A stretch of DNA of 64,000 nucleotides from Bdellovibrio sp. ZAP7 (GTDB lineage Bacteria; Bdellovibrionota; FAC87; UBA2466): NCBI GenBank assembly GCA_945878405.1, contig CAMCTJ010000006.1, forward strand, positions 1 through 64,000, written 5' to 3'. The translations under genes were made by a program, and so were the position numbers. The notes under the pieces are model-generated. The model was not told where the DNA came from and searched no databases. It was given only the letters and a program-made list of their open reading frames with translations. Positions 1 to 64,000 of this stretch are shown here, piece by piece; position 1 is the first letter of the stretch; every line of letters begins with the position of its first letter.

Positions 1-948
1 TTCCCTATCCCCGCGGTCTCTCATCTGGTTTTAACCACCGGACGATTGCCCCGCCATCTCCCTTGGACCAATGACCTTTTCTGGGATCGTTCTGGAGTTT
101 TAGGTAAGCGCAATCGCTTTCATCCAGTAGATAAGCTCACTCCATCGGATTTTTCTAATATTTTGACTCCGCTTACTCCCTCACTTTTGAGAAAAATTCC
201 CGGGCCTCCAAACTCTAAGCTAGTAATAGCCCCAAAAGCGGATGAAGCCTTTCCTTTGGCAAGCCCCACTAATGAAAGTCGTATTTTAACGGGAATTCCA
301 CCTGCTCATTTAGGTTCCGAAAGATGGGTGACCGACGGCATTCTCTCTTTCCTTACTACCGAGCCGGATTGGAGAGTGGTTCTGGCAAGTTTTGATAATT
401 CTTCTTCAGATTTCTCTCAATCAGATGAACAACTGGGACGACTTTTAGATTATCTCGAACAGAAATCATTATTGAGCGAAACTGCGATTATCCTAACCTC
501 TCACTCGCAAGTCTCATCGAAATCTCCTGCTCTGAGGTACTATCTAAAAAACAAAGACTTGAAGTCAGTCTTAAAGTTTTCTTCCAACTTAAAAAACACC
601 CCTGGCGTAACTGAAATTTATTATAAAAGAGAGATTTCAGGACGGTTTTATTACATTAGGACGTTTCGTTTATCTCCTCAAAAAAATGAAACACCAGCGC
701 TCCTTCAAACTTTGGCCAGTGAGCGCTCTCCTGACGTGATAGGATTTTTTGAGGCCCCCCCCAAAAACATCGCCCTTCTGGTTTGGTCACCCAATCTTCG
801 CTTTGACAATCCAGTCATCAAAAATCAAATCGAGCAAACACAAATACGTTTCGTGGATATTCACCCGGTAGTTTTGGGACTTTTAGGACTCCCGGAAGAT
901 TCAAGCCTGGATGGAAGTGCTCTTGGAATTAAGAGTCTTATTTATTAA
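1..948 (+). CDS. C-terminal part of an alkaline phosphatase/phosphodiesterase superfamily-like protein (5' end outside window)
   Basis: Frame 1 is open from base 1 (FPIPAVSHLVLTTGRLPRHLPW...); the TTG at 46 is unlikely to be the true start. The C-terminal '...VDIHPVVLGLLGLPEDSSLDG' resembles the type I phosphodiesterase/nucleotide pyrophosphatase C-terminus. Family call is weak. Confidence 0.5.
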   Translation, partial: FPIPAVSHLVLTTGRLPRHLPWTNDLFWDRSGVLGKRNRFHPVDKLTPSDFSNILTPLTPSLLRKIPGPPNSKLVIAPKADEAFPLASPTNESRILTGIPPAHLGSERWVTDGILSFLTTEPDWRVVLASFDNSSSDFSQSDEQLGRLLDYLEQKSLLSETAIILTSHSQVSSKSPALRYYLKNKDLKSVLKFSSNLKNTPGVTEIYYKREISGRFYYIRTFRLSPQKNETPALLQTLASERSPDVIGFFEAPPKNIALLVWSPNLRFDNPVIKNQIEQTQIRFVDIHPVVLGLLGLPEDSSLDGSALGIKSLIY

Positions 949-1309
949 TGTGTTCAGCTCGGATGATGGTCTTGATATTTCCACGAACGTTGAAATCGCC
1001 TTCAACCACCATAGACCAGGGGGAACAGGCTTCGACTAACTCAGTAAGAATTTTGTTCACTGCCGCTTCGTGAAAAATACGCTGATTTCGATAAGAGTTG
1101 ATGTAAAGCTTTAACGATTTTAATTCTACGCAAGAGGCTTTGGGTTCGTATTTGATTTTAATAATTCCAAAATCCGGGAAGCCGCTGCGGGGACACAAAG
1201 CAGTCCATTCGGGGCAGGTAAACTCAATGGAGTAACGCCGAGTTTGATCAGGATTTTCAAAAACTTCTAAACTAGCCGGAGCATCGGGTGAAAACTCAAA
1301 TTCATTCAT
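938..1309 (-). CDS. queF: NADPH-dependent 7-cyano-7-deazaguanine reductase, QueF type I
   Basis: 123 aa with 'EFTCPEWTALCPRSGFPDFGIIKIKYEPKASCVELKSLKLYINSYRNQRIFHE', the QueF signature. Confidence 0.92.
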   Translation of the reverse strand: MNEFEFSPDAPASLEVFENPDQTRRYSIEFTCPEWTALCPRSGFPDFGIIKIKYEPKASCVELKSLKLYINSYRNQRIFHEAAVNKILTELVEACSPWSMVVEGDFNVRGNIKTIIRAEHINK

Positions 1310-1321
1310 GGAGGGGATATA

Positions 1322-2068
1322 TTACAGGGGGGCTCTCAAAGCAAGCCCTAGCCTACCACCCATTAGCTTAAATCTGCTCTCACCAACCGTATTAACAAAG
1401 AACCAGGCATGGGCTTCGAGCTCCCAATCCCCTCGAACTTTCCAAGTCATGGAGGGCCCAGCCACAACAAACAAGAATTTAGAGGGAGTAAAGTCGTAAT
1501 TGGAAATCCCCCCACCATCTCCAACCATTTGCTCAGCACTGGTCGGATGAAAATACTCAATACCAAAATCAAAATGGCCGGCCATCAGCGGGACCCCAAC
1601 CATCCCTTGAACAAAAGGACCTTTTTGAGTGTGAAGGTAGAGCGAAAAGGGATCGTCAATGGTCGTAGTAGTACTTCCTAAAAAACGGCCCACTGACAGG
1701 CTTTGATATCCAAAACTTCCTTGGATTCTCAAGTTCGGATTGAGAGATTTTTCTACTTGGAGAGCGAAAGACCATCCAAGCCCTCCAGAATAGCCATCTT
1801 GATAATCAACAGTACTGATCGCGCCAAGTCCGCCTGTTTGGAAGCCCATACGCCATGGATTGGGAGGAGAAATAATAACTTGGGATTCAGTAGGTCCAGA
1901 GGGAGGCTCTAAGACCACGGTTTCAACCGGCGTGGCGGGCAGAGGAGTTTCGGTTTTTGCTGAACCCTCTGCCCCCTCAGAAACCTCGTTACCCAACTCA
2001 AAGTCGAACTCACCTGCAAAGATATTTGCAGAACTCACGATTAAGAGAATGTAACAAAAAACCTTCAT
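1322..2068 (-). CDS. Signal-peptide-bearing outer-membrane beta-barrel-like protein
   Basis: Start moved to MKVFCYILLIVSSANIFAG (signal peptide). Alternating aromatic/glycine segments (GGLGWSFALQVEKSLNPNLRIQGSFGYQSLSVG...). ATGA overlap with the upstream gene. Confidence 0.6.
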   Translation of the reverse strand: MKVFCYILLIVSSANIFAGEFDFELGNEVSEGAEGSAKTETPLPATPVETVVLEPPSGPTESQVIISPPNPWRMGFQTGGLGAISTVDYQDGYSGGLGWSFALQVEKSLNPNLRIQGSFGYQSLSVGRFLGSTTTTIDDPFSLYLHTQKGPFVQGMVGVPLMAGHFDFGIEYFHPTSAEQMVGDGGGISNYDFTPSKFLFVVAGPSMTWKVRGDWELEAHAWFFVNTVGESRFKLMGGRLGLALRAPL

Positions 2069-3915
2069 CGACTTTTCCAAATTCGTCTTCCGCCCCAAAC
2101 AGTGCTTATCAACCAAAGCAAGAAAATACCAATGGTTGGAAATCCCGTTTCCGCGTTTCCCGGATTTACATTCGCGCACCCCTGAAACCCTACTTTCAGA
2201 ATCTTTTTATCTTCATCCTGAAAAGCCCCCGTCAGGCTACCTAAAAACTTTCTTTCATCAAAAAGCAGAGTTCGAATGGTCTTTTCATTTACTCCCCCGT
2301 TGAGACTTCTATCCGCTTGCACCAGGGCTTCCACAGAATCGATAAATCCCGGCGTGGTGGAAAGATAAAACAAGCTTTTCAAAGCGATGAGATCAACAGT
2401 TGTGGCTCCCAACGTATCTCGAAGCTCCCAAAGCGCGGAGGCCCATACCCATCCCGGAGTATGAGGATCGGAGTAAGCTGTGGAGTCACTAAACACTTTC
2501 TTCTCACTAAGGTTTCTCTGTGACGTTTGATAATCTCCTGAAAACGCATATTCCCCGACCGTGTGAGTATCTTGACCGCTGTTTTGGGAGGAATAACTTG
2601 CACCGAAGTAGTCTGAGTATCCTTCATGGATCACGTCACCTAGTCTGAGTTGATCAGCAGCTCCGAATTCAATCCCCGTGATCATGTCGGTAACATAATG
2701 CTGGTACTCATGCGCACTGATGAGAGCTTCACGAGCAAAAGAACCACCGGGATCGCCATTTAGGCTCGGACAAGCAGAAGTTTTTCCGTAACGTAAGAAG
2801 ACAAGGCATCTATCGATACTTCCACTGTTATCACAAGCCCCCGCAATGTATGCCGCGTTATTCAATTGGGTTGTTTTGGTAATTGATCCGTCACCATTTG
2901 GGCAAGTTTGGATTGCCTTAGCCATAAAATTTACAAAAACAGGAATGGGGTCGTAAGGAAAACTGAGTTCACTCCCAAAACTCGCCGCTTTGGCATCGAG
3001 CCAAGTTCTAAAGCTGGTGAGATGGTAATACACATTTCCCGAATCCACTTTTTGGTTCGGGCAGTTAGCGTCGCTGGCTGAACATTGATAGGAATAATTA
3101 GAGGCACTTGTTAAATCAATTAAATTGGTGGAACCAACATCCGAGTAGTTCTCCCCTGGTTCTCTGTCGTGCCTCACATACACATACCCATTTTTTAAAA
3201 TCCCGGTTTCCTCCGAGGGTACATTCTGAGGGATTCCTCCGCCCGAGGCTCCCGCTGGAAAAGGCTTGAATACGTTCAGATTAACCGTTGCTCTCTCACC
3301 CTCCGGCTCTCTCCAGTGCCGCATCACTTTCTTTTCTTCTAAAAGGCGAGAATTTTCCAAAGAAACAATTCCCCGCTTGAGCATTTCATCTCCTCGAGGA
3401 ACGGCTTCCACCTCAAAAGCCCATTCAGCGGTGTTTTGCTCTTCGTCTAACCAAATTCCCAGCCTTCCCTTTGAACTTCCCGTAAAGGATGCTCTTCCAA
3501 AAAGAATCGCAGCCGCTTCATTTTTTCTCTCTTCCCAGGAAGTTCTTAAAGGCATGACAGGGATTTCCACTGACTTTCTCAGGGTACTAGTTAGGTAATC
3601 TACATAGCCCGCTTTGTTGTAGTGAACCCTCAAGTGCTGGTAAAAAATCGGATAGTCTTGAAAAAAAAGATCGTAGGTTAAGTGGACATGGCTGGAGTCT
3701 TCTTGTCTTTTGGAAAGTTTCCATTCGATATTTTTAAGAATTCGAAACTCGTCTCTAATTGCTTTTTCAACGGCATCAAATTCTGAAAGGCGAACGCCAA
3801 ACGAATCAAACGAAACCGCTTTTGGAAACCCAGATTCAAATCGCAAATCAATAGAAAAACCTGTCAAGGAACAGAAAAACAGCACCACTAAAAATGTGCG
3901 GAGCGTAAAAATCAA
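2065..3915 (-). CDS. Secreted gluzincin metallopeptidase (M36/M4-like) with C-terminal TM/basic tail
   Basis: N-terminal signal (MIFTLRTFLVVLFFCSLTGFS), HEYQH zinc motif followed by HEGYSDYFG, and C-terminus FPTIGIFLLWLISTVWGGRRIWKSR. Confidence 0.75.
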   Translation of the reverse strand: MIFTLRTFLVVLFFCSLTGFSIDLRFESGFPKAVSFDSFGVRLSEFDAVEKAIRDEFRILKNIEWKLSKRQEDSSHVHLTYDLFFQDYPIFYQHLRVHYNKAGYVDYLTSTLRKSVEIPVMPLRTSWEERKNEAAAILFGRASFTGSSKGRLGIWLDEEQNTAEWAFEVEAVPRGDEMLKRGIVSLENSRLLEEKKVMRHWREPEGERATVNLNVFKPFPAGASGGGIPQNVPSEETGILKNGYVYVRHDREPGENYSDVGSTNLIDLTSASNYSYQCSASDANCPNQKVDSGNVYYHLTSFRTWLDAKAASFGSELSFPYDPIPVFVNFMAKAIQTCPNGDGSITKTTQLNNAAYIAGACDNSGSIDRCLVFLRYGKTSACPSLNGDPGGSFAREALISAHEYQHYVTDMITGIEFGAADQLRLGDVIHEGYSDYFGASYSSQNSGQDTHTVGEYAFSGDYQTSQRNLSEKKVFSDSTAYSDPHTPGWVWASALWELRDTLGATTVDLIALKSLFYLSTTPGFIDSVEALVQADRSLNGGVNEKTIRTLLFDERKFLGSLTGAFQDEDKKILKVGFQGCANVNPGNAETGFPTIGIFLLWLISTVWGGRRIWKSR

Positions 3916-4006
3916 TTTAAAATCCTGTTTGGGTTGAGGTCGTTCTTTATATTACAATAGTAAATCTGGACCCGTTACTTAAATTTCCTTTTTAAAAGAT
4001 TCGCTT

Positions 4007-4501
4007 ATGGCACTAGTTTGGACAGTTCAATTTCTACAGTTTCTTGGTAAAGACAAAACGGATTTCCAAATTGCTCTGGGAATTAGCACTGGAATGATGC
4101 TGGGCCTCGTCCCTGTCACAACGCTGCATTGGTTTCTTTTCCTAGTTTTTGTCTTCGCTTTAAGAATGAACCTGCTGGCAACTATCTGTTCGGCACTGTT
4201 TTTTTCCACTCTATCTTTTGTGATTTCCACGCCGCTCGAATCTTTTGGCTTTTGGGCGCTGACGTCTCATACAAGTTTGATTCCAGTGTATGTTAAGGCC
4301 TATCACTCACCTATTATTCCCTTCACCGCTTTTCACCACACAGATGTCATGGGGGGAACTCTCCTAGGGACTCTATTATTCTTCCCTGTACTTCTCATGG
4401 CACAGCGAATGACTCATAAATACAGAAACTCGCTGCACGCCTTTTGGCTCTCAACCAGAATTCAACGAGCTTATGTTCATTACAGGAGATTCTCCCATTA
4501 A
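4007..4501 (+). CDS. TIGR03546-type membrane protein (DUF2062-related)
   Basis: 164 aa hydrophobic protein 'FLGKDKTDFQIALGISTGMMLGLVPVTTLHWFLFLVFVFALRMNL', immediately followed by a TIGR03545-like ORF. Confidence 0.7.
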   Translation: MALVWTVQFLQFLGKDKTDFQIALGISTGMMLGLVPVTTLHWFLFLVFVFALRMNLLATICSALFFSTLSFVISTPLESFGFWALTSHTSLIPVYVKAYHSPIIPFTAFHHTDVMGGTLLGTLLFFPVLLMAQRMTHKYRNSLHAFWLSTRIQRAYVHYRRFSH

Positions 4502-6245
4502 TTCAAAAAAATTTATTATTAGACCTAAGGGCCTACTGATTTTGGGACTCGCTGGTTTTTCTGTTTATCTTTACTCTCGATTCGTTTTTGACACACAGGT
4601 CAAAATGTTTTTAGAGAGTGAACTTTCACAATTAAATGGCGCAAAAGTTAATATTGGTTCGATTGATAGTGACCTTCTCAAAGGTAAATTCACCCTCTCA
4701 AACATTGAGTTTGGAAATCCCATCACCCCGATGCGAAACACATTTCAAATCGGTAAAGTGACCACCCGTTTCGCAATTGCCCCCCTTTTTAGACGCAAAC
4801 TTCACATCCAAGATATGGAGATAGAAGGAGTGAAGTATTGGACACAAAGGCAAGAACCTGGAAATTTCGCAGATGATATCTCTGCTGCAATGGTGAGAGC
4901 TGCTCTGTTAGACCGAGCTTCAACCGGTATTTACTCTGGTATCCGAAATGAACTTCTGGACAACCCACTTCGCCACTTAGGTCAACTAGGTTCAGGTTTT
5001 ACTCTGTCTTCAAAATTAGGAATTATCTCCGATAAACTTCAATCGGTAAGAAACTTACGGGGAATCTTAGGCACATTGAGGGACAAAGAACCTGAGTGGG
5101 ATAGACAAAAATCGGAACTTCCTTCCCCTGCAGTTATTTCGGGGCTTCGGCAACGCTTTAGAACAGACAAGGCGACACAAGAGGAAATCGAAAACCGTAT
5201 CCAATCGATTCAAAGTGGCTTGGACGACTTAACTAAAGATATCTCAGAAATATCTTCTCAACTTTCGGGAGCGGATCAACACCTCAGTAACGACATTGCG
5301 GTTGTGAGAAACGAACTAGGGCTTCCCAATACAAACCACAAAGACATCACGAACTTGGTTTTTGGACCAGCCTGGCTCGGATTTCTTGAAAAGCTTTCTT
5401 ACTGGCTCGAATATAGCCGTTCCAGAAGCCCGGTAGCGACTAATACGGATACCTATTCAATTGCTGTTTATAAACACGATCGTTTCCGCGCCATTCGCTT
5501 TGGAAAGGTGGGTGCAACCCCCGCGTTCATTCTCCAGCAGGCAACGATTAAATCGGGAGGAGATAAGAATGGCTCGGAAATAAAAATTGATGGGACCATT
5601 CGCGGTATTAATACGAATCCACGGCTCTACGGAAAACCTTCCACCATTGAAATTAGCGCAGACTACCCCGAGAAAGGGTTCCGTCACCTCGAGCTAAAAG
5701 CAGTAATCGACCACACTCAGGAAATTCCCCAAGAAACAATCAATCTGTCTATCGGCGCTTTCAAACTTTTAGATTGGCCCATCAGCAGAACTCCAGACGT
5801 TCAACTCGAGATTGATAAGGCCAGAGCGGGTCTCAATTTAAATGGAGACTTCACCGGAAATGAAATCAATCTCAAATGGGATATTTCACTATCAGAAGCT
5901 GAGTACGGCATTCACTCCCGATTCAGACAAGTAGAACAAGCTTTGGAGCAAATGCTATCCGGGCTCTACTCGTTTGATGTCCAAGGAAACATTACAGGAC
6001 CTCTAGACTCGCTTAGTTTCGATTCCTCCAGCGGTTTAGGCCGCCGACTAGCTGAAGGCCTCAAGTCCGAATTTAAACATGAATATGAAGCTTTAAATGA
6101 GGCTATCTCTAACGAAACCAAAAACCTATTTCCTCCCTTAAAAGAGGAAATCTCGGTTAGGCTAAGAAAGCTACAGGAAGAGACCTTGCCGGCTTTTCAG
6201 CAAACCCTCAAACAACTCCAAGCTATTCAAGCCCTAGCTTCCTGA
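4473..6245 (+). CDS. TIGR03545-type protein (AsmA-like/large periplasmic, N-terminal TM)
   Basis: N-terminal TM (GLLILGLAGFSVYLYSRF), 'LNGAKVNIGSIDSDLLKGKFTLSNIEFGNP' AsmA-like opening; overlaps the TIGR03546-like partner. Confidence 0.65.
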   Translation: MFITGDSPINSKKFIIRPKGLLILGLAGFSVYLYSRFVFDTQVKMFLESELSQLNGAKVNIGSIDSDLLKGKFTLSNIEFGNPITPMRNTFQIGKVTTRFAIAPLFRRKLHIQDMEIEGVKYWTQRQEPGNFADDISAAMVRAALLDRASTGIYSGIRNELLDNPLRHLGQLGSGFTLSSKLGIISDKLQSVRNLRGILGTLRDKEPEWDRQKSELPSPAVISGLRQRFRTDKATQEEIENRIQSIQSGLDDLTKDISEISSQLSGADQHLSNDIAVVRNELGLPNTNHKDITNLVFGPAWLGFLEKLSYWLEYSRSRSPVATNTDTYSIAVYKHDRFRAIRFGKVGATPAFILQQATIKSGGDKNGSEIKIDGTIRGINTNPRLYGKPSTIEISADYPEKGFRHLELKAVIDHTQEIPQETINLSIGAFKLLDWPISRTPDVQLEIDKARAGLNLNGDFTGNEINLKWDISLSEAEYGIHSRFRQVEQALEQMLSGLYSFDVQGNITGPLDSLSFDSSSGLGRRLAEGLKSEFKHEYEALNEAISNETKNLFPPLKEEISVRLRKLQEETLPAFQQTLKQLQAIQALAS

Positions 6246-6247
6246 TT

Positions 6248-7870
6248 CTACTGTAGGAAAGCTGGTAACCGCTTATCTCTCAAGATTACTTTGGCCGCGA
6301 TATAACCGGGAGAACCCATAACTCCGCCGCCGGGATGGCAACCTGAGCCGCACATATATAGGTTTTTCACAGGTGTTCTGAAGTTTGCGTACTTCGGAAT
6401 CGGCCGCATGAAAAACAGCTGATTCAAAGTCATTTCTCCGTGGAAAATATTTCCTCCAGTAAGACCAAAATCATTTTGCAGGTCTAAGGGGCTAACAACC
6501 TGAAAATGCTCAACTGAAGATTCAAAATTAGGTGCGTATTCGTTTACGATTTTGAACACCCGTTTTGCAAACTCATCTTTCTCAGCCTTGCCCCAACCTT
6601 TTCCATCCGTTCTTTCTAAGGGAGCGTATTGAACAAACATTGACATCAAATGCTTTCCAGGAGGAGTCAACGTGTTGTCTACGGTAGAGGGAATAGTCAT
6701 TTCGATGACTGGGTTTTCAGAGGGAATCCCTTTACGAGCATCTTCAAATGCTCTTTCCATGTATTCAATCGTAGGAGCAATATGAATCGTTCCACGATGC
6801 TGGGGCCCAGCTTCTTTTCCAGGAAGCGCGGTGAAGCTTGGTAGCTCGTTCAATGCTACGTTGATTTTAATCACGCCACTTCGGTACTTAATTTTCTTGA
6901 TGCCATCCGTAAATTCAGTGGGAAGGTGTTCTTCTCCCAGCATTTGCAAGAAGGTGCGATTAGGATCGGCATTCGAAATCACTTTCTTTGCAAAGAATTC
7001 TCGACCGTCTTTTAAAGCAACGCCGCGTGCCTCGCCATCTTTCACTAAGATTTTCTCAACATCTGCATTAGTGATGATCTTTCCACCCACGGATTCAAAA
7101 GATCTCGCCAGAGCCTGGGTCAAACCACCCATTCCGCCTCGGACATATCCCCAAACGCCTGGTCGCCCTTCCGTTTCACCCATCACATGGTGAAAGAGAA
7201 CGTACGCAGTTCCTGGAGTACATGGCCCAGCCCAAGCTCCAATCACTCCATCGGTAGCCATACGTACTTTGAGCTCTTCAGATTCGAACCACATATCTAG
7301 ATAATCTGAAACGCTCATTGCAAAAACTTTAAGGTGCTCGTAGATATCCCTGCCTAAACCTTTTACTCGAACCAATAGCTTTAAGCTCTCAATGAGATCA
7401 CGAGGATTTCTGCTCGTTGGATCCGGTGGCACCATATTCAGAAGGGGCTGAACAAATTGAGAAAGCTCTTCCAGCTTTTTTTCAAATTCGGGGTATTTTT
7501 CTGCGTCTTTTTTTGAAAACTTAGCAATTTCTTCGCAGGTTTTTTTCTGATCTCGCCAAAACATCAAATATCGATTGTCCGGATAAGGAGAAAAAGAAGA
7601 GGGATTTCTTTCCAAGATCTCATATCCAAACTTTTTTAGTTCTAAATCGCGAATAATTTCGGGTCGGAACAAACTGCAAACGTAGCTAGTAGTAGAGACT
7701 TTGTACCCCGGAAATACTTCCTCAGTAACACACGCTCCGCCAACAATATAGCGGCGCTCTAAAACAAGCGTGTTGAGACCGGCTCTTTGAAGATAATTAG
7801 CGGTCACTAAGCCATTATGGCCTCCACCGACGATGATGGCGTCAAACCGATCAGCTGAGTTAATATTCAC
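6248..7870 (-). CDS. FAD-dependent oxidoreductase, phytoene desaturase/PYROXD2-like
   Basis: Rossmann motif DAIIVGGGHNGLVTANYLQRAGLNTLVLERR and C-terminal 'NLYMCGSGCHPGGGVMGSPGYIAAKVIL'. Confidence 0.88.
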   Translation of the reverse strand: MNINSADRFDAIIVGGGHNGLVTANYLQRAGLNTLVLERRYIVGGACVTEEVFPGYKVSTTSYVCSLFRPEIIRDLELKKFGYEILERNPSSFSPYPDNRYLMFWRDQKKTCEEIAKFSKKDAEKYPEFEKKLEELSQFVQPLLNMVPPDPTSRNPRDLIESLKLLVRVKGLGRDIYEHLKVFAMSVSDYLDMWFESEELKVRMATDGVIGAWAGPCTPGTAYVLFHHVMGETEGRPGVWGYVRGGMGGLTQALARSFESVGGKIITNADVEKILVKDGEARGVALKDGREFFAKKVISNADPNRTFLQMLGEEHLPTEFTDGIKKIKYRSGVIKINVALNELPSFTALPGKEAGPQHRGTIHIAPTIEYMERAFEDARKGIPSENPVIEMTIPSTVDNTLTPPGKHLMSMFVQYAPLERTDGKGWGKAEKDEFAKRVFKIVNEYAPNFESSVEHFQVVSPLDLQNDFGLTGGNIFHGEMTLNQLFFMRPIPKYANFRTPVKNLYMCGSGCHPGGGVMGSPGYIAAKVILRDKRLPAFLQ

Positions 7871-7948
7871 GATTAGCCCCCTTCGCTAGAACAAATTAAG
7901 ACGGAGTCTTATCGTGGTTTTAGAGGCTCGGCAAGCTTTGTAACGCAA

Positions 7949-9754
7949 TCAACCTCGAGATTTAAGGCGCCGCAGCAAATTCAAGTCACTTGAGTTTTTT
8001 GCAAAATCTAAAGCGGCTTCTAGTTCGTCCGGGTCGTCAAAATACTCAGTGGGAATTTGCAAGAGAGTTTGATGAGCATCACCCAAACGACCCGCATCGC
8101 GCTCCAAAGTGAATCGGTAGTAGTTGAGCCATTGAGGCCCGCCCCCATCCACCTTCTTTAAGATTTCTAACGCTTCAGCCTTCTTCCCCACGGCGCTATA
8201 ACACTGACACAAGTGAAAGCCCACACTCATGTCCTCTGGATTAATCTCGTGTGCTCTCAGCGCAAACTTTAGCGCCTTTTCAAAAAGGCCGTTTTCAAAA
8301 CAAAAGGTTGACTGGTAGTAATCTGTTTTTCGAGACCAACCGTCGATCTGAGATAGCTCTAAATAAATCCCTTTCGCTTCCTCGTCTTTACCCAACAGTA
8401 AAAAAGAATTTCCAATGACGGACAATGAGCTCGGGTAGAGTGACTTCATCTGAAGAATTTCATCCGCGGCTTTTTTATGGGCTGTCACCTGGTTTGTTTT
8501 GGCCAAACAAAACAATCGGTTCAATAAGGCGGGTCTTGAATGGGGATTAACCTCAAGAGCCTTATCAAAGAATTCTAAGGCATCGTCAAATTGATGAGAA
8601 ACATAGTGGAGATTCCCCTCAACTAAAAACAGGTATTCTTTTTCAAACCCCTCTTTCTCTCGCTCCCACCACTTCAGCCAACTCTCACGTGTTTGATAAA
8701 TCTTGCTCTTTTGTTGAGTCAATACCTGCAATGTCTCTCGGAAAAGAGAATCAAAAAAGAAAGCTTGTTCATCCCACAAATGAAGCACTCGATCCACCAG
8801 CGTTTCTTTAAACAGAAACCCTTCCCTCGCTAATTCATTCACTGTCTCAAACTGCGAAAAGAACTGGCTGTCTATTTCAAGAAAACCAACTCGTTCGGGG
8901 TTCACAAAACAGAGATGATATAAATGCCTGATGGTTGATTCAAAATCCGGCACAGTAATGGAACATCGAGTAAACCACTGAATCTCACTCATCCAATAAA
9001 GACAAGCACGGGTTTCTTCATCGATTGATAGATCGCTCGTTAAAAGACGCTGTCCCAGCGGCTTAGCCCACTCCCATTGCCCTCTAGAAATGAGATTCAG
9101 CAATAGAAACGGAACTCCCCCTTCGCGTTGAATGGAATCCGTCAGGGTCTCGATATAGCGACTATAAATATGAGGTTCAAAAGGCTTAGAAAGACTCGCT
9201 TCCAAAAGTCGTCGAGCAGGCTTAGAGAGGGGATTTCTACTGTCATTGGCAATTTGAAAAACCTTCCAAAACAAGCTAGACACCGAAGTGGCCGCATCAG
9301 CAATTTCTTGAATAGAAAAATCGTCCACTGAGAACTCGGGCTTCTGTATATATTCTCTCGCCCTCTCCTCCCCGCTTCTAAAAATGAAAGCTTCCTGAAG
9401 AGCTTCTTTAGATGTTCGAGGGGCATGGCTTACAAGGAATCTCAACTCCACCAAGCTCACTAATTGATTCAGGACTTCTCTTTCTCTGGGGGTGGGATTT
9501 TGCCTGAGATAGTCTTTCACTTCATGCAGAAGAAGAGAATCAGATGTTAGATCGTTTTTCGAAAAAAGAGTCAGGAAACGATTCTTAGGTCTTCGAAATC
9601 TTGAAAAAAATTTCCACTTCCAAAAAACAGCTTCTGCCAAGAAAACCGTGGCTAGAAAAGAAATAGCACCCATCTGCTTAGACAAGATCCCTGCGAACAG
9701 AGCGAGTCCCCACACGACAGATAAGATTACTGTTAGAGCAAAACGTACCTTCAA
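7949..9754 (-). CDS. TPR-repeat membrane-anchored protein
   Basis: Two N-terminal hydrophobic segments and TPR-like units (YLFLVEGNLHYVSHQFDDALEFFDKALEVNPHSRPALL; FENGLFEKALKFALRAHEINPEDM). Confidence 0.7.
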   Translation of the reverse strand: MKVRFALTVILSVVWGLALFAGILSKQMGAISFLATVFLAEAVFWKWKFFSRFRRPKNRFLTLFSKNDLTSDSLLLHEVKDYLRQNPTPREREVLNQLVSLVELRFLVSHAPRTSKEALQEAFIFRSGEERAREYIQKPEFSVDDFSIQEIADAATSVSSLFWKVFQIANDSRNPLSKPARRLLEASLSKPFEPHIYSRYIETLTDSIQREGGVPFLLLNLISRGQWEWAKPLGQRLLTSDLSIDEETRACLYWMSEIQWFTRCSITVPDFESTIRHLYHLCFVNPERVGFLEIDSQFFSQFETVNELAREGFLFKETLVDRVLHLWDEQAFFFDSLFRETLQVLTQQKSKIYQTRESWLKWWEREKEGFEKEYLFLVEGNLHYVSHQFDDALEFFDKALEVNPHSRPALLNRLFCLAKTNQVTAHKKAADEILQMKSLYPSSLSVIGNSFLLLGKDEEAKGIYLELSQIDGWSRKTDYYQSTFCFENGLFEKALKFALRAHEINPEDMSVGFHLCQCYSAVGKKAEALEILKKVDGGGPQWLNYYRFTLERDAGRLGDAHQTLLQIPTEYFDDPDELEAALDFAKNSSDLNLLRRLKSRG

Positions 9755-9897
9755 AACAGCTCCTTGAAGTCACGCTTCTGCGACTTCGAATTCCAGGAGG
9801 CTATACAGCAAGGGGAATGCCATCAGAACTACTTCATTTCAAGCTTGTATTCGTAAAGTATACGCTGGACGTGGTCAGAAGTGCCCTATTTCGCATC

Positions 9898-10545
9898 TTA
9901 AAGTGTCAGCATCTTTTCCACTGTCAGATAGCACACGCCATCGTTTTGAATCCTTAAAGCTCCTGCCTGTGTAAGTTTCTGAATCAGCGCATCTCTCGTG
10001 GAGGGGTCTAACTCTAGATTGTAATCCAAAGATTGTATGAGCGTAGGAATCCGGATTTCTTTATCCGCTGGTACTCCCGTAAATTGTGCCACATAAAGAA
10101 TGCAATCTAAAAACCTCTTCTTGGCATTATTACCTTTTAATATTCGGCACAGATAATTGGATTGTTCCAGACGCTTAGCCGAGACTTCAAAAGACCTTTT
10201 TAATACATCCAGTATAAAATCTGGATCGTTTTTCTGAAGCTGAATCAAGTCTGAATAGCTTAATTCAATAGCGATCACAGGTTCTGCAGCCTGAGCAGAA
10301 AAAACTCTTGGGTACTGGGCATTGCTTAATAACGCCTTTTCACCCAGCAGATCTCCAGGAGCAGCGACGGAAAACACATGTTCTCCTAGCTCTGAATCCA
10401 AAAGAAGATGAACTCGCCCCTTTAATATAACAAACAATGATTGCCCCAGCTGGCCTTGGTGAAAGAGTATTTCTTCCGCATCGAACGCTTTAATAAATGG
10501 CGCAAGGGCTTCTTTCTTTTTTAAGAGCTCAACTGAAAAGGTCAC
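9898..10545 (-). CDS. Cyclic nucleotide-binding domain protein (Crp/Fnr-like)
   Basis: 'EILFHQGQLGQSLFVILKGRVHLLLDSELGEHVFSVAAPGDLLGEKALL' is a typical cNMP-binding fold; C-terminus only weakly HTH-like. Confidence 0.8.
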   Translation of the reverse strand: MTFSVELLKKKEALAPFIKAFDAEEILFHQGQLGQSLFVILKGRVHLLLDSELGEHVFSVAAPGDLLGEKALLSNAQYPRVFSAQAAEPVIAIELSYSDLIQLQKNDPDFILDVLKRSFEVSAKRLEQSNYLCRILKGNNAKKRFLDCILYVAQFTGVPADKEIRIPTLIQSLDYNLELDPSTRDALIQKLTQAGALRIQNDGVCYLTVEKMLTL

Positions 10546-10555
10546 AGCCTTCCCC

Positions 10556-11368
10556 CTATTTATTGGTTTTTGATTTTAACCACACGGCCCCCGATAGGAG
10601 CACCGCCCAGCTCAACTGAATCCACAAAATAAAAACAGGAATAACCGCAAAAACCCCGTAAATTTTTTGCCCGGCAAAAGCACTTCGTGCGTAAACCCCT
10701 ACTAATATTCGTAGCAGTTCTAGCGTGGGCCCGGTCAGCAACGCTACGTGCAGAGCTGCTCTTACCCCGACGCGCTGAGATGGTATAAAATAATAGACAA
10801 AAAATACGGATGTGACCGTGGTTGCCCAAGAAAGGGGCAAAGCCAAGACTGAACCCAAATGTTTAATCTCGAGGACTTGATTAAACCACGAATCTTCTTT
10901 GATCCATTGTGAAATCACTACTGAAATAGTTAACGCTAGAGGGAGTCCCATCAGTCCACAAGCTCTTCTCAGCCAAATTTTACTTTTTTGAATCCAATCT
11001 CCCTTTAATTCAGATGGGACATTCATTACTGAATCGAGTCCTCTTCCGAATTTAGCCAGCAAACTGACAGAAGTGTACAGCAACACCAAAAAACCACCCC
11101 AGCCCCAACCAATCCCCTGAACTTTGAGAGAAATTTCATCAAAGTGCTTTAAAAAAACGGCGCTGGAACTCACATTTAAGTGGTCGAGAACATACTGACG
11201 GGTCATCAAAATCCACTTTTTTGTTATTCCCAGTCTTTGAAGATACCAAAAGCCGAGCCCAAGGACGGGCACAACAGCTAAAAGCGTGTGAAAAGCAAGC
11301 GCAGCAGAAACCAATGCAATTTCATACTCAACGTACTTGGTCCAAGCTTTTCGAAGCGACGGTTTCAA
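10556..11368 (-). CDS. YihY/BrkB family membrane protein
   Basis: 270 aa polytopic protein with 'ALVSAALAFHTLLAVVPVLGLGFWYL' and 'IPVFILWIQLSWAVLLSGAVW' signatures. Confidence 0.85.
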   Translation of the reverse strand: MKPSLRKAWTKYVEYEIALVSAALAFHTLLAVVPVLGLGFWYLQRLGITKKWILMTRQYVLDHLNVSSSAVFLKHFDEISLKVQGIGWGWGGFLVLLYTSVSLLAKFGRGLDSVMNVPSELKGDWIQKSKIWLRRACGLMGLPLALTISVVISQWIKEDSWFNQVLEIKHLGSVLALPLSWATTVTSVFFVYYFIPSQRVGVRAALHVALLTGPTLELLRILVGVYARSAFAGQKIYGVFAVIPVFILWIQLSWAVLLSGAVWLKSKTNK

Positions 11369-11375
11369 GGTGAGA

Positions 11376-12065
11376 TCAAGTAGGAATGACGGGAACTCCC
11401 AAAACTTTTCTTAGTTCCATTGATGCCGCAAGGTGTGCCACCAGTGAACGCTTATCCGGCATGGGAGGAACCTCAAGGATCACTTTTGCTCCCCCGCCAA
11501 ATCGATCAATCGCCGGCCCGTTGCCCATATTGCCACGGCTATTCATCAAGACAACGCCAACGATATTTAAATTCCATTCTCTTGCACATCGAAGGGTCAT
11601 CAACACCTGATTAACGATACCCGTTCTGTCTTCACCTACAACAATGACCTGACACCCTAATTTTTGAATGAGATCTGCTTGAAAAAACTGCTCGTTGAGC
11701 GGAGCCAGCAATCCACCTGTTCCTTCGATGATAAGAGTTTTACCTTCATTCTTATACTTATTGAATTGCTCCGAAATAGTTTCCAGATCTAGGCTCTTGC
11801 CCCATTTTTCTGCGGCCAAAACGGCAGTCATCGGATCTGCAAAACGATAAACAGATTCCAAGATCAGGCTGTCATTGGAGAGCCCGGTTAGGGAACGAAC
11901 TTCTTCCGTGTCACTTCCCACAATTGTGCCCGTTTGAATGGGTTTCCAGTAGAAAATATCTCCGTGTCCCAATCCCGCCTTAAGCAATCCAGCACTAACG
12001 GTGGTCTTCCCTACACTGGTGTCTGCACCCATCACAAAAACGCATTTCATATCGCTCCTTATCAC
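11376..12065 (-). CDS. bioD: ATP-dependent dethiobiotin synthetase
   Basis: 'VFVMGADTSVGKTTVSAGLLKAG', 'YWKPIQTG' and 'IIEGTGGLLAPLNE' motifs. Confidence 0.92.
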   Translation of the reverse strand: MIRSDMKCVFVMGADTSVGKTTVSAGLLKAGLGHGDIFYWKPIQTGTIVGSDTEEVRSLTGLSNDSLILESVYRFADPMTAVLAAEKWGKSLDLETISEQFNKYKNEGKTLIIEGTGGLLAPLNEQFFQADLIQKLGCQVIVVGEDRTGIVNQVLMTLRCAREWNLNIVGVVLMNSRGNMGNGPAIDRFGGGAKVILEVPPMPDKRSLVAHLAASMELRKVLGVPVIPT

Positions 12066-12154
12066 TAACTTCGCTTATAACTCTCGCACATTTTAGTCCG
12101 AACTTCAAAGGAGGAACTATTGTCAATTTAAGCTCTGCCATTTAATCTGCCCGG

Positions 12155-12871
12155 ATGACTTCAGAGAACCGACATATTGTTGTTGTGGGGTGCGCTCGCC
12201 GCATTGGCCTCACACTTACTCAATGCTTTTTGGAATGCGGTTATCGCGTATCCGGACTCTACAAAACGGAGTCATCGGAACTGTCATTAATTCAGAAGCG
12301 ATTCGGAGATAGGTTTACAGCATTTCCATTTGATTTAAGAAAACCGGATCAGGCAGCTGAAATGGCCCAAAAAGCGGTGCGCCAAAACGGTTCCGTTTTT
12401 GCCCTTATTCCAGTGGCTAGCCAGTTTTATCGAACCCCACTAGGGCAAGTGACCGAAGCTTCTTGGGATGACTTATTCGATACAAATGTGAAGGGCCATT
12501 TCTTTTTAACTCAGGCTTTTCTTTCACATCTAGAGCGCCCCAGCCATATCATTAATCTCATCGATATTTTCTCATTCAAGCCGCTCCGAGGTTATATCGC
12601 TTACACTGCGGCGAAAGGGGCTTTGCTTTCATTAACCCGGAATTTGGCTAATGAACTAGCGCCACACACCCAAGTCAATGCCATTAGCCCCGGCCCCGTT
12701 CTTCTTCCCGAGAACTTTACCGAAGAAGAAAAATCCTTACATTGCTCTCGGACACTTTTAGGACGAACTGGAAGTCCCACAGACATCTGGAATGCAGTCC
12801 AGTTTCTTTTAGCGAGTCGCTATATTACTGGAATGAACCTGTGTGTGGACGGGGGCAGTTCCTTAATGTGA
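12155..12871 (+). CDS. SDR-family oxidoreductase (pteridine-reductase-like)
   Basis: 'VVVGCARRIGLTLTQCF', YxxxK motif 'YTAAKGALLSLTRNLANELAP', C-terminal 'YITGMNLCVDGGSSL'. Confidence 0.85.
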   Translation: MTSENRHIVVVGCARRIGLTLTQCFLECGYRVSGLYKTESSELSLIQKRFGDRFTAFPFDLRKPDQAAEMAQKAVRQNGSVFALIPVASQFYRTPLGQVTEASWDDLFDTNVKGHFFLTQAFLSHLERPSHIINLIDIFSFKPLRGYIAYTAAKGALLSLTRNLANELAPHTQVNAISPGPVLLPENFTEEEKSLHCSRTLLGRTGSPTDIWNAVQFLLASRYITGMNLCVDGGSSLM

Positions 12872-14404
12872 TGATTCGTTCTTTTTTATCCATCCATTAA
12901 GAGCTGGAACCTGAACGCTACTTAAAAATCTCCCTACCGCTAATGATTCGGCGAGCGCTGTCATTTGGCTTTGAAGAGAGGAGTCAACCATCAGCTTTTT
13001 GAGCGAGTTTTCTCGTCGTTTTAATTGAACCAAGAGGATCTTGGGAAATCGAGTCTCAATTTGCTCATCTTTCACAAACCCCTTTTCCCAGGCAAACTTG
13101 ATCCATTCCCTTTCAATGAATTCTGGATCTAATTCCAAGATTCCTTCCACTGTGGGTATGAAATATTTATCTTTTCGAGAATTGAAAAGACCGGGCGGAA
13201 GTTTCTGATCATGGAGATTGTCCCAAGCCTCATTCCACGCAGCTAAGAAAGACCGCTGCACGGCTACTGCTAGAAATCGATAGTTATTAGATGCCATCAA
13301 GAGTAATTGTTTCTCAGATTGATTGAGGTAGACCATGTCTCCCGTGAGAGACAAACCCAGGGCTACCGCTAGTGCGCTCTGATTCCGATTTACCGAAAGA
13401 ATTTGCAAACATTCTCTCCAGGCATCTCGAAGGGCAGTTTGAGTGAGTGTCTTATTCTTCAGTAGTACCTTGAAAGCTCGATTGTAATCGGAGGAAACTC
13501 CATCAAATTCTGGCTCAGCCAAGAAGTTTGGCTTTATTCGTTCAAAGAGCACTTTTAAGAGCGATTGCTTTTCTTGAGCAGATAGAAAAGTTTGTCCTTT
13601 TTCTAATCCGCGGCGTGTCCCTCCGACACTCAGCTCTAAGGTCGGAATGAGCTCCACTTCGGCTCGAGCCGCTTCTGCCAGAGCGCTCAGGACTTTCCCT
13701 AATGAATCTACTTGAGCAGAAAGAGCCATCTCTTCTGTTGCTTCTGAAATTTCAGCTGCTATGAGTGGACTGCTAGCTCCATAGGCTAAAATGGTTTTGG
13801 CTAAATCACTGGCTAGATTTCCTTTTTCCCGATTTGAGGTTTTCATCAATGAATCGCTTGAAACGAGCTCGGTTTGGATCATTTCAGCTAAAATTTTTCT
13901 TGCTGCGGGCTGAGATAACACAGCCACTTGCCCTAAAATAGGAAGGACCGCATTATTCGTGAGCGGGTGCTCTTTCAGAAGCATTGGGACTACTCTCACC
14001 AGAGTTTGATTGGTTTGCTCTACACTTTGTAATGAAGCTGGATCAAAATTTGAGGCCAGTTGTTTTAAACGAAAGGGGGCTTCATTGAATGAAATTCTTT
14101 GCGAAAGAGCATCTCTTACAATCTGAGGCTGTCTTTCCTGACAACTGCTGTCCGTCAAAAAAGAAACCATCCCCTCCATATTGTAGTCGTCTCCGTTAGC
14201 AAAGGCAGCTAGGCCACGCCCCCCCAGACAGGGATCTTCCCCCGGAGATTTCACTCCGATTTTTCTTGGTCCCTTTTTTAGAGGTTTCGTGACATCGTGG
14301 TCTGGGGTCCCAGCCTGAGCGCTTAATTGAACGAGAATCAAAAAAGCACAAACCCAACCGTTCAGAAATGCTTGCTGGCGAAATGAAGCAGGGATTCTAC
14401 TCAC
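12863..14404 (-). CDS. Hypothetical exported protein
   Basis: Long ORF with N-terminal signal (AFLNGWVCAFLILVQLSAQAG); no recognised domain; downstream of the FecR-like gene. Confidence 0.6.
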   Translation of the reverse strand: MSRIPASFRQQAFLNGWVCAFLILVQLSAQAGTPDHDVTKPLKKGPRKIGVKSPGEDPCLGGRGLAAFANGDDYNMEGMVSFLTDSSCQERQPQIVRDALSQRISFNEAPFRLKQLASNFDPASLQSVEQTNQTLVRVVPMLLKEHPLTNNAVLPILGQVAVLSQPAARKILAEMIQTELVSSDSLMKTSNREKGNLASDLAKTILAYGASSPLIAAEISEATEEMALSAQVDSLGKVLSALAEAARAEVELIPTLELSVGGTRRGLEKGQTFLSAQEKQSLLKVLFERIKPNFLAEPEFDGVSSDYNRAFKVLLKNKTLTQTALRDAWRECLQILSVNRNQSALAVALGLSLTGDMVYLNQSEKQLLLMASNNYRFLAVAVQRSFLAAWNEAWDNLHDQKLPPGLFNSRKDKYFIPTVEGILELDPEFIEREWIKFAWEKGFVKDEQIETRFPKILLVQLKRRENSLKKLMVDSSLQSQMTALAESLAVGRFLSSVQVPALNGWIKKNESSH

Positions 14405-14407
14405 TTC

Positions 14408-15388
14408 TTAATCTCCCTCTTTGCCGGTTATGCCCCTTTGCATTGGGGGCACTTTCAACGATTCGGATGAAGACTGATTTTTTTCATTTCTATTTTTAGC
14501 AACTACTCGCCAGTAATGATTGCCCTCTTCTAAAAATTGAATATCTAAAAAGGTTCGTTGGGTTTCATGTTTGATAGCAGGCGCGAAATCAGCATTCCGG
14601 GAAACTTCTATTTCATAAGTGGTCCCTTGCACCGGAAGGGCCGTCCAAGAAAGCCGATACCAAGGCCCATCGGGATCAGCAGGATTAGAAACTTTTGCAG
14701 GCAATAATCCCACTTTGTAATCCAGAAGGGAATTCAACTCAAACCGGGTCATTTTAACCTGGGCCTCAGGAAGAAGCTTTGCTGGTTTAGCTAGGCTGTA
14801 TACATTTTGAATCAAGTCTTTCTGATTAGTTTCCCATGATTTTGTATCTATAAAAAAGACGGGCAATTGAGGCTTTTGCACCTCGGGCATTCGCACTTCG
14901 ACGGCAGCCGCTTTAGGTAAGATGGCTGTCGCAGTCCCTTTATTGGAAATTAATTTGGCAGCTCCCTGAATCAAAACAATGTTAAATCGATCAGAGGAGA
15001 TCGAATCAAACTCAACCATTGAATCAGGCTCCAAAGTAAGCTTTTCATTTGAATTCAAAATGACTTCAGCTGAACTCTTAGGAGGGGTATAAATCATATC
15101 CTTTAAATAGAGATTGCTTTCTTTTTCGATTTTATTCCAAGAAAGAGCACGAGCATGCCGGCGGTTTACACCGGAAAATGTTTTGATCATACCAATCACA
15201 GGGCTGTTACCCAGAAACTCTGAATCGCGAGACTGCGTAAACAACAGAACTCCTGCTAAAAGCGACAAAATCAAACCAATCCCCAAAAGAAAGCGATCAA
15301 CTTTTGATTCAACTAATAATAGAATTCCAGTCGGCATAATGGTCTTCCTCATTTTGCTTATCGGTAATTCACGAACAAAACTGGGCAC
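14408..15388 (-). CDS. FecR-domain-like membrane-anchored protein
   Basis: N-terminal TM, then 'LYLKDMIYTPPKSSAEVILNSNEKLTLEPDSMVEFDSI' (FecR-like) and a fibronectin-like 'YRLSWTALPVQGTTYEIEVSRNADF...HYWRVVAKN'. Start could be 15352. Confidence 0.65.
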   Translation of the reverse strand: MPSFVRELPISKMRKTIMPTGILLLVESKVDRFLLGIGLILSLLAGVLLFTQSRDSEFLGNSPVIGMIKTFSGVNRRHARALSWNKIEKESNLYLKDMIYTPPKSSAEVILNSNEKLTLEPDSMVEFDSISSDRFNIVLIQGAAKLISNKGTATAILPKAAAVEVRMPEVQKPQLPVFFIDTKSWETNQKDLIQNVYSLAKPAKLLPEAQVKMTRFELNSLLDYKVGLLPAKVSNPADPDGPWYRLSWTALPVQGTTYEIEVSRNADFAPAIKHETQRTFLDIQFLEEGNHYWRVVAKNRNEKNQSSSESLKVPPMQRGITGKEGD

Positions 15389-15441
15389 CTTTTAAATTAG
15401 ATGAAGGCTCTTTTTGTCACCCAACCTCAGGTGAAGACTCC

Positions 15442-15465
15442 AAAACAATTACAAGCAATTGTTTT
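15442..15465. promoter_or_regulatory. Perfect 9-bp inverted repeat AAAACAATT-N6-AATTGTTTT (candidate operator/upstream activating site)
   Basis: Read directly: left arm 15442-15450, right arm 15457-15465; about 37 bp upstream of the sigma-54 motif. Confidence 0.45.
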
Positions 15466-15501
15466 TACTAACTTATAATAGCCCCTGAATACTGCTATTC
15501 A

Positions 15502-15517
15502 TGGCACGACGGTTGCT
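15502..15517 (+). promoter_or_regulatory. Sigma-54 (-24/-12) promoter
   Basis: TGGCACG-ACGG-TTGCT matches the RpoN consensus TGGCACG-N4-TTGCW in an intergenic region, oriented toward the ORF at 15600. Confidence 0.85.
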
Positions 15518-15599
15518 TTTTAACCTTCCCGTAGAGAGCACTGGAACGCTCTTTACGATAAACGAGTCAAAGAGTTGATGCGATTTAAGCGGAGGTAGT

Positions 15600-15848
15600 A
15601 TGGCTCACCGAGACAGAAGCACAGGACACGCGTTCATGTATGTTGATATTAAAGAATTGTTACAACAAACTGCAACTATCAAGAAGGCGGCTGAGAATCA
15701 GGAACCAGTAGCAGCACCTTCTCATTCTTCTCATCGATTTGGGACGACTGCAGAACAAGTTCAAGGAAATTTAGAGCGACTTCAATCTCTGCACCACAAG
15801 CTTCATGCAATGCTAGAAGAATTGAATAAAATCACCGGAAAAAAATAG
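15600..15848 (+). CDS. Small 82-aa orphan protein (helical/coiled-coil-like C-terminus)
   Basis: Good RBS (GGAGGTAGTATG), sigma-54 promoter upstream, heptad-like C-terminus 'VQGNLERLQSLHHKLHAMLEELNKI'. Confidence 0.75.
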   Translation: MAHRDRSTGHAFMYVDIKELLQQTATIKKAAENQEPVAAPSHSSHRFGTTAEQVQGNLERLQSLHHKLHAMLEELNKITGKK

Positions 15849-15872
15849 ACGGGCTTTCGAGACGTTTCGATT

Positions 15873-16505
15873 TTACTTGAAGAGAAAAGTAAAGTTGAGC
15901 AGTCCCATGAGAGTTCGTGTATACAAATGATTATCCGCCACGCTGTCATTGAGGATGTCAGACATACCTAAATCGTATCTGATATCTAAACCGATCAGCA
16001 GATTTTTCTTGGTTTGAAAGCCGAACCAAGCACCAAAGGTTACTCCGTAATCATTCTTAAATTCTGACTTAACTGGTGAGGTTACTCCCCCGCTTTCTTT
16101 GGTGGCGCTGATCATTAATCCACTGAGATAAGGTCCAGCTTTTAAGTTAAAGTTTTTGGACAAGAGCCATTTAATCAAAACGGGAGTTTCCAAATAAGTG
16201 AGGTAGTAGGATTCTTTCGCCCCTCCCCCCGATGGCAAAAATTCAAAATTCTTCTGAGCATTCAAGATATCTATTTCAACAGAAACGCTCGGCAACACAG
16301 AAAATTCCAAACCGAAACCAAAGCTAAGGCCCATTTTGCTCTCTACTCCACCCAGAGCTATCTGCTCATGATTCGTGGAACTAAACCCCCCTAGTAGATT
16401 AAGTCCCATTCCCCCATTGAGGCGTTGCTCACCCAAAGAAAAGCCTGAGCCCATCAAAGCAAAGATTAAAATCGGAAGTAGCAGGGTTTTATTCATTTTT
16501 TTCAT
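15873..16505 (-). CDS. Outer-membrane beta-barrel protein (PorT/OmpW-like)
   Basis: Signal peptide MKKMNKTLLLPILIFALMGSGFSLG followed by Gly/aromatic-rich beta-barrel-like sequence ending '...LLNFTFLFK'. Confidence 0.7.
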   Translation of the reverse strand: MKKMNKTLLLPILIFALMGSGFSLGEQRLNGGMGLNLLGGFSSTNHEQIALGGVESKMGLSFGFGLEFSVLPSVSVEIDILNAQKNFEFLPSGGGAKESYYLTYLETPVLIKWLLSKNFNLKAGPYLSGLMISATKESGGVTSPVKSEFKNDYGVTFGAWFGFQTKKNLLIGLDIRYDLGMSDILNDSVADNHLYTRTLMGLLNFTFLFK

Positions 16506-16576
16506 CTCTCTGATTATCGGCGAAATGTCACATACATACATAACCAGCCGCGCCACGTTTTTCTTTTTTATTTCCC

Positions 16577-16588
16577 ATTGAATTCAAT
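16577..16588. promoter_or_regulatory. Perfect 12-bp palindrome ATTGAATTCAAT in the glnN upstream region
   Basis: Read directly; includes a TTGAAT (-35-like) with TAAAGT at 16602-16607 (-10-like), 18 bp spacing. Confidence 0.3.
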
Positions 16589-16705
16589 CAAGAAAATCCC
16601 GTAAAGTATTAAGGTGCTTTTGAAAAAGACGGTGTTTTTTTCAGGAGCACATCCAACTTAATGTCTTTGGAGTTTATTTGAATTCCAACGGCGAGAAAGG
16701 ACCCC

Positions 16706-18862
16706 ATGAAAACTTTTGAACGCCTCGACCAACCTACGCCTATTTCTGACTATTTCGGAGAGCTAACTTTCGGTCTCGCTCAAATGAGAGAGAAGCTTCC
16801 TAAGGAGGCCTATTTAAACCTCGTCAAATCCTTAGACCAGGGCAAAAAACTAACCAGCGAAACTGCTGATGCTATCGCGACGGCGATCAAAGAATGGGCA
16901 GTCCAAAAAGGAGCCACACATTTCTGTCATTGGTTTCAGCCAATGACCGGGCTAACGGCTGAAAAACACGATGCCTTTATTTCTATCCAGCATTCTTATC
17001 ATTCAGAAATCCGTGTCATGGAAAGGTTTACAGGAACACAACTTATTCAGGGAGAACCAGATGCCTCTAGTTTTCCAAGTGGTGGGATGCGTTCGACTTT
17101 TGAGGCTCGAGGTTATACTGCCTGGGATCCTTCCTCCCCTCTGTTTATAATCGAGGGAGTTCGGGGACACACCCTCTGCATCCCCACTGTTTTTTTCGGC
17201 TACCATGGAGAGGCACTCGACAACAAAACCCCTCTTCTTCGTTCTAATCAGGCCCTTTCAAAGGAAGCTTGTGAGTTTTTAAAATTGCTCGGTGATGTTG
17301 ATGTAAAATCAGTCACAGCTACCTTGGGAGCAGAACAAGAATACTTTCTCTTAGATAGAGAGCTCGCGAGACAACGTCCCGATCTCGTTCTCACCGGAAG
17401 AACCTTACTCGGAGCCCCCTCTAGCAGAGGCCAGCAACTGGAAGACCATTACTTCGGATCTATTCCTAATCGTGTAAAAGAGTTCATGGAGGACTTAGAG
17501 TTTGAAGCTTATCGGCTCGGAATCCCCCTAAAAACTCGACACAATGAAGTGGCTCCTAGTCAGTTTGAATTAGCTCCCATTTTTGAATCAGCAAATATCG
17601 CAGCGGATCACAACACGCTCTTAATGGAAACTCTAAAAAGAGTGGCTTACCAACATGAAATGGTCTGTTTAATTCATGAAAAACCTTTTGCTGGAATCAA
17701 TGGAAGCGGAAAACATTGCAACTGGAGTATTTGCAATGACAAAGGAGAAAACCTCTTAGAGCCTGGAAACACTCCTCACCAAAATCTTCGCTTTTTGGCA
17801 ATGATTGCAGTTGTTCTGAAGGCAGTTTATCGGCATGCGGCTGTTTTAAGAGCAAGTATTGCTTCAGCAGGTAATGACCACCGATTAGGTGCCAATGAAG
17901 CTCCTCCTGCGATTATTTCAGTTTTTCTGGGAGAGCTTCTTGAAAAAATTCTTACGAATATTGAAAAAGGGGTAGCTAGTCAGGCGACTGAAGCCCAGAT
18001 TATTCATTTAGGGGTCGGACACATTCCCGACATCTCAAAGGATTACACCGATAGGAACAGAACGAGCCCCTTTGCTTTTACAGGAAATAAATTTGAATTC
18101 AGAGCTGTGGGAGCCTCAGCTAATGTCAGTGTTCCAGTAGCTATCGTAAATGCAGCAGTAGCTGAAATGTTTCAACAAGCTACCCAAGATCTCCAGGCTC
18201 TTTTAGCCAAAAAACCGGGCAGCCGCGATGAAGCGGTCATGGAGCTCATTCGGGCCTATACATCCGAGAGCAAAGCGATTCGGTTTGCGGGAAACAACTA
18301 CTCCGAAGCGTGGCAAAAGGAAGCCAAGGAGCGGGGACTTCCAGTCCTCCCGAGAACACCCGAAGCTGTCAGCACAATGAAAAATCCCAAGGCAACTGAG
18401 TTTCTCACCAAGATGAAAGTTCTCACGGAACCCGAAATTCACGCTCGCTATCACATTGCGGTAGAGCGCTACAATAAAACTATTTCGATTGAGCTCGCAA
18501 CACTTCGTGATCTGGTGCAAGGGCATGTTTTACCGGCGCTAGAAACCCAGTTGAAAGAAGTGTTGGACTTCAAAGATGCTTTAACTCAGCCTGAGGCTAA
18601 GTCTCGATGCCAAGGTAGGGTCACAGAGCTGGAGTCGTTATACGGTAATCTTTTGGCGACGCTTGGGTCATTGTCTTCAACTCTGAGCGAAATAGAATCC
18701 GGCAAATCAGAAGAAGAAATGATGACTATCTTAGCCGATGTTGCGATTCCCTTGAGTGTGGAGCTTCGCCAACTATGCGACCAAACGGAAATGACCATCG
18801 CGGATAAGCACTGGCCGCTTCCTAAATATCGCGAATTGCTTTTTTCTCACGCTTTGAGCTGA
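16706..18862 (+). CDS. glnN: Type III glutamine synthetase
   Basis: 718 aa; 'THFCHWFQPMTGLTAEKHDAF', 'EAYRLGIPLKTRHNEVAPSQFELAPIFE', 'HEKPFAGINGSGKHCNWS' are GSIII signatures. Confidence 0.95.
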   Translation: MKTFERLDQPTPISDYFGELTFGLAQMREKLPKEAYLNLVKSLDQGKKLTSETADAIATAIKEWAVQKGATHFCHWFQPMTGLTAEKHDAFISIQHSYHSEIRVMERFTGTQLIQGEPDASSFPSGGMRSTFEARGYTAWDPSSPLFIIEGVRGHTLCIPTVFFGYHGEALDNKTPLLRSNQALSKEACEFLKLLGDVDVKSVTATLGAEQEYFLLDRELARQRPDLVLTGRTLLGAPSSRGQQLEDHYFGSIPNRVKEFMEDLEFEAYRLGIPLKTRHNEVAPSQFELAPIFESANIAADHNTLLMETLKRVAYQHEMVCLIHEKPFAGINGSGKHCNWSICNDKGENLLEPGNTPHQNLRFLAMIAVVLKAVYRHAAVLRASIASAGNDHRLGANEAPPAIISVFLGELLEKILTNIEKGVASQATEAQIIHLGVGHIPDISKDYTDRNRTSPFAFTGNKFEFRAVGASANVSVPVAIVNAAVAEMFQQATQDLQALLAKKPGSRDEAVMELIRAYTSESKAIRFAGNNYSEAWQKEAKERGLPVLPRTPEAVSTMKNPKATEFLTKMKVLTEPEIHARYHIAVERYNKTISIELATLRDLVQGHVLPALETQLKEVLDFKDALTQPEAKSRCQGRVTELESLYGNLLATLGSLSSTLSEIESGKSEEEMMTILADVAIPLSVELRQLCDQTEMTIADKHWPLPKYRELLFSHALS

Positions 18863-20633
18863 CCTTCAGAAAGGTCTGAACGGCAAGGACTCCTAAGCAG
18901 GTAAAAAGAAGTGCAGTGAGAGTGAGATCAATTGAGCCGCGAATAACCGATTGGCTATCGCTAGATTTTATCCATGGGATAAACAGATCACGACTCAGCT
19001 CCCACGCTCCTGAGCTGGTGGTTATCAGAACAAAGAGCATAGGCACTAAAGTAACCCACTGGTACCGATGTTTGCCCCAAGTTCGCAAAACGAGTGTGCC
19101 GGTCCCCAGAGCAATCACCGCCAGCAGTTGATTGGCGATCCCAAACATTGGCCATATGGTGCCGATATTTCCCGTAAAAATAAAATATCCCCAAGAACAA
19201 ACGGTGATCAGCGACGTAATAACAGTTCCCGGTATCCAGTCCGCTCGTTCAAATCGTTTGTCTATTTTCCCCAGAAACTCCTGCAAAACAAATCTCGCTA
19301 TCCGAGTACCGGTATCGATCGTGGTGAGAATAAAAAGAGCTTCGAACATGATGCAGAAATGGTACCAGTACGATAAAAAGCTAGTGAGCCCTGGGATCTG
19401 AGAAAGAATCTTAGACATCCCAATAGCAAGCGAAACCGCCCCCCCTGTTCTTCCTTGAACTTTTTCTTGAACCTCGCTCTCCAGCACCGGCAATTCTTCG
19501 ATATGGTAACCCATGAGCTTTAAGCCCTCGAATTTCTCGGCACTGACATTGATCGCAAAATAATCCCCAGGATGAAGACTAGAAACGGCTATCAAAGCTA
19601 CAACCCCCACTAGCCCTTCAATCAACATGGCTCCATAACCAATCACTCTAGAATCAGACTCTCGACTGACCATTTTAGGAGTCGTCCCTGATGCAACCAG
19701 AGCATGAAAACCAGATACAGCTCCACACATGATAGTGATAAATACAAAAGGAAAGACTTTCCCAGATACAATAGGACCGCCTCCATGAATAAAAGATGTC
19801 AGGGCAGGAAGTTTAATTTCTGGATTAACGACCATCACCCCAATTACTAAGAGTCCAATCGTGCCGATCTTCAAGAATGAAGAAAGATAGTCGCGGGGAC
19901 AAAGCAAAAGCCAGACTGGTAGAACTGAAGCCGTAAAACCGTAAACCATCATTGCAAGAGTGATCTGATTTTTTGTAAGCGAAAAAGTACTTGCCCAGGC
20001 GGAATGGGCAATTTCCCCGCCGAAGCCCACTGCAGCTAGAAGGGCAATCACGCCAATAACCGTCGCTTCCCCCAATCGTCCTGGGCGAATTTTGTAAGCG
20101 TATACCCCCATAAAAAAAGCGATTGGAATCGTCATGGCGATAGTAAACGTTCCCCAGGCGCTTTCACTCAAAGCATTCACAACGACAAGCCCCAACCCTG
20201 CGAGTGCAATGATCAGCACAAATAAAACAGCAAGCCCCGCTGCAATTCCTGCTTTAGTTCCTAATTCTATTTTTACAATTTCTGCTAGTGATTTTCCTTG
20301 ATATCGCATGGAGGCCACAAGAATAATAAAATCTTGAACGGCTCCTGCGAGCACCACTCCGATGAGGAGCCACAAGAGTCCAGGAAGATATCCAAACTGG
20401 GCTGCCAAAACAGGACCAATCAGGGGCCCAGCTCCCGAAATAGCGGCAAAGTGGTGGCCGAATAAAACCCACTTGTGGGTGGGATGATAGTTCTGGCCAT
20501 CATTGAGCGAGTAAGCAGGCGTTTCTTTTAAATCATCTAAAACACAAACTCGGGCTGCTAAAAAAGCACTGTAAAAGCGAAAGGCGATAGCCAAAACACA
20601 AATTACAGCCACAATGAGAGGGAGTGCATGCAT
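18822..20633 (-). CDS. cstA: Carbon starvation protein CstA (peptide/pyruvate transporter family)
   Basis: 'NDGQNYHPTHKWVLFGHHFAAISGAGPLIGPVLAAQFGYLPGLLWLLIGVVLAGAVQDF' is diagnostic. Start set at MHALPLIVAVICVLAIAFRFY. Confidence 0.95.
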   Translation of the reverse strand: MHALPLIVAVICVLAIAFRFYSAFLAARVCVLDDLKETPAYSLNDGQNYHPTHKWVLFGHHFAAISGAGPLIGPVLAAQFGYLPGLLWLLIGVVLAGAVQDFIILVASMRYQGKSLAEIVKIELGTKAGIAAGLAVLFVLIIALAGLGLVVVNALSESAWGTFTIAMTIPIAFFMGVYAYKIRPGRLGEATVIGVIALLAAVGFGGEIAHSAWASTFSLTKNQITLAMMVYGFTASVLPVWLLLCPRDYLSSFLKIGTIGLLVIGVMVVNPEIKLPALTSFIHGGGPIVSGKVFPFVFITIMCGAVSGFHALVASGTTPKMVSRESDSRVIGYGAMLIEGLVGVVALIAVSSLHPGDYFAINVSAEKFEGLKLMGYHIEELPVLESEVQEKVQGRTGGAVSLAIGMSKILSQIPGLTSFLSYWYHFCIMFEALFILTTIDTGTRIARFVLQEFLGKIDKRFERADWIPGTVITSLITVCSWGYFIFTGNIGTIWPMFGIANQLLAVIALGTGTLVLRTWGKHRYQWVTLVPMLFVLITTSSGAWELSRDLFIPWIKSSDSQSVIRGSIDLTLTALLFTCLGVLAVQTFLKVSSKREKKAIRDI

Positions 20634-20823
20634 GGATTCGCCTAAAGTGCCGTAGTTCTGATGAAACGACAAGAGCTGGACAGTGTCCACAAATGGAATT
20701 CTCTCGCTGCAGAGCGTGACACCCTCGATGGCATTTCTGATGCAGCTTTTCATATACCAAAGAAGTTAACTGACAATTTACTTGGTTCTTGGCCTCTAAA
20801 TACCGAAAAGATGAGGGGAACTT

Positions 20824-22557
20824 ATGCCAAAGAATCCTGACAAATTAAGATCAAAATTACGATGGTGGGCTTTGGGTCTTATCCCCTTGTCAGCCAGCGT
20901 AGTTTACTTTTCTGCCAACGATAAACCTCAAACCCCGTTAAAAACCATAACGGTCGCGGAATCGCCTTTAGTCTCGCAATCTCCTTTAAACTCTGAATCC
21001 TCTTTTCCCGCTCAACAGCAAGAGAACCCTGAAGTGCTTCAGGGACCGGAGCTTCCCGTTCAAATAAAATCAGAGCTAAAATCTCAAATTCGCAATGAAG
21101 AAATGCCGGCTGGCTCTGCCGAATCTAATCGTTCCGAAGTCGTTTCGGTTGCGCCACTAGCACCAAGTAGCACAGAGCTAGTAGAAACGAAAAACCCTCT
21201 TTCAGCCCCTTCTCTGAGTGATCTCCTCACTCATCAAGCGAACACACCGAGCTCCTATGTGTCCAATAATAGTTCGGGATCTCCTTCTAGCTCTCCGGAT
21301 CATCTTTCCGGCAAATCACAACTGGAACCAGTTTCTCTTAAAAAGGCAGACAGCCTCGACAGCGTTTCACCTGACCGTTACAAAGAACCGAAGCAAGAAA
21401 CCTTCGACGTCAAGTTTGAAGAAAAGCAACCCAGGCGCTCTCTTCTGTCTCAAGTTTCTCCCGTTGAGATTGCAAATGCCGACTCTCTTTCGAAAACCTC
21501 TGGTTCTAACTCAAACACCTCTTCCGTAAAAAAGGTTTCAAATTCAAGTAAGGGAAATGCTTCGGAAGAAAACGACGACGACGCCCCTCCCTTTCCCTCG
21601 GCCGAGGAGGGTAAAAAAGGAGAAACGGGAACTCAGCTAAAACTTGCAAAGCCTTATTGCTTTTTGCTTCCTAAAGGAAGCCCGGCCGCTCAGTGCGCGA
21701 TGGAGTCAGTTAAACTCATCGTCGAGGAATATGCCAAAGCGGACGTCCATGTCATTCCCGTTTTTCGTTGGTGGGGAGATGATTACTCAGATGATCCAGG
21801 AACACTTGAAAAGCAGGCCATCGAAGCCTGTAATCTTCAAGCGGCCTTTCCTTGGATTGAAGGAGGAAACAAAGTCGCCTCTATTCAGGCTTTTGTGAGA
21901 CATCCGATTCCAAGCATTCAGTGCGGTAAAGACCCCGTAAAAGATCCCGTCTCCGGCTGCTCCAATCTTTGTCCGAATGGTAGTCCTAGTTTTTCTACTG
22001 TGTCGGAGCAAGAGTGTTCAGCGGGCACAGCTCTTCATGAATCAGGACACAGCAACTGCTGTGCGTCTCAATGTAAGAACAAGGGAGATTGCCAACCTAA
22101 ACCCGAAATCGATGCTGGCTGTGGTCTTTGTTTGCAGGGCGGTGGCTCCCAAGCTTCGCTCGAGCGCCTCAAACAACTCTTAGCAAGCAATTCCCCCAAG
22201 GAATGTAACCTGACGGCAGCTGCTTTAGAATCCATCCGTGCCGGAGCTTCTCGAAATCCTGGGTATCTCTATAATCCCAATAAACAATACAAACCCCGTG
22301 GAAAAAAACTAGATTCTATTTTTGGTAAAAAAGGAGTGAAAAAACTCCTCAGGGGGGTTGGTGATAAGGCAGAAGGCGATGGCGAAGGAGAAGGAACACC
22401 CATGTCCTCTGATGATGGGGCAACGACTTCTCGCAGAACATCGTCTTCCAATAAGAAGGGTCCCCAAGAAAGTGGAGATGATAAGAATGTTCCGCTAAAT
22501 GATCCTAAGGGCTATACCCCAGACCAAATTGATCGGTTCACGAACCCAAACGATTAA
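20824..22557 (+). CDS. Orphan envelope protein: N-terminal TM, Ser/Pro-rich linker, Cys-rich domain with HESGH
   Basis: N-terminal TM (LGLIPLSASVVYFSA), low-complexity region, then '...NLCPNGSPSFSTVSEQECSAGTALHESGHSNCCASQCKNKGDCQPKPEIDAGCGLC'. Confidence 0.7.
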   Translation: MPKNPDKLRSKLRWWALGLIPLSASVVYFSANDKPQTPLKTITVAESPLVSQSPLNSESSFPAQQQENPEVLQGPELPVQIKSELKSQIRNEEMPAGSAESNRSEVVSVAPLAPSSTELVETKNPLSAPSLSDLLTHQANTPSSYVSNNSSGSPSSSPDHLSGKSQLEPVSLKKADSLDSVSPDRYKEPKQETFDVKFEEKQPRRSLLSQVSPVEIANADSLSKTSGSNSNTSSVKKVSNSSKGNASEENDDDAPPFPSAEEGKKGETGTQLKLAKPYCFLLPKGSPAAQCAMESVKLIVEEYAKADVHVIPVFRWWGDDYSDDPGTLEKQAIEACNLQAAFPWIEGGNKVASIQAFVRHPIPSIQCGKDPVKDPVSGCSNLCPNGSPSFSTVSEQECSAGTALHESGHSNCCASQCKNKGDCQPKPEIDAGCGLCLQGGGSQASLERLKQLLASNSPKECNLTAAALESIRAGASRNPGYLYNPNKQYKPRGKKLDSIFGKKGVKKLLRGVGDKAEGDGEGEGTPMSSDDGATTSRRTSSSNKKGPQESGDDKNVPLNDPKGYTPDQIDRFTNPND

Positions 22558-23507
22558 GGATTTCTTTCTTTCCACATCTTTTTCAAGAAATTTGTTTCGG
22601 GTTCCGACAAACCCGATCCGGCTATTTGATTTAAAATCTCCGAAGACATTCCTTGAATGGTAGTTCTAGTTTCTGTTTGAAAAAACTTCTGCATGTTCTT
22701 ATCTTGGAACAAAGGAGATTTAACAAACCCTCTGATTCCAGCTCGAACTGCTTCGTTATTATTTCTTGAACCTAGATTGACCCAAAAAATCAATCTCTGA
22801 ACCGGGGCAAAGCTCTCATAGTTTTCCTCTGCCAAGATGAGATCCCAAGTAGCCCGCGCCACAGCGGACAGACGAGTATTCACTTGCTTCACCATCGCCG
22901 GCGACAAGTAAACAACTGGTTGAAACACGGGGATGACCAATCTTTTAATCTCCGTTTTGTCGATTTTTTTTGACCAGAAAGCATACCGCTCGATGAGTGT
23001 GACAAGCATTCCCAATGATTCGTCGCTTACTTTTTCCTCCGTCACAAAGCCTTTTACAGAGCGAGTAACAAATAACAAATCCGCTCTGCTACTATCTGAA
23101 AGGTTTTCAAGCATTCGAATGTTCAGTTGAGCCCCATGATAAAAACACTGCCACCCTGTTAATACCTCGCCGTCTTGGATAAGCATCAGTCGAAGCTCTT
23201 GAGGATTTGATTCGCGGAACAACTGTTCTCGAATTTCAAAACTATTTTTCGATGGCGCATACAGATATCGAATGGGCTCTCGGGGCTTGTCCTCAAAGGC
23301 TAAATAAGTGGGGACCTTCCATTCGATCGGATTCTTTCCCAGTCGATTAGTTCTCACAACTCGTGTGCCTTGGTCCTCTGAATAAATGTCGATTCTCTCC
23401 CCATTCCGATTTCTACAGTCGTAGACAGGTTCTTTCTGCCCAGCCTGAGCCCAGAGGGATACAAAGAAGAACAAGTTGAGACCGATGATTCGTTTGTGGC
23501 TGACCAT
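22554..23507 (-). CDS. Hypothetical exported protein
   Basis: 317 aa with signal-like N-terminus (IIGLNLFFFVSLWAQAG); no recognised domain. Confidence 0.65.
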   Translation of the reverse strand: MVSHKRIIGLNLFFFVSLWAQAGQKEPVYDCRNRNGERIDIYSEDQGTRVVRTNRLGKNPIEWKVPTYLAFEDKPREPIRYLYAPSKNSFEIREQLFRESNPQELRLMLIQDGEVLTGWQCFYHGAQLNIRMLENLSDSSRADLLFVTRSVKGFVTEEKVSDESLGMLVTLIERYAFWSKKIDKTEIKRLVIPVFQPVVYLSPAMVKQVNTRLSAVARATWDLILAEENYESFAPVQRLIFWVNLGSRNNNEAVRAGIRGFVKSPLFQDKNMQKFFQTETRTTIQGMSSEILNQIAGSGLSEPETNFLKKMWKERNP

Positions 23508-23523
23508 TTGTTAATTATATCGA

Positions 23524-25329
23524 TTACAGGCCCAATTCGGAACCACGCTTTCCGGAACGCTTCTTGGCCTTGTCCATGAGAGCTCTCGCATTTGCAAGAC
23601 CCGCTTTAGACACTTCCGAACCACTGAGAAGCCTTGCAATTTCGGCAGTGCTGTCCTCTCGTGAGAGTTTTACGATGGTTGATTCAGTTCTCTTTGCTTT
23701 GGATTCTTTTTTAACCAGAAAATGAGAGTCAGCGTAGACTGCTACTTGAGGCAAGTGCGAAATACAAAGCACTTGAAACGCCTTGGATAGATCATTCATT
23801 TTCTTTCCAACAACGTCTGCGACACGACCTGAAATACCGGTGTCGATTTCATCAAAAACAAGAACGCACGTATCCGCATCAGCTACCAAAGCTTTTTTAA
23901 GTGCTAGCATAATGCGGGACAACTCCCCACCCGATGCTACTTTAAGAAGAGGCAAAAGTGGCTCCCCTGGATTTGCAGCTAACATAAACTCAACCTGTTC
24001 AAAGCCGTCAGGTCCCAGATTTTTTAAATACCCACAGAGTTCAGTGGACAATTGGACTAGGCGTTTATTGTCCAAACCACTAAAATCTAGATCCCAGTCT
24101 TTGCCTTCCGTTTCTTCCCATAGAACGTCAAATAACACGCCCGGCATGGCGAGTTCCGAAAGCTCCGATTCAACTGCTTTTTTGATGCGATTTGCAGCTT
24201 TTAACCGTTGGTTTGAAAGCGTTTTCGCTGATTGCGAGAGCTCCTCAGCTTCCTTAACTAGGCTTTCCAACTCTTTCTGCAAATTTAAGGCAAGGTCTTC
24301 CTGGCTAAGACAATCCCGCTTCAGTTTATCTTGTATTCCAACGAGCTCTTCAACTTCCCTAGCTCCATGTTTTCGAAACAATTCTTGATATCCAAAAACC
24401 CGCTTATGAGCCTCTTCTATTTTTGATTCGTCTACTTCCAAAGAAGTTAGAAGCCGACTGACATCATAACTAAACGTATCTACTTCAGAAGCCAAAGACT
24501 CTGCCCGACCTCGAAGAGCAACAAGCTCGGAAATGGACAGTTTGTCGTTGAGACGACCCAATTTCTTCACTGAGTCCCAAAGAACGGAGTTGAGCGATTG
24601 GCCATCATTTTCAAAATTCGAAAGTACCTGACCCAAACCTTCCTTCAAAGCAACGGAAGCCCGTGACGTTTCTGTGAGTTCTTTAACTTCCTTGAAATCA
24701 TCCACTCCAGGTGCAAAAGCCTCTAGCTCTTGAAGACGGAAGAGATGGTAATCCAAATCCTTGCGCCCCGACATAAAGTTGCTAAGGGTTTCTTCGATCT
24801 GACGGACCTTCGCAATGCACTTACGGTATCTCTCTCGATAGCTCGGGACGAGACCTTTATTTTCTAAAAACTTATCAAGGTACGAAAGATGAAACTCTGG
24901 ACGCATGAGTTTCTGATTGTCATGTTGTCCAAAAATATCTACCAGATTGAGTCCCAACTCCTTAACCGTACTACTCGTGATGGGTGTATCGTTCGCCCAG
25001 GCGCTTGCTCTCCCTTTGGAATTCACTTGTCTTCTCACTATCACCAAAGAGCCATCGGGATTTTTTTCACAGGGGATCCCAACCGTCTCCAAATAATTTA
25101 AGGCCTCATGATCGTTTCGAAGATAAAACTCCCCAGTAACCGTTGCCTGTTCAAAACCTTTACGAATCATATCGGGACCAACCTTGTGGCCTAACAAAAA
25201 GGAAAGAGCTCGAATCAGAATTGACTTTCCAGCACCCGTTTCACCGGTGATGACGTTGAAGCCACTTGAGAAATCAATCTCCAGCTCCTCAATAATGGCC
25301 ATTCCTTGAATATGAAGTCTTTGAATCAT
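23524..25329 (-). CDS. recN: DNA repair protein RecN
   Basis: 'FSSGFNVITGETGAGKSILIRALSFLLG', C-terminal 'VASGGELSRIMLALKKAL...VLVFDEIDTGISGRVADVVGKKM'. Confidence 0.95.
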   Translation of the reverse strand: MIQRLHIQGMAIIEELEIDFSSGFNVITGETGAGKSILIRALSFLLGHKVGPDMIRKGFEQATVTGEFYLRNDHEALNYLETVGIPCEKNPDGSLVIVRRQVNSKGRASAWANDTPITSSTVKELGLNLVDIFGQHDNQKLMRPEFHLSYLDKFLENKGLVPSYRERYRKCIAKVRQIEETLSNFMSGRKDLDYHLFRLQELEAFAPGVDDFKEVKELTETSRASVALKEGLGQVLSNFENDGQSLNSVLWDSVKKLGRLNDKLSISELVALRGRAESLASEVDTFSYDVSRLLTSLEVDESKIEEAHKRVFGYQELFRKHGAREVEELVGIQDKLKRDCLSQEDLALNLQKELESLVKEAEELSQSAKTLSNQRLKAANRIKKAVESELSELAMPGVLFDVLWEETEGKDWDLDFSGLDNKRLVQLSTELCGYLKNLGPDGFEQVEFMLAANPGEPLLPLLKVASGGELSRIMLALKKALVADADTCVLVFDEIDTGISGRVADVVGKKMNDLSKAFQVLCISHLPQVAVYADSHFLVKKESKAKRTESTIVKLSREDSTAEIARLLSGSEVSKAGLANARALMDKAKKRSGKRGSELGL

Positions 25330-27626
25330 GCCTTGTTGGTAACCAACGGACTTTCTACGGTCAATCTCAAATCACCTTCGGAGCAATTGACCTCTACTTT
25401 GCCGCCCTCCGTCAATTTGCCGAATAACATCTCATCCACGAGCTTTTTCTTAATATGTTCGTCAATTGCTCGTGCGATTGGACGGGCTCCATAGCTGGGA
25501 TCGTAGCCTTTTTCAAAAATAAACTCTTTAGCAGCGTCAGAAACAACGAGTTTTATTTTGCGCTCTAAAAGACTTTGTGCCATCTCAGTAAGAGCCTTAT
25601 CGATTACCCGCATCACCATTTCTTTATTTAAATTTGAAAAAGTAACCACGGCATCGAGGCGGTTGATAAATTCAGGACTAAAGGCTCCTTTGACTGCCGA
25701 ATCAGAGCGTTTCTTATTCTCTGCAGGAACAATGCCCATTCCTTGTTTAGCTACTTCTCGTGAGCCGACATTTGAAGTCATCACCAAAATCACATTTCGA
25801 AAATCGACTACTTTTCCATTGGTATCCGTCAACTTTCCGTTGTCCATGACCTGCAAAAGAATATTTGCGATATCAGGATGAGCTTTTTCCATCTCATCAA
25901 AAAGCAGTACCGCATAGGGATTTTTGGAAACCTTCTCGGTCAAAAGCCCCCCCTCTTCAAAACCGACATACCCAGGAGGTGCCCCCACCAATCTTGAAAC
26001 CGCATGTTTTTCCATGTACTCGCTCATATCAAAGCGAATGAGTTCTGTTCCTAAAAGTCTCGCCAACTGCTTGGTGACTTCTGTTTTCCCCACGCCCGTG
26101 GGGCCTGTGAATAAGTAAGACCCAATTGGCTTCAACGGATTTCCAAGCCCTGATCTCGAAAGCTTGATGCTTGAAACCAACTTTTCAATTGCAGCATCCT
26201 GTCCAAAAATCACGGCCTTTAGATCGGGCTCTAACGTCTGTAATTGTTTCTTGTCAGACGACGATACGGATTTAGCGGGAACTTGAGCAATCGATGAGAC
26301 CACCTCTTCTACATTGATAATGGTGACATCAATGTTTTCTTTTCGAGTGTCTTTCAATCGAAGTCTTGACCCCACTTCATCCATGACATCAATTGCCTTA
26401 TCCGGAAGCGGACGAGAGTGAATATATTTTGCTGAAAGCTCGACAATGGTTTTTATTACTTCCGGAGAATAAGCAACTTGATGAAAATCTTCATACCGCG
26501 GTTTGAGCCCCTCAAGAATGTGAATGGCATCTTCAATGGAAGGCTCTCTCACATCTATTTTTTGAAAGCGTCGCAAGAGCGCTTGGTCTTTCTCTAGCTG
26601 CGCTCGGTATTCTTTGTAAGTCGTTGTCCCAATGCAAGTCAGAGTCCGATTCGCAAGAGCCGGCTTAAGAAGGTTCGATGCATCAACTGAGCCTCCGCCA
26701 GTTGCCCCTGCTCCCACCAAAGTGTGCATTTCATCCACAAAAAGAATGCTGTGCTTTTTCTCTTCGAGCGCCTTAACAACCGCTTTCAGGCGCGCTTCAA
26801 AATCTCCGCGATACTTAGTACCCGAAATCAAAGCTCCTAGATCTAAGGAATAAATAACGGCTTCCTCTAATTTTGCGGGGACTTTACCTTCGATAATTTT
26901 TACAGCGAGCCCATCAGCAATCGCTGTTTTACCAACGCCTGGATCTCCCACCAAAAGAACATTGTTCTTGGTTCTTCGGGAGAGAATCTGGGCAACTCGT
27001 TCTAAAACGTCTTCTCGACCGATTAGGGGATCAATCAGTCCCTTACTCGCCCTATCGTTTAAATTAACAGTGAAGGCACTCAAAGGATCTGATTTAGGCA
27101 CCTCTGGGCCCTCTTTAACTTCGGGCTCATTCTCGGGGGTCTGTTCTTTTGCCATTCCATGAGCAAAGTATTTGACGACATCAAAATGGTTGATTCCTTG
27201 TTCATTCAGGAAATAAACAGCATGAGAATCTTCCTCTTTCAACATAGCGATGAGGAGATTTCCTGAGGTGACAATACTTTTTCCCGCGCTTTCCACCTGC
27301 AAGACGGCCCGCTGAATCACGCGATGAAAAGCAACAGTCAAAACAGGTTTAAACTCTCCCGCAGGAGCTTTCACTTTCGCAGGAAGAGGAGTTCCGTCTA
27401 ATTGGACCTCCTCAATTCTCTCTAGATTTTCAGAGATAAACTTCTCAAGCTTCTTTTTTAATAACTCTATATTTCCCGAGCAGCCTTCAATGATATCCGA
27501 GATCTCCGGATCTTCTATTCCAGCCAAAAGGACATGTTCTAGGGTGACATATTCATTTCGGGTTTCAGTGGCTTTTTTTATAGATCGACTGATGGTCTTC
27601 TCTAATTCAGGAGTAAATCTCATCAT
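25326..27626 (-). CDS. clpA: ATP-dependent Clp protease ATP-binding subunit ClpA
   Basis: Clp-N repeat, two Walker A modules (GDPGVGKTAIADGLA; GPTGVGKTEVTKQLA), adjacent to clpS. Confidence 0.95.
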   Translation of the reverse strand: MMRFTPELEKTISRSIKKATETRNEYVTLEHVLLAGIEDPEISDIIEGCSGNIELLKKKLEKFISENLERIEEVQLDGTPLPAKVKAPAGEFKPVLTVAFHRVIQRAVLQVESAGKSIVTSGNLLIAMLKEEDSHAVYFLNEQGINHFDVVKYFAHGMAKEQTPENEPEVKEGPEVPKSDPLSAFTVNLNDRASKGLIDPLIGREDVLERVAQILSRRTKNNVLLVGDPGVGKTAIADGLAVKIIEGKVPAKLEEAVIYSLDLGALISGTKYRGDFEARLKAVVKALEEKKHSILFVDEMHTLVGAGATGGGSVDASNLLKPALANRTLTCIGTTTYKEYRAQLEKDQALLRRFQKIDVREPSIEDAIHILEGLKPRYEDFHQVAYSPEVIKTIVELSAKYIHSRPLPDKAIDVMDEVGSRLRLKDTRKENIDVTIINVEEVVSSIAQVPAKSVSSSDKKQLQTLEPDLKAVIFGQDAAIEKLVSSIKLSRSGLGNPLKPIGSYLFTGPTGVGKTEVTKQLARLLGTELIRFDMSEYMEKHAVSRLVGAPPGYVGFEEGGLLTEKVSKNPYAVLLFDEMEKAHPDIANILLQVMDNGKLTDTNGKVVDFRNVILVMTSNVGSREVAKQGMGIVPAENKKRSDSAVKGAFSPEFINRLDAVVTFSNLNKEMVMRVIDKALTEMAQSLLERKIKLVVSDAAKEFIFEKGYDPSYGARPIARAIDEHIKKKLVDEMLFGKLTEGGKVEVNCSEGDLRLTVESPLVTNKA

Positions 27627-27634
27627 GTCTCACC

Positions 27635-27952
27635 TCAAACTTTTTCCACTATGCACTTCAGTGGATATTTATTACTTTTAGAATACTCGTTTACCTGGGC
27701 TGACTTAGTTTCCGCTATTTCCAAAGAAAAAACTCCTGCAACCCCCAAGCCTTTTCGATGTACTTGCAACATCAACTCAGTCGCCTGCTCTAGAGTCTTT
27801 CGAAAGAACTTTTGCAAAATATGCACGACATAATCTTGTGGTGTGAAATCGTCGTTTAGAATTACCACTTTATACAAAGAGGGGGTTTTCGTTCGTTCTT
27901 CTGGACGAACAAGAGTTCTGGTGGAGCCGAAATCATCCAATTCATTTGACAT
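27635..27952 (-). CDS. clpS: ClpS adaptor protein
   Basis: 'LYKVVILNDDFTPQDYVVHILQKFF...MLQVHRKGLGVAGVFSLEIAETKSAQV'. Confidence 0.95.
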   Translation of the reverse strand: MSNELDDFGSTRTLVRPEERTKTPSLYKVVILNDDFTPQDYVVHILQKFFRKTLEQATELMLQVHRKGLGVAGVFSLEIAETKSAQVNEYSKSNKYPLKCIVEKV

Positions 27953-27956
27953 ATGC

Positions 27957-29207
27957 TTAGCTCTTCTTCTTTTTTCTGCGGGCTTTTACAGCCTCAAGAT
28001 CGGGAGCAAAATACCGTTCGACAGCCTTACTGGCCAAATAGGAAGACTTCACAGTCCACTTTTCCTCATGGATCGTAAGCACCGCAAGCCCGAGACTTTT
28101 GTCTCCTTTTTTAGCATAACCCACAAACCAATCATACTTGCCTTTGGGGTTATTGCCAGTCAGTGAGCCGGTCTTTCCCCCCATTTCAACTTCCGCCTTA
28201 ACCGATTGACGGACTAATCCTCGAAAGCTCTTTCGAGATGTTCCGACTCGTACCGTATCTTGCATCATGCTTCGAAGCTCTCGAGCTGTTTCAGCGCTGA
28301 TGACTTGTCCCATAGGAACTGGCTCAGCTTGGTAGGGAACTCCGGCTCGGTTAGGAGTAAAGGAATCAACGAGAAAGGGCTCCATCATGAGCCCGTCATT
28401 AGCAATTGCCCCGGCCATGACAGCCCCCTGAAGCGGGCTCATTAAAACATTTCGATTAAAACCACTTGCTACCTCTGCCACAGAAAGCGGATCTTCTCCC
28501 AAAAACTCAAAGGTGCCGGCTTCGACTGGCAGATCGACTGGAATGTCTTTATTAAACTGAAACTTTTCCGCATAGTGATTGAGATCTTCTTTTGGAACTG
28601 TGTAAATCCCTAACTTGCCAAAAACAGTGTTCACCGAACGAGCAAAAGCCTCTCGCAATCGCATTTTTCGAACCCACCTCTGATTTTTAGGAGGTTTTAG
28701 ATTTTGACGATACAAGGTATGGTTTGCTCCAGTGAAAGAGATGACCGTTTCTGGGTTTGCCTTTTTTTTATCTAAAGCAGCCGCCGCGGTTACAATTTTA
28801 AAAACAGAGGCCGCTGGAAAAGAAGCCCGAAGGGTTAAGTTTCCGATGTCTTTTTTATTTCGAGTGTAACTAAACAAAGCTCGAATCGACCCAGTTTTCG
28901 GATCGATAGCTACAAATGCCCCATAGTCAGGTTTATAAGATTCAAACTGTTTTATTAAAGTCTCTTGAAGATCCTGATCTAACGTATAGGTAAATTGTCC
29001 TGACGTTTTTTCATTTTCATCCGTAAGCTCTATCTCACCAGCTGGCGGAAATTCATTTTTTGAAACTGAACTGGTAAGAGATTGAGCGATGGCTCTCTTC
29101 GAATAAGGGGATTTCTTCTTTCCCGAACTCCAAAAAAAACTGATGGCAAAGAAAAAAATGGCAATAAAAGCTAAAAGTTTTAAAGACCCTAAATGAAGCT
29201 GTTTCAT
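27957..29207 (-). CDS. Penicillin-binding transpeptidase-domain protein
   Basis: SxxK (SVFK), SxN (SVN), KTG (GKTGSLTG) motifs; N-terminal membrane anchor. Confidence 0.88.
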   Translation of the reverse strand: MKQLHLGSLKLLAFIAIFFFAISFFWSSGKKKSPYSKRAIAQSLTSSVSKNEFPPAGEIELTDENEKTSGQFTYTLDQDLQETLIKQFESYKPDYGAFVAIDPKTGSIRALFSYTRNKKDIGNLTLRASFPAASVFKIVTAAAALDKKKANPETVISFTGANHTLYRQNLKPPKNQRWVRKMRLREAFARSVNTVFGKLGIYTVPKEDLNHYAEKFQFNKDIPVDLPVEAGTFEFLGEDPLSVAEVASGFNRNVLMSPLQGAVMAGAIANDGLMMEPFLVDSFTPNRAGVPYQAEPVPMGQVISAETARELRSMMQDTVRVGTSRKSFRGLVRQSVKAEVEMGGKTGSLTGNNPKGKYDWFVGYAKKGDKSLGLAVLTIHEEKWTVKSSYLASKAVERYFAPDLEAVKARRKKKKS

Positions 29208-29317
29208 AGTTGCGAATTAAATATACCTCAACCCACTCAACCTGATGAGGGCCCCGTTTTTAATTAGCAATTTCAATTACTTATATACGCGATCCAGGAT
29301 TTTGTGCTAAGCTTAGG

Positions 29318-29914
29318 ATGGTTAGGTTATCTATGACTAAAACCCTCCCTCCAGCAACTGAACTCCTCTGGGCCTATTCTCAAGGCTTTTTCCCAATGCC
29401 TGAACCCCAGACAGAAGAAATCGAGTGGTATCGGCCTGATCCGAGAGCCATTTTGCCTGTCGATAAATTCCATGTTTCTCGTTCCTTGCGGAAGGTCCTC
29501 AGAGAAAATATTTTTTCTGTGACTCACAATCGAGATTTCACCCAAGTGATCTCAGGTTGTGCCAATCGCACGGAAACCTGGATCAATTCCGAATTTTTAA
29601 GAGCCTACACAGAGCTTCACCGTATGGGACACGCACACTCTGTTGAAGTTTGGTTAGATGAAAAAATTGTTGGGGGCGTCTATGGCGTTCAGTTAGGAGG
29701 GGCGTTTTTTGCTGAAAGCATGTTCTCGACAAAAGATAACGCGTCAAAGGTTGCGCTCTATGATTTGACTACTCACTTGAGACGCCAGGGATTCTCCTTA
29801 CTCGAAATTCAATTTTTAACACCCCATTTAGCGTCGCTCGGGGCGATAGAAATTCCAGACGATGAGTACCAGACAATTTTAAAAAAAGCCCAAAAGGTTG
29901 CCTGTCATTTTTAG
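29318..29914 (+). CDS. aat: Leucyl/phenylalanyl-tRNA--protein transferase
   Basis: 'ELLWAYSQGFFPMPEPQTEEIEWYRPDPRAILPVDKFHVSRSL', 'GGVYGVQLGGAFFAESMFS'. Confidence 0.95.
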   Translation: MVRLSMTKTLPPATELLWAYSQGFFPMPEPQTEEIEWYRPDPRAILPVDKFHVSRSLRKVLRENIFSVTHNRDFTQVISGCANRTETWINSEFLRAYTELHRMGHAHSVEVWLDEKIVGGVYGVQLGGAFFAESMFSTKDNASKVALYDLTTHLRRQGFSLLEIQFLTPHLASLGAIEIPDDEYQTILKKAQKVACHF

Positions 29915-31275
29915 GGGCGGATGCCTAATTCTTTTATTTTGAGTTGCAAGCCTTTTCGACTCAAGTTGAGAAGGCGCGCCGCTTGAGTCACGTTTTGTTG
30001 AGTTTCGACCAGCGCTTCTTCAATTGCTTTTTTCTCAATTTTTCGAGTAGCGTCCTTGACCTTATCTTTTAGCCCGCCGGAACTTTTCACTTGGCGTTCG
30101 ATAAACTGCTCTTCCTCAAAATCCAAAATCTCTTCTGGCAGCTGTTCAGGATGTATCATGGGACTATCTCCCATGATCAAACACCGCTCCAACACATTTT
30201 CTAGCTGCCTAATATTTCCTGGCCAGGGAAACTGAACCATCAACTCCATTGTTTCTGGAGAAAATTGCGGAGCCTCTCTTTTCAATCGGATTGCAAATTT
30301 TTTACTGAAATGAGAGACCAAAAGCGGGATATCTTCTCTTCGTTCTCTCAAAGGAGCCAAATGAATCGGAACGACATTTAGCCGATAAAACAGATCGTTA
30401 CGAAAGGTTCCGCTCTTTACTTCTTGTTCTAAATTCTTATTTGTCGCTGTGATGAGACGGACATCCACGTGATGCGTTTTGATTCCTCCTACTCTCTCAA
30501 AACTTTTCTCTTGGAGCAATCGAAGCAACTTTACTTGCATCTCAAGTGACATCTCACCAATTTCATCTAAAAATAGAGTTCCTTGGTCTGCTAGTTCAAA
30601 ACGTCCTGGCTTGGTGGCGTGAGCTCCTGTAAAGGCACCTTTCTCGTAACCAAACAATTCACTTTCTAATAAAGACTCCGGGATAGCAGCACAATTGATC
30701 TTAATTAAAGGCCCCAAACGTCGGGAGCTCTTTTCGTGGATAGCTTGGGCAATCAATTCTTTTCCCGTTCCGCTTTCGCCAGTAATCAACACAGTAGTAT
30801 CCGTGGGAGCAACCTTTTCGACTAATGTGAGCGCTTTATGAAGCTGTGGAGAAGCCCCCACAAACACGACTCCCTCACTCAGCTTCACGGAGTGATTTTG
30901 ATTAAATCTGTAATTCAGAAGGGCCTTTTCGATGACCTTTAAGAGCTCCTGGCGCTCAAAGGGTTTACTCAAATAATCAAACGCCCCTTGTTTCATCGAA
31001 TCAACAGCAGAATCAATTGAGCCGTGCGCAGTAAGAATAATCACCGGGATATTAAATCCCTCTTCTCGAAGCCATTTGAGCAAAGATAAACCATCTTCTC
31101 GCTCCAGTCTCAAATCACTTACAATTACCTGAACCTCTTGCTTTTGAATGGCTTGCTTAGCCTCTTGCAGCGTTGCTACGGGTATCGACTGGTAGTCAGC
31201 CGATTTCAGCATCGCTGAGAGAATTTTTCTTATGTTTTTTTCATCATCAAGAACCAAAATATTTATCGCGCTCAT
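29911..31275 (-). CDS. NtrC-family sigma-54-dependent response regulator
   Basis: Receiver domain, AAA+ domain with GAFTGA loop (GYEKGAFTGAHATKPG), Fis-type HTH (NVTQAARLLNLSRKGLQLKIKELGI). Confidence 0.95.
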   Translation of the reverse strand: MSAINILVLDDEKNIRKILSAMLKSADYQSIPVATLQEAKQAIQKQEVQVIVSDLRLEREDGLSLLKWLREEGFNIPVIILTAHGSIDSAVDSMKQGAFDYLSKPFERQELLKVIEKALLNYRFNQNHSVKLSEGVVFVGASPQLHKALTLVEKVAPTDTTVLITGESGTGKELIAQAIHEKSSRRLGPLIKINCAAIPESLLESELFGYEKGAFTGAHATKPGRFELADQGTLFLDEIGEMSLEMQVKLLRLLQEKSFERVGGIKTHHVDVRLITATNKNLEQEVKSGTFRNDLFYRLNVVPIHLAPLRERREDIPLLVSHFSKKFAIRLKREAPQFSPETMELMVQFPWPGNIRQLENVLERCLIMGDSPMIHPEQLPEEILDFEEEQFIERQVKSSGGLKDKVKDATRKIEKKAIEEALVETQQNVTQAARLLNLSRKGLQLKIKELGIRP

Positions 31276-33425
31276 AGGGCACCCTGAGGCGACACAGTAG
31301 AAAAGGAAGGCAACGCGGGCTTGGGAACTTTAGCCATTCCAGGAAGGTGCAAAATCACTCGAGTCCCTTTCGGCGAATTGGTCCGAACTTGGATAGTTCC
31401 TCCCATAGACTCAATAAGTCTTAAACAGATGGCGAGCCCTAGCCCAGTGCCTTTAGCCTTTGTTGTAAAAAAAGGAGTGAAAATTTTATTTCGATCCGTC
31501 GGCGAAATGCCAGGTCCGTTATCCTGAATCTCAATTTCCACAAAGAGCTTATCAGGTTGTTCCGCTAAACTTTCCCAGCCCTCCATTGTTTTGAAAAGCG
31601 GAATTCCCCAGGCCCAACGTCTACGTGGTTTTATTTCTTTAACCAGAACTTTTAAGGCAGCATCTGCTTGCCCTTCCATTGCTTGAATTGCATTCAAGAA
31701 TAAATTCAAAAGAACCTGTTTTAATATTTCGGGATCTGCCTCGACAGAAATATCGCTGCGATCAGAATGAACCCAAAAGGACACCTTGGCATCTCGTAAG
31801 CAAAGAGCTGCGCTATGTTCAATGACCTTTAAAGGATCACAAACCGACTCCGGATCCTGCTTTCTGGGCTTTGCAAAATCCAAAAACTGAGTCAAGACTC
31901 CTGATAAACGATTGGCTTCATCTTGAATGATCTTCAAATATTCTTCTGAGTTTTCTGGGTTTTTCTCATGGGTTAAAAGTTCAGCTGCGCCTTTTATGGC
32001 TCCTAGTGGATTTTTGATTTCATGAGCCAATCCAGCGGCCATTTCTCCGATCGTAACAAGTTTTTCGCGATCTCGGGAAACCGTCAAAGCCTGAGCGCTC
32101 TTTAACAACAGAGCAATTTGCCGAGATACAGGCACAAACAACCTGAGAAGATCTGTACTCAAAATAATACGCTCGCTCAGAGGAGCAGCAATGAATCCGA
32201 CCACCTTATCGCTATAGAAAAACGGAACCACCAGATCAGCGCCAAGCTGTCTTAAGGAGTCCAGGCAGTCTTCCAGAAATTTTCGCCCCTGCGTAGAATG
32301 AAAAGATTGTAAATCAGTACGAATGGAGTCCCCCACGAACGGACGCCCCCGCCGCAGGGTCATATATTCTACGAGTGGATTTGCAGAGGAAAGCTCCCCG
32401 CCGCACTCTTCAAAACGTCCGTCAGCACGAACGTAGCTTAAACCATCTTTCTCAAGCAGAAAGAGAACGGCTTTATCAATGCCCAACACCTTTTTTAAAC
32501 TTGCGGCAATCTTCAATGACAATTCACGGGGATCGGCGATGCCTCTCAAGTCTTCAGCCAAAGCATTTAATTCCGATTCTAGTTGCACGTTCTTTCTTAA
32601 AAACACTTGATTCATCAACCGACTCACGGCAGTTTTTAGAGGCTCAAACAAAACCATGATCGCAAAAGAGGCAACAAACGTATTAAACAAAAATAGTCCG
32701 GGACGAGAACCTACCCAACTTACGAGAAGCCAATAGATCCCAGACAAAATCAGTGAAAGACTTCCGAACAGAAAAGCTCTGGATAGCAATTCTTGGGTAG
32801 TCAGCAATTCTCTTTGAATAAATAGTTGAAAAAGAAAAATAAGGTACAGTGAACGAGCGAGAGTTCCCAATGGCACAACGCTACTCAAATCGGAAAAATA
32901 CAATGTATCCGTAAGATGAAGAGCGATAACGACTACCAATCCCCAAGAGGCATATCGGTAACGAAGTTTTTCCCTCGGTAATGTTTCTCGCTGCTCACTT
33001 TTAACAAGCACAGCCGTCCAAAAAAAAGCTGGAATGAGGTAAGTGGCTTCAGTGAGGGCGATGAGAAGTCCCGACCATCTTGAATATCCAGAGAAAAATG
33101 AGACAAAACCGATGGCTCCTAACAAGGGCAAATAAAACCACTTCGTTCGAGCTATCAAACTAGAGGAGTCTGGCTGAAGCTCCTTAAGCCAAAGCAGACT
33201 GATAGGCCCCACAAACAAAGATAAAAGAAGAAAGATCTGAGGATCGTAGAGGGCCGTTTTTTCAAATCCCTTCATGAGACACAAAAAATCGCGAGCCAAC
33301 AGAATGCCGCAAAATAAAGAAAAGCTTCGGTAAACTGGATTTTTGAAGTTACGGATCAATACCGCAATACCCAGGAATGCTGCCACAAAGCAGGAGAGAA
33401 TCAGACTTATAGTGTCAATTCGCAT
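31272..33425 (-). CDS. Sensor histidine kinase (multi-TM N-terminus, GAF, HisKA/HATPase)
   Basis: 'AAGLAHEIKNPLGAIKGAAELL', 'DNGPGI...KGTGLGLAICLRLIESMGG'; overlaps the response regulator gene (ATGA). Alternative start 33455. Confidence 0.93.
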   Translation of the reverse strand: MRIDTISLILSCFVAAFLGIAVLIRNFKNPVYRSFSLFCGILLARDFLCLMKGFEKTALYDPQIFLLLSLFVGPISLLWLKELQPDSSSLIARTKWFYLPLLGAIGFVSFFSGYSRWSGLLIALTEATYLIPAFFWTAVLVKSEQRETLPREKLRYRYASWGLVVVIALHLTDTLYFSDLSSVVPLGTLARSLYLIFLFQLFIQRELLTTQELLSRAFLFGSLSLILSGIYWLLVSWVGSRPGLFLFNTFVASFAIMVLFEPLKTAVSRLMNQVFLRKNVQLESELNALAEDLRGIADPRELSLKIAASLKKVLGIDKAVLFLLEKDGLSYVRADGRFEECGGELSSANPLVEYMTLRRGRPFVGDSIRTDLQSFHSTQGRKFLEDCLDSLRQLGADLVVPFFYSDKVVGFIAAPLSERIILSTDLLRLFVPVSRQIALLLKSAQALTVSRDREKLVTIGEMAAGLAHEIKNPLGAIKGAAELLTHEKNPENSEEYLKIIQDEANRLSGVLTQFLDFAKPRKQDPESVCDPLKVIEHSAALCLRDAKVSFWVHSDRSDISVEADPEILKQVLLNLFLNAIQAMEGQADAALKVLVKEIKPRRRWAWGIPLFKTMEGWESLAEQPDKLFVEIEIQDNGPGISPTDRNKIFTPFFTTKAKGTGLGLAICLRLIESMGGTIQVRTNSPKGTRVILHLPGMAKVPKPALPSFSTVSPQGAL

Positions 33426-33521
33426 ACTTGGGCTAGTCGTACCACGTGCTCCCAACGATGTCCAACGCCAGGCATTATACTACCCTTTAAGCCATAAATG
33501 GGTTAGATTCAGTCTCTAAAA

Positions 33522-34064
33522 ATGAGCCAAACACTTGAAAACTATTACCAAGTTTTGAGGGTTCGAAAAGAAGCCACCTCCACTGAAATAGTGGCTGCCT
33601 ATCATGCGGTGAAGGGAGCCTTAAATCAGGGGGCAACCTCTGGAGGCTTAGGTCTCTCTGCGGAGGATATTTCTACCTATCTTCGTCGGATTGATGAGGC
33701 CTATACGACGTTGACGGATCCAAAAAAACGACAGGACTACGATGAGATCCTGAAATTAACCCAGTCGAGCTTGGAGAGAGACTCTCTCCGAAACCCTGAC
33801 CCTAAATCTGTTACTGGCCAAACTTTACGTCAGACTCGTGAGAAACTTAACTTGTCCCGTGAAGAAATTTTTCGAACCACTCGAATCCCGATTCGTTATC
33901 TAAAAGCCATCGAAGAAGAAATTATTAAGGATATGCCGGCTCGGGTTTATTTGCAGGGGTTTGTGAAAAACCTGGCCCAGGTTTACAAACTAAACCCCCA
34001 AGAAACAGCTCGCCTTTTTTTAGAATACTTTGATAAAGACCTTTCTCAACGTGCCAAATTTTAA
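33522..34064 (+). CDS. J-domain-like module fused to RodZ-type helix-turn-helix
   Basis: 'YYQVLRVRKEATSTEIVAAYHAV...RIDEAYTTLTDPKKRQDYDEIL', then 'TGQTLRQTREKLNLSREEIFRTTRIPIRYLKAIEEEIIKDMPARVYLQGFVKNLAQVYKLN'. Confidence 0.85.
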   Translation: MSQTLENYYQVLRVRKEATSTEIVAAYHAVKGALNQGATSGGLGLSAEDISTYLRRIDEAYTTLTDPKKRQDYDEILKLTQSSLERDSLRNPDPKSVTGQTLRQTREKLNLSREEIFRTTRIPIRYLKAIEEEIIKDMPARVYLQGFVKNLAQVYKLNPQETARLFLEYFDKDLSQRAKF

Positions 34065-35019
34065 ATTTATAGTTGCGGCGGAAGATTCGGGACAAAGAAT
34101 CGATGTGTTTTTAGCTGGTCAAACCCAGAAAAGCAGAACTGTCATTCAGGAACACCTTAAAAAAAACTGTGTCACCATAAATTCACAGCCTCTCACAAAA
34201 TATTCGATCCGAATTCAGGCCGGAGATGAAGTTGCTATTGATTTGCTAGAAGACGAAGGTCTCGCCTTAGAGCCTGTTGAAGCTCCTCTGAGCATTCTTT
34301 TTGAGGATGAGCACCTCCTCGTTATTAATAAAGAGCAAGGCATTGTGGTTCATCCGGCGGCGGGACACCGTGGGGACACTTTAGTTCACCATTTACTCCA
34401 TTATTTGGGTGAATCTGATTCGTTTGTTTCTTCGTCCTCCATTCGCCCGGGGATCGTTCATCGCCTAGACAAAGGAACAAGTGGAGTTTTGTTAGTAGCA
34501 AAAAATCGGGAAGTTCAAGACTCACTCTCCCATCAATTCAAAAATCGAGAAGTAAAAAAAGTATATGAAGCCTTGGTTTGGGGACAAATCCAGAGAGAGG
34601 GAGTACTCAAAAATGCAATCGGTCGAGATCGCGTCCATCGACAGAAAATGAGTTCTAAGACTTCACAAGGAAGGTCGGCAGAAACGCGATTCAAGCCTTC
34701 AGAGATTTTTCGCTCTTATACTCACTTGCTGGTTTTTCCACTGACGGGACGCACACATCAAATCCGAGTTCACTTATCTGAATTTGGTCATTCGATTGTT
34801 GGTGACCCCATTTACGGCAAAGGCCTTACCGCCAAGCGCTCAGAAGAAATCAGTGATGGCATCCGACAGGTTATGGCAAACCTCGAACATCCCTTTTTAC
34901 ATGCCCGCACTCTCACCTTTACACATCCACTTTCGAAACAGGTTTTGGAATTTGAAGCTCCACGCCCTAAATCATTTGATACTATCCTGGCACTTTTACG
35001 CGCGGAGAATTCCCTGTGA
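34030..35019 (+). CDS. rluD: RluD-family 23S rRNA pseudouridine synthase
   Basis: S4-like N-terminus, catalytic 'RPGIVHRLDKGTSGVLLVAKN', 'PLTGRTHQIRVHLSEFGHSIVGDPIYG'. Real start may be GTG at 34051. Confidence 0.92.
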   Translation: MIKTFLNVPNFKFIVAAEDSGQRIDVFLAGQTQKSRTVIQEHLKKNCVTINSQPLTKYSIRIQAGDEVAIDLLEDEGLALEPVEAPLSILFEDEHLLVINKEQGIVVHPAAGHRGDTLVHHLLHYLGESDSFVSSSSIRPGIVHRLDKGTSGVLLVAKNREVQDSLSHQFKNREVKKVYEALVWGQIQREGVLKNAIGRDRVHRQKMSSKTSQGRSAETRFKPSEIFRSYTHLLVFPLTGRTHQIRVHLSEFGHSIVGDPIYGKGLTAKRSEEISDGIRQVMANLEHPFLHARTLTFTHPLSKQVLEFEAPRPKSFDTILALLRAENSL

Positions 35020-35648
35020 CGGGCTCTTTGTTCTCGATCGAATGGGGAATTGAAATTGAAAAAAAAGGGGATTCGGTTCCTTTATTTGAGCAAGTACACG
35101 GAAACGAAATCTTACATTTATCTAAAGCAGGGGAGCTTGAGATGGCCTCGAAGGCTTTACCCCAGGCGGACGGGGCTATCGCTCATTTTAACCAGGCCGA
35201 GGTTCACGTATACACTGCCGATTGCCTTCCTATACTCTTTTTTACCGAAGACCCTAACGGGGCCATAGCTGCCATTCATGCGGGCTGGAAAGGAGTTAAA
35301 AAGGGAATCGTCCAAAAGGCATATCAAGAACTTTCTCATTTTAAAAATCTCCATGTCTTGATTGGGCCCGCAATTGGAGTCTGCTGTTTTGCTGTACGCG
35401 AGGACTTTATCCAGGAATGGGAAACCGCGAACCTCTCACCCCGTCCCTTTCTTTCTCGTAAAAACAACCGCGATTACTTTAATCTTCTTAATTATGTAAC
35501 CCAAGAAGCCTTGTCAGAGATTCCACCGTCTCATCTCCACCTGGATTGGTTTCGTTGCACAGTATGCTCAACTCCATCCCTTCCCTCTTTTCGACGAAAC
35601 AAAAGTGCCAATCCCCGACTGAGAACCTGGATTCGCAAGACTACTTAG
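35016..35648 (+). CDS. pgeF: Multicopper polyphenol oxidase/purine nucleoside phosphorylase family (YfiH/PgeF)
   Basis: 'VYTADCLPILFFTEDPNGAIAAIHAGWKGVKKGIVQKA'; GTG start overlapping rluD stop. Confidence 0.88.
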   Translation: MTGSLFSIEWGIEIEKKGDSVPLFEQVHGNEILHLSKAGELEMASKALPQADGAIAHFNQAEVHVYTADCLPILFFTEDPNGAIAAIHAGWKGVKKGIVQKAYQELSHFKNLHVLIGPAIGVCCFAVREDFIQEWETANLSPRPFLSRKNNRDYFNLLNYVTQEALSEIPPSHLHLDWFRCTVCSTPSLPSFRRNKSANPRLRTWIRKTT

Positions 35649-36073
35649 CGGATCCATTTCATTAGCCAAGCGTCTTTTTTTCCTTCGTAATATTTCTTGC
35701 GTATTCCTTGTACTTGAAACCCGGTGCCCAAATAAAGTCTAACGGCAGGCTCATTTGTGGGATCGACCTCTAAAAATGCTTGTTCGATTCCGGGCAGCGA
35801 CAAAACATTCTGAAGGAGATTTCTTGCCCATCTCTTACCTTGGGCATCTTTACGGGTCGCAATAGAAACTACATCTACTTCAGTCCCTGTTAACAGAGTC
35901 AAAATAAAACAAGCTAATCCCTCAGAGTCATCAACTCCCCAACAGAAGGAGCTCGGTTGGCTCAGAAAATACTCATACTCTTTCTTGCTCCATAAAGGCT
36001 TTAGAACCTCCTGCGCAATCGAGTAGATCTTCTCGAGATCCTCTCCTGTCAGCTTTCTAATTTTACATTCCAT
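35645..36073 (-). CDS. rimI: GNAT N-acetyltransferase, RimI-like
   Basis: 'RKDAQGKRWARNLLQNVL...AFLEVDPTNEPAVRLYLGTGFQVQGIRKKYY'. Confidence 0.8.
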   Translation of the reverse strand: MECKIRKLTGEDLEKIYSIAQEVLKPLWSKKEYEYFLSQPSSFCWGVDDSEGLACFILTLLTGTEVDVVSIATRKDAQGKRWARNLLQNVLSLPGIEQAFLEVDPTNEPAVRLYLGTGFQVQGIRKKYYEGKKDAWLMKWIR

Positions 36074-36702
36074 TAGGACAACAAGAGTGTTGCGGCATAT
36101 TTTTCGGTCAGAAAGTCGATATAATCCTGCAACCCCTGATCGACACGTTCTTTTTTCAGGGCCTCGGCAACGAGTGAACGATTTTCATCTCCCAATTTCT
36201 TAACTTTTTCGGGGTAATTCTTGGTGTACTGCTCAATCTCCGAGTCTGTAATCACCGGTGTTAAACTCTCAATTTTCTTTTTCAAAAACCTCTCAGCCAG
36301 TAACCCTTGCGACACTCGCTTTGCCGCTTCCGAATCGGAAATAGAAAACGTTTTTAACAGTCGAATCCAATCTGCTCCCCCACCTAGCTCTTTAAGCCGC
36401 TTGATTGTTTCATTAACCTGTTTGGGATCCAGCTCTTTAAAATCAACTGCTTTTGCCTCGGCCAAGATCATTTCTTCGAACATTACTTTTTGCACTGTGA
36501 TCTTGAGACTCTTGTCCGTTTCAAAAAGTATCACTGGCCGCTCACCGGATCTGAGACGTTGTACTCCCCTAAACAAGTAAGCATCTTGAACAGTGATCAG
36601 TCGATCACCCACTTTGGCTGCAATCGCATTTACAAGCTGGGGAGCTCCCTGTGTCGAGAAACAGAAGAGAAAAGTAGCGGCAAGAATCAGCCTTCCCGAC
36701 AT
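36073..36702 (-). CDS. SurA-N-like periplasmic protein lacking a PPIase domain
   Basis: Signal peptide, 'VNAIAAKVGDRLITVQDAYLFR' SurA-like opening, about 209 aa, no parvulin motif seen. Confidence 0.6.
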   Translation of the reverse strand: MSGRLILAATFLFCFSTQGAPQLVNAIAAKVGDRLITVQDAYLFRGVQRLRSGERPVILFETDKSLKITVQKVMFEEMILAEAKAVDFKELDPKQVNETIKRLKELGGGADWIRLLKTFSISDSEAAKRVSQGLLAERFLKKKIESLTPVITDSEIEQYTKNYPEKVKKLGDENRSLVAEALKKERVDQGLQDYIDFLTEKYAATLLLS

Positions 36703-37070
36703 GCTATCCCTTCAATTTCAACCAGGGCACCTTTGGGTAGCGCAGACACTTCTACCGTTGCTCGAGCAGGATAAGGCGCAACCATATGTTTTTCATAAAC
36801 GGTATTAAACTTAGGAAAATCCCCCATGTTTTTTAGAAACACTGTTGTCTTAACCAAATGTTTAAGTCCCAGTCCTTCCGCCTCAAGTACCGCAGCGAGA
36901 TTTTTCAGAACCTGTTCGGTTTGTTCCTCAACCGTGCTACCCACCATTTCCATACTCTTGGGATCAAGAGGAATTTGCCCCGAAGCATACACCATGTTAC
37001 CCACCACGATTGCTTGGGAATAGGGCCCGATGGCGGCAGGCGCTCCAGATGTCTTAATTACTTTTTTCAT
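36687..37070 (-). CDS. ridA: RidA family reactive-intermediate deaminase
   Basis: 'APAAIGPYSQAIVVGNMVYASGQIPLDP', 'YPARATVEVSALPKGALVEIEGIA'. Confidence 0.93.
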   Translation of the reverse strand: MKKVIKTSGAPAAIGPYSQAIVVGNMVYASGQIPLDPKSMEMVGSTVEEQTEQVLKNLAAVLEAEGLGLKHLVKTTVFLKNMGDFPKFNTVYEKHMVAPYPARATVEVSALPKGALVEIEGIACREG

Positions 37071-37422
37071 GATGTCCCTCTTTCTTTTTAAAGCTTACTT
37101 TCGCATGAATATCTACTTCATGACTCTCCAGAAACTTTTGAAGTTCTTTATTGATATCAGTTTTTGCTAACACCTTTCCAAACTCCTTAGTCAACATTTC
37201 ATAGAGACTATCTTTCTTTCTGCTGAAACCTTCCATAAACAAAGAAACCAGTTCTTTAGGAAGTTTCTTTTCTTTCAGATACCCACGAACTCCTTCTTCA
37301 GTCATGAAAATGGTTGCAAGACCCGCAGCAGTCACATCTTTGACGACTTCTGTCCACCACGGCTTATCTTTTTCATCCTCAAAAGAGGGACTATGTTTTT
37401 CGTTTTCTTTTTTTTCAGTCAT
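37054..37422 (-). CDS. Hypothetical protein
   Basis: Start set at MTEKKENEKHSP; sits in a tight overlap between ratA-like and ridA genes. Confidence 0.65.
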   Translation of the reverse strand: MTEKKENEKHSPSFEDEKDKPWWTEVVKDVTAAGLATIFMTEEGVRGYLKEKKLPKELVSLFMEGFSRKKDSLYEMLTKEFGKVLAKTDINKELQKFLESHEVDIHAKVSFKKKEGHHEKSN

Positions 37423-37855
37423 GATTTTGAATCTCTTTTGCTCGGGTTTCGAACTTATCAAACATCTGGGGCAAATTACTTTCTGTTAACTTCTTGGTAA
37501 TCCATCCGGGAACCAAAAAACCAAATCCAACTTCCAGCTCATATTTTACCCAAGTACCCACTTGATGAGGCGAAAGAATCCATTTACCTTGATTAGTTTT
37601 AAAAAAATCACTTTCCACTAAACGCCAATGAACTTCCTTCTCTGGAAAAAGATTAAATTCTAGGTCATAAGCAAATCGTTTCATCATCTCGATTTCGAAT
37701 CTTACTCTCACCTTTTCAGTGCCTTTTCCTGCAACAATCGTTGAGCCAACGACTTCGGGCAGAAAAGTCTTATAATTCTCAAAGTCGATAATGACTTGAT
37801 AGAGCGATTTTTGGGCTACTTTGAATTCTCGTTCGCGTTGTATCTGACTGGCCAT
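37415..37855 (-). CDS. SRPBCC/polyketide cyclase family protein (RatA-like)
   Basis: 'REFKVAQKSLYQVIIDFENYKTFLPEVVGSTIV...' typical RatA/Coq10-like fold. Confidence 0.8.
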   Translation of the reverse strand: MASQIQREREFKVAQKSLYQVIIDFENYKTFLPEVVGSTIVAGKGTEKVRVRFEIEMMKRFAYDLEFNLFPEKEVHWRLVESDFFKTNQGKWILSPHQVGTWVKYELEVGFGFLVPGWITKKLTESNLPQMFDKFETRAKEIQNHD

Positions 37856-37870
37856 GGCTAGTTCCTTTCC

Positions 37871-38833
37871 TCACGACCATCCGTAGTTTGGTTTTTTGGC
37901 AAAATGATGGTGCGCTCTGATTTCTCGCACAGTTCCTGTTTCAGATCTCATTACAATTGAATGGGTGTGAGCGCCTCGAGCAGTGTATCGAACCCCACTG
38001 AGAAAGCTTCCATGGGTGACCCCTGTCGCAATAAACATCACATTTCCCTTTGCAAGATCTTTGAGACCATACACTTTATTTTCATCTGTGATTCCCATCT
38101 GTCTCGCGCGTGTCTTCTCCTCATCACTTCGAAATTTTAACATCCCTTGCATGTCGCCGCCCAAACAACGAAGAGCAGCTGCGGCAATCACTCCTTCAGG
38201 AGCTCCGCCGATTCCAATCAACATGTCAATTCCAGTTTCTTCCCTAACGGTAGCAATAGCTGCGGAGACATCGCCGTCTCCGATCAATCGAATGCGAGCT
38301 CCACACTCTCTTATTTCATTGATTAACTCTTGATGGCGGGGTCTATCGAGAATAATCACCATCATATCTTCCACGGACTTACCCATCGCTTTTGCAACTT
38401 CTTTGAGATTCCAGCTGGGAGACTTGGTAATATCGATAGCCCCCTTGGCCTGCGGTCCTACGGCAATTTTGTCCATGTAAGTATCAGGCGCATGGAGGAG
38501 ACATCCTGGCTCTCCAGCGGCAATGACCGAAAGGGCTTCGCTTCTGCCTAAAGCAGTAATCGTGGTTCCCTCTAAGGGGTCGCAAGCTATTTCAATTTCG
38601 GGCCCTTCTCCAGCACCGACCTTCTCTCCGATAAAAAGCATAGGGGCTTCATCTCTTTCCCCTTCGCCAATCACAATGGTCCCATCAAAACGAATCGAAT
38701 CGAATGCCTTCCGCATGGATTCAACGGCCGCCTCATCCGCCGATTTTTCTTTTCCACGCCCAATCCAACGACCAACTGAAAGAGCAGCAGCTTCGGTCAC
38801 CCGGACGAATTCAAGAGCTAAATTTCTATCCAT
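37871..38833 (-). CDS. glpX: Class II fructose-1,6-bisphosphatase
   Basis: 'IVIGEGERDEAPMLFIGEKVGAGEGPEIEIACDPLEGTTITALGRSEALSVIA'. Confidence 0.95.
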   Translation of the reverse strand: MDRNLALEFVRVTEAAALSVGRWIGRGKEKSADEAAVESMRKAFDSIRFDGTIVIGEGERDEAPMLFIGEKVGAGEGPEIEIACDPLEGTTITALGRSEALSVIAAGEPGCLLHAPDTYMDKIAVGPQAKGAIDITKSPSWNLKEVAKAMGKSVEDMMVIILDRPRHQELINEIRECGARIRLIGDGDVSAAIATVREETGIDMLIGIGGAPEGVIAAAALRCLGGDMQGMLKFRSDEEKTRARQMGITDENKVYGLKDLAKGNVMFIATGVTHGSFLSGVRYTARGAHTHSIVMRSETGTVREIRAHHHFAKKPNYGWS

Positions 38834-38913
38834 AATCCCTCAACGTAAAAATGCTATTCATATCAAAGGACTGAGCACTTTGCTAGACGCGTCGTACAGA
38901 ACTCAGTGACACA

Positions 38914-39342
38914 TTGATCGGAAGTGACTACTCTCACGCCATGCTTAAAACTAAGAAGTCGGAAGCCGAGCTCTTAGAGCTTTATAACATTCGCAAAAAC
39001 GACCACAGAAAACTGCGAACAAAAAAAGCTACGACGAAAAAGAGAGCTCCAGAAAAAGCTTCTGCGCTTCTCAATCAGTTCTTTAAAGACGAACCAGAGG
39101 CTCTTAAGAAAATGCAGGAAAGCCGAGCCATACAGTCCTGGACTCGTTATGTAGGAAAAGAAGCAGCAAAAGTTTCAAAAGCCATAAGAATCACTGAAGG
39201 AGAACTCCTGGTTTATGTCTCAGATCCTCTTTGGCTACACCAGCTAATGCTGCTCAAGAATCAGATTTTAAATTGTTATCGACGAGAATTTGCTCAATTA
39301 AAGTTAAGACAGCTCTATTTTAAAAGAGTCGATGCTGTTTAG
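38914..39342 (+). CDS. DUF721/DciA-like protein
   Basis: 'IQSWTRYVGKEAAKVSKAIRITEGELLVYVSDPLWLHQLMLLKNQILNCYR'. Start may be ATG 38941. Confidence 0.75.
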   Translation: MIGSDYSHAMLKTKKSEAELLELYNIRKNDHRKLRTKKATTKKRAPEKASALLNQFFKDEPEALKKMQESRAIQSWTRYVGKEAAKVSKAIRITEGELLVYVSDPLWLHQLMLLKNQILNCYRREFAQLKLRQLYFKRVDAV

Positions 39343-39343
39343 T

Positions 39344-39778
39344 TCATCCTGTACTACCAAAACCGCCAGCCCCTCGATCCGTTTGAGACAAATCATCAAC
39401 TGATTCCCACTGAATTTGCTCTACTTTTTTAATTACCAGTTGAGCGATTCGATCCCCATGTGTCAGTCTAACAGGCTCTGCTCCCAAATTAATCATGAGC
39501 ACCATCACTTCACCACGGTAGTCACTATCAATGGTTCCGGGTGAATTGACGACTGTTAGCCCTTGCTTGATCGATAAACCGCTTCTCGGGCGAACCTGGA
39601 CTTCGTAGCCCTCTGGAATCCCAAAGGCGAGTCCCGTGGGCACAGCGGCGCGCTTTCCCGGTAAGATTTCTAAGGGTTGAGGCAAACAGGCCTTCACATC
39701 GCAACCTGCACTTCCGGTTGTCATGTACTTAGGAATTTCTGCCGACTGATTAATTTTTTTTACTTGCACTTGAATCAT
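39344..39778 (-). CDS. dut: dUTP diphosphatase
   Basis: 'TTGSAGCDVKACLPQPLEILPGKRAAVPTGLAFGIPEGYEVQVRPRSGLS', 'GTIDSDYRGEV', 'DRGAGGFGSTG'. Confidence 0.96.
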   Translation of the reverse strand: MIQVQVKKINQSAEIPKYMTTGSAGCDVKACLPQPLEILPGKRAAVPTGLAFGIPEGYEVQVRPRSGLSIKQGLTVVNSPGTIDSDYRGEVMVLMINLGAEPVRLTHGDRIAQLVIKKVEQIQWESVDDLSQTDRGAGGFGSTG

Positions 39779-41043
39779 TGAAACACCGATAGTTTTTTTA
39801 GTTTGGGTTTATTTTTAGAAAGCACGACTAAAGATTCTTTTTCGGGCACAAACAGCTCCTTCGCAGCCTGTCGTAGATCATCTTGAGTCACAGCGTCGAT
39901 TGAAGCTAGGACTTCTTCAACCGGTATTGCCCGACCGAACAGTATCTCGTTTCGGGCCAATGCTTCCTGTCTGGCTTCCATCTGATCAGCCGACAAGAGA
40001 ATCATCCCCTTGAGCTGGCCCTTTACTCGGTCTAGCTCTTCCATCGGCAAATCACCGTCTCTCAGTTTTTCAAACTCGGCCGAGAGAATCTCTAATGATT
40101 TTCCCAAAGAGCGAGAACTCATTCCGGTATAAATGGTGAAAATTCCCGTTTCAGCAAAAGGTAAAAAATCGCAATCGACTGAATACGCAAGAGCGGCTTT
40201 TTCACGAATCTCTTGAAAAAGTCGACTTCCCATTCCTCCGCCGAGAACGAAGCTTAATAAAAGGTAGGCATATCTCTTAGGATCGCGAACGCCCACGCCC
40301 TCAAAACCAACAAGACAGTGTAATTGGTCACTTGTGCTCTTTTGGAACCAATGCCTTTGGTGATAGTGAACCGGATGCCGCTTCAAATTGAGTTTTTGTT
40401 GGGGTTTGTTGAACCGAAAATAATGTTCGCACCGCTCTCTTAGGGGTTCAAATTCAATACCGCCAGCCACTGAGATCACAATATTAGCAGGCTGGTAGTG
40501 ATCCTCAAAAAAGTGCTCCACCATGGATCGAGACAAACCCTGGATTGTTTTTCTGGAACCAATGATGGGTTGTCCTAGACTCTCGCCCTTCCATATCTGG
40601 CGAAATAACGAATCGTAGATGGAGTCTTCGGGAGACTCTTCGACCATGGACAGTTCCTGCAACAAAACTTTACGTTCGCGCTCCAGTTCAGATTTAGGAA
40701 AAGTGGGATTAACGACTAGATCACTCAGAACATCTAAAGCGATATCGATGTGTTCATTTAACACCGTCGCATGAAAACAAGTAACTTCTCTCTCCGTAAA
40801 AGCATTTAGATCCCCACCCAGCCCTTCTAGGACCGTTGCAATTTGCTGAGGAGCTCTAGTTTTGGTGCCCTTAAATGCGAGATGCTCGATGAAGTGACTG
40901 ACCCCATTTAAGGAAGGACTTTCATTAACGCTTCCTACCTTTACCCACACGCCAATCGAAACGGAGCGAACGTAGGGATGCGATTCTGCAACTAATGTTA
41001 CTCCCTGACTTAAGACAGCCTTACGAAACTGGGGCACTACCAT
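39775..41043 (-). CDS. M16 family (pitrilysin-like) metallopeptidase
   Basis: HxxEH motif 'NGVSHFIEHLAFKGT', downstream of pnp as in many bacteria. Confidence 0.93.
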   Translation of the reverse strand: MVVPQFRKAVLSQGVTLVAESHPYVRSVSIGVWVKVGSVNESPSLNGVSHFIEHLAFKGTKTRAPQQIATVLEGLGGDLNAFTEREVTCFHATVLNEHIDIALDVLSDLVVNPTFPKSELERERKVLLQELSMVEESPEDSIYDSLFRQIWKGESLGQPIIGSRKTIQGLSRSMVEHFFEDHYQPANIVISVAGGIEFEPLRERCEHYFRFNKPQQKLNLKRHPVHYHQRHWFQKSTSDQLHCLVGFEGVGVRDPKRYAYLLLSFVLGGGMGSRLFQEIREKAALAYSVDCDFLPFAETGIFTIYTGMSSRSLGKSLEILSAEFEKLRDGDLPMEELDRVKGQLKGMILLSADQMEARQEALARNEILFGRAIPVEEVLASIDAVTQDDLRQAAKELFVPEKESLVVLSKNKPKLKKLSVFQ

Positions 41044-41048
41044 GATGG

Positions 41049-43457
41049 TTAATCATCATCTCGACGATTGAAGCGATCGTCGTCATCTCTATCAGATGGC
41101 ATCGCATCACGATCGTCACGGAATCGATCTCTGTCTCGATCCCCGTCACGATCTCGATCACGGAATCGATCATCTCTTCGAGGCATCCGATTTCCCGGTC
41201 TGTCCCCTCGATCTCTTCCACCCATCGATCGACCACCGCGGTCTCCGCCGCGATCTCCCCCTCGGGGGCCTCGACCTTCGCTACGCGGACCACGGGGTCT
41301 GTCGTCTCGTGATCGCTCTTCGCGATGGCCTGCGTCTTGCTCTTGTGGAGCTCCTTCGGGTTTTTCGATCAGAGCTTTTCGTGAAAGTCGGATTTTTCCA
41401 CTGGGTTCAACTTCCAAGCATTTAACCTTAATGATGTCTCCTGCTTTGACAACGTCATCAACGTATCTAACTCGGAAATGTTCCAACTCAGAAATGTGGC
41501 AAAGTCCTTCAGTGCCAGGAATAATTTCAACGAAAGCACCGAAATCAGCAATCTTCGTTACTTTACCTTCATAAATTTTTCCGGGTTCGGGCTCTTCCAC
41601 GATCTGATTGATGATATCAATAGCTTTTTGAGCCGATTCACCGTCAGCAGATGCAATTTTAATGAGACCGTCATCTTCAATATCAATTTTAACGCCTGTG
41701 CGCTCAATGATACTTCGAATGACTTTACCGCCAGAGCCAATGACTTCTCTCACTTTGTCAGGTTTTACCCGCATTGTGAAAATGCGTGGCGCATACGGTG
41801 AAAACTCTTCTTTGGCCTTATCAAGAACGGCGTTCATTTTTGAAAGGATGTGCAATCTGCCTTCTCTCGCTTGAGCCAGGGCCTTCTCCATAATTTCTCT
41901 GGATACGCCACCGATTTTCAAATCCATTTGGAAAGCAGTAACCCCTTCTTGAGTTCCGCAGACTTTAAAGTCCATGTCCCCAAGATGGTCTTCATCACCT
42001 AAAATATCCGATAAAATCGCAATTTTTTCGCCTTCTTTAATCAGACCCATCGCTACACCTGCAACGGGTTTCGCAAGCGGAATCCCAGCGTCCATCATAG
42101 CCAATGAACCGCTACAAACCGTAGCCATTGAAGATGAACCGTTTGACTCTAATACTTCCGATACTAAGCGAATCGTATAGGGGAATTGTTCCTTAGAAGG
42201 AACTAACGGTAACAAAGCTCGTTCAGCCAAGAAACCATGCCCAATTTCTCGTCGACCGGGTGGTCGAAGTGGCCTTGCTTCACCCACCGAAAAGGGCGGA
42301 AAGTTATAATGGAGCAAGAAGGTTTTTTGAAACACCCCGCTGATCGAGTCAATTTTTTGCTCATCGTCAGCTGTTCCCAGAGTGATGGCTGCCAACACCT
42401 GAGTTTCCCCTCGAGTAAAAAGAGCTGATCCGTGTACTCGTGGCAATAAACCTGTCTCACAAGAAATCGGTCTAATTTCATTATAAGCACGGCCATCAAT
42501 ACGTCGCTGCGTGTTTACGGTAAGTTCGCGAGCATACGCCGCTTTTGTTTCCTCAAAATAAGTGCCCACTAATTTGTTTTTAGCTTTCTCTTCATCCACA
42601 GTGGGATTTTTGACGAGGAACTTTTCTTCCATCGCTTTTTTAACTTCGTCGATAGCTGAATACCGAGCTAGCTTTTCACGAATAGAGAATGCCTTTTCAA
42701 GCTGAGGCCAGCAAAAATCACGAACGTTCTTTTTTAAGGCTTCATCACGAAGAGGTTTATTATAGGTTCGTTTTTCTTTTCCAGCTTTTTGACGAAGCTC
42801 TTCTTGCATCTCAAAAATAACTTTCATCTCCTGCTGGGCAAAATCGAGTGCGTCGACCATTTCTTTTTCAGAAACTTCTCGACTCATCCCTTCCACCATC
42901 ACCACACCAGTGGGAACTCCAGCAACGAGAAGGTCTAACTTGGTGTTGGGAGCTTCTGAGGGAGGGAAATTAAGAACTAGTTTGCCATCCAGCAGACCGA
43001 CACGACAGCTTGCCACTGGTCCGCTAAAAGGAATGTCAGAAATATGAAGAGCAGCGCTAGCAGCAATTGAAGCTACAAAGTCTGGCTCATTTACTCCGTC
43101 TACTGATAGCACTGTAACAACGACATTCGTCTCATACAGATAATCTTCAGGAAAAAGAGGTCGAATCGGTCGATCAATCAATCGGGCAGATAAAGTTGCC
43201 TTTTCGGAAGGCTTAGCTTCTCTTTTAAAAAACCCTCCGGGGATTCTTCCTGCAGAATAGTACTTCTCTTGAAAATCCACAGTTAAAGGAAAAAAATCTG
43301 CTGACGCTCCTAATTTTCTTGCGGAGACAACGGTTACTAAAACCATTGTGTCTCCGTATCTTGCAACTACTGAAGCATCTGTTTGTTTGGCGAGCTTACC
43401 GGTCTGTAGAGTTAACAGACGTCCGCCGTATTCACGGCTTACTTCGACGACGTTCAT
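41049..43457 (-). CDS. pnp: Polyribonucleotide nucleotidyltransferase with long RD/RGD-rich C-terminal tail
   Basis: PNPase core (LSARLIDRPIRPLFPEDYLYETNVV; GSGGKVIRSIIERTGVKIDIEDDG KH; S1 domain), then about 100 aa Arg/Asp/Gly tail. Confidence 0.97.
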   Translation of the reverse strand: MNVVEVSREYGGRLLTLQTGKLAKQTDASVVARYGDTMVLVTVVSARKLGASADFFPLTVDFQEKYYSAGRIPGGFFKREAKPSEKATLSARLIDRPIRPLFPEDYLYETNVVVTVLSVDGVNEPDFVASIAASAALHISDIPFSGPVASCRVGLLDGKLVLNFPPSEAPNTKLDLLVAGVPTGVVMVEGMSREVSEKEMVDALDFAQQEMKVIFEMQEELRQKAGKEKRTYNKPLRDEALKKNVRDFCWPQLEKAFSIREKLARYSAIDEVKKAMEEKFLVKNPTVDEEKAKNKLVGTYFEETKAAYARELTVNTQRRIDGRAYNEIRPISCETGLLPRVHGSALFTRGETQVLAAITLGTADDEQKIDSISGVFQKTFLLHYNFPPFSVGEARPLRPPGRREIGHGFLAERALLPLVPSKEQFPYTIRLVSEVLESNGSSSMATVCSGSLAMMDAGIPLAKPVAGVAMGLIKEGEKIAILSDILGDEDHLGDMDFKVCGTQEGVTAFQMDLKIGGVSREIMEKALAQAREGRLHILSKMNAVLDKAKEEFSPYAPRIFTMRVKPDKVREVIGSGGKVIRSIIERTGVKIDIEDDGLIKIASADGESAQKAIDIINQIVEEPEPGKIYEGKVTKIADFGAFVEIIPGTEGLCHISELEHFRVRYVDDVVKAGDIIKVKCLEVEPSGKIRLSRKALIEKPEGAPQEQDAGHREERSRDDRPRGPRSEGRGPRGGDRGGDRGGRSMGGRDRGDRPGNRMPRRDDRFRDRDRDGDRDRDRFRDDRDAMPSDRDDDDRFNRRDDD

Positions 43458-43470
43458 GATTTAGTTTCCT

Positions 43471-43740
43471 TTACTTTCTAATATTGAGGCGCTGGATCAG
43501 CTGCTGGTAGCGAGCGTTGTCTGTCTTTTTAATATAATCCAACAGACGTCTTCGCGAACTTACCAATTTCAGCAAGCCACGACGAGAATGGTGATCTTTT
43601 TTGTGCTCTTTGAAATGAGGAGCTAAACTATTGATTCGCTCGGTCAGCAATGCTACTTGCACGTCTGGAGAACCAGTATCTCCGGGATGAATCTTGTAAT
43701 TACCGATTAACGTTGTTTTTTGTTCTTTTGTAAGACTCAC
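43471..43740 (-). CDS. rpsO: 30S ribosomal protein S15
   Basis: '[53 protein letters not shown]'. Confidence 0.98.
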
Positions 43741-43813
43741 GGGACCCCTTCTTTTATTACTCTAGTCTTAAGTTATGGGCCAAGGAGTTACCATTATTGA
43801 TTCTTCTTGGCAA

Positions 43814-44530
43814 TTAAGTATCTTGGGTGGCCGCCATTAAAAGACGGGTAAAGTTCTGATAGCCGCGCCGTCGAAATTCCTCAGGCTCGGCCTGGATCTG
43901 CTCTAACGTTGCACTTCCATCAATTTGGAAGGGACCGCAGCTCAAACGTCTTAGCGCCGTTAAGTGCCCGACAGTGCCCAGCTTTTCGGCAATTTCCTTC
44001 CCTAAACTACGAATATAGGTACCTTTTGAACAATGGACCTCAAAAACCACCTGAGAGGGCTCCCATTGAATCAGGTCCAACCGATATAATTGAACCGATA
44101 CTCGCTCCCTGGGGATAGTGACGTTCATCCGAGCCAATTCATAAAGCCTAACCCCTTGAACCTTTTTAGCGCTAAACATCGGGGGGAGTTGGGACCACTC
44201 TCCTTCAAAGCTCTTTAAACAGGAAGCGACTTGTTCCTCAGTTAACGGAGGAACCGCTGCAGTCTTAATGGGATTTCCTGTTAAATCTAAAGAATCAGTC
44301 TCTGTTCCTAAGGTTAACGTCGCTCGGTAGGTCTTGTCAGAATTTATAAGCGAATTTGAAATCTTGGTGGCTTTGCCCAACAAAAGCACCAATACCCCGG
44401 TAGCAAAGGGGTCTAAACTTCCTGCATGCCCGATTTTGTCGTTGGGAAATATTTTTTTTAAATTTCGAACGACATCAAAACTGGTTGGCCCAACCGGCTT
44501 GTCCACTATCAATACAGCTTCAGTTAACAT
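43814..44530 (-). CDS. truB: tRNA pseudouridine(55) synthase
   Basis: 'VDKPVGPTSFDVVRNLKK...KIGHAGSLDPFATGVLVLLLGKATK'. Confidence 0.97.
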   Translation of the reverse strand: MLTEAVLIVDKPVGPTSFDVVRNLKKIFPNDKIGHAGSLDPFATGVLVLLLGKATKISNSLINSDKTYRATLTLGTETDSLDLTGNPIKTAAVPPLTEEQVASCLKSFEGEWSQLPPMFSAKKVQGVRLYELARMNVTIPRERVSVQLYRLDLIQWEPSQVVFEVHCSKGTYIRSLGKEIAEKLGTVGHLTALRRLSCGPFQIDGSATLEQIQAEPEEFRRRGYQNFTRLLMAATQDT

Positions 44531-44914
44531 CTATTCCTCAGAGGAAACGCTCATATCCTTATGAGAAATTTGGTCCATCAAACTCATTAAATGGGCTACT
44601 TCCCCACCATGAGTGTCTCTTTTAAAACGAAGATCAGGGGTAAACTTTGTGGCCATTGCTTCGCCGATTTTTCGCCGAAAAAAGGAAGTTGCGCTCTTAA
44701 GCCCCTTCTCAATTTCTTTTTGTTTTTTTTCTTCCAGAGAAGCTCCATCTCGAGTGTCGTAGTACACCCAAGCTAGATGCAAATCCTTGGATACTTTTAC
44801 ATCGGTAACCATCACATCAGACAAACGGGGGTCAGAGACATCCCTTAATAGAACATTCATGAGCGTCTCTCGAATGGTTTGAGCAACTTTTTCCGTGCGA
44901 ATGGACCCGTTCAT
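44531..44914 (-). CDS. rbfA: Ribosome-binding factor A
   Basis: 'RTEKVAQTIRETLMNVLLRDVSDPRLSDVMVTDVKVSKDLHLAWVYY' between infB and truB. Confidence 0.96.
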   Translation of the reverse strand: MNGSIRTEKVAQTIRETLMNVLLRDVSDPRLSDVMVTDVKVSKDLHLAWVYYDTRDGASLEEKKQKEIEKGLKSATSFFRRKIGEAMATKFTPDLRFKRDTHGGEVAHLMSLMDQISHKDMSVSSEE

Positions 44915-47538
44915 AAATTGGTTTCAGCAATTTCTTCCTTGATATAAGCCTCGAATTGATCGCCGAGCTTCAAGTCATTGAAGTTTTCAAGTCCAATACC
45001 GCACTCAAATCCTTGGGCCACTTCTTTCACATCTTCTTTAAAGCGTTTCAAAGATGAAATCTTACCTTCGTAAACTATTCTGTTTTCGCGCAAGAGCCTC
45101 AAGAAACAGCCTCGCTGTACTTTTCCGTCGATTACTGCACTTCCAGCAATTGTGCCAACTTTTGGAACAGAGAAGATATCTCGGACTTCAGCCCGTCCGA
45201 TAACTTTTTCACGAACTTTTTTATCCACCAGCCCCAGCAACATTTTCTTCAAATCATCGAGCATTTCATAAATGATGCTATAGGTTCGAACTTCGATACC
45301 TTGTCTTTCGGCAAGCTTAATAGCTTTAATATCGGGACGAACATTAAACCCGACCACGACAGCCTTACTGGCAGAGGCCAGCATGATATCGCTCTCGGTT
45401 ACTCCACCCGTGGAGGCATGCAGAAGTTTCAGTTTTACTTTTTCACTGGGTAACTTTGTTATGGTTTCTCTCAAAGCTTCAACAGAACCCTGAACATCGG
45501 CTTTTAAAATGACTCGTAGCTCTTTATCTGTCGCAGCTTGAGCCAGCATTTCTTCTAAGGTTAATTTAGGCTTACTCTCAGCTGCTGTTCGTTTCAGTTG
45601 TTCAGCTTTGGATTCAGTGATGGTTTTTGCAGTCTTTTCATCAGCTACTACGTAAAACAGATCCCCGACATCGGGAACACTCGGCAAACCCAAAATCTCA
45701 ACGGGAACTCCGGGTGAAGCTTCATCCACTCTCTGTGAACGATCATTACTCAATGCTCTTACTTTGCCATAGAAAAGACCGCACACGATCAGATCGCCAG
45801 GGTGTAGATTTCCATGCTGGACAAGAACGGATACCAATGGTCCGCGATTTTTATCTAATCGCGATTCAACTACTGTACCTCTAGCCGGCACATCATAATT
45901 TGCTTTAAGCTCCAACACTTCTGCTTGAAGCAAAATGGAATCCAGCAACGTATCGATGCCTTTGCCAGTTTTTGCAGACACTGGAACGTACAAGGTATCG
46001 CCTCCCCACTCTTCGGGAGCCAATCCATGTCCGGAAAGAGTTTGCTTGATTCGATCCGGGTTAGCATCTGGGAGGTCAATTTTATTTACTGCAACTACGA
46101 TAGGAACTCCCGCAGCCTTGGCGTGATCTACCGATTCCAAAGTTTGAGGCATTACTCCGTCTGTTGCCGAGACAACCAGAACCACAATATCGGTTACTTT
46201 TGCTCCCCGTGCCCGCATCGCAGTAAAAGCTTCATGGCCTGGAGTGTCGATAAAGGTGACTCGACCCCTTTTAGGAACATCCACGTAATAAGCACCCACG
46301 TGCTGTGTAATTCCACCTGCCTCTCCTTTAGCAACATTCGTTTTCCGAATAGCGTCTAAGAGAGATGTCTTACCGTGGTCAACATGGCCCATGATGGTAA
46401 CCACAGGGCCTCTAGCTTTGAGGTTTTCCGGGGTTAAATCAAGCGCAGGGACGTAGTCTTCCTCTTTAAAGACTCGTTGCTTGATTTCAAAATTAAATTC
46501 CTGACCAACCAGCGAAGCAGTGTCGAAGTCGATCATTTGATTCTGAGCTGCGGTTACTCCAAGAGACATAAGCTTTTGAATGACCGCAGCTGCTTTTTGA
46601 CCCATTTCTTTTGCGAGATCACCAACCGTGATTCCATTCCCCATTTCAACAACTCGTTTGTGTTCTGCAGGGGTCGTTATTTGAGTCTTCATTGCGGGGC
46701 GGGCAATCGCATTCTTTCTCTTTTTTGTGGAGTGAACCAGCTCTCGCTTCAAGAAATCCGAACTTTTAAAAACGGTGTTTTGCCGCTCCAGCATCCTTCT
46801 TCTTCCTGCCTCCTTAGTGGCATCAACGCTGGGAGTAGCTTCAACTTCTTGCACTCTTTTTAATCCAAATATCGGTCCTGTCTCCGCTGATCCACCTTCT
46901 CTCGGTGCCCCTGCACTTCCCGGAGTTCCAGGTTTTTTCGCTGCAGGTTTCGGAGTGATTTCTCGTTTAGGACGATCTACTTTAGGCCCGACCTTTTCAC
47001 CTAAATAGGACTCCGTAGATACACGTTTTACAATGGACGGAAAGAACCTTCGTTTGGGAGGCTCAGGAGGCGCTTCTTGCTTTTTCTCAGGCGCAACAGG
47101 GGCTGCTGCAACTTCAACCGGAACTTCCTCGGCTTCAACTACTTCAGCTGCTTCTGCTACTTCACTTACGACAACTGAGGGTTCCTCTGCGGGCGTAGCG
47201 GCAATTGCAGTCTGTTCAACTTCATTCTCTTCAACGGGTGGCTCCACCACGGGAGCGGCTTCCGGAGTTTTGGCGACTGTTCTTCTTCGAATTACAGTAG
47301 CTCCAACTCGCTTCTCTGAAACGGCAGTTTGAGAAGTTGTCGCAGCCGCTGCCTCTTTCTTTGTTGTATTCGGCTTATTTTTCTTAAAATATTCTCGAAC
47401 TGTTCGGCTTTCCTCCGTTCCAAGAATGCTGGTAATTCCTTTTACCTTCACTCCTAAACGTTGAGTAACCTCTAACAAATGCTGGGCTTCGACTCCCAGC
47501 TCTTTTGCCAATTCGTAGACTTTTAATTTTCCAGTCAT
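44911..47538 (-). CDS. infB: Translation initiation factor IF-2
   Basis: '[40 protein letters not shown]', Ala/Glu-rich N-terminal linker. Confidence 0.98.
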
Positions 47539-47563
47539 GCTTAGTTGTGTCCCTTATAAGTAG

Positions 47564-48973
47564 TTACTCAGTTGCTTGTCCAGAATCTGCTGTCTTCTCT
47601 TCACTCTTTGCACGTTCCTCATGAGCTTTAACTTCTGCTTTTAATCGCTCAAACACGGCATCAGAAGACATCTTGTTAGGATCCTGAGAGGCTTTCCTTT
47701 CTGTTTCAAGATAATGCTTTCGCATTTCATCTAGCTTGCCCGAGTCGATAAGTTTTTGAGCATTAGCCTTGATTTCAATAGACTTCTCTTCAGAGAATCC
47801 TGGAACTTCTTTCAATTGCTCCACTTCGGTTACAGTGAGTTGTTCTACTTTTGTATAACCGTAATGATACAAACTCTGAGCAAGGGTATCCGTCATCCCT
47901 TCAATGGCCATAAACATCGCTTTCATTGCATCTTGCCGAATTGTCATCTTTGTCTCTGAAAGAATGTCTAGTTTCCAGCCAGATAAAATAGACGCCAACT
48001 TAACGTTCTGGCCTCTTTTTCCGATGGCTAGAGAAAGTTGATTATCAGCGACTACGATTTCCATAGCATGGTGATATTCATCAATAACAACTTTCGAAAC
48101 TTCGGCTGGAGCCAGTGCATTACAGACAAAACGAGTCTCATCAGCATCCCAAGGCACGATGTCGATTTTTTCTCCGCGCAATTCCTGAACCACGTTTTGA
48201 ACGCGAGCTCCTTTTACTCCAACGCACGCTCCCACGGGATCAACGTCAGGATCTGACGAAGTAACTGCGATCTTTGCACGAATCCCTGGTTCTCTCGCAG
48301 CTCCTTTGATTTGCACAATCTCTTCAGCAACCTCTGGTACTTCATTTTTAAATAACTGAATAAGCAACTCAGGACATGTTCGGGACAGAACAATTTTTGG
48401 CCCGCGAGGAGTTTGCTGGACATCAATCAGAAAAGCTAACACTCGATCCCCGGGCTTGAAACTTTCACCAGGGATTTGTTCTCGAGTAGGTAAAATAGCG
48501 TCTGTTCTACCGACATCGACTACAATACAGCCCTTCTCAACTCTTCTACAGGTTCCACTTACCAGTTCACCTTTTTTAATATTAAATTCGTTGTAGATAA
48601 TATCCCGTTCGGCATCACGAACTTTTTGGATGATCACCTGTTTAGCTGTCTGAGCCGCGATTCTTCCAAACTCAGATGAGTCTAGTTTAATCCCGATACT
48701 GTCACCTAAAGCAACATCCGGATCTAATTGCTTAGCTTCGTCAGAAAGAACTTCCGTATTCTGATCTGCAACATCTTCAACCACGGTCTTGAATTGAAAC
48801 AACTCTACTTCTCCCAAATCCTCGTTGAAGTGAGCTTCCAATTCGACGTGCAATCCAAATTTCTTTTTTGCCGCCGTTAGCATGGCAGATTCGAGAGCTT
48901 CAACCAAAACAGAACGATCGATCCCTTTGTCTTTTTGAACCTGATCCAATACTCGTGATAGTTCAGATGCCAT
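47564..48973 (-). CDS. nusA: Transcription termination/antitermination factor NusA
   Basis: 'DPVGACVGVKGARVQNVVQELRGEKIDIVPWD', S1/KH organisation. Confidence 0.97.
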   Translation of the reverse strand: MASELSRVLDQVQKDKGIDRSVLVEALESAMLTAAKKKFGLHVELEAHFNEDLGEVELFQFKTVVEDVADQNTEVLSDEAKQLDPDVALGDSIGIKLDSSEFGRIAAQTAKQVIIQKVRDAERDIIYNEFNIKKGELVSGTCRRVEKGCIVVDVGRTDAILPTREQIPGESFKPGDRVLAFLIDVQQTPRGPKIVLSRTCPELLIQLFKNEVPEVAEEIVQIKGAAREPGIRAKIAVTSSDPDVDPVGACVGVKGARVQNVVQELRGEKIDIVPWDADETRFVCNALAPAEVSKVVIDEYHHAMEIVVADNQLSLAIGKRGQNVKLASILSGWKLDILSETKMTIRQDAMKAMFMAIEGMTDTLAQSLYHYGYTKVEQLTVTEVEQLKEVPGFSEEKSIEIKANAQKLIDSGKLDEMRKHYLETERKASQDPNKMSSDAVFERLKAEVKAHEERAKSEEKTADSGQATE

Positions 48974-48984
48974 TTTTCCTCCCG

Positions 48985-49470
48985 CTAAATTCTAAATTCC
49001 CAAACAGTTTGGGCTTTTTTAATTTTATTCAACTCCACCAAAACTTCTTTTCCCGATACTTTCATTTCAAGTTGGCCTGGAAGCACTCTTAACAAGTGCC
49101 CTCGAAGTTGGCCTCCAATGCCGGGAATACTTTCCGTAAGTACCATTTTGAGTTCTTTTCCAGCTACTTTCTCAAAATCAGTTGAGAGCCGAAGACGACG
49201 ATCCAGTCCGGGCGAGGACACCTCAAGTTCGTACGAAGCATTAATATACTGGCCAGCTTCAAGGAGCGGATCCAAGTGTCTCGATACGGTCACACAATCA
49301 TCAATGGATACTTGGGGTCCTTCATTAGCAGACTCGATAAAAATTCTTAAAAGAGTTTTACCCGAAACATGACAATCCAGATCCACTACTCGATACCCTA
49401 AAGGCAACAACTCTTTTTCGCATAAATCTAATAACTTATGCTCTAGATCTGTTTTAGATATTGAGTCCAA
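48985..49470 (-). CDS. rimP: Ribosome maturation factor RimP
   Basis: 'LGYRVVDLDCHVSGKTLLRIFIE...SYELEVSSPGLDRRLR' upstream of nusA. Confidence 0.95.
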   Translation of the reverse strand: MDSISKTDLEHKLLDLCEKELLPLGYRVVDLDCHVSGKTLLRIFIESANEGPQVSIDDCVTVSRHLDPLLEAGQYINASYELEVSSPGLDRRLRLSTDFEKVAGKELKMVLTESIPGIGGQLRGHLLRVLPGQLEMKVSGKEVLVELNKIKKAQTVWEFRI

Positions 49471-49484
49471 AGACTCCCCTCAAA

Positions 49485-49515
49485 ATAGTAAAAAAGCGGG
49501 CTTTTCGGCCCGCTT
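49485..49515 (-). terminator. Rho-independent terminator downstream of the PBP1A gene
   Basis: Minus-strand AAGCGGGC-CGAAAA-GCCCGCTT followed by TTTT (T6 in total with the stem end); arms 49508-49515 and 49494-49501. Confidence 0.88.
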
Positions 49516-49592
49516 CGTTAAATTCAGTCAACGAGACTGCCCCTTATTAGCAGTTTCCAAGAAATAAAACAAGTAGGGGACCCCCTGGGGGC

Positions 49593-52247
49593 TTACTCGT
49601 AACCTTCTCTTGGAAAATCGAGAGTTTCGTCTTGAGAAAGCTCCGGAGATTGGGCCTCTTCAACAGCGGGCCCAGAGGGAGTCTCACCCGGTTTAGATTC
49701 GCCCGGAGTTGCTGTCGTGGTTCGAAGGTTGGGCTCTCCAACTCTTCGAATATTTGAAGCTGCTATGTTTGGGACTGCACCAGCTTTAAAGGCCACTCTG
49801 ACTCGATTTGGATTGCTGGGAGCTGCGATTTTTCCGGTTAATTTATCTACATAGGCAAACACGATGTCTTCTGGGATTGGGAAATCATTTTTGGAATAGG
49901 ACGAGCTGATGGCCCTCATATATTCAGCCCAAATGGGAGCAGCAGCTTTTCCGCCAGTCTCACTCATTCCAAGGGCTTTTTCTTTCAAATAACCAATCCA
50001 AACACCTGAAACTACCTGGGGAGAATACCCCACAAACCAAGCATCCCGATGATCATTTGAGGTGCCTGTCTTTCCGGCGATAGCTCCTGGAGCACTGGCA
50101 GCAGCCCTTCCCGTCCCTTCCCGAATTACAGACTTTAGTAAATCTGTCATGACATAGGCCGTTTGCGGAGAAATGACAGGTGCCTCATTTTCCTGGAGTG
50201 CTTCCGCCACAATGCTTGGTGTGTTCTGATTTTCAGTTGGGTTTTGAAGAGCTGGAAGTTCCTCTAGAATTTTTCCGGCCCCATCTTCCACTCGCTTGAT
50301 ATAGTTTAAAACAACGGGCTTTCCTAAACGTGGGAAGATGGCATAGGCCCGCATAATTTCCTCCAAGCTTGCAGACCAGGAACCTAAGCCAATTGTTAAA
50401 TCGCGCGGTAAAGGGGAGGTGATCCCAACGCTTCGAGCATATTGAATTCCGTAATCAATACTGATCTCAGAAAGCAGTTTTACCGTTGGAACATTCATAG
50501 AACGGATTAAGGCCAACCGTAAAGGAATGTCCCCTTCAAACTTTCCGCCGAAGTTATGTGGCTTCCAGTCTTCACCCATCACCGTACTTGTATCGACTTC
50601 TTGTTTATCGTCATTTCGGAAAACGACCGGAGAGTCAGTCACCAAAGACGATGGGGAGAACCCCTTATCAAAAGCGGCTGCGTAAATGAGGGGCTTAAAG
50701 GTTGACCCCACTTGTCTTTTTGCTTGAAGTGCACAGTTAAATTTACTCTTTTGAAAATCTAATCCCCCCACCATGGCTTTTACAAAACCGTTTTTTACGT
50801 CGTAAGAAAGCAAAGCCCCAGAAACCTCAGGCTCTTGCTCTAAAGAAACTACTGCAATCCCTTTGTCTTTTTCGACTTGCTCCACTTTTACCGAAACAAT
50901 ATCTCCAACTTTTAATACCTGCTCTACTCGCTGAGTAGGCTTGTCATCAATCAAAACCCAGGACATTCCCGTCACTGGCAATCTGGCTTGAGTCAGCCCG
51001 ATTCGTAGTTCTGCTTCATTTCGCTCATTATCGACTCGAGCAACAAGTCCTTGGTAATAATTTCCAATCTTGATTGGAGTATCGCCCACAAATCGACTCG
51101 CAGCCGTCCCGTAGGGAGCTAAATCAATTTCCAAAACCTTCAGAGCCCGCTCGGCGGCATCTCCGGGAAGCAATCGAGGAGGCTTTAAATCTTCTAAAAC
51201 TTGTTTATGAACAGCTGCTTTCCATTCATCTTTGTCCGACTCGGTACTTAAATTTCGGGAAACTCCCCGCCAACCAGCTCTCTTATCTACCTCGCGAACT
51301 CCTTTAATCATGGCTTGTTCCGCTGATTTCTGAAAATTAAAATTCACTGTAGTGTAAACTTTGAATCCCTGTTTCAGAATCTCTTCGGAGCCGTATTTGT
51401 CCATGAGGTATTGACGAACATATTCTACAAAATAAGGCGCAGCCGAATTATTAAGGTCTTCCAATGGGTAAACTCTAATGCCATCCGCCAATACTTCTTT
51501 TGCCTTTTCCGGGTCAAGATAGCTCTCATCAACCATTCGTCGGACAACATAAGACTGCCGACGCTTTGCCAGGTCTGGATGATGGAAGGGATTCCAGTCA
51601 TTTGGTCTCTGCGGCAATCCCGCCAACAAAGAAGCCTCAGCTACAGTTAGTTCTTTAACGTCTTTATGAAAATAATTGCGAGCAGCCGCCCCTATCCCGT
51701 ATGAACCATGTCCCAAATAAATCTCGGATAAGTAGAGACCTAGAATTTCTTCCTTAGAAAGCTCATTCTCCATTCGATAAGCCAAAACCATTTCTCGAAG
51801 CTTTCGAGTAATAACTTTTTTCTTGGACTCCAGCAGAAGAGCGCGAGCTACTTGTTGGGTGATCGTGCTTCCCCCTTGAGCATATCGTCCTCGCACCACA
51901 TTTGACCAAATTGCACGTGCAATACTATTGAGATCAATTCCCTTGTGGTGAAAAAAGTTTGAATCTTCGGCAGAAAGAAAGGCCTGAATGACGTGATTTG
52001 GAATTTCCTTATAGTTGACCGGGTATCTCCGCTCAGTTGTGAACTCCCCAATTTTTTTTCCGTCATCTGAGAAGACTTCAGTGGCATGAGAGTGCTGAAA
52101 ATTCTTCAACTGACTAACTGGAGGAAGCCCTGAAGTAATAAAGTAAAGAACGATAAGGCCCAAAAGAGCTGAAATAACAGTAGCTCCCAAAGTAACCAAA
52201 GAGAGAGTTTGAAATGCTTTTCTAATTTGCAAAGATGTTCGCCTCAT
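49593..52247 (-). CDS. mrcA: Penicillin-binding protein 1A (transglycosylase/transpeptidase)
   Basis: 'FLSAEDSNFFHHKGIDLNSIARAIWSNVVRGRYAQGGSTITQQVARALLL', 'RQVGSTFKPLIYAAAFDKG', 'AGKTGTSNDHRDAWFVGYSP'. Confidence 0.96.
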   Translation of the reverse strand: MRRTSLQIRKAFQTLSLVTLGATVISALLGLIVLYFITSGLPPVSQLKNFQHSHATEVFSDDGKKIGEFTTERRYPVNYKEIPNHVIQAFLSAEDSNFFHHKGIDLNSIARAIWSNVVRGRYAQGGSTITQQVARALLLESKKKVITRKLREMVLAYRMENELSKEEILGLYLSEIYLGHGSYGIGAAARNYFHKDVKELTVAEASLLAGLPQRPNDWNPFHHPDLAKRRQSYVVRRMVDESYLDPEKAKEVLADGIRVYPLEDLNNSAAPYFVEYVRQYLMDKYGSEEILKQGFKVYTTVNFNFQKSAEQAMIKGVREVDKRAGWRGVSRNLSTESDKDEWKAAVHKQVLEDLKPPRLLPGDAAERALKVLEIDLAPYGTAASRFVGDTPIKIGNYYQGLVARVDNERNEAELRIGLTQARLPVTGMSWVLIDDKPTQRVEQVLKVGDIVSVKVEQVEKDKGIAVVSLEQEPEVSGALLSYDVKNGFVKAMVGGLDFQKSKFNCALQAKRQVGSTFKPLIYAAAFDKGFSPSSLVTDSPVVFRNDDKQEVDTSTVMGEDWKPHNFGGKFEGDIPLRLALIRSMNVPTVKLLSEISIDYGIQYARSVGITSPLPRDLTIGLGSWSASLEEIMRAYAIFPRLGKPVVLNYIKRVEDGAGKILEELPALQNPTENQNTPSIVAEALQENEAPVISPQTAYVMTDLLKSVIREGTGRAAASAPGAIAGKTGTSNDHRDAWFVGYSPQVVSGVWIGYLKEKALGMSETGGKAAAPIWAEYMRAISSSYSKNDFPIPEDIVFAYVDKLTGKIAAPSNPNRVRVAFKAGAVPNIAASNIRRVGEPNLRTTTATPGESKPGETPSGPAVEEAQSPELSQDETLDFPREGYE

Positions 52248-52267
52248 TTTTAAGGCTTATTTTACGA

Positions 52268-52313
52268 TAAGACCTGGGCCGAACTCAAGTCAGAGAGCTC
52301 AACCCGGGTCTTA
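52268..52313. other. 11-bp imperfect inverted repeat upstream of the PBP1A start
   Basis: TAAGACCTGGG (52268-52278)/CCCGGGTCTTA (52303-52313), one T-G pair. Confidence 0.5.
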
Positions 52314-52490
52314 ACATACTCCTTTGAGGAGTTTGGGGGTTAGGGGATGATACAACCTTGAAAATCAAAAGCTCACAAAGTACCGCGCCCACTCGAACTG
52401 AGGCTGCATTTCCCTAGTTTCTTTTGAATCTGCAACCCAAAGGCCAGTTTTTGACCCTGGGGCGCAGCGCGCATTCTTGGAGAATATGTT
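52313..52490 (-). ncRNA. Candidate structured intergenic RNA element (unassigned family)
   Basis: Hand-folded nested pairings: CTGCGCCC/GGGCGCGG, AACTG/CAGTT, GGTTGCA/TGCAGCC, plus a possible closing pairing AACATA(TT)CTCC/GGAGTATGTT. Two G-U wobbles are compatible only with the minus-strand RNA. Confidence 0.3.
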
Positions 52491-52528
52491 CAGGAATTGG
52501 ACGAAAAAGATTCTGGAGTCCTAGCCAA

Positions 52529-54049
52529 TCAAAAATTCGATACGAGAGATACTTCAAATCTTCCCACCCACGAGTCAGAAAAGGTCATTTTCAGTGAGCT
52601 AGAAGGAAGAAAAACTGAGGCTGCTCCAACCAACTCGACAGATTTTAATACGGGAGTTTTAAAAATAAGATCGAGCTCTGACCCAAGAGTCTGCTCTTTG
52701 TCACTCGAGTTGTTTACGGGGGTAGAACCATCTACTTGATAAACTGGAAACTCGGTATTTGATTTTAAAAAATGAAGTCCCCTTATTAAAAATTCCGAAC
52801 TCAGAAACGGATTCAACCCGAATTGGAATCCTAGCCCCGAAAGATTTCTCCGCCCCAAAACATCTGCCCATCCCAGCCATTTATGCGTCGAAGGAAAAAG
52901 AGGGTTAAAGTCAGGACTAGACCAAAAGCCATCCACTCCTACTTGAATTCCTAGATTGGAAAATGCCCTGGACTTCAGTTCAGCCCACATTTGCTGCCCG
53001 GTAGTCTCACCCCACTGCCCTGATGCCTCAGCCCTCAATTCAACTTCGCCCAAATTTAATCTTGCGTGTAACCCTGAAGTAAATAACTGATTCAAATGCG
53101 AGCGATGATCTCTTAACCAAAAGAAATAAGGTGCCAGGGTCACATCACGATTAGGATGAGTCCATGACAAATGAGATCCATGAAAGTCCCGATCGCCGGG
53201 GCCTGTACCTTGAGTATTGTTATCCCATAATTTTGTAGAAAAAAGGTCCCATGAACTTTTTCCCCATTCGATCCGTGATCGAACCCCATCGAAACTTCTG
53301 CCAGGATTTTCCCAATCAGAAGCGCCCACTAAAACCTCATCTCCGAGGCTTAGTATTTGCCTTCCTAAAATCAGTCGCCAAACCGGACTAAGCCGAAATT
53401 GACCAAAAGCTTGATGAAAACTCAGCTGAGGATCTCGGCTAGACCCGCTAGTTCCCACGGCGACATTAAGATTAGAAGTCGCTGGCTGGAGCAGTGGCTC
53501 TCCCAAAAGATGAACCGCTTGAGGCTGCAAAAGAAACTCGACATTTTCAGTGGGATGAAAAAACAGACCGGCTCGTGCCCGAAGTGAAGAAAATCCTCTT
53601 TCAGAAGAGAAATCATTTTTTCTGTTTTCCTCAACCCGAAATCGAAACTGTCCACTAACTTCAAACATGGACGGCCAAGACTGACTAATTTCCTGCGGAC
53701 GATTTAGCCGAAAAACTACGGAACCCTGACTATTTTCCTGAGGTCTCCATTTCTTTGGATACTCTCTCAGGCTTCCAACCAGAGTCCAAACACCGGGAGC
53801 AATCTCACGAACGGGAATGTGATAGGTGTGTGTTTCTGTCATTAAAAGAGCGTTGGCCCTGTCTAACTCACATTCAAGCTGGGCCCCTTCTTTTTTCCCC
53901 CCACAAGCTTCCAAGTCGAATTGAACTTTAAGCGTCGAACAGGAGGAACCAGCGATAATCTTAGCCTCTCCACAGCTCCGTTCCCCCCAACAGGTGAATG
54001 AGCATAAAACACAATAAACAACTGCAAGGTAGCAAATTACTGGCCTCAT
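52529..54049 (-). CDS. Alginate-export/porin-like outer-membrane protein
   Basis: N-terminal signal; 'FRFRVEENRKNDFSSERGFSSLRARAGLFFHPTENVEFLLQPQ', 'FGQFRLSPVWRLILGRQILSLGDEVLVGASDWENPGRSFDGVR' beta-barrel pattern; C-terminal Phe. Confidence 0.72.
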   Translation of the reverse strand: MRPVICYLAVVYCVLCSFTCWGERSCGEAKIIAGSSCSTLKVQFDLEACGGKKEGAQLECELDRANALLMTETHTYHIPVREIAPGVWTLVGSLREYPKKWRPQENSQGSVVFRLNRPQEISQSWPSMFEVSGQFRFRVEENRKNDFSSERGFSSLRARAGLFFHPTENVEFLLQPQAVHLLGEPLLQPATSNLNVAVGTSGSSRDPQLSFHQAFGQFRLSPVWRLILGRQILSLGDEVLVGASDWENPGRSFDGVRSRIEWGKSSWDLFSTKLWDNNTQGTGPGDRDFHGSHLSWTHPNRDVTLAPYFFWLRDHRSHLNQLFTSGLHARLNLGEVELRAEASGQWGETTGQQMWAELKSRAFSNLGIQVGVDGFWSSPDFNPLFPSTHKWLGWADVLGRRNLSGLGFQFGLNPFLSSEFLIRGLHFLKSNTEFPVYQVDGSTPVNNSSDKEQTLGSELDLIFKTPVLKSVELVGAASVFLPSSSLKMTFSDSWVGRFEVSLVSNF

Positions 54050-54106
54050 AAACTTACCTTAACAGATCGCATTTGCCTTGAAAAACTGATAGGTTAAGAA
54101 TCAATC

Positions 54107-55423
54107 ATGAGTTCCTTTTTAGAACGACGAAGCAATACTATTTCCTCTGATTTGACGGAATACGTTTTGAGCGTCGGGGTTCAGTTTCGGGACGATACCC
54201 TAGATGAAGTTGAAAGTTCCCTTAGTGAACTAGATCGTTTGATTCAAACTCTCGGTGGCAAAGTGGTTGAAACCATTATTCAGCGGAGAATCAAGCCTGA
54301 TCCATCGCTCTTCATCGGGAAAGGTAAAGCTGAGGAAATCGCACTTCTGATCAAAGAGAAAGAATGCGATTTAGCTGCTTTTGATCAAGAACTCACCGGT
54401 ACCCAACAAAGAAATTTAGAGAGAATACTTAACTGTCGTGTCATTGACCGGACCGGTATTATTTTGGATATTTTTTCAAAACATGCTCGGACAAAAGAGG
54501 CTAAAAACCAGGTTGAACTGGCGATGCTGGAATATCTATCTACGCACCTCACTCGCAAATGGACCCACTTGGAAAGACAAAGAGGCGGGATCGGTCTTAA
54601 GGGGGTTGGCGAAAAGCAAATTGAGTTAGACAGACGAATGATTCGTAGCCGTATTTCAAAATTAAAAACGGAAATAGCTCATCAAGCGCAGGATCGGTCA
54701 ATTCAAAGACGGCATAGGGACAAATTTCTTAGAGTTGCCATAGTTGGATACACCAATGCCGGCAAGTCTACCTTGATGAATAACCTCACTCATAGCAACG
54801 TGTATGTAGATGATCGCCTTTTTGCGACCCTCGACTCCACCGTTCGAATTATTGACCCTAAGACACGGCCGCCGATCTTACTCAGCGACACCGTTGGATT
54901 TATCGATAAACTTCCTCATGGTCTTGTTGCTTCCTTTCGCTCAACTCTCCAAGAAGTTTTAGAAGCGGATGTATTACTTCACGTTGTCGATATGTCTTCT
55001 CCTTATTTTCTGGAGCAAATGGAAGTTACTAAAAATGTTTTAGAGGAAATTGGTGCTGGAACCAAACCCACTTTCTTAGTCTTTAATAAAGCGGATCTTG
55101 TGAAGGAAATTTTCTTACCTAAAATTTTAGAGCGTAAATACATAGATTGCGTTTCCGTCTCGGCTTTAAGACCAGCTGATATGCGCCGCCTGAGAGAGTC
55201 AATATTTGGCTATTTCGAAAGAGATATGATGGATTTAGAGCTTACGGTGCCCTACAGCGATACCTGGCTCCAATCCCAGATTCACGAGTTTTCGAAGGTG
55301 ATCAAAAAAGATTATCTAGAAGAAGGGGCTCACTTTCATATTCGCGTGATGAGATCAACGGCTAGTTGGTTAGGCCTTCTTGAAAAACCCGGGGTAACTA
55401 TCAAGGTAAACAATGCTGGATAA
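54107..55423 (+). CDS. hflX: GTPase HflX
   Basis: 'RIKPDPSLFIGKGKAEEIALLIKE', 'RQRGGIGLKGVGEKQIELDRRMI', 'VAIVGYTNAGKSTLMNNLT'. Confidence 0.96.
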   Translation: MSSFLERRSNTISSDLTEYVLSVGVQFRDDTLDEVESSLSELDRLIQTLGGKVVETIIQRRIKPDPSLFIGKGKAEEIALLIKEKECDLAAFDQELTGTQQRNLERILNCRVIDRTGIILDIFSKHARTKEAKNQVELAMLEYLSTHLTRKWTHLERQRGGIGLKGVGEKQIELDRRMIRSRISKLKTEIAHQAQDRSIQRRHRDKFLRVAIVGYTNAGKSTLMNNLTHSNVYVDDRLFATLDSTVRIIDPKTRPPILLSDTVGFIDKLPHGLVASFRSTLQEVLEADVLLHVVDMSSPYFLEQMEVTKNVLEEIGAGTKPTFLVFNKADLVKEIFLPKILERKYIDCVSVSALRPADMRRLRESIFGYFERDMMDLELTVPYSDTWLQSQIHEFSKVIKKDYLEEGAHFHIRVMRSTASWLGLLEKPGVTIKVNNAG

Positions 55424-56234
55424 TACTGGTCTGACTCTTTTTATTGTCTCCGATGGGACTGGCGAAACCGCCGATCTGATCATTAAGGCCGCGTTAGTTC
55501 AATATTCTGGACTAAATTTAAGAATCGTGCGCTATAAAAATGTCAGGACTGAACCTCAAGTAACAGCTATCTTTGAAGAAGCCCAGAGCAAGCGTGGAAT
55601 TGTGGTTTATACGATTGTGACTAAGACGCTTCGCGAGTTTGTTGAAAAAACGGCTCAAACTTTTATTGTACCCGCGGTGGACCTCTTAGGACCTCTGCTT
55701 AATCTCCTTTCTCAGTTTCTCACTCAAAATCAAAAAGGAGAGCCCGGCCTATTCCATCAAGTCAATGAATCTTACTTTAAAAGAATTGAGGCAATTGAAT
55801 TTACCGTAAAACATGACGATGGACGTTTTCCCGACAATCTTGAAATGGCTGATATCGTCTTAGTGGGCCTTTCTAGAACTAGCAAAACTCCGCTTTCTAT
55901 TTATTTATCTTATAAAGGGTGGAAGGTAGCCAACGTACCAGTTGTCCGAGGAATTCCGTTACCGGAGCGATTATTTCAAACCGATCAGCGTAAAATTGTT
56001 GGGCTCATTATTGATCCAGCGGCTCTTGTCAGGATTCGACGAGAACGACTTCTAAAAATGGGCGAAGATCCAAATAGTTCCTATGCCGATCCAGAACAAG
56101 TTGAATTGGAAATTGATTACTGCAAACAGATTTTTCGACAAAATCGTCGCTGGCCAGTTTTTGATGTTACCAATAAGGCTCTAGAGGAAACTGCAGCCGA
56201 AATCGAACGCTTCATTAGTGGATTAAGTTTTTGA
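55413..56234 (+). CDS. ppsR: Pyruvate, phosphate dikinase/PEP synthase regulatory protein (DUF299 kinase-phosphotransferase)
   Basis: 'LFIVSDGTGETADLIIKAALVQY', 'DIVLVGLSRTSKTPLSIYLSYKGWKVANVPVV'. Confidence 0.92.
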   Translation: MLDNTGLTLFIVSDGTGETADLIIKAALVQYSGLNLRIVRYKNVRTEPQVTAIFEEAQSKRGIVVYTIVTKTLREFVEKTAQTFIVPAVDLLGPLLNLLSQFLTQNQKGEPGLFHQVNESYFKRIEAIEFTVKHDDGRFPDNLEMADIVLVGLSRTSKTPLSIYLSYKGWKVANVPVVRGIPLPERLFQTDQRKIVGLIIDPAALVRIRRERLLKMGEDPNSSYADPEQVELEIDYCKQIFRQNRRWPVFDVTNKALEETAAEIERFISGLSF

Positions 56235-56306
56235 TTCCCCTTTGCGGCCGCCCCTTACAATGTCGCATAATTTATCTTCCGTAACTAACCTAGGGTAAAA
56301 AAAGAA

Positions 56307-56738
56307 TTATTCGGCTTTTGTCTTACTTGAAAACTTTTCTTTGAGCTTATCGAGAACCCCATTCACAAAAGCCGGGGTATTTTCAGAACCAAACTCTTTC
56401 GCGATTTCGACCATTTCGTTCACTGTGACAGTCCCTGGAATATCATCACAAAAAAGAATCTCATATGCCCCTAACCGAAGAATGTTTCTATCCACTGCTG
56501 CCATTCGATCAGGTCGCCAATGGGAAGAGATCTCAGCGAGACGTTTATCAATTTCCTGCAGTTTTTCTCCTACTCCCACCACGAGTCGCTTGGTAAAGGG
56601 ATCTAGGGTTGTCTGACTTTGTAGGTAAAGAGCTTCAAAGTGGTTTAAAGCCATCTCAATCGTCAGTTGATTATTCAGATCTAACTGATACAGAATTTGA
56701 AGGCCGTCTTCTCTAGCTTTTCGTCTATTACTCTTCAT
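56307..56738 (-). CDS. nusB: Transcription antitermination protein NusB
   Basis: '[17 protein letters not shown]...[22 protein letters not shown]...[29 protein letters not shown]'. Confidence 0.95.
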
Positions 56739-57979
56739 GCATTTATTTGAGAATAAATAGGATATTTCCTACAAATCTCTCTTACCTCGCCCCTTACTTT
56801 TTCAATCGCAGAATCGCTACCATCTAATAAAACTCTTCGAACCGCATCCGCGAGCCATTTCATATCACCTTCTTTAAGCCCTCGTGTGGTAACAGCTGGG
56901 GTCCCCATTCGCACACCACTTGTTACAAACGCAGACGTCGTTTCAAACGGTACTGTATTTTTGTTGGCCGTTAATCCAGCTCTATCCAGACGGGCTTCAG
57001 CTTCTTTTCCGGTAAGTCCTTGTTTTCTTAAATCGATTAAAAGAAGATGGTTTTCTGTTCCACCGCTGACTAACTGAAATCCACTGGCCATCAGGTGCTC
57101 AGCTAAAGCTTTGCAATTTAGTATCACTTGCTTTTGATATTGCTTAAATTCTGGTTCCAATGCCTCTTTGAAAGCGACAGCTTTTGCAGCAATGACGTGC
57201 ATGAGAGGCCCACCCTGAATTCCAGGAAAGATACGGCTATTAATTTTCTGCCGCCACGGCTCTTTAAATAAAATGATGCCCCCCCGAGGGCCACGCAATG
57301 TTTTATGGGTGGTACTCGTCACAAAATCAGAATGAGGCACTGGAGAGGGGTGAAGTCCAGCAGCTACCAATCCTGCAATATGCGCCATATCCACCAACAG
57401 GAGCGCTCCTACTTCTTTTGCGATCGAGCCAAATTTTTCAAAATCGATAATTCTCGAATAAGCACTGGCCCCTGCAATAATCATTTTTGGGCGATGTTCT
57501 TTCGCTAAATCTCTTACTTGATCGTAATCAATGAGTTGGTTGTCTTCACGAACGCCATAATGAATGGCGCGATATAAAAGACCAGAAAAATTGACGGGAT
57601 GTCCATGCGTCAAATGCCCGCCGTGAGAAAGATTCATTCCAAGAATCGTATCCCCCGGTTGAAGACAAGCCAAATAAACTGCCATGTTGCTCTGAGAACC
57701 ACTATGGGGTTGGACATTGGCGCCTTCACTCCCAAAAAGCTTCAAGCATCGATCAATGGCAAGACTCTCCACCACGTCTACAAACTCACAGCCACCATAA
57801 TAACGTTTTCCTGGATAGCCTTCGGCATACTTGTTGGTTAAGACACTACCTTGAGCTTCTAGGACAGCCGAAGAAACGGTGTTCTCACTTGGAATTAACT
57901 CCAAGGACTCCTGTTGCCGATGCAACTCAGAGTTCATTGCATGGCTCAATTCTGGATCTAGATGCGAAATAGTTTTCAT
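56735..57979 (-). CDS. glyA: Serine hydroxymethyltransferase
   Basis: '[43 protein letters not shown]', '[20 protein letters not shown]'. Confidence 0.97.
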
Positions 57980-58434
57980 GCCCTCTCCTCCAGTTTACGG
58001 ATCTGCTCTAGTCGTCTCGAATGTCTGTCTCCCAAAAATCCAGTGTTCAGCCATTCCTTAACCAATTCAAATGCCAAATCTTCTGAAATTAACCTAGCCC
58101 CAAGACATATAATATTACTATCGTTATGTTCTCTCGATAAGCGGGCACTTTCAATGTTCCAACTGCTGGTAGCTCGAATTCCTTTTATTTTATTAGCCGC
58201 AATGCACATTCCCAGCCCGCTCCCGCAGATGAGTATCCCTCGCCCCTCCTGAGCTGCCGCGACCAGCTTCGCTACTTTTTCAGCAAAGTTGGGATAATCA
58301 ACAGAGTCCGTACCATTGGTGCCGCAGTCCTGAAATTCAATGGTTGGAAAGCCACCCTTAAGCCGAGCAAGCAAGGGTTGCTTTAGAGCGAACCCAGCAT
58401 GGTCGCTTCCCACGTAGACAGTTTTTATAGACAT
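57976..58434 (-). CDS. rpiB: Ribose-5-phosphate isomerase B
   Basis: '[17 protein letters not shown]', '[23 protein letters not shown]'. Confidence 0.95.
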
Positions 58435-58435
58435 T

Positions 58436-59668
58436 TTAAGCTCTTTTTAAAATTAATGTCCCGTTGGTCCCGCCAAAACCAAATGAATTTGATAAAACAT
58501 AGGTCATTTTTCTCGGCTGGGGCTGATGAGGTACAAAATTCAAATCACATTCGGGACTCGGATTATCTAAATTTGCGGTAGCTGGGGCTACTTGCTCTTG
58601 AAGAGCTTGAACACAGTAGAGTGCTTCTGCGGCTCCTGCAGCTCCCAAAAGATGCCCAGTCAGGGATTTTGTCGAGCTTACTGCTAATTGATAGGCATGA
58701 TCTTTAAAGACGCTTTTAATCGCTAATGTTTCATTCACATCTCCGACCGGAGTGGAAGTTCCGTGAGCGTTCACATAATCAATTTGCTCCGGATTTAGTT
58801 GAGCGTCTTTAAGAGCTAAATTCATGCATCGGGCAGCCCCTTCTCCTTCAGGACTAGGGGACGTCAGATGGTAGGCATCTGCGTTGAGTCCATACCCAAC
58901 CACCTCAGCGTAAATATGAGCCCCGCGTTTCTTCGCATGCTCATAATTTTCCAAAATGAGGATAGCGCTTCCCTCGCCGATGACAAACCCATCACGATCT
59001 TTATCAAAAGGACGCGAAGCCTTCTCCGGAGCATCATTTCGCTCTGATAGGGCTCTCATCGAACAAAAACCACCAACACCTAGTTCGCAGACCACAGCCT
59101 CGGCTCCGCCCGCCAACATAATGTCTTGGTCCCCTCTTTGAATGAGTCGAAAAGATTCGCCAATGGCATGAGAGCTAGACGAACACGCAGTTGTGATGCA
59201 CGTGTTAGCTCCTTTTAAACCGTATTTAATTGAAAGTTGGCCTGCGGCTAGGTTACCGATCACTGAAGGGATAAAAAACGGAGAAACCCTTTTGGGGCCT
59301 TTTTCTCGGACTACTAAATACTCAGATTGAATTTCTGTTAGGCCACCGATTCCCACTCCGACACAAGCTCCAGCCCTAGTTCGATCGACTTCATCAAATT
59401 TTAAACCAGAGTGCACCACCGCCTCGGCGCCAGCCACCATGGCAAGTTGAATAAATCTTCCGATTCTTTTTAGTTCTTTTACTGGGAAATGTTCTTCTGG
59501 CTTAAACCCTTTAACTTCGCCAGCTATCCGAGAGGAATAATTGGAAGCATCAAACAATGAAATCGGGCCTACGCCAGATTTAACGTTAATGAGGGATTCC
59601 CAATTGGTCTTAGCGTTAAGACCTATGGGAGTGATCGCCCCATAACCTGTGACGACGACCCGATTCAT
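58436..59668 (-). CDS. fabF: Beta-ketoacyl-ACP synthase II
   Basis: 'MNRVVVTGYGAITPIGLNAKTNWESLI', 'TACSSSSHAIGESFRLI', 'NSFGFGGTNGTLI'. Start set at MNRVVVTG. Confidence 0.97.
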   Translation of the reverse strand: MNRVVVTGYGAITPIGLNAKTNWESLINVKSGVGPISLFDASNYSSRIAGEVKGFKPEEHFPVKELKRIGRFIQLAMVAGAEAVVHSGLKFDEVDRTRAGACVGVGIGGLTEIQSEYLVVREKGPKRVSPFFIPSVIGNLAAGQLSIKYGLKGANTCITTACSSSSHAIGESFRLIQRGDQDIMLAGGAEAVVCELGVGGFCSMRALSERNDAPEKASRPFDKDRDGFVIGEGSAILILENYEHAKKRGAHIYAEVVGYGLNADAYHLTSPSPEGEGAARCMNLALKDAQLNPEQIDYVNAHGTSTPVGDVNETLAIKSVFKDHAYQLAVSSTKSLTGHLLGAAGAAEALYCVQALQEQVAPATANLDNPSPECDLNFVPHQPQPRKMTYVLSNSFGFGGTNGTLILKRA

Positions 59669-59675
59669 GGAAAAT

Positions 59676-59909
59676 TTAGTTAACCTTCGACTTAATGTAA
59701 TTTGAGACGTCGGCCACTGTTTTGATCTTTTCTGCGTCTTCGTCCGGGATTTCCAGATCAAACTCTTCTTCCATGGTCATAACTAATTCCACGATATCGA
59801 GAGAATCTGCACCCAAATCGTCAATAAAAGATGCTTCAGGAGTTACGCTTTCTACATCAACTCCCAATTGTTCAACGATGATATTCTTAACTTTTTCTTC
59901 GATGGACAT
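59676..59909 (-). CDS. acpP: Acyl carrier protein
   Basis: '[18 protein letters not shown]...[33 protein letters not shown]'. Confidence 0.97.
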
Positions 59910-59991
59910 CTGCTTTTTTCCTCCAGTGATCAAAGTTGTCGGCAGACTCTAGCAGTAGTAAACCTGCTACGCAAGCAGACTGAGAACCGAT

Positions 59992-60693
59992 GTGATGAAA
60001 TCTTTTTCTAAATTAACCCAGGAGATTATCGCCTGTAACAGGTGCCCGCGCCTAAGGATGCACTGCGCTAGCATTGCTCGCTCTAAGCGGGCGGCTTATA
60101 AAACTGAAGTTTACTGGGGAAAACCCGTACCAGGATTTGGCTCTCATACCGCCCGTTTATGGGTTGTTGGCCTGGCCCCGGGGGCTCACGGTGCGAATCG
60201 CACGGGCCGAGTTTTTACCGGAGATAGCTCAGGCGACTGGCTTTACTTAGCTTTATACAAACATGGGTTCAGCTCAGCCCCAGAATCTTTCAAGTCTAAC
60301 GATGGATTAACATTATTTGATACTTACATTTCCTGTATCTGCCGGTGCGCTCCCCCAGAAAACCGCCCCACCCGTGCAGAGATTGCAAACTGCTCATCTT
60401 ATCTATCAACTGAATGGGAACTTCTTAATTCCCCGCCACTGATTTTAGCGCTGGGGCAGATGGCATTTGAGGAAGTAATAAAACTTCTTCTGGCCTTTTA
60501 TCAGATAAAGAGAGAACGGCACTGGAAGTTCCAGCACGGGGCTCTCTATGAGATAGGGGAAACCAAGGTTCTGGCGTCTTACCATCCCAGCCAACAGAAT
60601 ACGGCTACCAAACGTTTAACTATTAAAATGTGGAATTCGATTTTTGAAACGGCTGCTCGCAAGCTAAAAAACCATCCCCTTCGAGAAGATTAA
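59992..60693 (+). CDS. Uracil-DNA glycosylase, family 5 (UdgB-like)
   Basis: 'CNRCPRLRMHC' FeS Cys pattern and 'GLAPGAHGANRTGRVFTGDSSGDWLYLALYKHGF'. Confidence 0.92.
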   Translation: MMKSFSKLTQEIIACNRCPRLRMHCASIARSKRAAYKTEVYWGKPVPGFGSHTARLWVVGLAPGAHGANRTGRVFTGDSSGDWLYLALYKHGFSSAPESFKSNDGLTLFDTYISCICRCAPPENRPTRAEIANCSSYLSTEWELLNSPPLILALGQMAFEEVIKLLLAFYQIKRERHWKFQHGALYEIGETKVLASYHPSQQNTATKRLTIKMWNSIFETAARKLKNHPLRED

Positions 60694-61134
60694 TTTGTCA
60701 GTTCCTTTTGGACGAACAGAATCGATTAACCATCCGCCAGCCCCCTGATTGAGAACCACTTCACGTTCATTGGTCTCCTTTGTAACATCGGTGCCCTGAC
60801 GATTCTCTACTACTACCTGATACACGACAATCGCTTGATCATTATTTATGTTCGTCGATAAAATCTTTAGCTCTTGAATATTCAAATTACCGTTTAAATA
60901 AAACAGCCGGAATTGCTCATCGTTCATATCTTCGAATGCGGCCTTCATTTCCCCAGAACACAAACCAGAAAGTTTGTTTTTGTCGACGACCTCTTTAGCC
61001 TCTCCGCTCAATCGGACAAAGCTGCGAACCACTTCCTCGGGAGATGCCGACACGGCCATCGCTGGCGCTTCTTTTTTTGTGCACCCAGCAAACAGAAACA
61101 AAATTAAACTGATTAAAAGTAAGCTAGTTTTCAT
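60664..61134 (-). CDS. Lipoprotein with DUF4878/NTF2-like fold
   Basis: Lipobox 'LLISLILFLFAGC', 'SPEEVVRSFVRLSGEAKE...'. Confidence 0.65.
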   Translation of the reverse strand: MKTSLLLISLILFLFAGCTKKEAPAMAVSASPEEVVRSFVRLSGEAKEVVDKNKLSGLCSGEMKAAFEDMNDEQFRLFYLNGNLNIQELKILSTNINNDQAIVVYQVVVENRQGTDVTKETNEREVVLNQGAGGWLIDSVRPKGTDKLIFSKGMVF

Positions 61135-61236
61135 AAAACCATTTTACGGCAGACCAGTTGAAAGGCAACCTAAGAGTCTTTGTCCACTCAAATACAGGTT
61201 GAACCCTCCCCTCCTCTACGAGTAGTCTTGGTGGGA

Positions 61237-62118
61237 ATGAGCCTCCTTCGAGACAGACTGACTGAGAAGAAATTGGTGATCACGGCGGAAGTCTCACCTC
61301 CTAAAGGGGCTGGGATCAAAAAACTTCGTGAACATATCCAACTTATCAGCCCTCACGTAACAGCCATCAATATTACCGACTGCCAACGATCAGTTGTCCG
61401 CATGGCATCTTGGGCTGCGTGCAAAATCATCATGGACCTCGGAGCAGAGCCCGTTCTGCAAGTTACCTGCCGAGATAGAAACTCAATTGCTTTACAGGCC
61501 GATTTAATGGGTGCTTCAGCTTTAGGTATTCAGAATGTTCTTTGCTTAACGGGCGATCCAGTGAAAGTTGGAGATAGCCCTGATAGCCGTTCTGTATTTG
61601 AATACGAATCTATCAAGCTTCTACAAACGGCCTCCAATCTTCAAAGAGGCCGAGACGCCCAGAATTTGAAAATGAATGCTCCAACCCGATTTGTTTTAGG
61701 TTCAGTCGTTAACCCAACCGCTAGAGGTGGTTTGGGACAGCTTGAAAGAATGAAAAAAAAGATTGCTGCAGGAGCCATTTTTTTTCAAACCCAAGCTAAT
61801 TATGACATCGAGGACTTTTGTTCATTCCTTCGTTTGACCCAGGACGTCGACACCTCTATTTTAGCTGGCATCTTGGTCCTGCATTCACCCGATATTGCTC
61901 ACTTCATCAATGAAAACATTCCGGGCATTCAACTTCCTAAGAGCGTGATAAAAAGATTGGAAAACGCATCCGACCCCGAAAAAGAGGGGATTGAAATAGC
62001 AATCGAGTCCATGCTTCAATTAAAAGATCACTGCGCGGGTTTTCATGTCATGACAATACGACGCGAACCTTTAATTCCTTTAGTTGTGAAAGGCTTTTAT
62101 GAGCGAATCTCTATCTAG
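61237..62118 (+). CDS. Methylenetetrahydrofolate reductase family protein
   Basis: 'KKLVITAEVSPPKGAGIKKLREHI', 'LGIQNVLCLTGDPVKVGDSPDSRSVFEYES'. Start set at MSLLRDRL. Confidence 0.85.
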   Translation: MSLLRDRLTEKKLVITAEVSPPKGAGIKKLREHIQLISPHVTAINITDCQRSVVRMASWAACKIIMDLGAEPVLQVTCRDRNSIALQADLMGASALGIQNVLCLTGDPVKVGDSPDSRSVFEYESIKLLQTASNLQRGRDAQNLKMNAPTRFVLGSVVNPTARGGLGQLERMKKKIAAGAIFFQTQANYDIEDFCSFLRLTQDVDTSILAGILVLHSPDIAHFINENIPGIQLPKSVIKRLENASDPEKEGIEIAIESMLQLKDHCAGFHVMTIRREPLIPLVVKGFYERISI

Positions 62119-63217
62119 AACCCCCCTCTATAAAAATCACTTGGCACTGAGTGCTCGGATGGTTCCTTTTGCAGGCTACGAAATGCCTGTTCAGTACCAA
62201 GGGGTGATCGAAGAAACCAAAGCTTGCAGAAAAACAGGCGGATTATTTGACGTAAGTCACATGGGCCAATTTGTTTTAAAAGGCAAAAATGTTTTGCCCC
62301 TTTTGCAAGAATTAGTAACGAATCAATTGAACAAAGTAGCTATCGGCCAAGCCCAATATAATTTTCTTTGCAATGAACGCGGTGGGGTAATTGATGACAT
62401 CATTGTCTATCATCGTGCTGAAAACGAAGTGTTTCTCTGTGTAAATGCGAGCAATCGAAAAGCAGATTGGGATTGGTTGACCTCTCATTTGGGCGCCCAA
62501 TTGGATTTTCAGGATCTCAGCGAGCAAACCGCACTTATCGCGATCCAAGGCCCTGAATCCCAATCAGTGCTCATGAAGATTGCTCCAGATGGAGACTGGG
62601 ATCGGTTAAATTATTACTGGGCAAAAGAAACCTCTATCTGTGACATTCCTGTTTTTGTGTCTCGAACAGGGTATACGGGGGAGGATGGTTTCGAACTCTA
62701 CGTGCCTTCTGAAAAAGCGAGTGAGCTGTGGAATGCTTTACTCGAAGAAGGAAAGACTAGAGGCATTCAACCCTGTGGTCTAGGAGCCCGAGATTCGTTG
62801 AGACTAGAGATGGGGTATCCGCTTCACGGTCACGAATTAAGCCCTGATATTACGCCTCTTCAAGCCGGTTTAACTTGGGCAGTAAAACTAGATACAGTTC
62901 CACAATTCATTGGAAGAGAGGCATTATTAAAGGAACGAAGCGAAGGCCCGCAAATTCAACTTAAGCCTTTAGTCATTCAGGATAAACGAATTGCACGACA
63001 AGGTTATGAGATCGCAAATCTCAATAAACAGATTGTTGGCACAATCACCAGTGGCACTTTTAGTCCCCATTGCGGTTCACCTATTGCTCTTGGCTTCGTT
63101 CAAAAAGAAGACAGTCAAAACAGCCAGTACCTGGTAAAAGTCAGAACCGACTGGATCCCTGCGCAATCCACTAGTCTCCCGTTTGTTCCCAGTCGAGTCA
63201 GAAAGAACACAAAGTAA
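62099..63217 (+). CDS. gcvT: Glycine cleavage system aminomethyltransferase (T protein)
   Basis: 'RTPLYKNHLALSARMVPFAGYEMPVQYQGVIEETKACRKTGGLFDVSHMGQF', 'GLGARDSLRLEMGYPLHGHEL'. Confidence 0.95.
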   Translation: MSESLSRTPLYKNHLALSARMVPFAGYEMPVQYQGVIEETKACRKTGGLFDVSHMGQFVLKGKNVLPLLQELVTNQLNKVAIGQAQYNFLCNERGGVIDDIIVYHRAENEVFLCVNASNRKADWDWLTSHLGAQLDFQDLSEQTALIAIQGPESQSVLMKIAPDGDWDRLNYYWAKETSICDIPVFVSRTGYTGEDGFELYVPSEKASELWNALLEEGKTRGIQPCGLGARDSLRLEMGYPLHGHELSPDITPLQAGLTWAVKLDTVPQFIGREALLKERSEGPQIQLKPLVIQDKRIARQGYEIANLNKQIVGTITSGTFSPHCGSPIALGFVQKEDSQNSQYLVKVRTDWIPAQSTSLPFVPSRVRKNTK

Positions 63218-63254
63218 CTTTACGATGTTATAATTATCTTTCAACCGGAGAGGA

Positions 63255-64000
63255 ATGATGCGCTTTTTTTCTGCACTGAACGTATTTTTTTTGATCCTTG
63301 CGTCCGTACCGGTTTTTCCAGAATCTCAACACAACTCCATACTCCTTGAACGCATTGGATCCGCGAAAAAGCGGCCACCGGTAACCGATCGATTATCTGA
63401 AGATGAGATCCTTTTTTTGACTGACAACTTTTTCAGGATCGAAGAATCGGTTAAAGAAAGATATGACAACAAAACCGAAAAGCCCGATTTAACCATTGCT
63501 GATGGAATCAGCTCAGCCCTTTCCTCAGATGCCAAAGAATCGGTTTTGGCTGCCGCCCTTGCAGACTTAGCAGGTTCACTCAACAAAAATCAATTGAGAA
63601 GCCTTCAAAGAGAAAGCGAAGCCCTAGCTACTAAAATTCGGGAACAAGAGCCCAGAGATCGAGACCTTAGACTTTTGACGTTAATTGAACGAAGTGAATG
63701 GCTCACCTATATCGTAAGTGGCCAGACTCCACCTCCTTCCAGTTTCCCACAGCCCAAAGATGAAGAAGCCTTTGAGCGATTCAAGAAAGAATTTAAGTTG
63801 GCCAAAAAGGAAGTAAATAAAAGAAATCGACAGATTTTGGATTATATCCAGGAAGCAAAAGGCGGGAATAAAGATGCCAAGCAATGGCTGCGCCAGAAAT
63901 TGGATCTCAAATCATTTACCACGTTTATGAAGGGTCAAAAAGATTTTGGGGGAGATGCACTTTTTGAAGATGTTGCAGAAGCCCTGGTCTGGGATGACAA
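63255..64000 (+). CDS. Hypothetical exported protein (3' end outside window)
   Basis: Translated by hand: MMRFFSALNVFFLILASVPVFPESQHNSILLERIGSAKKRPPVTDRLSEDEILFLTDNFF..., open to base 64000; GGAGAGGA RBS; TATAAT at 63229-63234. Absent from the supplied ORF track because it has no stop in the window. Confidence 0.7.
   Translation, partial: MMRFFSALNVFFLILASVPVFPESQHNSILLERIGSAKKRPPVTDRLSEDEILFLTDNFFRIEESVKERYDNKTEKPDLTIADGISSALSSDAKESVLAAALADLAGSLNKNQLRSLQRESEALATKIREQEPRDRDLRLLTLIERSEWLTYIVSGQTPPPSSFPQPKDEEAFERFKKEFKLAKKEVNKRNRQILDYIQEAKGGNKDAKQWLRQKLDLKSFTTFMKGQKDFGGDALFEDVAEALVWDD

Follow-up and report, generated by a model that had tools for sequence, protein, structure and literature searches.

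Promoters of sigma-54/NtrC-family systems carry a GG and a GC at -24/-12 and are activated from an upstream palindromic enhancer, some 70-135 bp away and in helical phase with the promoter, in genomes that encode both RpoN and activators. In a general view, sigma-54 controls the bacterial exterior (PMC3162934). Among the activators described, PilR (of PilS-PilR) has sites in Pseudomonas that are NifA-like, reading TGT-N11-AGA with nearby GTCT elements (PMC6058289). For the phylum of predatory and related bacteria to which the present locus belongs, sigma-54 control seems to have received little study; Bdellovibrio goes unmentioned in a cross-phylum paper on sigma-54 regulons (PMC12316311), and the regulon described below is not treated in the literature that we searched on sigma-54 and Bdellovibrio. 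The locus and its relatives share the properties of sigma-54/NtrC-family systems listed above. They differ in that neither the palindrome nor the target family was found described in the literature searched, and the composition of the regulon is a prediction.

The locus was analyzed within a 64-kb stretch of DNA, referred to as the window, together with relatives from the same order and from distant clades. As a whole, the observations are best explained by a sigma-54-dependent, enhancer-activated gene of an undescribed single-copy family whose product would be small and cytoplasmic; we assign this reading, which is based on sequence comparison, a probability of roughly 0.8.

An exact -24/-12 element precedes a small gene

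The element TGGCACGACGGTTGCT at positions 15502-15517 of the + strand matches the sigma-54 consensus TGGCACGN4TTGCW with zero mismatches; it conforms to TGGCAC-N5-TTGC with GG and GC at -24/-12 and, as TGGCACG-ACGG-TTGCT, is the sole exact match within the window. It is intergenic, between a divergent minus-strand gene and a plus-strand small ORF, and lies 98 nt 5' of the ATG. The small gene (15600-15848, + strand, stop codon included) starts with this ATG at 15600, has 82 codons and is preceded by GGAGG at 15591-15595. The first-pass annotation had proposed an RpoN promoter of correct -24/-12 spacing, located between genes and pointing at a small ORF with a GGAGG ribosome-binding site, and the sequence bears this out. 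From the positions of GG (-25/-24) and GC (-13/-12), the transcription start site of the small gene is predicted at about 15528. RpoN is encoded in the same genome (C5:75301-75777), as it is in the other 19 genomes of the same search, and about 11 AAA+ sigma-54 activators were recognized there by strong PF00158 matches.

With two mismatches allowed, the consensus occurs 6 times in the window compared to 6.7 expected by chance, so it is the exactness and the conservation of the 15502-15517 site that carry weight. In the whole 2.24-Mb genome, the pattern TGGCA-N6-TTGC was found at 36 sites, versus 11 for the reversed control pattern.

The promoter is conserved across clades

A sigma-54 promoter precedes the orthologs in 12/12 genomes of the window's order (one with a single change in the -12 box) and the distant homologs first examined in 18/18 cases. 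In a first set of motif-bearing loci that included further families, it was present at 44 of 45, a count in which the fixed bases are partly due to construction as sites were picked with the promoter pattern. For this reason, 28 further members were scored against the consensus as a held-out set. An 11/11 site was found at 27 of these 28 loci: 25 were perfect on initial scoring, and of the other three, two carried a perfect site just outside the scanned stretch. Among random windows of equal size, by comparison, a score of 10/11 is reached by about 2%. The promoter is nearly invariant in the clades that retain the N-terminal motif of the small protein (see below). Promoter conservation in relatives, a check proposed in the first-pass annotation, was thus found in the order, in the first set and in the held-out set alike; together with the phased upstream enhancer site, it backs the sigma-54 reading. 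We consider sigma-54 control of the conserved small protein to be well supported by these comparisons.

The match might instead have arisen by chance, with the small gene being transcribed from an ordinary sigma-70 promoter, and a TATAAT hexamer does occur at about 15475 on the + strand. In relatives the hexamer is not preserved, in contrast to the sigma-54 site, which recurs at more than 70 loci, and neither a sigma-70-like promoter pair nor a terminator was found in the stretch around the small gene. On conservation and background rates, a chance sigma-54 match was rejected, and transcription from a sigma-70 promoter in its place is most improbable.

Upstream elements lie at constrained distances from the promoter

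The regions 5' of the promoters were searched for spaced pairs, which yielded TGTC-N9-GACA; this was refined to the palindrome CTGTCYAA-N3-TTRGACAG. With at least 7 of the 8 core positions matched, this palindrome is present at 17 of 32 loci outside the window's order, compared to 1.4 expected. At the small-protein loci its distances to the promoter cluster near 81, 91, 102, 112 and 123 bp, and the period that fits them best is 10.8 bp (R 0.63); 0 of 500 random sets were as periodic, a figure that overstates independence because the loci are related by descent. An activator site at a phased distance is therefore predicted in the distant clades, and in the window itself what is found is a conserved TGTCAC at a fixed spacing.

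The distant-clade palindrome was not found upstream of the small gene of the window. The candidate enhancer there (15415-15434, + strand) carries the TGTCAC half site at 15415-15420, inside TCACC-N8-GGTGA, and because TGTCAC stands in place of the palindrome, the activator may differ as well. The same replacement is seen in 11 of the 12 genomes of the order. TGTCAC is 86-88 bp 5' of the promoter in 10 of the 12, and in G014 it is at -76, one helical turn less. Read on the other strand, the element is GTGACA, a 5/6 match to TTGACA, and it could thus be the -35 box of the divergent FecR-like gene rather than an enhancer of the small gene. Its distance to the FecR-like start nevertheless varies from about 82 to 153 nt among the order-level relatives, with no conserved -10, in contrast to the fixed spacing relative to the sigma-54 promoter. 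The spacing disfavours the -35 assignment, which we regard as unlikely, and TGTCAC is probably the enhancer of the small gene, perhaps one serving a diverged activator.

Comparative evidence of this kind establishes the promoter, the enhancer, the gene and the family as sequence features, and from it we infer binding of an activator and dependence on sigma-54.

The palindrome points to a wider regulon

The strict palindrome occurs at 42 sites in 13 genomes, compared to 2 for a control pattern. For 36 of these palindromes that are not at a small-gene locus, the sequence 30-180 bp away was scored for sigma-54 sites, and one of at least 9/11 was found in 36 of 72 strand-windows against a background of about 5%. 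Spacing periodicity is weak at these other sites, a fraction of 0.4 of random sets being as strong. The linked targets, in distant families (L178-L213), are mostly signal-peptide proteins or lipoproteins as judged by eye. A CarD-like regulator is also among them, as is a lytic transglycosylase; in the window's genome, the homolog of this transglycosylase likewise has a sigma-54 site. The programme served by the small gene looks, from these predicted targets, like an envelope or export programme. The surface, motility or stress programme suggested at first pass fits the enhancer regulon, with its exported proteins and lipoproteins; the small protein itself may serve such a programme. A guess about a single promoter becomes in this way a defined, testable regulon that unites a single enhancer motif and a single sigma factor with a target that is near-universal.

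The small protein belongs to a phylum-wide family

Most of the substitutions that separate relatives affect third codon positions (for instance 27/11/54 by codon position relative to G001) and, judged by the ORF, this bias and the homologs, the 82-aa ORF is a real coding gene. Homologs are present in 12 genomes of the window's order, its own counted. When more distant members were included in a profile search, 145 of 369 phylum genomes were matched, almost all of them once, although some weak matches, for example in family f9, may be false members. The small protein has no Pfam family match, its NCBIfam matches are weak and scattered with none above the curated cut-off, and no credible PDB relative was found. 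On this evidence the family is a single-copy, phylum-wide and undescribed family of small proteins. The first-pass statement that the protein matches no family consequently stands for Pfam and NCBIfam, whereas its description as an orphan does not, given the 145 genomes and a conserved local neighbourhood. A phage or mobile origin of the gene was also considered and rejected, as no relative was present in viral contigs.

Three parts make up the members of the family: the motif RDxSQGxxFVY at the N terminus, a variable linker and, at the C terminus, an amphipathic helix. In the window, the motif corresponds to residues 3-14 (HRDRSTGHAFMY; 15606-15641, + strand) in alignments, and the helix (family LKxNLxxLxxLHxRLxxMLxELExL) to residues 51-80 (15750-15839, + strand), over most of which the AlphaFold2 pLDDT is about 85-94. 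N57, L61 and L68 are invariant. AlphaFold2 predicts a weaker helix at residues 17-32 and disorder in the rest of the protein. The family is uncharacterised and has clear conserved residues.

The 5' leader (15528-15599, + strand) comprises a start-proximal hairpin and the GGAGG ribosome-binding site. The hairpin, at 15530-15557 near the predicted 5' end of the mRNA, has a folding energy of -15.3 kcal/mol and a z of -3.8 (first 48 nt), and leaders of relatives show a mild hairpin tendency (mean z -1.0) with unrelated sequences. Such folds would be expected if the RNA of the leader, or a small RNA, were the functional product and the ORF were of secondary importance. The ORF is, however, under clear protein-level selection and its product is conserved across families, whereas the leaders differ strongly in length and sequence among relatives, show no convincing enrichment of a conserved element beyond the ribosome-binding site and, for the window, give no Rfam match. 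An RNA product is very unlikely, and we retain the small protein as the functional product.

Neighbours change while the small protein is constant

The divergent gene (14408-15388, - strand, start codon uncertain) encodes a FecR-like membrane protein, with a weak FecR match that is below the cut-off. It adjoins a gene (12863-14404, - strand) whose 513-aa product has no Pfam family and, as judged by eye, probably carries a signal peptide. Both are beside the small gene in 12/12 order-level genomes; synteny, another of the checks proposed at first pass, is thereby conserved. Loci of other clades have an HD-domain protein, an Hsp20-like coiled-coil protein and a conserved small protein of some 100 aa beside the small gene. 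Since the small protein is constant while its neighbours change, a function linked to any single neighbour is less likely than one as an adaptor or regulator.

Two of these neighbours form a conserved pair beside the small gene: the coiled-coil protein, whose C-terminal part gives a weak Hsp20-like match, and the ~100-aa protein (QVEYLIxQSxxGxHxLFD). The pair was seen at loci L102, L104-L107, L109, L112, L117 and L118, the ~100-aa member in most of them, and the coiled-coil member is also present at the HD100-like locus L121 (~2610-3894).

Shorter orthologs are found in Bdellovibrio-type genomes (about 76 aa in the HD100-like G184). They resemble the window protein in their C-terminal helix and share a neighbourhood, in which the Hsp20-like coiled-coil protein and an exported protein of 115 aa lie downstream in convergent orientation; these shared neighbours support the HD100-like ortholog. 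They differ in that neither the N-terminal RDxSQG motif nor a sigma-54 promoter was found in the shorter orthologs of Bdellovibrio and related families. Sigma-54 control would therefore not be essential to the basic role of the protein, and these orthologs provide a natural contrast without such control.

A model for regulation and function

Combined in one scheme, an NtrC-family activator would bind the upstream enhancer, TGTCAC at -87 here and the palindrome in distant clades. The intervening DNA would loop, with helical phasing between enhancer and promoter, and the activator would open the RNA polymerase-sigma-54 complex at 15502-15517, so that the small protein would be made only when the activator is on. 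The predicted product is small, cytoplasmic and mostly disordered, with two conserved contact modules, the N-terminal linear motif and the C-terminal amphipathic helix. It may dock on a partner, with envelope and exported proteins being supplied by the same regulon. For the identity of the activator and the molecular role of the small protein, what we infer is as follows. That the protein is an adaptor or a regulator docking on a partner is the leading hypothesis for its role, although one of low probability. Only tentatively, we propose that an undescribed sigma-54 programme exists at the level of the phylum Bdellovibrionota, with CTGTCYAA-N3-TTRGACAG as its defining enhancer, many exported and envelope proteins under its control and the small protein as a core regulatory adaptor. 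If this is true, gain or loss of the N-terminal motif would mark whether the protein is wired into the programme.

PilR as a candidate activator

A PilR-like NtrC-family activator is encoded about 4 kb from a pilin gene in the window's genome, and 112 nt 5' of the ATG of this pilin gene the palindrome is matched at 13/14 positions (L214, ~1914-1933, G000:C1). The palindrome reads TGT-N11-ACA with GTCT and so resembles the Pseudomonas PilR sites, by motif alone. In contrast to what PilR control would suggest, the pilin genes of most relatives are without the palindrome: among those tested, 13/14 matches precede the pilin gene of the window's genome and one pilin gene of G006, and weak 11/14 matches were seen in G001 and G041. 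In the complete HD100-like genome G184, a pilin gene is at 1.22 Mb. No clear sigma-54 site was found between the palindrome match and the pilin gene of the window's own genome. PilR as the activator is thus partly supported through pilin genes, the pilin-enhancer link not being general among relatives, and a PilR-type protein can be named as a candidate activator for the palindrome.

The proximity of this activator to a pilin gene with a palindrome match, a sigma-54 promoter that also precedes fliL in the window's genome, and weak matches of the small protein to FspA would be consistent with a small protein that serves type IV pili or flagella, as a component or a chaperone, and is not a general adaptor. 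The small protein has no significant family match, the orthologous loci contain no pilus or flagellar genes and, as stated, the link to pilin is not general; such a role is unlikely.

An NtrC link to the neighbouring glutamine synthetase III was rejected, as no sigma-54 site precedes the glutamine synthetase III gene. The promoter of fliL in the window's genome (L047, G000:C7:52154) reads TGGCACCTCCTTTGCA. A second conserved sigma-54 promoter, TGGCATTCCCCTTGCT, is present in the window at 9807-9822 on the - strand and precedes a gene for a 601-aa membrane TPR protein; homologs of this protein have a sigma-54 site of at least 10/11 near the gene start in 6/6 relatives checked.
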